Positions 1 through 32,004 of a stretch of DNA of 32,004 nucleotides are shown one piece after another. The DNA comes from Allokutzneria sp. NRRL B-24872 (GTDB lineage: Bacteria; Actinomycetota; Actinomycetes; Mycobacteriales; Pseudonocardiaceae). Position 1 is the first letter of the stretch. Each line of letters begins with the position of its first letter. A program made the position numbers and the translations under genes. The stretch is taken from the NCBI RefSeq assembly GCF_002155965.1, contig NZ_MUMH01000063.1, positions 1 through 32,004 of the forward strand. The letters are read 5' to 3'. The notes under the pieces were generated by a model. It saw only the letters and a program-made list of their open reading frames with translations. It made no database searches and was not told the DNA's origin.

Positions 1-6
1 GACCTC

Positions 7-71
7 ACCCGTTTCGTACCGGTAGCGGGATTTGGGAGCGCTCACTTTCCCGCTAGGAGTACGAAACGGGT
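7..71 (-). terminator. Large hairpin downstream of the dgdA operon (element A)
   Basis: Positions 7-19 pair perfectly with 59-71 (13 bp, ACCCGTTTCGTAC arm). After a 3x3 internal loop, 23-30 pair with 48-55 (8 bp, TAGCGGGA arm), leaving a 17-nt loop at 31-47. It lies just beyond the stop of the minus-strand gene ending at 97, so it could end that transcript, although no U-tract follows. The loop holds an operator-like core, so it may instead be a regulatory site for a gene left of the window. The pairing is seen directly; the function is inferred. Confidence 0.6.
29..49 (+). promoter_or_regulatory. CebR-like operator core, copy A
   Basis: The core ATTTGGGAGCGCTC lies at 30-43 in the hairpin loop. 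The 21 bases at 29-49 match the minus strand of 4848-4868 at 20 of 21 positions. TGGGAGCGCTC is the left 11 bases of the known LacI-family CebR/CelR operator TGGGAGCGCTCCCA, but the last three bases do not match. It could regulate a gene left of the window read on the minus strand. The similarity is seen; regulation by a LacI-type protein is inferred. Confidence 0.45.
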
Positions 72-72
72 C

Positions 73-96
73 GGGGGGAGGGGGGGGGGGGGGGGG
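73..96. repeat. Homopolymeric G tract (G6-A-G17)
   Basis: Six G, one A, then 17 consecutive G abut the stop codon (97-99, complement) of the adjacent minus-strand gene. On that gene's strand it is a C17 run between stop codon and hairpin. Such a run is unstable in replication and error-prone in sequencing, so its exact length is uncertain. Confidence 0.85.
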
Positions 97-978
97 TCAG
101 CCGGGGATGAGGCGGTTGAAGACCTCGGTGAACTCGTCGCCGACGTAGACCACGGTGGCGCCGTCGTCGGTCTCGAAGGTCAGTCGGTGGAACTCGCCGT
201 CGTTCCACCAGAAGACGTGCGGGCTGAGCGGCCCCACCGACGAGCTGTGGACGGTGACCGCCATCGGGATCATCGAGTTCAACGACGTGGGGAAGTCCTG
301 GTCGCTCGGCACGTGGTACATCAGCCGGTTGCGGCAGGGCACCGCGACGAGGACGCCGTTGGGCAGGTCCTGCTCGCCGGTCGTGCGCCGGACGACCTCG
401 TCGAGCACGAGCACGGTCGAGGCGAGGTGCACCGACCCGACGAGGTGGTGGATGCCGTCGATCTCCGCGTGGTCGTCGGCCACCACCTTCCTGAGGTTGC
501 GCAGACCGGCCTCGCGCAGCGTTTCGAGGCCGTGCCGCCGCACGTGGTCGTCGTTGAACATCGCCACGGTCTCGGGCAGGTCGAGCGCCAGCAGTTCGGT
601 CACCCCCGGGAAGGGCTCGTACCCGTAGCTGAGCCAGTCCACGTCGGGCAGCGAGGCGTTCTCGTAGAGCCGGAGGTAGGTGCGCTCCAGCAGGTCCTCG
701 GTGGGCACGTCGAACTCGTCGGGGCCCTGCACCGTGGCCCGCAGCGTCGTGGCGTGGCTCTCGACGACCGCGGGCCAGTCCTTGACCGGAAGGTCCTTCA
801 CCTTGCGGGACAACGAGTCCAGGCCGTACACGAAGTCGCTGGAGTCCGTGAAGTGATCACCGTGGACGGTCACCTCGTGCCCGGCCTTGGTCATCGTGCT
901 CTTCACGAGAACACGCAGAATCCTGGCTTGGTTGACGGACAACGCGGGCAGGGACGAATCGCGGTCGTTGGTCAGCAC
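97..978 (-). CDS. DUF1444-like hypothetical protein, second gene after dgdA
   Basis: A 293-residue soluble protein without signal peptide or membrane segments, starting at GTG (976-978). I recognise no firm family. The pattern of a central segment with VTELLALDLPETVAMF, an NLRKV segment, and a later ALxLDEV...LPNGVLVAVPCRNRLMY stretch (about residues 185-225) resembles DUF1444/YtpQ-type proteins of unknown function. It starts only 9 nt after the dgdA stop on the same strand and has no promoter of its own that I can see, so it is probably co-transcribed with dgdA. The 3' end runs into a G17/C17 tract and a large hairpin. Function unknown; the coding call is firm, the family assignment weak. 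Confidence 0.75.
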   Translation of the reverse strand: MLTNDRDSSLPALSVNQARILRVLVKSTMTKAGHEVTVHGDHFTDSSDFVYGLDSLSRKVKDLPVKDWPAVVESHATTLRATVQGPDEFDVPTEDLLERTYLRLYENASLPDVDWLSYGYEPFPGVTELLALDLPETVAMFNDDHVRRHGLETLREAGLRNLRKVVADDHAEIDGIHHLVGSVHLASTVLVLDEVVRRTTGEQDLPNGVLVAVPCRNRLMYHVPSDQDFPTSLNSMIPMAVTVHSSSVGPLSPHVFWWNDGEFHRLTFETDDGATVVYVGDEFTEVFNRLIPG

Positions 979-987
979 GCCGCGACC

Positions 988-2386
<1,399 letters not shown>

Positions 2387-3286
2387 GTGCTCAGTCCCTG
2401 GCGCCTGCGCCTGCTGGTCCAGCTGGAGAGCCTGGGCACCATCCGCGCGGTCGCCGAGGCGCTCGCGATGAGCCCGTCCTCGGTGTCGCAGCAGCTCTCG
2501 GTGCTGCAACAGGAGGCGCGCGCGACGCTGCTGGAGCACCACGGGCGCCGGGTGAGCCTGACCCCGGCCGGAGTGCGGCTCGCGGCGCACGCGCGGGAGA
2601 TCCTGCGCTCCATCGAGGCGGCCGAGGCGGATCTGACGTCGCGGCGCACCGAACCCGTTGGCGACGTGCGGGTCGCGGCCTTCTCCAGCGCGCTGCGCGC
2701 GGTCGTGCTGCCCGTCGCGGCCGAGCTCCGGCGGAGCCATCCCCGGCTGCGGCTCACGGTCACCGAGCTGGAGCCGCACGACGGCCTGCGGATGCTGCGC
2801 CGCGGTGAGGTGGACGTCGCGATCGTGTACGACTTCGCCGATGGCTGGCTCCCGGTCGACGCGCAGGTCCGGTACGTGCGCCTGGGTAGCGATCCGGTCG
2901 TTGTCGTTCTGCCGCAAGGACATCCGAGCGCTTCGGTCGCTGAACTGCGGCTGGAGTCGATGGCGGGGGAGCGGTGGGCGATGGACCGGCCCGCGTGCTA
3001 CCTGTCCGAGCTCGTGCTCCGGCGGTGCCGCCAAGCCGGGTTCGAGCCCGAGGTGGCCGGGCACTTCGGCAGCTACCCGCTGCTGCTCGACCAGGTGCGC
3101 CTCGGCCTGGCGGTGGCGGCGCTGCCCGCGCTGGCCGTGGACGAGCGGGACGGCGTGGTGGTCCGGCCGCTCGTTCCCGGGCTCACCCGGATCATCCACG
3201 CCGCGCTGCCCGTCGGCCCCGCCCCCACCGCCGCCGTCGAGGTCGTCCTCGCCCGCCTCCGCGCTCACGGCGTTCAAGGCACGTAG
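2387..3286 (+). CDS. LysR-family regulator, probable DgdR-like control of dgdA
   Basis: A transcription factor of about 299 residues: N-terminal winged HTH (first 60 residues, GTIRAVAEALAMSPSSVSQQLSVL), linker helix, then a two-lobed LysR substrate-binding domain (DVRVAAFSSALRAVVLP onward; VDVAIVYDF in the middle). GTG 2387 is preceded by GGAG at 2378-2381; GTG 2381 or ATG 2339 in the same frame are alternatives. It is divergent from dgdA, so it probably responds to a dialkylglycine substrate, as DgdR does in Burkholderia. That role is by position only; its sequence groups better with the actinobacterial LysR at 17437-18324 (shared SSVSQQ helix and GRRVxLTPAG wing). Its 3' end overlaps the convergent SDR gene by 13 bp. 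Confidence 0.88.
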   Translation: MLSPWRLRLLVQLESLGTIRAVAEALAMSPSSVSQQLSVLQQEARATLLEHHGRRVSLTPAGVRLAAHAREILRSIEAAEADLTSRRTEPVGDVRVAAFSSALRAVVLPVAAELRRSHPRLRLTVTELEPHDGLRMLRRGEVDVAIVYDFADGWLPVDAQVRYVRLGSDPVVVVLPQGHPSASVAELRLESMAGERWAMDRPACYLSELVLRRCRQAGFEPEVAGHFGSYPLLLDQVRLGLAVAALPALAVDERDGVVVRPLVPGLTRIIHAALPVGPAPTAAVEVVLARLRAHGVQGT

Positions 3287-3870
3287 ACCTGCCCGGTCTG
3301 GGCGCCCTCCACCGAGCGGACGTAGGCCTGTGCCACGTCGGAGAGGTTCACGGGCGGCATGCCGGGGAAGAAGTCGCCGTAGTCCGCGAGGCTCTCGGTG
3401 AACACGGACGGGCTCACGGCGTTGACGCGCTGCGGCGCGATCTCGATGGCCGCCGCGCGCACGAACGCCTCGACGGCGCCGTTGGCCATGGACGCCGCGG
3501 CTCCGGCCGGGATCGGCTCGCGGCTGAGCACACCGGTGATCAACGTGAAGGACCCGCGCTCGGCGACGTGCTGAATTCCCTGACGCACAAGGTCGATCTG
3601 GCTGAGCACCTTGCCGTGGAACGCGTTCAGGTAGTCCTCGGGTGCCAAGTCCGCGAGCGGCTTGAACGGCACGTCGCCGGCCGCGCTGACCACGGCGTCG
3701 ACGCGGCCGACCGCCGCGTACAGGGCCGCGACTCCGGCGGGGTCGGTGATGTCGTGGCGCAGGTCCCCGGTGCTGCGGCCGACCGTGCGGACGTCGTGCC
3801 CACGCCTGGCCAGCGTCTTGTGCACGGCCGCGCCGAGCTTGCCGGTCGCGCCGATCAACAGGATTCTCAT
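3274..3870 (-). CDS. Short SDR-fold protein lacking the YxxxK catalytic pair
   Basis: A 198-residue Rossmann-fold protein of the short-chain dehydrogenase superfamily. The nucleotide-binding glycine motif GATGKLG is at residues 7-13, an Arg after strand 2 (TVGRST) suggests NADP(H), and VSAAGDV matches the NAG position. The usual catalytic YxxxK helix reads AAASMANGAVEAFVRAAAIE, with no Tyr or Lys, followed by the conserved RVNAVSPSVFTES. This fits a known short subgroup of about 200 residues, whose reaction I cannot name. ATG 3870 is fixed by the glycine motif and by a TAGCTT -10 box 8 nt upstream. It is divergent from the LysR gene at 3941, its likely regulator. Confidence 0.85.
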   Translation of the reverse strand: MRILLIGATGKLGAAVHKTLARRGHDVRTVGRSTGDLRHDITDPAGVAALYAAVGRVDAVVSAAGDVPFKPLADLAPEDYLNAFHGKVLSQIDLVRQGIQHVAERGSFTLITGVLSREPIPAGAAASMANGAVEAFVRAAAIEIAPQRVNAVSPSVFTESLADYGDFFPGMPPVNLSDVAQAYVRSVEGAQTGQVYVP

Positions 3871-3940
3871 GGCTGTCGAAGCTACGAGCGCGCGCGACGG
3901 GTGTGAAATGCCGTCTGCGCGGCGCTTATGCTTGGCGGTT
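3871..3940. promoter_or_regulatory. Divergent SDR / lysR promoter region
   Basis: The minus strand has TAGCTT (3879-3884) 8 nt before the SDR ATG. The plus strand has TATGCT (3927-3932) 8 nt before the LysR ATG. Both are actinobacterial TANNNT -10 boxes spaced for leaderless transcripts. A LysR operator is expected here, but I see only a weak GCCG-N6-CGGC dyad. Confidence 0.5.
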
Positions 3941-4798
3941 ATGAATGTGGAGGTGCGGCACCTGAGGGCGCTCGCGGCGATCGGCGACGAAGGCACGATC
4001 ACCGACGCGGCCGCCGCGCTGCGGGTCAGCCAGCCCGCGCTCTCGCGCACATTGGAGCAGCTGGAGCGCCGTCTCGGCACGCGCCTGGTCGAGCGGACCA
4101 CGCGCAGCCTCGCGCTCACGGCGGCCGGGAAACGCTTGTGGGAGCACGCGCACCGCATCCTCAACCAGCTCGACGACGCGCTCACCGAGGCCTCCGCCGA
4201 AGCCGCGCCACGACCGCTGCGCGCCGCGTTCGCCTGGGCGATGCTCGGCAAGCACACCGTGCCGCTGCTGCGTGCTTGGCGCGAACGACGCCCAGACGTC
4301 CCGGTCGAAGTCCGGCGGGTGGACGATCCCGAAGGGGCTCTGCGCAGGGGGGAAGCCGACGTGGCGTTCCTCCGCACCGAACCCGGCGGGGAGTTCGCCC
4401 GGCTCGCACTGATGCGCGAGGAGCGCGTGGTGGCGTTGCCCGAGTACCACCCGCTCACCGCGCAGAGCAGCGTGCGCTTGGCGGACCTCGTCGACGAGTC
4501 GGTGGTGCTCTGCTCGACGGCGGCGACCTCCGGAGCGGAGCTGTGGCCGGAATCCGCGCGGCCCCACGTCTTCCAGGTCCCCGGCGTCTACGAATGGCTC
4601 ACCACGGTCGCCACCGGCGAGGCGATCGGCGTGACCACCGAGGGCACCAGCCACAGCCACCCGCACCCCGGCGTGCACTACCTCGCGCTGGCCGACGCCG
4701 ACCCCGTGACCGTCCACCTCGCCTGGCCCGACTCGCCCGCCCACCCAGCGACCGCGCAGTTCTGCGATCTGGTCCGCCACCACCTCGCGCCCCCGTAA
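3941..4798 (+). CDS. LysR-family transcriptional regulator
   Basis: A 285-residue LysR regulator. Residues 1-60 form the HTH (VEVRHLRALAAIGDEGTITDAAAALRVSQPALSRTLEQLE, with wing RLGTRLVERTTRSLALT). A periplasmic-binding-like effector domain follows, with PLRAAFAWAM at the start, GEADVAFLRTE at the hinge and a late GEAIGVTTEG segment. ATG 3941 begins immediately at the family N-terminus and 8 nt after a TATGCT -10 box. The divergent SDR gene is the likely target; the effector is unknown. It is less similar to the other two LysR proteins in the window than they are to each other. Confidence 0.88.
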   Translation: MNVEVRHLRALAAIGDEGTITDAAAALRVSQPALSRTLEQLERRLGTRLVERTTRSLALTAAGKRLWEHAHRILNQLDDALTEASAEAAPRPLRAAFAWAMLGKHTVPLLRAWRERRPDVPVEVRRVDDPEGALRRGEADVAFLRTEPGGEFARLALMREERVVALPEYHPLTAQSSVRLADLVDESVVLCSTAATSGAELWPESARPHVFQVPGVYEWLTTVATGEAIGVTTEGTSHSHPHPGVHYLALADADPVTVHLAWPDSPAHPATAQFCDLVRHHLAPP

Positions 4799-4828
4799 CC
4801 TGGCACTCCGCCCCGGCCGTCATCCGAG

Positions 4829-4887
4829 CGTTTTGGCAACGCGTTGCGAAAGAGAGCGCTCCCAAATCACAACAAGTAGCCAAAACG
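4829..4887 (-). promoter_or_regulatory. Hairpin with CebR-like operator core, copy B (element B)
   Basis: CGTTTTGGC (4829-4837) pairs with GCCAAAACG (4879-4887) and encloses a core at 4848-4868 that on the minus strand matches copy A at 20 of 21 positions (ATTTGGGAGCGCTC). A 12-bp palindrome GCAACGCGTTGC (4836-4847) abuts it. CGAAACGGG follows at 4888-4896, as it does near copy A. It lies between the LysR stop and the LURP-one start, so it may be an operator for the plus-strand genes from 4936 onward. The sequence facts are direct; the regulatory role is inferred. Confidence 0.55.
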
Positions 4888-4935
4888 CGAAACGGGACGG
4901 CTGGGAGGATGAGGTGTGGAGAGGAATGGGTCTCG

Positions 4936-5499
4936 GTGACACTGAACGGTTTTGACGCATTGCTGGTGGAGCAGCCGTGGAGCGCGTCGCGCCACCTGTG
5001 GAGCACGCGCTACGAGTGCTCGGTCTACAGCGAGCAGGGCGCGCCGCTGGCGACGGTGACCGAGCGCAAGCGGCTCCGCCCGCTGCGGAAGCTCCTGCGC
5101 GCCACCGGGTTCTCCGGGCGCACGGTGTTCGATCTCGTTGTGGCGCAACAGGGTTACCCGCTGCTGTCCATTCACAAGGGAGTGGGACGGCCACCGGTCA
5201 CCGTGACGAGGCCGGACGGCGTCGCGCTCGGGTCGGTGCGGCACGTGCGGCGCGGGGTGTACGCGCTGCTCGATCCGGCCGGGCACCAGCTCTGCCTGTT
5301 GCACGAGGTCGTGGCGTTCACGCCGGGCGCGATCACCAAGCGGGACGGGCGGCGGGTGCGCCAGGACTCGGTTCGGCTGCGCCCGAACGTTCCCGAGCCG
5401 GTGCGGTCGTTGGCGCTCGCGGCGTGCTTCGCTTACGACATCGTGCGCGGGATCGGGACGAACCACACCAGCAGCGGGTTCGACTTTCCCGCCGGTTGA
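4936..5499 (+). CDS. LURP-one-related / Tubby C-terminal-fold protein
   Basis: A cytosolic protein of 187 residues. The alternation of short strands (CSVYSEQGAPLATVTERK, FDLVVAQQGYPLLSIHKG, VTVTRPDGVALGSVRHVRRG, YALLDPAGHQLCLL) is typical of the LURP-one-related/phospholipid scramblase-like beta-barrel (Tubby C-terminal superfamily). Bacterial members have no established biochemical role. GTG 4936 has GGAGAGG (4918-4924) 11 nt upstream; ATG 4909 in the same frame would add nine residues, with its GGGAGG directly abutting the start. The esterase gene starts 21 nt after this stop on the same strand, so the two are probably one transcript. Upstream lies the operator-like element B. Confidence 0.78.
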   Translation: MTLNGFDALLVEQPWSASRHLWSTRYECSVYSEQGAPLATVTERKRLRPLRKLLRATGFSGRTVFDLVVAQQGYPLLSIHKGVGRPPVTVTRPDGVALGSVRHVRRGVYALLDPAGHQLCLLHEVVAFTPGAITKRDGRRVRQDSVRLRPNVPEPVRSLALAACFAYDIVRGIGTNHTSSGFDFPAG

Positions 5500-5520
5500 G
5501 TCCGACCTGCGGAGGTACTG

Positions 5521-6441
5521 GTGCGCCGTGCCCTGGGCATCGCGGTGATCCTGCTGGTGATGGCGTCCGTGCACGGCGCGGCGGCCGAGTCGCCTCGCGG
5601 GGGAGAACTGCGCACCGCCTCAGCGCGTTCGCCCGCGCTCGGTGCGGACATCCAGTACACGGTCTACCTGCCGCGCGGCTACGACCGGGACGAGGCGCGG
5701 CGCTTTCCCGTGCTGTACCTGCTGCACGGGCGCGGGGACTCGATGAGCGCATGGACGCGGGTGAAGCCGGACCTGGACCGCATGATCGCGCGCGGTGAGA
5801 TCCCGCCGGTGCTGGCCGTGCTGCCGGACGCGCCGTGGAGCTCGCGCGGGAGCTACTACGTCGACTCCGCGCACACCGGCGGCCGTCCGGTGGAAACGGC
5901 GCTCACCAGGGACCTCGTGTCCCATGTGGACAGTGCATACAGGACGGTCCAGAAGCGTGACGGCCGTCTGGTCGGCGGCTATTCGATGGGTGGGGCCGGC
6001 GCGCTCCGCTACGCGCTGGCCCACCAGGACGAGTTCGGCCACGCGGTGGTGCTCTCGCCCGCCGTCTACACGCCGCTTCCCCCTGCCGACTCCTCCGTCA
6101 GGGAGTTCGGCGCCTACGGCTCCGGGGACCGGCTCTTCGACGAGCAGGTCTACCGGCGGCTGAACTACCCGAGCCTGCTGCCCTTGCTGCGCAAGGAAAT
6201 GCCGACGCGCCTGTACGTCGCGGTCGGCGACGACGAGTGGCCCAACCCCGATCCGGCCGAAGCGCGCCACGACATCGACTTCGAGTCGGCCGCGCTCTAC
6301 AACGCGGCGCGGCGCGGGCCCGGGGTCACGGCGGAGTTGCGAATCAGCAACGGCGGGCACGACTGGGCGGTGTGGCGGCCCGCCTTCGCCGACGCGTTGC
6401 GGCACTTCGCGCCGACTCTGCGAACCGCGTGCGCGTGTTGA
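5521..6441 (+). CDS. Secreted alpha/beta-hydrolase esterase (FrmB / antigen 85-like)
   Basis: A 306-residue esterase with a Sec signal peptide (RR at 2-3, hydrophobic core to about residue 20, AxA near AAAES). The body matches the esterase D/FrmB/Ag85-type family: YTVYLPRGYD, FPVLYLLHGRGDS, the nucleophile elbow GGYSMGG (Ser155), a likely acid Asp237/238 in VAVGDDEWP, and His280 in GGHDWAVW. It should cleave acyl esters outside the cell; feruloyl or acetyl-xylan esterase activity is possible but not shown by sequence. GTG 5521 has CGGAGG about 6-7 nt upstream. It follows the LURP-one gene by 21 nt and precedes a second secreted hydrolase. Confidence 0.85.
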   Translation: MRRALGIAVILLVMASVHGAAAESPRGGELRTASARSPALGADIQYTVYLPRGYDRDEARRFPVLYLLHGRGDSMSAWTRVKPDLDRMIARGEIPPVLAVLPDAPWSSRGSYYVDSAHTGGRPVETALTRDLVSHVDSAYRTVQKRDGRLVGGYSMGGAGALRYALAHQDEFGHAVVLSPAVYTPLPPADSSVREFGAYGSGDRLFDEQVYRRLNYPSLLPLLRKEMPTRLYVAVGDDEWPNPDPAEARHDIDFESAALYNAARRGPGVTAELRISNGGHDWAVWRPAFADALRHFAPTLRTACAC

Positions 6442-6522
6442 CCCCCTAACTCCGTCCTATGGGCCGTGCCGGTGACACGCATTGTGCACGTGTGATCACG
6501 CAGAGCACCATGATCTCGCGTC

Positions 6523-6550
6523 AGCTTACCGACTGATAAGTAGGTGAGCT
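6523..6550. promoter_or_regulatory. Candidate operator dyad upstream of the lipase gene
   Basis: AGCTTACC (6523-6530) and GGTGAGCT (6543-6550) form an inverted repeat with one mismatch and a 12-nt spacer. It sits about 10 nt before the lipase Shine-Dalgarno (CGGAGGGGG, 6559-6567). A CTTA-N8-TAAG dyad overlaps it. A repressor site is plausible, but no regulator gene adjoins it. The remainder of 6442-6522 shows only a GTGCAC palindrome (6484-6489). Confidence 0.3.
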
Positions 6551-6574
6551 TCCCTTGGCGGAGGGGGCACGAGG

Positions 6575-7285
6575 ATGTGCTTGACCGGGTGGAGGATTCC
6601 GAGGATTCTGCTGATCACGTTGGTGCTCATGGGTTTGCTGACCCCCGGGTCGGCGACCGCCGGCACGCCGGAGCGCGGCGCGCGACACCACAGCCCTGTG
6701 GTTCTGGTGCACGGCTGGATGAGCTCGTCACTGCCCTTCCTGGCGATGAACGTTTCGCTGCGCCAGGCGGGGTACCCCGTCTACATGATCGACTTCCCCG
6801 GCCAGGACAACCTGGTCAACGCCGCCGTGGTGGCGGAGGTCGTCGATCGCGTCGCGGCACGGCACCGCAGCCGCGTGCACGTGGTGGGCCACAGCATGGG
6901 TGGCCTGTCGACCAGGCACTACATCAAGTTCATGGGCGGCGCGCGGCACGTGGAGCAGTACGTGTCCATGGGCTCGCCGCAGTACGGCAGCGTGGAAGCG
7001 TGTCTGCTCCCGGAGAGCGGGGGCGGCCAGATGTGCCACACGAGCCGGTTCATGGCGCGGCTGAACTCCGGCGACGACACGCCAGGACCGTTGCGCTACA
7101 CCACGATCCGCAGCACGCTGGACGTTCCGGCGCGGGCCACCTGGCTCGACGGCGGCGCGTGCTTCCACGACATCCCAGGTGTGCCGCACGCGCTGGAGCC
7201 CGCGTCGGCGGCGTTCATCGCGGCGGTGCGCGAGACTCTCAGCGGCACGTGCCCCGGCCGTTTCGTGGCACTGCCACCCACGTGA
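6575..7285 (+). CDS. Secreted triacylglycerol lipase/esterase (LipA/EstA-like)
   Basis: A small lipase of 236 residues resembling the Bacillus LipA / actinobacterial EstA group. The signal peptide covers residues 1-29 (ILLITLVLMGLLTPGSATAG). The oxyanion-side motif VVLVHGWMSS is near residues 42-51, the nucleophile elbow VVGHSMGGLS has Ser107, and His205 in GVPHALEP is the likely catalytic His. Four Cys in the mature chain could form disulfides, in keeping with secretion. ATG 6575 follows GGAGGGGG by 7 nt. The GH94-like gene starts 28 nt after its stop and may be co-transcribed. Substrate range cannot be read from the sequence. Confidence 0.85.
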   Translation: MCLTGWRIPRILLITLVLMGLLTPGSATAGTPERGARHHSPVVLVHGWMSSSLPFLAMNVSLRQAGYPVYMIDFPGQDNLVNAAVVAEVVDRVAARHRSRVHVVGHSMGGLSTRHYIKFMGGARHVEQYVSMGSPQYGSVEACLLPESGGGQMCHTSRFMARLNSGDDTPGPLRYTTIRSTLDVPARATWLDGGACFHDIPGVPHALEPASAAFIAAVRETLSGTCPGRFVALPPT

Positions 7286-7313
7286 ACGACGACCGCTACC
7301 GGAGGGGAACTCG

Positions 7314-9878
7314 ATGAACGACGCCGAGCGCCATGGCGGGATCTTCGGTGACTGGACCACGGACGACGCGGGGCTGCCCGCCTTCGAGTACACCCTGGAC
7401 CAGCGCACAGATCCTCGGGCGGAGTGGGACACCCGGCTGCACGGGCCGTCCCGGCTGCACTGGCACCAGCTCGGCAACGACCGGATCGTGGCCATCTCCA
7501 CGAACGACGGGTGGACCCAGCTGTACTCGCACGAGCGGGGTCCGCGCTGGATCAACAAGCACCGCGAGGGCGACGGCGCGTTCGCGGGCGGCGTGTCGTA
7601 CCTGCGGGACGAGGACAACGGCGCGGTGTGGTCGACCTTCTACGCCGACCTGCCGGAGGAAGCCGTCGTGCGCCGCGTCTTCGGCTGCGGCTACTTCCGC
7701 GTTGTGGTGCGCCACAACGACATCGAGCTGGACCGCGTGGTGTTCGCGCCGTTCGGCGAGAGTCGCCTGCTGTGCTCGTACGTGGTCGTGCGCAACCTCG
7801 GCGGGACCGCGCGGAGGTTGCGGCACGGCGAGTACTGGGACGTCTGGGTGCACAACCTCGACCTGGGCACGGTGGGGCTCAACCCGGAGAAGGCCAGGGA
7901 TCGCACCTCGGCCCAGGCGTACAACGGCTACCGAGCCGACTGGAACGACTCGGTGGGTGGGCTGTTGGCGCGGCACCCCAAGGGAAAACTGTCCTACGAG
8001 ATCCCCTTCCCGGTCGGCAGGACGGCTCGCACGCAGCCAGACGTGGTGTGCGTTCCGGTCGGCACGACGGTGGACGGGTGGACCGCCGAGCGCGCCTCGG
8101 TGTTCGGCGACGGTGGCCGCGCGTGCCCCGACGGGCTGGTGAAGCCGTTGGGGCAGGCGCACCCCGGCGGTGGCGGGCAGGACGTGGCCTTCCTGCTCAC
8201 CACCGACTTCGAGCTGGCGCCCGGCGAGCAGCGGGTGCTCGGATTCGGTTACGGCGCAACGCCTCCCGAGGAGACAGCGGACGAGGTCCAGCGACTGGGC
8301 GATGATCCGGCCGCGCTGTTCGAATCGACGTTGCACGCGTGGCGCGGCGTCGTGCCGAAGGTGGACTACGGGCGCGAGGAGTGGGTGTCGCGCGAACTCG
8401 CGTGGAGCGCCTACTACCTGCGCTCCGGCGCGACCTACCACCACGGCTTCCGTGCGCACACGTTGTCGCAGGGCGGCGCCTACCAGTACCTCGGCGGCTT
8501 CAACGCCGGGCCGCGCAGCACGATGCAGAACGCGTTGTCGCAGGTCTGGCTCGCCCCGGAGATCGCGGCCGACGCGCTGCGCTTCACCATGGCGGAGACC
8601 ACCCCGGAGGGCGAGATCGCCTACGCGGAGGTGGGAACCGGCTCGTGGGAGCACATGCTGTGGTGCCCGTCCGACAACGACATGTGGTTGCTGTGGCTGG
8701 TCTCCGAGTACGTGCTGGCCACCAGGGACCGCGCCTTCCTGCGCCAGTCCGTGTCGTACTGGCCCGCGCCGTACACGCGGCCGGAGCCGGTGTGGGAGCA
8801 CTGCCTGCGCGCGGTGCACCACCTGCTCAACGACGTCGGGGTCGGCGAGCACGGGCTGATCAAGGTCCGGCTCGGCGACTGGAACGACATGGTGGTCACG
8901 GAGTCCGGCGTGCCGATCGACCGCGTGTGGGAAGAGGGCGAGAGCACGCTCAACACCGCGATGGCCGTGCACGTGCTGCGCCGCTTCGCCGAGCTGGCGG
9001 AGTACGCGGGCGAGCACGCCACCGCCGCCGACGCCCGTGCCCGCGCGGAAGGCTTCGCCGAGGCCGTGCGCGCGTGCTGGCGCGGTCGGCACCTCAACCG
9101 CGGTTGGACCTCCAGCACCACCGAGGTGGGCTCGCGCGACCTCTTCCTGGAGCCGCAGCCGTGGGCGCTGATCACCGGCATCCTCGGCGAGGAGCGGGCT
9201 TCGACGCTCGTCGAGGAGATCACCACGAGGTGCGCTGACCCCTTGGCGGCCAGGGTTTTCGCCGATGGCGGAGAGGGGCGCGCACCCACCGCCGGCGGCG
9301 GTCAGTGGTACGCGATCAACTCGACGCTGGCCTGGGGTCTGTCCACTGTGGACCCTGATCGGGGGTGGGCGGAGTTCCTGGCGAACACCCTGGCCCACCA
9401 CGCCGAGACCTACCCGGAGACGTGGTTCGGCGTGTGGTCCGGCCCGGACAGCTACCTGCCGTCCAACGCCGACCGGCCCGGCGAGACCTGGTCGTGGCCG
9501 GGCGGGTTCTCCATGCAGGCGTGGCCGGTGCAGATCCTGTTCGCGCACTCTGAGCCGCTGAACGCCGCGTTGTGGCTGGCCGGGATCGAGCCGACCGCGC
9601 GCGGCCTGCGGATCGCGCCGTCACTGCCCTTCGAGGGGTGGAGCTGGGACGGCGGTCTGCTCGCGGTCTCCTACCAGTCCGACGCCGTGCGCGCAGAGCT
9701 GGGCGCGCTCGCCGCCGAAGTGGTCGAGATCGAGGTCGTGCTGCCGATCTCCTTGCGCGACAAGGAGGTCACGGTGTCGGTGGCTGGCGCGAAGACGACC
9801 GCGCGCCAAGCCACCGACACGGTTCGCTTCCGGATGCCGGTGGCTCCCGGGCGTCGCACCCCGTTCGAGATCAGCTAG
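7314..9878 (+). CDS. GH94-like (cellobiose-phosphorylase-type) glycoside phosphorylase/hydrolase
   Basis: An 854-residue cytosolic enzyme with GH94 architecture: N-terminal beta-sandwich (FEYTLDQ...RLHWHQLGNDRIVAISTNDGW, about 1-270), helical linker, then an (alpha/alpha)6 barrel from about 350. RLGDWNDM places Asp522 where GH94 enzymes carry the general acid. GGQWYAINSTLAWGL and ETWSWPGG are further family-type motifs. The typical FGYRDQ-like segment is replaced by YLGGFNAGPRST, so substrate specificity may differ from classical cellobiose or chitobiose phosphorylase. ATG 7314 has GGAGGGG just upstream; the longer frame from 7179 overlaps the lipase gene and is rejected. Its 3' end overlaps the convergent terpene-synthase-like gene by 8 bp. 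It contains one GTCCACTGTGGAC palindrome. Confidence 0.75.
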   Translation: MNDAERHGGIFGDWTTDDAGLPAFEYTLDQRTDPRAEWDTRLHGPSRLHWHQLGNDRIVAISTNDGWTQLYSHERGPRWINKHREGDGAFAGGVSYLRDEDNGAVWSTFYADLPEEAVVRRVFGCGYFRVVVRHNDIELDRVVFAPFGESRLLCSYVVVRNLGGTARRLRHGEYWDVWVHNLDLGTVGLNPEKARDRTSAQAYNGYRADWNDSVGGLLARHPKGKLSYEIPFPVGRTARTQPDVVCVPVGTTVDGWTAERASVFGDGGRACPDGLVKPLGQAHPGGGGQDVAFLLTTDFELAPGEQRVLGFGYGATPPEETADEVQRLGDDPAALFESTLHAWRGVVPKVDYGREEWVSRELAWSAYYLRSGATYHHGFRAHTLSQGGAYQYLGGFNAGPRSTMQNALSQVWLAPEIAADALRFTMAETTPEGEIAYAEVGTGSWEHMLWCPSDNDMWLLWLVSEYVLATRDRAFLRQSVSYWPAPYTRPEPVWEHCLRAVHHLLNDVGVGEHGLIKVRLGDWNDMVVTESGVPIDRVWEEGESTLNTAMAVHVLRRFAELAEYAGEHATAADARARAEGFAEAVRACWRGRHLNRGWTSSTTEVGSRDLFLEPQPWALITGILGEERASTLVEEITTRCADPLAARVFADGGEGRAPTAGGGQWYAINSTLAWGLSTVDPDRGWAEFLANTLAHHAETYPETWFGVWSGPDSYLPSNADRPGETWSWPGGFSMQAWPVQILFAHSEPLNAALWLAGIEPTARGLRIAPSLPFEGWSWDGGLLAVSYQSDAVRAELGALAAEVVEIEVVLPISLRDKEVTVSVAGAKTTARQATDTVRFRMPVAPGRRTPFEIS

Positions 9879-10731
9879 CCCAGGGGCACGTGCAGCCCGG
9901 GGTGACGAGGTTCGTCGCCTCGGGCAACTGCGGGTGGGCAAGCGCCTGCTGCCAGTCGTGGTGCCCGCGCGTCCAGGACCCAAGTCCTGTGACGTAGCGG
10001 TCCACCGCGTCGATCTCCGGCTTGTCCAACCCCAGGCCCGCCATCATCTCCGGCAGGTCCTCGCGGACTCGCTCGAAGGCGCGCATGTCCTCGCGGGCGC
10101 GGTCGACGGATTCCCGGTCGTCGGCCCCGTACGCCGACCACGCGGTGGCCCTGCTGGTGATCAACCGCAGGTTCCGCAGCTGCGGGCTGTCGTGCGCGGT
10201 GACCGGGACCTCGCACTCCAGCAAGGATTCCAGCAGCTCCGGCACCAGCTCGAAGTCCAGTCGGCCGCCGTGCAGGTAGGACACGGCGGAGGCGGTGAAC
10301 GAGCGGGTGGCGCGAACCGCCCAGTCCCGCGTCATGCCCTCGCGCAGCTCCGACCAGAGCCCGGCCCACACGCACACGCCGTGGCTCGTGCCGCGCATGG
10401 CGCGTTCGGTGTGGCACGCCTCGACGAGGTCCTTGACGTGGTCGACGGCCAGCCGGGGATCGGCGGCGGCGAGGCGGGGCAGCTGGTCGCGCCAGACGAG
10501 CGCCCAGCCGAGCACGCGCATCGCCAGGTCCAGCCGCTCCGGCGCGGCGGCCGGGACAGCGCGCGCGGCGAACGCCGGGACGTCCGCCTCGTCGTAGCTC
10601 TCGTACCAGGAGTCAGCCGGGGGCAGCAGGCCGATCGATCTCGCCCAGCCGGGGTGGTCCTCGGCGACGGTGTCGACGTGCGGGTTGACGGTCAGGGCGA
10701 ACGGGATGGGGAAGTCCAGTGCTCTGAGCAT
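9871..10731 (-). CDS. Terpene-synthase-like protein with lost metal-binding motifs
   Basis: A 286-residue protein aligning by eye to bacterial class I terpene cyclases. The N-terminus FPIPFALTVNPHVD...WARSIGLL and the C-terminal LGSWTRGHHDWQ are hallmark segments. The Asp-rich motif position, normally DDxxD/E after a W-x-F-x-F run, reads WALVWRDQLPRL, keeping only one Asp. The NSE triad position (NDxxSxxKE) reads ATAWSAYGADDRE, keeping only Ser. Metal-dependent diphosphate ionisation is therefore unlikely, so the protein may be non-catalytic or have a changed chemistry. ATG 10731 is chosen because FPIP normally lies close to the N-terminus; ATG 10779 is possible. YjbR is 91 nt upstream on the same strand. 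Confidence 0.75.
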   Translation of the reverse strand: MLRALDFPIPFALTVNPHVDTVAEDHPGWARSIGLLPPADSWYESYDEADVPAFAARAVPAAAPERLDLAMRVLGWALVWRDQLPRLAAADPRLAVDHVKDLVEACHTERAMRGTSHGVCVWAGLWSELREGMTRDWAVRATRSFTASAVSYLHGGRLDFELVPELLESLLECEVPVTAHDSPQLRNLRLITSRATAWSAYGADDRESVDRAREDMRAFERVREDLPEMMAGLGLDKPEIDAVDRYVTGLGSWTRGHHDWQQALAHPQLPEATNLVTPGCTCPWAS

Positions 10732-10822
10732 GGCGCAACCGTTCTCGTGATGAGCCGGGCGGAGTCCGCCGACCACCATCCCGCGTCCGCCGCGCCCGGC
10801 GAAAGCGGCCAATGAGGGGGTG

Positions 10823-11227
10823 TCAGCGGGCTTCGTCCCCGGTGTCGTCCAAGAACTGCTTCGCCAGCCGCTTCGGCGCGAGACCCAGCCACGCGTCGGT
10901 CAGCAGCTCCTCCAGCGCGGGCACGTCGATCGCCTCCAGCCGTACCAGCACCGACGCGTGGCCGTCGAAGTGCGGCGTGGTGAAGCACGGCCCGTCCGCT
11001 TCCGCCAGCAGCGCCTCCTTGGCACCGAGGTCCGGCACCCGCACCCCGAGGATCGGCCCGGTGGGCGCGGCGTCGCCGAGCGCTTCGAGATCGCCTCGGC
11101 GCAGCGGGCGCTCCCAGGCGAACGCCTTGTCCTTGACCCGCCACGCGGGCGCGCTGTCGTAGGTGGGGCGCTCGGTCGTCTCCGGGAGCGCGAGTGCGAT
11201 GCGGCGGACGTCGTCCCAGGTCGCCAT
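10823..11227 (-). CDS. MmcQ/YjbR family protein
   Basis: A 134-residue protein of the MmcQ/YjbR family (CyaY-like fold, often called DNA-binding, true role unknown). Family landmarks are ATWDDVRRIALALPETTE at the N-terminus, APAWRVKDKAFAW, CFTTPHFDGHASVLVRL, and the C-terminal LLTDAWLGLAPKRLAKQFL. ATG 11227 is supported by a TACGCT -10 box (11234-11239, complement) 6 nt upstream, i.e. a leaderless transcript. The terpene-synthase-like gene follows after 91 nt and could be read through. Confidence 0.85.
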   Translation of the reverse strand: MATWDDVRRIALALPETTERPTYDSAPAWRVKDKAFAWERPLRRGDLEALGDAAPTGPILGVRVPDLGAKEALLAEADGPCFTTPHFDGHASVLVRLEAIDVPALEELLTDAWLGLAPKRLAKQFLDDTGDEAR

Positions 11228-11471
11228 CGGTCGAGCGTAGCGCTGCGGCGGGGTTCGGCGCGGTAGCGCATCGTTTCCGCGTCCCTTGTTCCGGTGTCAT
11301 CGTCCACATCGTCCACATCGGACGGTGGCTGCTCGGCGGTGGTGCTCCCGTGCAGGTCGGCGGCGCGTCGGCCCGTCGTCCATCCGGTTTCCGGGAGGCG
11401 ACTAGGATCGGGGCCCGCAAGGTGTCGAGTGACACACAACGAAACACCGCAACTGATCGGTATTACCGAGT

Positions 11472-13148
11472 GTGAGCCGCTTTCACCGCTTCATCCCGCC
11501 GCTGGTCTACCTGGCGCTCGCCTTCTTCGTGTACCTGTACCTCTGGCGCAGCCCGGGGAGCAACTTCCTGGTCAACGGCGGCCAGGACCAGAACATGTTC
11601 GAGTGGTTCCTCGCCGCGGGCGCGAAAGCGGTGACCTCGCTCGCCAACCCGTTGCACTCCGAGCTGCAGAACCACCCGCTCGGCGTGAACATGATGGCCA
11701 ACACCACGGTGTTCGGCCTCGGCGTGCCGCTCGCGCCGATCACGCTGCTGTTCGGGCCGACCGTCACGTGGACGATCGTGCTGACCGGCTCGCTCGCGGG
11801 CACGGCGTGGGCCTGGTTCCACGTGATGCGCAAGGAGTTCGGCCACTCGTGGTCGGGCGCGCTGATCGGCGGCGGGTTCTGCGGCTTCGCGCCGTCGGTG
11901 ATCTCGCACGGCAACGGGCACCCGAACTTCGTCGCCCTGTTCGTGCTGCCGTTCATCGTCGTGCGCGCGCTGCGCATCGCTAAGGGCACCCGGCCGATCC
12001 GCGACGGCGTGATCCTCGGCCTGCTGATCACCTACCAGATCTTCATCGGCGAGGAGCCGCTGCTGCTGTGCGTGGTCACGCTCGCGATCGCCCTGCTCGT
12101 GCACACCGCGGTCAAGTTCTCCGAGGTGCGTGCGATGGTGGTGCCCCTGGCGAAGGGCTTCGGCGTCGCGGCCGGACTGTCCGTCGTGATCTGCTCCGTG
12201 CCGTTGTGGTGGCAGTTCTTCGGGCCGCAGAGCTACTCGTCGCTGCGCCACGGCGGCGGCAACGACATCGCCGCGCTCACCGCCTTCGCGACCAAGTCCG
12301 TCGCGGGCAACAAGTACGAGGCCGCGACGCTGTCCATGAACCGCACCGAGGAGAACGCGTTCTTCGGCTGGCCGCTGGTCATCTTCGTCATCGTGATCGC
12401 GATCGTGCTGTGGCGCGTGCTGACGGTGCGCACGATCGCTCTGACCACCGCCGTGATGGCGATGCTCTCCCTCGGCGCCGTCGTCGTCGTGCACGGCACC
12501 GAGACCGTGCCCGGCCCGTGGGCGCTGCTCGGCCAGCTCCCGCTGTTCGAGTCCGTGCTGCCGTCGCGCTTCGCCATGGCCTGCGTGCCGCTCATCGGCC
12601 TGCTGCTCGCGCACGGCACCGACCACCTCGCCGGCCTGGGCCGGTACCGCGTCCTCTGGTTCGGCATGATCACCGCCGTCCTGCTGCCGATCGCCCCGAC
12701 CCCCCTCGACGCGAACGGCCGCCCGGCCCCGCCGGAGTTCTTCGCCTCCGGAATGTGGCGCGATTACGTGGACGACGGTTCTGTCGTGATTGCTCCGCTG
12801 CCCGATCCAGGGGATGCGCGAGCGTTGTCGTGGCAGGCGAGGACCGGAATGGGTTTCCGGCTGGCCGAAGGATATTTCGTGGGCCCCGCCGAGGACCGGA
12901 TCGGGATCTACGGCGCTGTGCGGCGGAAGACGTCGGATTTGTTGGCCCGGGTTCGTGAAGGTGGGGTCGAGATCACGGACGCGGACCGCGCGGCGGCCGT
13001 GGAGGATTTGCGGTATTGGCAGGCGGATGTCGTGGTTTTGACGCCGGAGGAGAAGAGCGGGTTGGTGGGGCCCGCTGTGGCGGCGTTGTTGGGGCGGGAC
13101 GGGGTTTTCGTCGGTGGCGTGTGGGTGTGGGATGTTCGGCGGTTGTAG
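11472..13148 (+). CDS. Polytopic membrane protein, GT-C glycosyltransferase-like topology
   Basis: A 558-residue integral membrane protein. After an N-terminal segment (FIPPLVYLALAFFVYLYLW) come about ten more hydrophobic helices up to residue ~415, then a soluble C-terminal domain of about 140 residues (SVVIAPLPDPGDARAL...VVVLTPEEKSGL). The first extracytoplasmic loop carries GGQDQNMFEWFL, and an Asp-containing first loop is common in GT-C lipid-linked sugar transferases; I infer but cannot prove that activity. GTG 11472 is 4 nt after an odd-centred dyad CGGTA-T-TACCG (11458-11468). Third positions become T/G-rich in the last ~350 nt, continuing into the downstream intergenic region. Confidence 0.75.
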   Translation: MSRFHRFIPPLVYLALAFFVYLYLWRSPGSNFLVNGGQDQNMFEWFLAAGAKAVTSLANPLHSELQNHPLGVNMMANTTVFGLGVPLAPITLLFGPTVTWTIVLTGSLAGTAWAWFHVMRKEFGHSWSGALIGGGFCGFAPSVISHGNGHPNFVALFVLPFIVVRALRIAKGTRPIRDGVILGLLITYQIFIGEEPLLLCVVTLAIALLVHTAVKFSEVRAMVVPLAKGFGVAAGLSVVICSVPLWWQFFGPQSYSSLRHGGGNDIAALTAFATKSVAGNKYEAATLSMNRTEENAFFGWPLVIFVIVIAIVLWRVLTVRTIALTTAVMAMLSLGAVVVVHGTETVPGPWALLGQLPLFESVLPSRFAMACVPLIGLLLAHGTDHLAGLGRYRVLWFGMITAVLLPIAPTPLDANGRPAPPEFFASGMWRDYVDDGSVVIAPLPDPGDARALSWQARTGMGFRLAEGYFVGPAEDRIGIYGAVRRKTSDLLARVREGGVEITDADRAAAVEDLRYWQADVVVLTPEEKSGLVGPAVAALLGRDGVFVGGVWVWDVRRL

Positions 13149-13229
13149 GGGGTTTTTGTAGCTCTTTGGTTGCGGGGTACGGCTGGGCTTCCCGGTTTTG
13201 TTGGGTTCGCGGGGTTGTTGCGTGGGGTC

Positions 13230-13336
13230 GGCTTGACCTGGGGGCCCCTTGCGCGTGCCCCTGGGCCTTACAGGGGCACGGGATAGAACACCCGGCCCTC
13301 GCGCGAGCGTATGGCACGCGCACCCCAGGTAAAGCC
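13230..13336. ncRNA. Structured element with two mutually exclusive pairings (candidate RNA or repeat)
   Basis: An outer stem pairs GGCTT 13230-13234 with 13332-13336; after a G-A mismatch ACCTGGGG 13236-13243 pairs with CCCCAGGT 13323-13330; after a 6-nt one-sided bulge TGCGCGTGCC 13250-13259 pairs perfectly with 13313-13322. This gives 23 bp closing a 53-nt interior with a small GGGCC/GGCCC helix (13263-13267/13294-13298). An alternative 10-bp hairpin, CGTGCCCCTG 13254-13263 with 13271-13280 (7-nt loop), uses the same bases 13254-13259, so both cannot form together. CTCGCGCGAG (13298-13307) is also palindromic. It could be an RNA, a DNA palindromic repeat or a recombination site; I do not recognise a known family, and the strand is undetermined. 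Confidence 0.55.
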
Positions 13337-13436
13337 TCGGCTGTGTTGTGCGCCTTGCGTTCCAGCGTGGGACTTTCGGCGTTTCGGGCGCCTGGGAATT
13401 CATTCTTTAGGGCCATGATCGACTATTATTTGCGGG

Positions 13437-13442
13437 TAGAAT
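13437..13442 (+). promoter_or_regulatory. -10 box of the DUF222-HNH gene
   Basis: TAGAAT is a near-consensus -10 box 6 nt before ATG 13449. It supports that start and a leaderless transcript, in which case the structured element at 13230-13336 is not part of this mRNA. Confidence 0.5.
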
Positions 13443-13448
13443 TGAGGT

Positions 13449-14570
13449 ATGACCCTCGATGAGTTGTTGGTCGAGGTTGAGGCGAGTCACGCTGCTTTGT
13501 GTCATGCGAAAGCGAATCTCGCTTCGGCCTTGACCGCATTCCAACACGCTGCCGATGATCGTGATTACCGGTATGTGCAGAATGAGGTCGCCTGTGCCTT
13601 GCACATCTCCCGACGCGGCGCCGACCACATCCTCTCCAACTCCCTAGAACTCACCGAACGCCCCTTGGTGTTGGCGGCGTTGTCGGCCGGTTCCATCGAT
13701 GAGGGCAAAGCCCGCCTCATCGTCGACCAGCTGCAGATCTTGAAGGAGCCGCAAGCGTCGATCGCCGAGGCAGATCTCCTGGACTACGCGCCCACCCGTA
13801 CCCACACCTCAGTCCGTCGCCGTGCCCAGACGTTGATCCACAAACTGGACCCGAAGGCTGCTGAGCGTCGTCATGAGGAGAAGCGCAAGGAGAGGTTGGT
13901 GTGGAAGACCAACCTGGATGACGGCATGGCCGAACTTCGCCTGGGCCTGACCGTCCACGACACGGCGATGGCCTTCGACCACATCGACCGGATCGCGAAG
14001 TCCCTGCCGAAGGATGACCGCACCCTGGACCAGAAACGCGCCGATGTCGCGCGGGATCTGTTGCTGGGCCTGGACACTCCCGCACCGCAGGGTCAAACCA
14101 TGGTCTACCTGACGATGCCGGTGACCGCCCTCCTGGGGTTGACCGATGACCCGGGGATGCTGGCTGGATACGGGCCGATCCCGACGGGTGTCGCGCAGGA
14201 CATCGCCGCGGGTGGCATCTGGAAGCGGATCTTGACCGACCCCGCCACTGGCATGGCAGAAGAGGTCAGCGATACCTACCGGACGTCGGTGAAGCAGCGG
14301 GAGTTGATCAACGCCCGCTACCCGCGCTGCACCGCGATCGGATGCCAACAACCCGCACAGCGCTGCGACGTCGACCACTGCCGCCCCTACGACGGCACGA
14401 ACACCACGATCCGGAACTTGCGGCCGAAGTGCCGACACCACCACAACATGAAGACCCACTCGAACTGGCGGTGCGAGAACCGCGACGACGGCAGCCACGT
14501 GTGGATTACGCCGAGCGGGCGGGTGCACGAAACGGAACTAGAACCCATCGCCGAACCCGCGCCGTTCTGA
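13449..14570 (+). CDS. DUF222 / 13E12-repeat protein with C-terminal HNH nuclease domain
   Basis: A 373-residue protein: N-terminal helical DUF222 (13E12-repeat family) region to about residue 250, then an HNH domain (about 294-340) with CTAIGCQQPAQRCDVDHCRPYD and KCRHHHNMKTH, containing the Cys pairs and the DH catalytic dyad. Such genes are often multi-copy in actinobacteria. REP13E12 copies in Mycobacterium tuberculosis serve as phage attachment sites, but the nuclease role is not established. ATG 13449 is supported by TAGAAT 6 nt upstream (leaderless); a GAGG immediately before the ATG is too close to act as a standard ribosome binding site. Early codons are unusually T-rich (TTG, GTT, GAT, TGT), unlike neighbours, which suggests acquired DNA. 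Confidence 0.88.
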   Translation: MTLDELLVEVEASHAALCHAKANLASALTAFQHAADDRDYRYVQNEVACALHISRRGADHILSNSLELTERPLVLAALSAGSIDEGKARLIVDQLQILKEPQASIAEADLLDYAPTRTHTSVRRRAQTLIHKLDPKAAERRHEEKRKERLVWKTNLDDGMAELRLGLTVHDTAMAFDHIDRIAKSLPKDDRTLDQKRADVARDLLLGLDTPAPQGQTMVYLTMPVTALLGLTDDPGMLAGYGPIPTGVAQDIAAGGIWKRILTDPATGMAEEVSDTYRTSVKQRELINARYPRCTAIGCQQPAQRCDVDHCRPYDGTNTTIRNLRPKCRHHHNMKTHSNWRCENRDDGSHVWITPSGRVHETELEPIAEPAPF

Positions 14571-14694
14571 GCCGTGTCCTGAGGGACTTCGGGGTGGGGC
14601 GAACAGTGCTCAGCGCCACGGTGGCCGAGCTTGCCGCGCAGCGGATGCGCGAGAAGGCTTCGGTGGGATCACAGGTGGGGGAGGAACGGCAACC

Positions 14695-15957
14695 GTGCAA
14701 CGCAGGATCGCCTTCGCGTCGTTCGCGGGCACAGCGATCGAGTTCTTCGACTTCTTCGTGTACGGGACGGCGGCGGCGCTGGTGTTCCCGACGGTGTTCT
14801 TCCCGGCGCTGGGGGCCACGGCGGGGACGGTGGCGGCGTTCGCCTCGTTCGCGGTGGCCTTCGTGGCGCGGCCGGTGGGGGCGGTGGTGTTCGGGCACCT
14901 CGGGGATCGTTTGGGGCGCAAGCGAACCCTGACCTACACGTTGCTGCTCATGGGCGTGTCGACGGTGGGAGTCGGCGTGCTGCCCAGCGCGGCGTCGATC
15001 GGGGTGGCCGCGCCGGTGGTCCTGGTGGTTCTCCGCGTGCTGCAAGGGATCGCGGTCGGCGGGGAATGGGGAGGGGCGGCGTTGCTGGCCGTCGAGCACT
15101 CCGAACCGGGGCGCCGTGGCCGGGCGGGGATGTACCCGCAGCTGGGGCCGGGGACCGCCTTCTTCCTGACCAGCGCGACCTTCCTGATCAGCGGGGCGAC
15201 GATGAGCCGCGAGGCCTTCCTGGCGTGGGGCTGGCGGATTCCGTTCCTGCTGAGCGCGGTGCTGATCGCCGTCGGGCTCTACGTGCGGCTGCGGATCGCG
15301 GAGACACCGGTGTTCCGCGCGCCCCAGGCGAAGCAGCGGCTGCCGTTGCGGACGGCGTTCTCGGCGCACACGCGACAGATCCTGCTCGGCGGCGGAGCGC
15401 TGAGCGCGGCGTTCGGGCTGAACTACATCGGCACGGTCTACCTGACCAGCTACGGCACGACCGTGCTCGGCCTTTCGCAGCCGACGATGCTGCTGCTCGG
15501 GGTGATCGGCGGCATCGTGCTGGTCGCGGCGACGGCGGCGGGAGCGCTGCGCTCCGACCGGGTGGGGCGGCGGCGGGTGGTCCTGGGCGGGAACATCGCG
15601 GCGGTGGTGTGCGGGCTGGTGGTGTTCCCGATCATCGACACCGGGTCGGTGGTGCTGGTCGGGGTGGGCCTCTGCCTCCTCCTGGCGATCGGCGGCGGCG
15701 TGCTCGGGCCCGCGGCGGCCTACATGGCGGAGCTGTTCGAGACCGGGCACCGGTACACGGCGGTCGGGTTGAGCTACAACCTGGCGACGGTGCTGGGCGG
15801 GGCGGTTCCCCCGCTGGTGGCCACGGCGTTGCAGGCCTCGTACGGCAGCTTCGCGGTCGGCGCGCTCATGTCGGTGTACGGGGTGGTGTCGGTGGCGTGC
15901 GTGCTGGCGCTGCCGGAGACGCGCGCGCGGTCACTCGAACGGCTGGCCCGGGAATAG
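14695..15957 (+). CDS. MFS transporter, metabolite:H+ symporter (MHS) family
   Basis: A 420-residue, 12-helix transporter. The N-terminus [25 protein letters not shown] is the MHS-family signature of carboxylate/betaine/shikimate-type symporters. [13 protein letters not shown] (about 77-89) is the loop 2-3 MFS motif, and [19 protein letters not shown] (helix 4-5) is diagnostic of MHS. It should import a small organic acid or zwitterion with protons; the substrate is not readable. GTG 14695 has GGAGGAA (14680-14686) 8 nt upstream. The 124 nt upstream, after the HNH gene, hold no obvious terminator. Confidence 0.88.
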
Positions 15958-16015
15958 CGGTGATCTTGGCGTCGTTGGGCGAGAGGCGGATGCCTCGAAC
16001 TCAAGGAGCGTTGCC

Positions 16016-16450
16016 ATGCCTCTGACCGGCGACTACGAGCCCAGCCCCACCGAGTGGGTGCGCAACCAGGTCGAGCAGTACGAGGGCTCGGGCGGTACCG
16101 AGGGCACGACCATGCGCGGACTGCCGGTGATCATCCTGACCACCAAGGGGAACAGGTCCGGCAAGCTCCGCAAGACCCCGCTGATGCGGGTGGAGCACGA
16201 CGGCGCCTACGCCGCGGTGGCCTCCCTCGGCGGGGCGCCGAAGCACCCGGTCTGGTACCACAACGTCGTCTCCCACCCCCAGGTCGAACTCCAGGACGGC
16301 ACCGAGCGCCGCGACTACGTGGCCCGCGAGGTGACCGGCGACGAGAAGGCCCAGTGGTGGGAGCGCGCGGTCGCGGCCTTCCCGACCTACGCCGAGTACC
16401 AGGAGAAGACCGAGCGCGAGATCCCGGTCTTCGTGCTCGAACCGGCCTGA
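16016..16450 (+). CDS. F420-dependent nitroreductase-family (Ddn-like) enzyme
   Basis: A 144-residue split-beta-barrel protein of the deazaflavin (F420)-dependent nitroreductase family. Family signatures are [21 protein letters not shown] (Lys/Arg/Ser that bind F420 phosphate), [19 protein letters not shown] and the C-terminal [18 protein letters not shown]. It probably reduces quinones or other electron-poor compounds using F420H2; the natural substrate is unknown. ATG 16016 follows AAGGAG (16000-16005) at 10 nt. It is 58 nt downstream of the MHS transporter on the same strand and may share its transcript. Confidence 0.9.
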
Positions 16451-16535
16451 TCCCCCCGCGTCACCGATTCACGGGGCGTGACCGGGAGGGGGAGCGGAGT
16501 TAGCTTCAGAGCTCCCCGGCCGCCAAGGAGAAGTC

Positions 16536-17453
16536 GTGACCGTCCAGCAGGAAGTCGGCACCCAGCCGCGCGAGCGAGCCAGGGTGCCGATCGCCGAGCT
16601 GCACGGCAGCGACTCGCCCAGGCTCGGCGGAGTGGACGAGGAGCACGCGCGGCGCGTCGCCGAGCAGCCCGACCCGCTCCCGCCGATCCTGGTCTGCCGC
16701 GCCACCATGGCGGTCCTCGACGGGCGGCACCGGCTGCGCGCGGCGCAGCTGCGCGGCGAGGACACCGTCGAGATCGAGCTCTTCCACGGCGACCCGGACG
16801 CGGGCTTCATGCTCGCCGTCCGCCGCAACAGCCTGTCCACAGTGGACCGCAAAGCTGCGGCGCTGCGCCTGGTCAGCACCTACCCGGAGTGGTCGGACCG
16901 GCGGCTCGCGGCGGCCGCCGGGCTCTCGCCGAAGACCATCGCCGCCGCACGCGCCACGGCGCCCGTTCCCAGACAGGGCAGCCGGATGGGCCTGGACGGC
17001 CGGGTTCGCCCGCTCGACCGGGTCTCCGGGCGGCTGCGCGCGGCCGAGCTGCTGGCGAGCGCCCCCGGCTCGTCGTTGCGCGAGGTCGCCGCAGCCGCCG
17101 GGATCAGCATCGGCACCGCCAAGGACGTGCGCGAGCGGGTCCGGCTCGGCCAGGACCCGGTCGGCCCGCGCCGCCGCGAGGAGGAGCCGAACGCGCCCCA
17201 GGGCTTCACCGACTCGCTGGAGCTGCTGAACAACCTGCGGCGCGACCCGTCGCTGCGCTGCTCCGAAGTGGGCAGGGGAGTGCTTCGGCTGCTCGGCGCG
17301 CACTTCCTGGACCGCCGCGAGTGGGACCGCTTCGCCGACGCGGTGCCCCGGCACTGCGCCAAGGGCATGGCCCAGATCGCCCGGCAGTGCGCGGAAGCCT
17401 GGTCGGACTTCGCCGACCAGGTCGAGCGGAAGCCGCCTAGGGAACGGCGTTGA
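16536..17453 (+). CDS. StrR-like ParB-domain transcriptional regulator
   Basis: A 305-residue DNA-binding protein. The N-terminal ParB/sulfiredoxin-like domain (about 15-100) contains VLDGRHRLRAAQLRG at residues 60-74. An HTH follows at about 121-139 (RRLAAAAGLSPKTIAAAR) and a second HTH-like segment at about 180-202 (LREVAAAAGISIGTAKDVRERV). This order and sequence style match StrR/NovG-type activators, which switch on aminoglycoside, aminocoumarin and glycopeptide clusters, rather than chromosome-partition ParB. No such cluster is visible within 15 kb, so its target lies elsewhere or is not a classical cluster. GTG 16536 has AAGGAG 5 nt upstream. The 3' end overlaps the convergent LysR gene by 17 bp; one GTCCACAGTGGAC palindrome lies at 16835-16847. 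Confidence 0.85.
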   Translation: MTVQQEVGTQPRERARVPIAELHGSDSPRLGGVDEEHARRVAEQPDPLPPILVCRATMAVLDGRHRLRAAQLRGEDTVEIELFHGDPDAGFMLAVRRNSLSTVDRKAAALRLVSTYPEWSDRRLAAAAGLSPKTIAAARATAPVPRQGSRMGLDGRVRPLDRVSGRLRAAELLASAPGSSLREVAAAAGISIGTAKDVRERVRLGQDPVGPRRREEEPNAPQGFTDSLELLNNLRRDPSLRCSEVGRGVLRLLGAHFLDRREWDRFADAVPRHCAKGMAQIARQCAEAWSDFADQVERKPPRERR

Positions 17454-18324
17454 GCCGGTTCAGCACCAGCGCCAGCGGCGGCCACGTGCGACGCCCCCTG
17501 CGGATCACCGCGTAGGAGCGCAGCCGCACCTCGGGCTCGGCGAGCGGCAGCAACCGGACACCCGCGCGGTGCGGGCGCTCGGCGGGCAGCAGGCCGATGC
17601 CGAGCCCCGCGACGATCATCTCCTCGACCAGGTCCAGGCTGTCCGCCTGGTGCCGCACGACCGGGCCCGAACCGGCCAGCGAGGTGAGCACGCGCACCAC
17701 GTCCTCGTCGGCGCGGTTGCGGGAGTTGCCGATCAGGTCGTGCCCGTGGAACGCCTCGAACACCGCGAGCGCGTTCCCGGACACCCCGGCCGCGAGGTGT
17801 TCGGGGACGCCGAGCGCCCATGATGCCGTCCACAGTGGACTTGACTCCAGCGATGGGTCCACTGTGGACGGAGCGAGGTTGTAGTCGTAGACCATCGCCA
17901 GGTCCACCTCGTCGGCGACGAGCAGCGCGAGGGATTCGGCGGGCTCGTGCTCGTGCAGGGTCATCCGCACGCCGGGATGGCTGTCGGCGAACTCCAGCAC
18001 CAGCGGCAGCAGTGACCGGCTGATCGCGGTCGCGAAGCCCGCTGTGCGCACGGTGCCAACGGGATCGGTGCCGGGGTGCAGGTCCGCGCGCGCCGACTCG
18101 ACCGCCGCCAGGATCGTCACGGCGTGCTCGGCCAGCCGCCGCCCCGCCGGGGTGAGCCGGACCCGCCTGCCGTCCGGCTCCAGCAGCGGCGTCCCCGCTT
18201 CGCGCGCCAGCACGGCGATCTGTTGCGAGACCGAGGAGGTCGTGGTGCCGAGCGCGTCGGCGACCGCGCGCATCGACCCCAGCCGGGACAGTTCGAGCAG
18301 CAGCTGCAACCGCCGGGTCTCCAT
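17437..18324 (-). CDS. LysR-family regulator, divergent from EamA exporter
   Basis: A 295-residue LysR regulator with HTH (METRRLQLLLELSRLGSMRAVADALGTTTSSVSQQ) and effector domain (TVRTAGFATAISRSLLPLVLEF; EVDLAMVYDYNL; late GLGIGLLP). It shares subfamily traits with the LysR at 2387-3286 (SSVSQQ, GRRVRLTPAG), and the two are probably paralogues. ATG 18324 is the conserved LysR start; ATG 18339 or 18363 would add 5 or 13 residues. It faces an EamA exporter across an 83-bp region containing a perfect 9-bp inverted repeat, so it probably controls that exporter. Two GTCCACWGTGGAC palindromes (17828, 17857) occur in the coding region. Confidence 0.88.
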   Translation of the reverse strand: METRRLQLLLELSRLGSMRAVADALGTTTSSVSQQIAVLAREAGTPLLEPDGRRVRLTPAGRRLAEHAVTILAAVESARADLHPGTDPVGTVRTAGFATAISRSLLPLVLEFADSHPGVRMTLHEHEPAESLALLVADEVDLAMVYDYNLAPSTVDPSLESSPLWTASWALGVPEHLAAGVSGNALAVFEAFHGHDLIGNSRNRADEDVVRVLTSLAGSGPVVRHQADSLDLVEEMIVAGLGIGLLPAERPHRAGVRLLPLAEPEVRLRSYAVIRRGRRTWPPLALVLNRLNAVP

Positions 18325-18360
18325 GTTCCCATCGTCCATGATCAGTGAACGGTTCGTCCA

Positions 18361-18383
18361 CATTCGCGTGGTGGACGCGAATG
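18361..18383. promoter_or_regulatory. Perfect inverted repeat, candidate LysR operator
   Basis: CATTCGCGT (18361-18369) and ACGCGAATG (18375-18383) form a perfect 9-bp dyad with a 5-nt spacer, in the 83-bp divergent region between the LysR gene and the EamA exporter. It is not spaced as a classical T-N11-A box, but symmetry and position make it the best operator candidate here. Confidence 0.55.
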
Positions 18384-18407
18384 GTCCCGGTTTCGTTTAC
18401 TGACCGC

Positions 18408-19262
18408 ATGACCTCCTCGACCCGCTCCGGCGCCGCGATGGTGCTGGCCGCGACGCTGTCCGTGCAGCTGGGCCTCGCGGCCTCGGTGGGCCTGTTCGAC
18501 CGGATCGGTCCGGACGGCGCCGCGTGGCTCCGGCTGGCCTGGGCGGGCGTGTTGCTGCTGGTCCTCGTGCGGCCCCGGCCGTCGAGCTTCAGCCGTTCCG
18601 CGGTGCTGGCCGGGGTCGCGCTCGGCGTCGCCACGGCGGGGATGACCTTGCTGTTCATGGCGGCGGTCGCACGCATCCCGCTCGGCACGGCCGCCGCGCT
18701 GGAGTTCCTGGGGCCGTTGGGGGTCGCCATGGCCAGCGGGCGCGGCGCTCGCGTTGTGTGGCCCGTGCTCGCCGGGCTGGGCGTGCTGCTGCTGACGGAG
18801 CCGTGGCACGGCGGAGCCGACCCGGTCGGCGTCGCGTGCGCGCTCGGGGCGGCGGCGTGCTGGGCGGCCTACATCCTGCTCACGCGGAAGGTCGGCGACG
18901 AGGTCTCGGGGATTCGCGGCCTGGCCGTCTCGATGCCGACGGCGGCGGTGGTCGCCACGCTGTGCGGGGGACCGGCGGCGGTGGGCGCGCTGACCTGGGA
19001 GCTGGTGCTGGTCGGGCTCGGGCTGGCGCTGCTGCTGCCGGTGATCCCGTACAGCCTGGAGATGCTCGCGCTGCGGCGGTTGGACACGGCGGCCTTCGGC
19101 ACGCTGCTCAGCCTCGAACCCGCCGTGGCCCTGGTGACCGGACTCGTTGTGCTGCACCAGGTTCCCAGCCTCAGCGCGCTCGGCGGGGTCGCGCTGGTCG
19201 TCATCGCCTCGGTCGGAGCCGAGCGCACCGGCGCGCGCGTCCCCGCCGTCGTCCCGGGCTAG
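18408..19262 (+). CDS. EamA/RhtA-family (DMT superfamily) exporter
   Basis: A 284-residue membrane protein with ten predicted helices arranged as two EamA repeats (about 5-135 and 145-280). [31 protein letters not shown] in the first repeat and [29 protein letters not shown] near the end are typical of RhtA-like threonine/homoserine or general metabolite exporters. The exported compound is unknown. ATG 18408 matches the family N-terminus. It is divergent from a LysR regulator, which likely senses the exported compound. Its stop overlaps the convergent DUF6194 gene by 4 bp. Confidence 0.88.
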
Positions 19263-19741
19263 GCGCGATCGCGGCGAGCGCGCTTGTTGGCGTGCTTGCG
19301 AGCCACGAACTCGTGCGCCTCCACCAGCATCGGGCGAATCGTGTCCATTGTGGACTCGGTCGGGTTGACCACGGACACCCAGTACTGGGAGGCGTAGATC
19401 GGGTGCGGGACGATCCGGTCCCTGGCGTCGTGATCGAAACCGGTGTCCAGCACGCCCTTCTCGTCGCGCTCCGTCGGCGCGGCACCGAAGAGCGCGGTGT
19501 AGGTCGCCTTCGTCAGGCCGATGTTGAGCCGGTAGGCGCCGGGCTCGTCGAGCCGGGACACGGTGTCGTAGTGGTCGCCGGTGACGATCGTGGCGTACGG
19601 GAAGGTGCGCTCCGGCGGGATGTCGCCGTCCGGGTCGTGGATGAAGAACAGGTCACCGGCGTTCTCCAGCAGCGCGGTCCCGGCGAAGCTGTCCATGATG
19701 TGCCGACGCAGGTCGTCGGCCTCGATCTGGCGAGAAGTCAT
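19259..19741 (-). CDS. DUF6194 family protein
   Basis: A 160-residue soluble protein that I place in DUF6194. Supporting segments are a [23 protein letters not shown] stretch, [28 protein letters not shown], and the C-terminal [16 protein letters not shown] followed by [11 protein letters not shown]. The family has no known function. ATG 19741 starts with [16 protein letters not shown]. It overlaps the end of the EamA gene by 4 bp, tail to tail. Upstream, a TTCAA-N8-TTGAA dyad (19744-19761) lies against the start codon. Confidence 0.75.
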
Positions 19742-19836
19742 GCTTCAAGTTTCTCATTGAACTCCTTGTGGAGGGTTGAGCTGCGGTAGCCACATATTCT
19801 CCGGAGAAACCCTCAAATCGCTTCAGGGAGCGTGCT
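19742..19836. promoter_or_regulatory. Divergent DUF6194 / MFS promoter region with palindromes
   Basis: This 95-bp region holds TTCAA-N8-TTGAA (19744-19761), a 12-bp perfect palindrome TTCTCCGGAGAA (19797-19808), and GAGGGTT/AACCCTC (19771-19777/19808-19814). The palindrome, 29 nt before the MFS start, is the best repressor-site candidate. No regulator gene adjoins. Confidence 0.4.
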
Positions 19837-21084
19837 GTGATGATCTTCCGACGTTCCCGGGCGCTGCCCCGGCTCGGGCGGCAGTTCCGGGTGCTCGCCT
19901 GGTGCGAGGCGGCCTCGACCGTGGGCGACCAGCTCGCCAAGATCGGCGTGGCGACGCTGGTCTTCGAGCAGACGCGCTCGACCATGGCCGCCGCCGTGGC
20001 CTTCGCCAGCACCTACCTGCCCGCGCTCGTCGCCGGGCCGGTGCTCTCGCCGCTGGCCGACCGCTACCCCAGGCGCGCGGTGATGGTGGTGTGCGCGCTC
20101 GTCCAGGCCCTCGCCGCCGCCGCGATGGTGCTGCCGGGGATCGGGGTCGCCGGGATCGCCGCGCTGGTCGTGGTGATCGCCGCGGCCACCGCGCCGTTCC
20201 GGGTGGCGCAGGCGATCGTCGTCGACCTCGCGGTTCCCCTGGAGCGGCGTTCGATCGCGCAGGGGCGGATCGGCATCGTCCGCGAGGTCGGGCAACTGGC
20301 CGGTCTCGCCGTGGCCGCGGTGGTGGTGAGCCTGGTCGGCCCGGTGTGGGCGCTGTTGCAGAACGCGGGATCGTTCCTGGTCATCGCGGTGGCGATGGCG
20401 GCGCTGCTGGACGGCTACCCGGCACCGGCGTCCCCTCCCCGCACCCGGTCCGGGCAGTCGTGGTCGGGCTGGCGGGAGGTGTGGCGCACCCGCGACCTCC
20501 GTCGCCTCAACGGCCTGATGTTCATCGGGGCGCTGGCCGTGGCCCCGGAGTCGATCATGGTTCCGCTCGTCGCCGAGTCCGGCGCGCCGTCCTGGTCGGT
20601 CGGGGCGCTGATGGCCGCCGACGTCGTCGGCTTCCTGGTGGGGGTGGCGCTGCTGGAGCGCGTCCGCTCCGAGGGCACCCGGGTCCGGCTCGTGGGGCCG
20701 ATGCTGGTGGTGTCGCTGGCCCCGCTGGTGCTGTTCGCCTTCCGCCCCGGCGCGGTGGTGATGGCGGTGGTGCTGCTGATCGGCGGCGTCGGCGCTGCGT
20801 ACCTGCCGACCGTGCGGACGCTGGTCCTGCGCGTCGCCGAACCCGACCACCACGCCAGGGCGTCGGGGTGGACCCGGACCTCCATGCGCGCGGGCCAGGG
20901 GATCGCGGTGCTCGCCGTCGGCGGCCTCGCGGAGGTCCTCTCCTCGGCCGCGCTGGCCGTGGGAGCGCTCAGCGCCGTGGGCACGGCGGCCGCGATCGCG
21001 TGGTCGTTCCAGGCGAGCGCGGCCGCGTCGGCTTCCCGGCGCGGGGGCGGTCATCCGATGGGGGCCGGCCCGCGGGCTGGGTGA
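19837..21084 (+). CDS. MFS exporter (multidrug/siderophore-efflux type)
   Basis: A 415-residue, 12-helix major facilitator. FRVLAWCEAASTVGDQLAKIGVATLVFEQT at the N-terminus and LSPLADRYPRRAVMV (loop 2-3 motif) put it with the MFS_3-type exporters (enterobactin/macrolide-efflux-like). Substrate unknown. GTG 19837 or ATG 19840 follow CAGGGAG (19824-19830). The C-terminal tail (from about 395) is Ala/Gly/Arg-rich and probably cytosolic and disordered. The stop codon lies one base from the end of a short minus-strand ORF (21086-21112). Confidence 0.87.
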   Translation: MMIFRRSRALPRLGRQFRVLAWCEAASTVGDQLAKIGVATLVFEQTRSTMAAAVAFASTYLPALVAGPVLSPLADRYPRRAVMVVCALVQALAAAAMVLPGIGVAGIAALVVVIAAATAPFRVAQAIVVDLAVPLERRSIAQGRIGIVREVGQLAGLAVAAVVVSLVGPVWALLQNAGSFLVIAVAMAALLDGYPAPASPPRTRSGQSWSGWREVWRTRDLRRLNGLMFIGALAVAPESIMVPLVAESGAPSWSVGALMAADVVGFLVGVALLERVRSEGTRVRLVGPMLVVSLAPLVLFAFRPGAVVMAVVLLIGGVGAAYLPTVRTLVLRVAEPDHHARASGWTRTSMRAGQGIAVLAVGGLAEVLSSAALAVGALSAVGTAAAIAWSFQASAAASASRRGGGHPMGAGPRAG

Positions 21085-21085
21085 G

Positions 21086-21112
21086 CTACACGTACTCGCG
21101 GTCGTCGCGCAT
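21086..21112 (-). CDS. Eight-codon ORF with strong ribosome binding site
   Basis: ATG 21112 on the minus strand is preceded by AAAGGAG at an ideal 7-nt gap and encodes MRDDREYV before a TAG stop. CATACT or TCATAC further upstream could serve as a -10 box. Possibilities are a tiny expressed peptide, a leader peptide, or the stump of a gene cut off by rearrangement. Nothing obvious to be regulated follows on its strand, since the antisense of the MFS gene comes next. The initiation signal is seen; expression is unproven. Confidence 0.3.
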   Translation of the reverse strand: MRDDREYV

Positions 21113-21485
21113 GACGCCTCTCCTTTCGTTGTTCGGAATTCCAGTATGAAGTCGTCGTGATGCGCGCCAGGTCGCCAAAAAAGGCGACACGGGGACAAAT
21201 ATTCCGATTCGTTCAGTGGCCTGATGCGGTCAGGGGTTCGGCCTGGCGCGCCATCTGTGTTAGGCGACGCCGGACGGTCCTGCGGGTCGCTTCCCCCGCC
21301 CAAGCGTTGACCAGCGCCTTCGGTGCTCTTTTGGCCATGGTCAAAACCGTGGCCAGAAGTGCTCTTCCTCGTTCTCGGAGTGCTTTGTAGGTTTTTCTGG
21401 GCTGAGTGGCCGTGCGGAAATGACATGCCGGTCGATCAGATCCGTTGAGAGCTTCGGGCTCAATCGAACGAGAGGAAGTACCTGC
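21113..21485. other. Intergenic region with hairpins between MFS and DUF6355 genes
   Basis: This gap is less GC-rich than its surroundings. It contains a perfect hairpin GTCGCC-A6-GGCGAC (21171-21188), a CCTGA-N5-TCAGG dyad (21220-21234), a 9-bp hairpin with one wobble pair (21332-21340/21347-21355) flanked by 8-bp direct repeats GTGCTCTT (21323 and 21359), and a possible transposase scrap on the minus strand. No convincing full gene. Confidence 0.55.
21213..21402 (-). pseudogene. Possible remnant of a transposase C-terminus
   Basis: On the minus strand the frame ending at 21213 contains KTYKALRERGRALLATV. This resembles the TYKALRERGERANALLK stretch common near the end of DDE transposases in actinobacteria. 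The following residues do not continue the family pattern and no start or DDE core is present. Its codons (AAA, GCA, AGA) are AT-rich for this genome. The match is by memory of the motif, so the call is tentative. Confidence 0.25.
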
Positions 21486-21845
21486 ATGCGGTTCGCGAGA
21501 ACGGCGATGGGGATCGCCGCGGTCGGGCTGTTCCTGGCCACCGGCGCCGCCACTTCGACGGCGGTGGCGGCGGAGGAGACGGCTGCCCGCCAAGAGGCCG
21601 CTGTGCGGTGCGGCTATTACGAGTTCTCCTCCGGGGCGTCGCGGTTCGCCGCGTACTACCACTGCGGCTCGACGACCGTGCGCATCCACATCGACAACCA
21701 GGGGGGCGGTTCCGGAAACGACAAGCACCTCTGCGTGGGCCCCGGCTACACGCCTCTGGGCGCGGCGGGCAACGTCGTGAACGCCTACTACATCGGTGGC
21801 GCGGGATGCCGCAAGGGAGCTGTCGGGTCGCACGTCCCGCACTGA
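21486..21845 (+). CDS. Small secreted DUF6355-family protein
   Basis: A 119-residue protein with a clear Sec signal peptide (RFARTAMGIAAVGLFLATGAATSTAVAAE, cleavage near residue 28-30). The mature part has four cysteines, in RCGYYEF, YYHCGST, KHLCVGPGYTPLG and GGAGCRKG, probably two disulfides. The CGYY...HC...CVGPG.T.LG...NAYY.G..C pattern is that of DUF6355, labelled in databases as a natural-product-biosynthesis-associated family; the function is unknown. ATG 21486 has GAGGAAG about 8 nt upstream. A long hairpin terminator (21860-21902) follows the stop. Confidence 0.82.
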   Translation: MRFARTAMGIAAVGLFLATGAATSTAVAAEETAARQEAAVRCGYYEFSSGASRFAAYYHCGSTTVRIHIDNQGGGSGNDKHLCVGPGYTPLGAAGNVVNAYYIGGAGCRKGAVGSHVPH

Positions 21846-21859
21846 TGGTCCCTTTCCTC

Positions 21860-21902
21860 GACGGCACGGGTTCTGTCGGCCACCGGCAGGACCCGTGCCG
21901 TC
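21860..21902. terminator. Bidirectional hairpin terminator, 20-bp stem
   Basis: GACGGCACGGGT (21860-21871) pairs perfectly with 21891-21902. Pairing continues inward to 21879/21883 with two G-U pairs, leaving a 3-nt loop CCA. It sits between the convergent DUF6355 gene (stop 21845) and dnaE2 (stop 21911), so it probably ends both. No T-tract on either side. Confidence 0.8.
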
Positions 21903-21910
21903 GCTGAGGC

Positions 21911-24900
21911 TCAGCGGTAGTCGCGGGACTCGCCGAGACCGGCGAGGGCGAGGGGTTGGAGCCGGTCGGCGCTGAGGGTGACGGCGCCGTCCACCTGCTG
22001 CACCACGCCGCGCACCAGCAGCGCCCGCGCGGTCATGGCCTTGCGGTAGCGGGCGATGATCCCCCTGGTGCACACCACGTTGGCCATCCCGGTCTCGTCC
22101 TCCACGTTGAGGAAGACCACCCCGCCCGCGGTCTGCGGCCGCTGCCGGTGGGTGACCGCGCCGCCGACGAGCACCCGCGTCCCGTTGTCCACAGTGGACA
22201 GTTCGCCGGCCGGGAGCGCGCCGAGCCGGTCGAGGTGCGCGCGGACGAACTCCACCGGGTAGCGCGCGGGGGAGACCCCGGTCGCCCACACGTCGGAGAC
22301 GGTCTCCTCGAACTCGGTCATGCCGGGAAGTGCTTGCGGGGCAGCGGCTCCGACGGTGGTCCCGGGCAGGTGGGCCGGCCGCCGCGCCGCGACCACGCCC
22401 GCCGCCCAGAGCGCTTCCCTGCGGCTGACGCCGAAACCGCTGAACGCGCCCCCGGTGGCCAGCGCCTCCACCTGGGCCGTGGTGAGCCGGACCCGCTCGG
22501 CGAGATCGACCATGTCGGCGAAGGGGCCGTTCTTCGCGCGCTCTTCGACGACGGCCTCGGCGAGCTTCTGGCCGATGGTGCGCACCGAGGCGAGGCCGAG
22601 CCGCACCGCGGGCGTGGGATCGCCGGGGCCGAGCGGTTCCAGGGTGGCGTGCGCCAGGCTCGCGTTGACCTCCGGGCGGCGCGCCACCACGCCGTGCCTG
22701 CGCGCGTCGGCGACCAGGGACTGCGGCGAGTAGAAGCCCATCGGCTGGGCGCGCAGCAGTGCGGCGCAGAACGCGGCGGGGTAGTAGTGCTTGATCCACG
22801 CGCTGGCGTAGACGATGTGCGCGAAGGAGATCGAGTGCGACTCCGGGAACCCGTAGCCGGCGAAGGCCACGATCTGCGCGTAGATCCGGTTCGCGAGCTT
22901 CTTGTCGATCTTGTGAAGTTCCCGTGCCCCCTCCTGGAACCGCGCGCGCATCGCCTCGACCCTGGCGTAGGAGCGCTTGGAACCGATGGCCTGGCGCAGC
23001 TCGTCGGCCTCGGTGGCGGAGAAGCCCGCGACGTCGATGGCCACCTGCATGAGCTGCTCCTGGAACAGCGGCACGCCGCAGGTCCGCTCCAGCGCCCTGC
23101 GCATCGACTCGTGCAGCGGGTCCGGGTCCTCGTCACCGCGACGGCGGCGGAGGTAGGGGTGCACCGAGCCGCCCTGGATCGGGCCGGGGCGGATCAGCGC
23201 CACCTCCACCACGAGGTCGTGGAACTTCTCCGGGCGCAACCGGGGCAGGGTGGCCATCTGCGCGCGGCTCTCCACCTGGAACACGCCGATGGTGTCGGCC
23301 TTGCACAGCATCTCGTAGACGGCGGGGTCGGCCAGGTTCAGCTGGGCGAGGTCGACGCGGACGCCGTGGTGCTCGGCGATCAGGTCGACGGCGTAGTGCA
23401 GCGCGGAGAGCATGCCGAGGCCGAGCAGGTCGAACTTGACCAGGTCCATCTCGGCGCAGTCGTCCTTGTCCCACTGCACGACCGTGCGGCCGGGCATCCG
23501 CGCCCACTCCACCGGCACGACCTCGCCGATCGGGGTGCCGGTGAGGATCATCCCGCCGGAGTGGATGCCCAGGTGCCTCGGCCGCCCGCGCAGCTGCTCA
23601 GCCAGTTCCCGCACCGGTTCGGGGATCTCCTCCTCCGACTCGCCGGGCGCCGGGGCGAAGCGGTCGGAGCTCTTGCTCCACGCGTCGGCCTGGCCGGGGG
23701 AGTGGCCCAGCGCCTTGGCGACGTCGCGCACGGCAGAGCGCGTCCGGTAGGTGATCACGTTGGCGACCTGGGCGGCGTGCTCGCGGCCGTAGGTGCCGTA
23801 GACGTGCTGGATGACCTCCTCGCGCCGGTCGGACTCGATGTCCAGGTCGATGTCGGGCGGGCCGTCCCGCGCGGTGGAGAGGAACCGCTCGAACAGCAGC
23901 TCCCACCGCACCGGGTCGACCTTGGTCACGCCGAGGGCGTAGCAGACCGCCGAGTTGGCCGCCGAACCCCGGCCCTGGCAGTAGATGTCGGCATCGCGGC
24001 AGAACTGCACCACGCGGTGCACCACGAGGAAGTAGCCCGCGAGCTTCTTCGCGGTGATCACGTCGAGCTCGCGCCACAGCTGCGGGTAGGCCTCCGGTGC
24101 CTCGGCGAAGCTCCCGTAGGTGCGGAGCGCGCCGAAGTGGACGATCTCGCGGAGGTAGCTGCTCTCGTCGTGTCCAGGGGGAACCGGGTACGGCGGCAGG
24201 TCGGGCGCGACCAGCCTGAGGTCGAAGGCGCACTCGGCGCCGAGCGCCGCCGCCGTGGCGACCGCGCCGGGGTAGCGGGCGAACCGCCTGGCCATCTCCG
24301 CCCCGGAACGCAGGTAGGCCATGGGCGCGGCGGGCAGCCAGCCGTCCATCTCCTCCAGCGGCAGCCGCGCCCGGATCGCCGCGACGGTCGCCGCCAGCCG
24401 CCCCTGCTCCGGGGTCGCGTAGTGCACGTTGTTGGTGGCCAGCACCGGTAACCGGAACCGCTCGGCCAGCTCGGCGAGCGCGTCGTTCACCGTGCTGTCC
24501 AAGGGTTGTGAGTGATCGATCAGCTCCACCGCGACGTTGTCCCTGCCGAACAGCGCGACCAGCCGGTCCAGCTCCCGCGCGGCCCCGTCGACGCCCTCGG
24601 CCGCCAGCGCCGCCCGCACCGCGCCCTTGCGGCAGCCGGTGAGCACCAGCCACTCGCCCCGGCCAGCCGCGGCCAGCTCCTCCAGGCGGTAGGTCGGTTT
24701 TCCCTTCTCCCCCTGGGGTTTCAGCTCGTTCTTCGCGTCGCGGAGGTGGGCGCTGGTGACCGCCCCGGCCAGCCGCTGGTAGCCGGTGTGCGTGCGCGCC
24801 AGCAGCAACAGGTGCCGTCCGCCGGGATCGGGCACCCCGGCTCCGGCCGAGGGCAGGTCGAGGCTCAGCTCCGAGCCGTAGACCGTCTTCAGCCCGGTGC

Positions 24901-25192
24901 CGCGCGCCGCGACCGCCAGCTTCGCGGCCCCGGGGAAGCCGTCGTGGTCGGTGATCGCCAACGTCTGGATGCCCAGCTTCAGCGCCTCTTCGACGAGCGC
25001 GTCGGGATCGGAGGCGCCGTCGAGGAAGCTGTAGCTGGAGTGGCAGTGCAGTTCCGCGTACGGCACAACGGTTTCCGGCTCCCGCGCCGAGGACCGCGGC
25101 GTCGTCGTGCCGGGCCCGCCGGAGTCGCCGGGCTCGCCGGAGAGCAGGCGCTCCAGCGTGCGCCACGGGATCGCGGGGTTGGTGAAGCCCAT
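21911..25192 (-). CDS. dnaE2: Error-prone DNA polymerase DnaE2 (ImuC), translesion synthesis
   Basis: A 1093-residue C-family DNA polymerase of DnaE2 type, the catalytic subunit of the ImuA'/ImuB/DnaE2 damage-tolerance mutasome. The N-terminal PHP domain begins with AELHCHSSYSFLDGAS and TLAITDHDGFPGA. The polymerase active site PDIDLDIE is at residues 446-453 (Asp447, 449, 451), preceded by GRGSAANSAVCYALGVTKVDP. An OB-fold region near the C-terminus has VVFLNVEDETGMANVV. Length is normal for DnaE2 and shorter than replicative DnaE1; no intein is seen. ATG 25192 is supported by a TAGGTT -10 box 6 nt upstream. A perfect LexA box 32 nt upstream indicates SOS control. imuB and imuA' lie 4.9 kb upstream on the same strand. 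Confidence 0.95.
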   Translation of the reverse strand: MGFTNPAIPWRTLERLLSGEPGDSGGPGTTTPRSSAREPETVVPYAELHCHSSYSFLDGASDPDALVEEALKLGIQTLAITDHDGFPGAAKLAVAARGTGLKTVYGSELSLDLPSAGAGVPDPGGRHLLLLARTHTGYQRLAGAVTSAHLRDAKNELKPQGEKGKPTYRLEELAAAGRGEWLVLTGCRKGAVRAALAAEGVDGAARELDRLVALFGRDNVAVELIDHSQPLDSTVNDALAELAERFRLPVLATNNVHYATPEQGRLAATVAAIRARLPLEEMDGWLPAAPMAYLRSGAEMARRFARYPGAVATAAALGAECAFDLRLVAPDLPPYPVPPGHDESSYLREIVHFGALRTYGSFAEAPEAYPQLWRELDVITAKKLAGYFLVVHRVVQFCRDADIYCQGRGSAANSAVCYALGVTKVDPVRWELLFERFLSTARDGPPDIDLDIESDRREEVIQHVYGTYGREHAAQVANVITYRTRSAVRDVAKALGHSPGQADAWSKSSDRFAPAPGESEEEIPEPVRELAEQLRGRPRHLGIHSGGMILTGTPIGEVVPVEWARMPGRTVVQWDKDDCAEMDLVKFDLLGLGMLSALHYAVDLIAEHHGVRVDLAQLNLADPAVYEMLCKADTIGVFQVESRAQMATLPRLRPEKFHDLVVEVALIRPGPIQGGSVHPYLRRRRGDEDPDPLHESMRRALERTCGVPLFQEQLMQVAIDVAGFSATEADELRQAIGSKRSYARVEAMRARFQEGARELHKIDKKLANRIYAQIVAFAGYGFPESHSISFAHIVYASAWIKHYYPAAFCAALLRAQPMGFYSPQSLVADARRHGVVARRPEVNASLAHATLEPLGPGDPTPAVRLGLASVRTIGQKLAEAVVEERAKNGPFADMVDLAERVRLTTAQVEALATGGAFSGFGVSRREALWAAGVVAARRPAHLPGTTVGAAAPQALPGMTEFEETVSDVWATGVSPARYPVEFVRAHLDRLGALPAGELSTVDNGTRVLVGGAVTHRQRPQTAGGVVFLNVEDETGMANVVCTRGIIARYRKAMTARALLVRGVVQQVDGAVTLSADRLQPLALAGLGESRDYR

Positions 25193-25198
25193 GCCTGG

Positions 25199-25204
25199 AA
25201 CCTA
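25199..25204 (-). promoter_or_regulatory. dnaE2 -10 box
   Basis: TAGGTT on the minus strand ends 6 nt before the dnaE2 ATG, giving a leaderless transcript. The -35-like TCGACT is 17 nt further upstream and overlaps the LexA box edge, consistent with repression by steric block. Confidence 0.55.
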
Positions 25205-25223
25205 CGCGAAACCGCCGCCGCAG

Positions 25224-25239
25224 TCGAACACGTGTTCGA
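25224..25239. promoter_or_regulatory. LexA box (SOS operator)
   Basis: TCGAACACGTGTTCGA is a 16-bp perfect palindrome matching the actinobacterial LexA consensus GAAC-N4-GTTC with preferred flanks. It lies 32 nt upstream of the dnaE2 ATG and 40 nt upstream of the divergent protease ATG, so both could respond to DNA damage. Confidence 0.9.
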
Positions 25240-25279
25240 ACGTGTTGCCGCTCGGTGCCGCCGCGCTGACACTCAGGTC

Positions 25280-26047
25280 ATGAGAAGGCTGAGCGCCGTC
25301 GCGGTGGTCGTGGTGCTGTCGGTGCTGGTGGCCGCGCACGCGCACGCCCGCCCGCTCGTTGGTGGACGTCCCACGAGCGTCGACCAGTACCCGCACGCCG
25401 TGAGCGTCCGGCTGAACGGCAGCCACATGTGCGGTGGGTCGCTGATCCACGAGAGATTCGTCGTGACGGCCGCTCACTGCCTGGTTCCCATCCGGGCATC
25501 GTTCAACTCGGTCCAAGTCGTCAGCGGCACATCCCTGTTGTCCAGCGGCGGGACGTCCCACCGGATCGCGCGGCTGCACGTGCACCCGCAGTACAACCCC
25601 TTCACAAGCGAGCGGGCGAACTTCGACATCGGACTGCTCGAACTGGCTCGACCAGTGGTCTTCTCCGTGCGGCAGCGGGCGATCTCCCCGCCTGTCAACG
25701 CGGTCCACCACGGGGAGGGCGTCGCGGTCGTGGCATGGGGCACGTCGGGACACCGCCAGCCGGTGCACGCCGACCTGCGCAAGGTCGACGCCTCCGCGAT
25801 GTCGGCCACTCTGTGCCAGCAGTACCACCGAGGTGTCATGAACATCCACAGGACGGAGTTCTGCACCCTGGTGGCGGTCGGTGTGGGCACGTGCCACGGC
25901 GACTCCGGCAGCGGTGTCGTTCGCGCGTCCGATCGCACCCTGGTGGGAGTCGTCTCCGGGGGCGTTCCGTGCGCGAAGGGTTATCCGGACGTGTACACCG
26001 CTGTCTTCGAGTTCATGCCCTGGATCAGGTCGATCGTGCCCGTGTAG
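25280..26047 (+). CDS. Secreted trypsin-like serine protease (S1 family)
   Basis: A 255-residue chymotrypsin-fold protease. The signal peptide spans about residues 1-23 (RLSAVAVVVVLSVLVAAHAHA). The N-terminus of the mature enzyme may be near VGGRPTSVDQYPHAVSV, close to the IVGG-type activation site. The catalytic triad is visible: His66 in TAAHC, Asp116 in NFDIGLLEL, Ser209 in CHGDSGSG (the usual GDSGG carries Ser in place of the second Gly). ATG 25280 has only a weak ribosome binding site. It is divergent from dnaE2 and shares the LexA box region, an unusual neighbour for a secreted protease. Confidence 0.88.
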   Translation: MRRLSAVAVVVVLSVLVAAHAHARPLVGGRPTSVDQYPHAVSVRLNGSHMCGGSLIHERFVVTAAHCLVPIRASFNSVQVVSGTSLLSSGGTSHRIARLHVHPQYNPFTSERANFDIGLLELARPVVFSVRQRAISPPVNAVHHGEGVAVVAWGTSGHRQPVHADLRKVDASAMSATLCQQYHRGVMNIHRTEFCTLVAVGVGTCHGDSGSGVVRASDRTLVGVVSGGVPCAKGYPDVYTAVFEFMPWIRSIVPV

Positions 26048-26110
26048 TCGCGCACGGTTGCCGCCCAACCGCTCTGGTTGAAACCTTGTACGGACTTGTC
26101 GGGCGGGTCC

Positions 26111-26116
26111 TAGGCT
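26111..26116 (+). promoter_or_regulatory. -10 box of the WbsX-like gene
   Basis: TAGGCT lies 7 nt before GTG 26124, the spacing expected of a leaderless actinobacterial transcript. The -35 region is weak (TTGTAC with a long 19-nt spacer). Confidence 0.45.
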
Positions 26117-26123
26117 GTGCGCC

Positions 26124-27728
26124 GTGTTGAGACGTCTTGTCGCCGCGCCCGTCGTGATCGCCACGGTCGTGGTCGCCGCCCTTGCCGGGTTCGGTGTCCC
26201 GGAACCCGCGAAGGCCCAGTCCTCGCCCGCGAAGGTCACCGATCCGGTGCCCATGATCGAACTGCGCACCCCGGCGGGCGGGCGGTTCTACACGCTCTCC
26301 CCGCGCGAGGCGGCGGACGCGGTCAGCAAGCACAGGTTCACCCGTGAACCGGGCCAGGCGGGCTACTGGCGCACGGCGCCGTTCCGCGGCTCGCAGCCCG
26401 TTTTCCGGTTGCGCGGCGGCAGCGGCTACCTGCTCACCGCCTCGACCTCGGAGCGGGATGCGCTCATCAAGCAGGGCTTCACCGACGAAGATGTCATCGG
26501 GCACCTGTGGAGCGCGCAGCAGCCGGGCATGGAACGGTTGCTGCGCTTCAGCAAGTCCGGTGAGTGGCGGGTCGCCGTCGAGTCCCGGACGGGGGAGCTG
26601 ACCGGACAGGGCTACCGCGCGGACGGCCCGCTCGGCTGGGGGCACTCGGAGTGGATTCGCGCGGGCGCCATCTACTTCGGCACCTTCAACCCGGCGTCGA
26701 CCGACACCATCAATGCCACCAAGCGGGTGTTCAAGCGCGACGGTGACCACTGGGGCGGAGTGCGGGACTTCTCCGGCCGCGACCCGGCCGTCGCGCAGAA
26801 CACGCAGGGCTGGCCCGGGGACTTCTCGCACCTGAGCCCGTCGATCGGCTTCTACGACGACTCCAAGCCCGCAACGCTGGAGAAGCACATCGACCAGGCC
26901 ACCGGCGCTGGCTTGGACTTCTTCCAGTTCTACTGGTACTGGGACACCACGAAGAAGAAGCAGCCGGAGCGCTTCGACGTGTCCCTCACCGCCTTCGGGG
27001 CCGCGCGCAACCGGCTCAACATCGACTACACGCTGACGGTGTGCGCGCACCCGTGGGGCAACCTCGGCATCCCGAAGGCGGACTTCGGCACGGTCGCCGA
27101 CGACTTCGTGCGGCACTTCAAGCAGCCGAACTTCTTGCGCGCCAACGACGGCAGGCTCCTGCTGACCCTGTGCGACCGGCGTGGCATCGGTGACGGCTCC
27201 GACGCCGACACCCGTGAGTTCATCTCCGTGGTGCGCCAGCGCGCCGCGTCCGCGCTGGGCGAGGACATCATGGTGCTCGGCTACTGGGAGGCCATGCTCG
27301 ACCCGGCCGCGCCGGCGCGGTGGGGGACCGAGGGCGCCTACTGCGGCGTCCGCATCGACCACGAGAAGTCCTACGCCCGTTACGCCGCAACGCTTCCCGA
27401 GTACCTGGCCAAGGGTCCGTCGCAGTTCATGCGGTGCGCGGCGCAGAACTTCGACGAGCGCCCGCGCTTCCCGCACCTGATCCCGGACCGGGCGAAGATC
27501 CGCTTCTACCCGGACCAGACACCGGAGCTGTTCGGCGACGTGCTCTCCAAGCTGCGCAAGGACATCGCGGGCTCGCGCCGGATCTCCGCGGTGGACAACT
27601 TCGTCAGCATCTACGCGTGGAACGAGTGGCACGAGGGCGGCATCATCGAGCCGAACGCGCGTGACGGCTGCCGCTACCTAGGGATCGTGCACGACTCGCT
27701 GGGGCTGCGCACCGGCAAGGGCTGCTAG
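26124..27728 (+). CDS. Secreted WbsX/GH99-like protein with DUF5648-type N-terminal domain
   Basis: A 534-residue exported protein. The signal peptide (about 1-31) is followed by beta-trefoil-like DUF5648-type repeats at about 42-150 (GGRFYTLSPREAADAV; GYLLTASTSERDALIKQGF). From about 180 on is a TIM-barrel region like WbsX / GH99-like proteins: IGFYDDSKPATLEKHIDQA, AGLDFFQFYWYWDT and the C-terminal AWNEWHEGGIIEPNA, with Glu501 and Glu504 as candidate catalytic residues. It may act on an alpha-mannan-like or other polysaccharide; specificity is not readable. GTG 26124 is 7 nt after TAGGCT (26111-26116), suggesting a leaderless mRNA. The last 51 bp overlap the convergent small membrane protein gene. 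Confidence 0.8.
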   Translation: MLRRLVAAPVVIATVVVAALAGFGVPEPAKAQSSPAKVTDPVPMIELRTPAGGRFYTLSPREAADAVSKHRFTREPGQAGYWRTAPFRGSQPVFRLRGGSGYLLTASTSERDALIKQGFTDEDVIGHLWSAQQPGMERLLRFSKSGEWRVAVESRTGELTGQGYRADGPLGWGHSEWIRAGAIYFGTFNPASTDTINATKRVFKRDGDHWGGVRDFSGRDPAVAQNTQGWPGDFSHLSPSIGFYDDSKPATLEKHIDQATGAGLDFFQFYWYWDTTKKKQPERFDVSLTAFGAARNRLNIDYTLTVCAHPWGNLGIPKADFGTVADDFVRHFKQPNFLRANDGRLLLTLCDRRGIGDGSDADTREFISVVRQRAASALGEDIMVLGYWEAMLDPAAPARWGTEGAYCGVRIDHEKSYARYAATLPEYLAKGPSQFMRCAAQNFDERPRFPHLIPDRAKIRFYPDQTPELFGDVLSKLRKDIAGSRRISAVDNFVSIYAWNEWHEGGIIEPNARDGCRYLGIVHDSLGLRTGKGC

Positions 27729-28067
27729 CACCGCGAGCCCGACGACGTCGATCCACACCACCCTGGTCAGCTCCGCGTTCAGCGGCCCGCCGATCAGTCC
27801 ACAGAGGACGAACACGCCGAAGCTCACCGCGTTGACGGTGACCGCGACGGCGCGCAGGCGGGGGCGGAACGCGGAGACGACCAGGGTGGCCCCGAGCAGG
27901 CCGAGCAGGACGGCGCGGTGCCGGAACAGCGCCTCCATGTCGGGGCCCGCGATGCCGACCCCGTAGGCCGCGCGCGAGAGGTCGAGGGAGAGCGCGCCGA
28001 GCGAGGGCGCGATGTTGATGAGCCCGGCCAGCACGAGCAGCGCCTGAGCGATCCGTTCACGTCGCAT
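27678..28067 (-). CDS. Small four-helix integral membrane protein
   Basis: A 129-residue protein with four hydrophobic helices (ALLVLAGLINIAPSLGAL; AVLLGLLGATLVVSAF; AVTVNAVSFGVFVLCGLIG; VWIDVVGLAVLAALAG). The segment YGVGIAGPDMEALFRHRAVLLGLLG is conserved in a family sometimes mislabelled phosphopantetheine adenylyltransferase; real function unknown. ATG 28067 was chosen over the long artificial upstream frame because only this part has protein-like composition. It overlaps the WbsX-like gene by 51 bp tail to tail and is divergent from an AraC regulator, with only 18 bp between the starts. That region holds the dyad TCGCA-TTC-TGCGA (28062-28074). Confidence 0.8.
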   Translation of the reverse strand: MRRERIAQALLVLAGLINIAPSLGALSLDLSRAAYGVGIAGPDMEALFRHRAVLLGLLGATLVVSAFRPRLRAVAVTVNAVSFGVFVLCGLIGGPLNAELTRVVWIDVVGLAVLAALAGAQPQRVVHDP

Positions 28068-28085
28068 TCTGCGATCATCGGGGGC

Positions 28086-28805
28086 GTGGACACCGCCGCG
28101 CTTCCGGAAACGTGCTGTCCCCCGACGCTGTGGCTCCTGCCGGGGCGCGCGGCCTACCTGGGCCCGTCGTTGCGGCTGGACACCCACTCCGGCTCGGTGC
28201 ACTGCTTCGCGCTCGGCGTGGACGCGCCGTTCCTGCTGACCTCCGCCGAGACGGGGCGGCGCGAGGTGCGCAGCGCGCTGATCACCGCGCGGACCCCGCA
28301 CCTCGTCGAGGGCGACGGCCGGATGCTGTTCTGCTACCTCGACCGGATCGCGGACCTGCGCTCCGCCATGACCGAGCGGCACTCGTCCGTCCACTTCGGA
28401 CACCGCGAGGAGGAGCGGTTCGCCCGCGAGCCGCTGCAGGCCGTGCAGGACCTCCTCTCGGCCTCCACCGGGGAGATCGACCCGCGCGTGACCGAAGCTC
28501 TGCGCCTGCTGCGGGACCAGCCGGACGCGAGCGCCGCCGAGACGGCCGCGGCGGTGAACCTGTCCACCTCGCGCTTCCTGCACCTGTTCTCCGAGCACGC
28601 CGCGACGAGCTTCCGGCGCTACCGGCTGTGGGCGCGGATGCTGCGCGTCGCGGAGGCGGTGAACGCGGGCGCCAACCTGACCACGGCCGCCGCCGACGCC
28701 GGATTCGCCTCGCCAGGGCACTTCAGCGACACCTTCCACGCGATGTTCGGGCTGACCGCGAGCGCGTTCCTGGCTTCGCGGAGCCGCGTCGTCACCGTGG
28801 TTTAG
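28086..28805 (+). CDS. AraC-family transcriptional regulator
   Basis: A 239-residue regulator. The N-terminal about 130 residues form a cupin-like sensor (LWLLPGRAAYLGPSLRLDTHSGSVHCFALG). The C-terminal about 100 residues are a double-HTH AraC domain: VNLSTSRFLHLFSEHAATSFRRYRLWARM, then LTTAAADAGFASPGHFSDTFHAMFGLTASAF. GTG 28086 is the first start compatible with the divergent membrane gene at 28067; upstream in-frame codons would overlap that gene. It probably controls that gene and possibly itself. Confidence 0.85.
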   Translation: MDTAALPETCCPPTLWLLPGRAAYLGPSLRLDTHSGSVHCFALGVDAPFLLTSAETGRREVRSALITARTPHLVEGDGRMLFCYLDRIADLRSAMTERHSSVHFGHREEERFAREPLQAVQDLLSASTGEIDPRVTEALRLLRDQPDASAAETAAAVNLSTSRFLHLFSEHAATSFRRYRLWARMLRVAEAVNAGANLTTAAADAGFASPGHFSDTFHAMFGLTASAFLASRSRVVTVV

Positions 28806-28835
28806 CCGCGAGAGCGCCGGAGAACTCTGCGCTTC

Positions 28836-30131
28836 ATGGCAGCCACGCTGAACCGCTCGGTGACCACACCGCTGCTGTTCCTGTTCATCCTGGGCGACAT
28901 CCTCGGCGCGGGCGTCTACGTCCTGGTCGGCGAGGTCGCGGGGCAGGCGGGTGGCGCGGTCTGGGCACCGCTGCTGGTCGCGCTGTCGCTGGCGATGCTC
29001 ACCGCCGGGTCCTACGTGGAGCTGGCGACGAAGTACCCGCGCGCGGGCGGGGCCGCGCACTACGCCGGGCGCGCGTTCGGGCCGTTCGCCGCGTTCCTGG
29101 TGGGCTTCTGCATGCTGGCCGCCGGGGTGGTGTCGGTGGCCGCGCTCGCGCTCGGCTTCGCCGGGGACTACCTGAGCCAGTTCGTCGCGCTGCCCACCCT
29201 GCTGGTGGTGGCGGTGTTCCTGGCCGCGCTCGCGCTGCTCAACGCCAGGGGGATCAAGGAGTCCTTGCGCGCCAACCTGGTCGCGACCCTGGTCGAGGTC
29301 GGCGGGCTGGTGCTGGTCGTCGTGCTGGGGATCGTGGTGATCGCCAGGGGCGATGCCGACCTGGGGCGGCTGGCGCAGCTGGGCACGGCCGAGCACGGGC
29401 CGCTGTCGGCGGTGCTGGCCGGGGCGGTGCTCGCCTACTACTCCTTCGTCGGCTTCGAGACCTCGGTCAACGTCGCCGAGGAGACCGTGGACCCGCGCCG
29501 CTCCTACCCGCGAGCCCTCTTCGGGGCCCTGGCCTTCGCGGGCGTGGTCTACCTGGCGGTCGGCTCGGTCGCCGCCGCGGTGGTGCCGCCGGAGGTGCTG
29601 GCCTCCTCCAGCGGGCCGCTGCTGGAGGTGGTGCGCATCGCCGGCGGCGTGCCGACCTGGGTCTTCGGCCTGGTGGCCCTGGTCGCGGTTGCCAACGGCG
29701 CGCTGCTGACCGGGATCATGTCCTCGCGGCTGGCCTACGGCATGGCCAGGGACGGCCTGCTGCCCGCCGTGCTGGGCCGGGTCCTGCCGGGGCGGCGGAC
29801 GCCGTGGGTGGCCATCGCGGTGACCGCGGCGCTGTCGCTGCTGCTCGCGCTGACCGGGGACGTGGCGTCGCTGGCCTCGACCCTGGTGCTGCTGTTGCTG
29901 GTGGTGTTCTTCGCGGTGAACGTCGCGGTCCTGGTGCTGCGGCGCGACGAGGTCGAGAACGAGCACTTCCGCGTTTTCCGCGTGATCCCGGTGCTGGGCG
30001 CGGCGTCCTGCGTGCTGCTGGCCACGCAGGTGGAGGGCGAGGTGTGGCTGCGCGGCCTGATCGTCCTCGCGGTCGGCCTGGTGCTGTCGGTCGGCGCGGT
30101 GCTGCGCGGCCGGGCCCGGGCTCACTCGTAG
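28836..30131 (+). CDS. APC-superfamily amino acid permease
   Basis: A 431-residue, 12-helix permease. LFLFILGDILGAGVYVLVGEVAG in helix 1 has the unwound GAG substrate-binding turn of APC transporters. VELATKYPRAGGAAHYAGRAFG and YYSFVGFETSVNVAEETVDPRRSYPRA are classic amino acid permease motifs. It likely imports an amino acid or related amine by proton symport. ATG 28836 has CGGAGAA about 12 nt upstream. The AraC gene ends 30 nt before it and could share the transcript. Its stop overlaps the convergent imuB by 10 bp. Confidence 0.9.
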   Translation: MAATLNRSVTTPLLFLFILGDILGAGVYVLVGEVAGQAGGAVWAPLLVALSLAMLTAGSYVELATKYPRAGGAAHYAGRAFGPFAAFLVGFCMLAAGVVSVAALALGFAGDYLSQFVALPTLLVVAVFLAALALLNARGIKESLRANLVATLVEVGGLVLVVVLGIVVIARGDADLGRLAQLGTAEHGPLSAVLAGAVLAYYSFVGFETSVNVAEETVDPRRSYPRALFGALAFAGVVYLAVGSVAAAVVPPEVLASSSGPLLEVVRIAGGVPTWVFGLVALVAVANGALLTGIMSSRLAYGMARDGLLPAVLGRVLPGRRTPWVAIAVTAALSLLLALTGDVASLASTLVLLLLVVFFAVNVAVLVLRRDEVENEHFRVFRVIPVLGAASCVLLATQVEGEVWLRGLIVLAVGLVLSVGAVLRGRARAHS

Positions 30132-31669
30132 ACGCCTTCGACCCACCACGTCGTCCCGTCCCCGGCCAGCAGCAGCGCCCGCTCGCCGCCCTCGCCGTTG
30201 GGCTCCAGCACCACCTGCAGCCGGACCAGCCCGGCGGCCGGCCACGGCCCCGACCAGCGCAGGACCTGGCGCGGTGGCCCCTTCTCGGTCAGCACGGCGC
30301 ACGGGGCCGCGCTCAGCTCGTCCCGCGCGCTCACGCCGACCTCCGCCCCGTTCCCGTCCAGCACCACCACCGGGACCGGGCCGGTGACCAGGCGCTCCGG
30401 CGTGGGCTCGGGAACCGCGGCCGGCCACGGCCGCTCGGCGGGGCGCTCCGGGACCGGCGGGTCTCCCCAGGGCACCAGCCGCACCCGCTCGCCGGGGCCG
30501 CGCCCACCCCCGATCACCCCGCGCCACACCGAATCCGGGCCGAGCAGGCCCTGCACGCGCACCAGCGCGCGGCCCGCGCGCTCGGCCCCCGAGGTCTCCG
30601 CCTCGCCGCTGAGCAGGTCCAGCTGCAACGCCTCCGCGCCGATGACCTCGCGGGGATCGAGCAGCAGCACGGAGATCCCGCCGTCCAGCCCGCCGTCACC
30701 CGCCACGCGCAGCCACCCGTCGAGCTGCCAGCGCACGCGGTCCCGCACACCCTCCACGGTCAGCGGCTCCGCACAGCGCCACACCCGCTCCAGCTCGGTG
30801 CCGCCCTCGGTGCGCGCGCGGATGCCCAACCGCACGCACGCCAGCCCCCGCCGGGCCAGCTCCGCGTGCATCCGTTCCCCGATCGCCTTGGCCGCGAAGG
30901 CCGCGACGTCCACCCTCGTCACGGGCGGGTCGAACTCCTCGGTGACGCTCAGCTCCGGCGGGGGTCTTCGCCGCGACGGCGCGCGCTCCTCCAGCCCGGC
31001 GGCGAGTCGGTGCGCCAGCGCCCCCGCCGTGCCGAAGCGGTTGAGCACGTCGGCGGCGGGCAGCTCAGCGAACTCGCCGAGGGTCCGCACACCCAAGCGC
31101 CGCACCAGGTCCACCAGCTCCGCGCGTCCGGGAAGGCGCTCCGCCGGCTGGTCCAGCTCGCCGATGCCCAACGGCGCGAGGAACTCCGGGCTGCCCTCGG
31201 GCGGGACGACGAGGCCCCCGCGCGCGGCCAGTGTCGCGGCGAACAACCCGTCGGCGACACCGACCTGGCACTCCACCCCGGCCTCGGCCACCTTGTCGAC
31301 CAGCAGTTCGGCCACCGTCTCCTCGCCGCCGAAGTAGCGGCTCGGGCCGCGCGCGGGGACGGCGAGCAGGCCGGGGCGGACCACCTCCACGCCCGGGGTC
31401 AGCCCCTCCACGGCGGCCACGACCGGCTCGAACACCCGCGCGTCCCGGCCAGGGTCGTCGGCGACCAGCTCCAGGTCCGGGCACGCCCGCTGGGCTTGCC
31501 TGCGCCGCTGACCCCGCCGCACACCCACCGCGCGAGCGGTTGCCGAGCAGGCCAGGACGCGGTTCGCCGCGACCACCGCGAGCGGTACGTGCGCGCCCAG
31601 CCCGGCCGTGGTGGCCGCCGCGATCACCGGCCAGTCCGGGCACCAGACGACGATCAGCCGGGTAGGCAC
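30122..31669 (-). CDS. imuB: ImuB, Y-family-like mutasome hub protein
   Basis: A 515-residue Y-family polymerase homologue. The catalytic Asp motif of DinB-type enzymes is replaced at the N-terminus (RLIVVWCPDWPVIAAA). PSRYFGGEETVAELLVDKVAEAGVECQVGVADGLFAATLAA and the thumb/little-finger-like region (LGVRTLGEFAELPAADVLNRFG) are typical. ImuB in mycobacteria is a non-catalytic adaptor linking DnaE2, ImuA' and the beta clamp; SVTEEFDPP near residue 250 lies at the little-finger entry. GTG 31669 is the start. It overlaps the upstream imuA' reading frame by 16 bp, indicating translational coupling. The 3' end overlaps the APC permease gene by 10 bp. Confidence 0.92.
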   Translation of the reverse strand: MPTRLIVVWCPDWPVIAAATTAGLGAHVPLAVVAANRVLACSATARAVGVRRGQRRRQAQRACPDLELVADDPGRDARVFEPVVAAVEGLTPGVEVVRPGLLAVPARGPSRYFGGEETVAELLVDKVAEAGVECQVGVADGLFAATLAARGGLVVPPEGSPEFLAPLGIGELDQPAERLPGRAELVDLVRRLGVRTLGEFAELPAADVLNRFGTAGALAHRLAAGLEERAPSRRRPPPELSVTEEFDPPVTRVDVAAFAAKAIGERMHAELARRGLACVRLGIRARTEGGTELERVWRCAEPLTVEGVRDRVRWQLDGWLRVAGDGGLDGGISVLLLDPREVIGAEALQLDLLSGEAETSGAERAGRALVRVQGLLGPDSVWRGVIGGGRGPGERVRLVPWGDPPVPERPAERPWPAAVPEPTPERLVTGPVPVVVLDGNGAEVGVSARDELSAAPCAVLTEKGPPRQVLRWSGPWPAAGLVRLQVVLEPNGEGGERALLLAGDGTTWWVEGVYE

Positions 31670-32004
31670 AAGCGGACCGTGCGGGGGCGCGCGGCGGCTG
31701 CTCGGCCGGTGGCGTGGATGTCGACCTCGCGGTGGGTGAGGTGGCCGTCCCCGGCTCCGGCACCGTGCCAGCGGGTGTTGGCGCAGCGCAGTTGAACGTC
31801 GGCGGAGGGCCAGGGGCCCAGGGGCAGGAGCACGGTTCCGCGTTGGCGCACGCGTGCGGAGAGCTTGCGGACCTGGGCGGGGCTGAGCGTGGTGGTGCCG
31901 GTGAAGGCGACGAGGTCGATGCCGTCGGCGAGCGCGGCGACGACTTCGCCGAGCTGGGTTCCCGGGCGGGGCACCAACGCCAGGCGCTGCACGGCGATCC
32001 CGGC
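31654..32004 (-). CDS. imuA': ImuA' (C-terminal part, cut by the window edge)
   Basis: An open frame that enters from the right edge and stops at 31654 encodes the last 116 residues of a protein directly upstream of, and overlapping by 16 bp, imuB. Segments RLALVPRPGTQLGEVVAALADGIDLVAFTG and GTVLLPLGPWPSADVQLRC match the RecA-like ImuA' protein of actinobacterial mutasomes, which binds ImuB. The C-terminus is basic and Arg/Ala-rich. The start and any promoter or LexA box lie outside the window. Confidence 0.85.
   Translation of the reverse strand, partial: AGIAVQRLALVPRPGTQLGEVVAALADGIDLVAFTGTTTLSPAQVRKLSARVRQRGTVLLPLGPWPSADVQLRCANTRWHGAGAGDGHLTHREVDIHATGRAAAARPRTVRLCLPG

Follow-up and report, generated by a model that had tools for sequence, protein, structure and literature searches.

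Results

The element and its gene

The window analysed is a stretch of 32,004 nucleotides from Allokutzneria sp. NRRL B-24872. A palindromic element lies in it at 13230–13336, and a DUF222/HNH gene of the 13E12 type follows on the same strand. The gene product matches PF02720 with 63.9 bits (cut-off 24.4); its HNH domain was found by PHROGs (phrog_333, E 9.3e-05) and in a structure model, and Pfam HNH was not reported. The features of the locus are given below.

13181–13192, forward strand: GGCTGGGCTTCC unit; similar small-hairpin units, varying in number, lie upstream of other copies in alignments of copies
13230–13336, forward strand: core of the palindromic repeat, which has 54 copies in its own genome; a full-length match to covariance models R1 and R2
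13230–13243, forward strand: 5′ arm of outer stem P1a, pairing with 13323–13336, with a G-A mismatch at 13235/13331
13244–13249, forward strand (5′ side): one-sided 6-nt bulge, GCCCCT
13250–13259, forward strand: 5′ arm of inner stem P1b, TGCGCGTGCC, pairing with 13313–13322
13260–13274, forward strand: variable hairpin P2, 13260–13263 with 13271–13274
13275–13297, forward strand: hairpin P3 (GGC-A-CGGG / CCCG-GCC)
13300–13309, forward strand: hairpin P4 (CGC-GCGA-GCG)
13306–13333, reverse strand: putative promoter-like pair, TTTACC (13333–13328), 16 nt, TACGCT (13311–13306)
13313–13322, forward strand: 3′ arm of P1b, GGCACGCGCA
13323–13336, forward strand: 3′ arm of P1a, partner of 13230–13243
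13437–13442, forward strand: TAGAAT, similar to a −10 box, 6 nt before the DUF222 ATG; candidate leaderless promoter
13449–14570, forward strand: DUF222/HNH gene, 373 aa

The three nested arms, with the G-A mismatch and the one-sided bulge that the original prediction described, are present. Read directly, the outermost part of P1a is GGCTT (13230–13234), complementary to AAGCC (13332–13336), and the inner part places ACCTGGGG (13236–13243) opposite CCCCAGGT (13323–13330). The prediction also proposed a local hairpin in competition with the long stem. It consists of P2 plus 13254–13259 paired with 13275–13280, and the 10-bp pairing of CGTGCCCCTG (13254–13263) with CAGGGGCACG (13271–13280) is possible in the window copy and also in the most frequent Allokutzneria core type.

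Folded on its own, the element is only modestly above shuffled sequences and unremarkable for DNA so rich in GC (−64.4 kcal/mol, z −2.08, with 6 of 200 shuffles equal or better). The reverse strand is about equal (−65.6, z −2.69, 3 of 200 shuffles as good). The significance of the fold comes from relatives. Model R2, built from other genera only, finds the window element at full length (13230–13336) with 93.2 bits and E 1e-20, the reverse strand reaching 35.8 bits. In a test set of eight sources, R2 also recovers all eight elements from the other seven loci of the genus. As the prediction had it, no known RNA family is recognizable: Rfam returned no match in the window and none up to E 1 in seven relative loci, and for 13200–13460 it returned only BjrC80, at 10.5 bits, below the gathering score of 80. 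Among the papers listed in literature searches, none was on the element or on a palindrome beside DUF222 genes.

A dispersed repeat 5′ of DUF222 genes

The genome that contains the window (8.19 Mb, 475 contigs, the window being contig C436) gave 40 scored matches among 78 candidates. The 31-nt 3′ part of the element (13306–13336) occurs there at 54 places with at most three mismatches, 46 of them exact, against none for the reversed control, and two other Allokutzneria genomes have 61 and 54 copies. In the draft genome, many copies are found no more than a few hundred bases from the end of a contig. The modules thus seem to break the draft assembly, and its copy and gene counts are probably lower bounds. 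In contig C1 (8.57 Mb) of a complete genome, G002, 50 of the 54 copies fall between 0.42 and 3.91 Mb and four in the remainder of the chromosome.

A DNA-similarity search detected the element in three of 41 genomes, the own genome included, all of them Allokutzneria. Model R1, built from 27 genus sequences, has matches in 22 of 390 family genomes, representing 7 of the 46 genera of Pseudonocardiaceae including the own genus; the matches printed cover the entire model, and element counts are lower bounds with 10 candidates scored per genome. In a pattern scan of named genomes, the 80 stretches listed, of at least 106, all belong to Allokutzneria, Lentzea, Umezawaea and Saccharothrix, which sets no outer bound on the distribution. 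We reject carriage by phages or plasmids: blastn of 13180–14570 gave no match in phages or plasmids, and the element pattern is absent from viral_contigs.

DUF222 is multi-copy as well, with 46 PF02720 matches in the own genome and 50 in G002. In G002, 43 of the 54 elements have a DUF222 match 187–476 nt downstream on the same strand, and 8 of the remaining 11 are accompanied by DUF222 remnants or by a gene that an insert has split (a count that leaves out a match in L108, an artefact of a wrong ORF in the query set). Hence 51 of 54 elements are situated 5′ of a DUF222/HNH gene or its remnant. This bears out the other possibility raised by the prediction, that of a scattered DNA repeat next to the gene of the 13E12 type. 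In copies with a clear ORF start, element and start codon are mostly 105–125 nt apart.

In the 372/373-aa subfamilies, similarity between copies extends from short GGCTGG-type hairpin units ahead of the element as far as the stop codon, past which the copies are unrelated; the element is on the 5′ side only. In some copies of the 406–412-aa subfamily, the gene is followed on its 3′ side by another element in inverted orientation. Many Allokutzneria copies are preceded by arrays of a short GGGTACGGCTGGGCTTCCAGC-type hairpin, with varying numbers of units (e.g., in L058 before 3114). A text pattern for HNH was found in 40 of 68 genus proteins, and 21 of the other 28 have EAHH instead of DH, a fault of the pattern. 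PADLOC assigned three DUF222 proteins to no family.

Of the 18 elements found in Lentzea G256, 17 are next to DUF222 genes, and six inverted pairs enclose such a gene. Such pairs flank many Lentzea DUF222 genes and some Allokutzneria ones. In both genera, the coupling of element to DUF222 is near-complete.

The element without the gene, and the gene without the element

In Umezawaea G024, there are at least 62 elements and seven DUF222 matches, and no element comes within 9 kb of a DUF222 match. At least four elements and no DUF222 are present in G046; G099 has at least 14 and one, and G226 at least 18 and four, also non-adjacent (150 candidates were scored in each of these genomes and in G256, so that the element counts are lower bounds). 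Taking the out-of-genus copies together, 14 of 47 have a match to our own DUF222 profile within 1.5 kb downstream. The Umezawaea element is mostly solo, and elements outside the genus without an adjacent DUF222 gene indicate that the element is able to live without it. Four Umezawaea elements (G024:C1 8316174, 8323979, 8332318 and 8340324) show a near-regular spacing of about 8 kb.

In Umezawaea tangerina, 28 of 33 copies could be classified by our own ORF calls, the other five being at locus ends: 16 are in tandem regions, 11 in convergent regions, one in a divergent region and none within a gene. Gaps of 120 bp or more in these loci, counting those with an element, are tandem in 34 cases, convergent in 23 and divergent in 17. 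E. coli REPs have the same kind of placement.

DUF222 genes also occur beside other palindromes. Searched against 22 DUF222 loci, one of them from the own genome, R2 found the element in that locus and in one Lentzea locus. The DUF222 genes of G008 and G010 have upstream palindromes of different sequence, and homology between their copies stops with the gene, either at its stop codon or no more than about a dozen bases from it; in G028, homology extends past the stop. The G008 palindrome (L182, L198) is 55 nt long and contains GAAGTTGACGATGTTC and its complement; the G010 loci are L176 and L192. No inverted repeat was detected near DUF222 genes in four of the eight genomes compared. A locus from another family of the order (L196, G026) has a 52-nt inverted repeat, 90% identical, at 1224–1275 and 3063–3114, near the ends of its DUF222 gene.

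Conservation of the folded shape

Two alignments were made within the genus. A1 contains 102 of 107 cores (L041, L066:1937, L102, L113 and one reverse-strand L065 match were left out), and A2, the seed of R1, contains 27 of the 83 cores that were distinct after trimming, every one belonging to the commonest type. In A2, one pair changed on both sides, and 326 of 500 shuffles do as well; RNAalifold on A1 gave 22 pairs, two of them changed on both sides, with a covariation term of only −0.46. Since the arms are nearly invariant in Allokutzneria, the genus alone could not decide on covariation.

Alignment A3 draws on other genera. It holds all 49 matches from 40 regions fetched around 74 out-of-genus places. 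Two of these matches are reverse-strand readings of other rows; the remaining 47 rows served for the counts of DUF222 neighbours and flanks, and their 41 distinct sequences together with the window make up the 42 elements discussed below. The ends, which read GRYTTGAYNT and continue in runs of G and C, are retained with their 3′ partners. In P1a, TTGA is constant across sequences of seven genera, and neighbouring positions vary pairwise. The 10 bp of P1b are swapped for quite different yet complementary sequence, and P3 and P4 behave likewise.

In A3, which is aligned to the model and so biased towards it, 91.1% of cells are paired against 69.0% in shuffles, 31 of 36 pairs changed on both sides against 23.3, and the score is 0.486 against 0.139; none of 500 shuffles reaches any of these values, and slid structures score at most 0.103. 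By stem, 10 of 10 pairs in P1b (93.2% of cells paired), 7 of 7 in P3 (97.0%) and 3 of 3 in P4 (85.1%) changed on both sides, and P2 is weakly conserved (63.6%). The complementarity of P1b is plain without any alignment, as a contiguous stem of at least 6 bp is present in 38 of the 42 elements. Judged by eye, the folds of 41 relatives retain a one-sided bulge of 4–6 nt. The palindrome also continues outward with genus-specific sequence, up to about 19 bp in G046, whose copies differ from one another in their complementary arms. From these comparisons, the folded shape of the element, with its one-sided bulge, appears to be under constraint.

Paired changes need not all reflect selection. In Umezawaea, three outer pairs alternate between two Watson–Crick forms with no intermediate in 40 distinct copies, and Lentzea does show a few intermediates. 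Template-switch correction of imperfect palindromes is a known mutational process and could yield part of the paired changes without selection. However, it should also erase a one-sided bulge of 4–6 nt, and retention of the bulge counts against it.

Position relative to transcripts

The gap between element and gene contains a conserved block that ends in TAGAAT or TAAAAT right before the ATG. Among the 106 genus copies that have 140 nt or more of room, a narrow pattern located either box 3–9 nt before an ATG in 48, and G010, from another genus, has the same TAGAATCGAGG-ATG start. In leaderless actinobacterial mRNAs, such a box is typically located 6–7 nt before the start codon. With a −10-like box directly before the ATG, the element, about 100 nt upstream of TAGAAT, probably lies outside the DUF222 mRNA. 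No terminator-like site was found in 13100–13560. On the reverse strand, TANNNT follows a TTNAC box at 15–17 nt in 35 of the 42 distinct elements; the forward strand has this pair in none of 42.

These data bear on the switch that was originally proposed, in which two mutually exclusive helices would make the element a riboswitch or attenuator controlling the DUF222 gene. Both helices can form in the window copy and in the commonest genus core type. Across the 42 distinct elements, however, the competing hairpin exceeds shuffles only in the window and one Lentzea copy, whereas the long stem is kept in 38; competing stems of at least 6 bp, seen in 19 of 42, are no commoner than in shuffled sequence. 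Compensatory changes, which the prediction asked for in both helices as support for a switch, are abundant in the long stem and the inner hairpins and missing from the competing helix, whose covariation within the genus does not go beyond shuffles. In addition, the element is upstream of the probable transcription start, and the solo copies of Umezawaea are mostly behind genes. We reject the switch, which we regard as scarcely credible.

DNA or RNA

The strand on which an RNA would be made can be judged from wobble pairs. On the forward strand, A2 has 36 G-U against 7 A-C. In A3, where a few columns dominate each count, P1a and P1b together have 44 A-C and 3 G-U, P2 has 32 A-C and 14 G-U, and P3 and P4 together have 3 A-C and 26 G-U. 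The stems contradict one another, so that no single transcript strand fits. Together with the outer pairs of Umezawaea and the outward continuation of the palindrome, this makes the element look more like a DNA palindrome than an RNA.

A structured small RNA, perhaps transcribed from the reverse-strand promoter and acting, for example, as partner or guide of the HNH nuclease in the manner of the omega RNA of IscB, would nevertheless account for several observations: the strong covariation, the one-sided bulge, the G-U excess on the forward strand of the genus alignment, and the promoter-like pair on one strand only. It would also suit the P4 loops. Among the 95 of 107 genus cores that could be parsed, 26 have a loop of four bases, and 25 of these are GNRA (GCGA, GCAA or GTGA), the loops of the other 69 being longer. 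The location 5′ of an HNH gene resembles IscB loci, and the HNH domain of a Lentzea DUF222 protein weakly resembles that of IscB (20.5 bits, cut-off 175).

Nevertheless, we find a small RNA distinctly unlikely. Wobbles across genera disagree on the strand (A-C in P1, G-U in P3 and P4), and the promoter-like pair occupies the strand not favoured by P3, P4 or the genus alignment, with a spacer that is usually a short 15–16 nt. The outer pairs of Umezawaea change without intermediates, Rfam has no match, and G024, G046, G099 and G226 have elements without a nearby DUF222 gene.

Movement and gene conversion

Of 56 copies in the own genome with enough flank, only nine share a flank (at least 300 bp, at least 75% identity) with a fetched G002 copy; further shared flanks may be concealed by contig ends or by decayed copies that were not fetched. 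At the window locus, the one locus compared, both relatives are occupied, their modules pointing away from the transporter gene towards which the window module points. The same intergenic site (13230–14570 compared with L240 and L241) thus carries the window module in opposite orientation, and the G002 module is decayed. Core types are common to several gene subfamilies, and subfamily C is mostly type III in the own genome (7 of 11) and mostly type I in G002 (8 of 10), as expected of gene conversion. Gene conversion of REP13E12 has been reported in M. tuberculosis (PMC13061034).

No target-site duplication was recognized by eye in the flanks, which show palindromic continuation. PF01797 (Y1 transposase) has no match in G000 (the own genome), G002, G024, G099 or G226 and a single match in G046 and in G256, neither of them beside an element found there. 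We therefore do not place the repeat in the REP/RAYT group: it is a dispersed intergenic palindrome, but a Y1 gene flanked by palindromes is absent, five of the seven genomes having no Y1 gene at all.

The repeat could instead be a passive REP- or MITE-like palindrome that an unrelated transposase moves in trans, with DUF222 genes hitch-hiking or inserting beside it and the paired changes arising largely by template-switch correction. The at least 62 elements of G024 without an adjacent DUF222 gene and the four of G046 without any would follow, as would the placement in U. tangerina and the complementary arms without intermediates. We judge this account unlikely, though by no means far-fetched, because it leaves unexplained the near-complete coupling to DUF222 in Allokutzneria and Lentzea and the one-sided bulge, kept although correction should remove it. 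The absence of Y1, the sole transposase family searched, from five of seven genomes and of a recognizable target duplication also argues against it.

The DUF222 protein

A low-confidence structure model of DUF222 combines a ParB/Noc-like DNA-binding domain with the HNH domain; in the top structure rows, only the DNA-binding part of the ParB chains was aligned, and no ParB/Noc match was obtained at the sequence level. Structure comparison of the N-terminal part gave no RuvC or IscB fold among the rows listed, an absence that proves nothing. The window protein matches no NCBIfam family, and the Lentzea protein stays below the IscB cut-off. In the window, an ORF at 16536–17453, near a DUF222 gene with this predicted ParB-like fold, has an N-terminal sequence that appears to resemble a ParB/sulfiredoxin-type domain.

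Discussion

We tentatively read the element as a dispersed palindromic DNA element of the Pseudonocardiaceae that may well be the recognition site through which DUF222–HNH modules spread. In Allokutzneria and Lentzea, the module consists of a palindrome about 100 nt before the DUF222–HNH gene, or of an inverted pair on both sides of it. The DUF222 protein would bind the palindrome via its predicted ParB/Noc-like N-terminal domain, and the HNH domain may cut there or at a target. The module, from palindrome and leaderless promoter to the stop codon of the gene, could then spread and be homogenized via break repair or gene conversion, and where the gene is lost, palindromes may persist alone.

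ParB and Noc proteins bind palindromes, and the DNA-binding domain predicted for DUF222 most resembles theirs, at the level of the fold only and in a low-confidence model. A parS- or NBS-like chromosomal site for DUF222 or another ParB-like factor, with a role in chromosome organization or gene control rather than mobility, would be in keeping with this fold and with the crowding of 50 of the 54 G002 copies into one 3.5-Mb stretch (0.42–3.91 of 8.57 Mb). Such a site is highly improbable, however. At about 107 nt and with inner hairpins, the element is much longer than a 14–16-bp site, DUF222 ends in an HNH domain, and the copies adjoin nuclease genes at positions that are mostly not shared with G002.

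A recognition site for spreading modules can be compared with three further systems. With REP/RAYT, the repeat shares dispersed intergenic palindromes that are rare in divergent regions and, in some genera, an inverted pair flanking one gene, but here that gene encodes an HNH nuclease present in many copies, and Y1 is missing from most of the genomes searched. With IscB/HEARO and its omega RNA, it shares a structured element placed directly before an HNH nuclease gene, the two making up a dispersed module; unlike there, neither Rfam nor IscB gives a passing match, the N-terminal part is predicted to be ParB/Noc-like, and the palindrome also occurs alone in large numbers. The REP13E12 (13E12) repeats of M. 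tuberculosis are likewise multi-copy, scattered DUF222–HNH genes prone to gene conversion and without an assigned function, but in the available portions of the two papers no palindromic element is named for them (PMC13061034, PMC10589994). PMC10123090 concerns DUF2220, which is unrelated to DUF222.

A broader view is possible, if somewhat unlikely: DUF222–HNH (13E12) proteins, which are abundant in Actinobacteria, would in general be ParB/Noc-like palindrome binders with a nuclease arm that recognize and propagate their own repeats. Gene and palindrome would together be an element in two parts that spreads itself, the HNH equivalent of REP/RAYT, and in other genera such as those of G008 and G010 an unrelated palindrome would take the place of this one.

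REP13E12/DUF222 repeats have been described as having no defined function (PMC13061034). In two genera, the family is now tied to a palindrome of conserved structure and to a predicted, uncertain palindrome-binding fold, which makes its function directly testable. In this group of soil bacteria, the palindrome is a first clue to what DUF222 nucleases may recognize and, if the proposed link between protein and palindrome is true, the repeat would spread without any known transposase.
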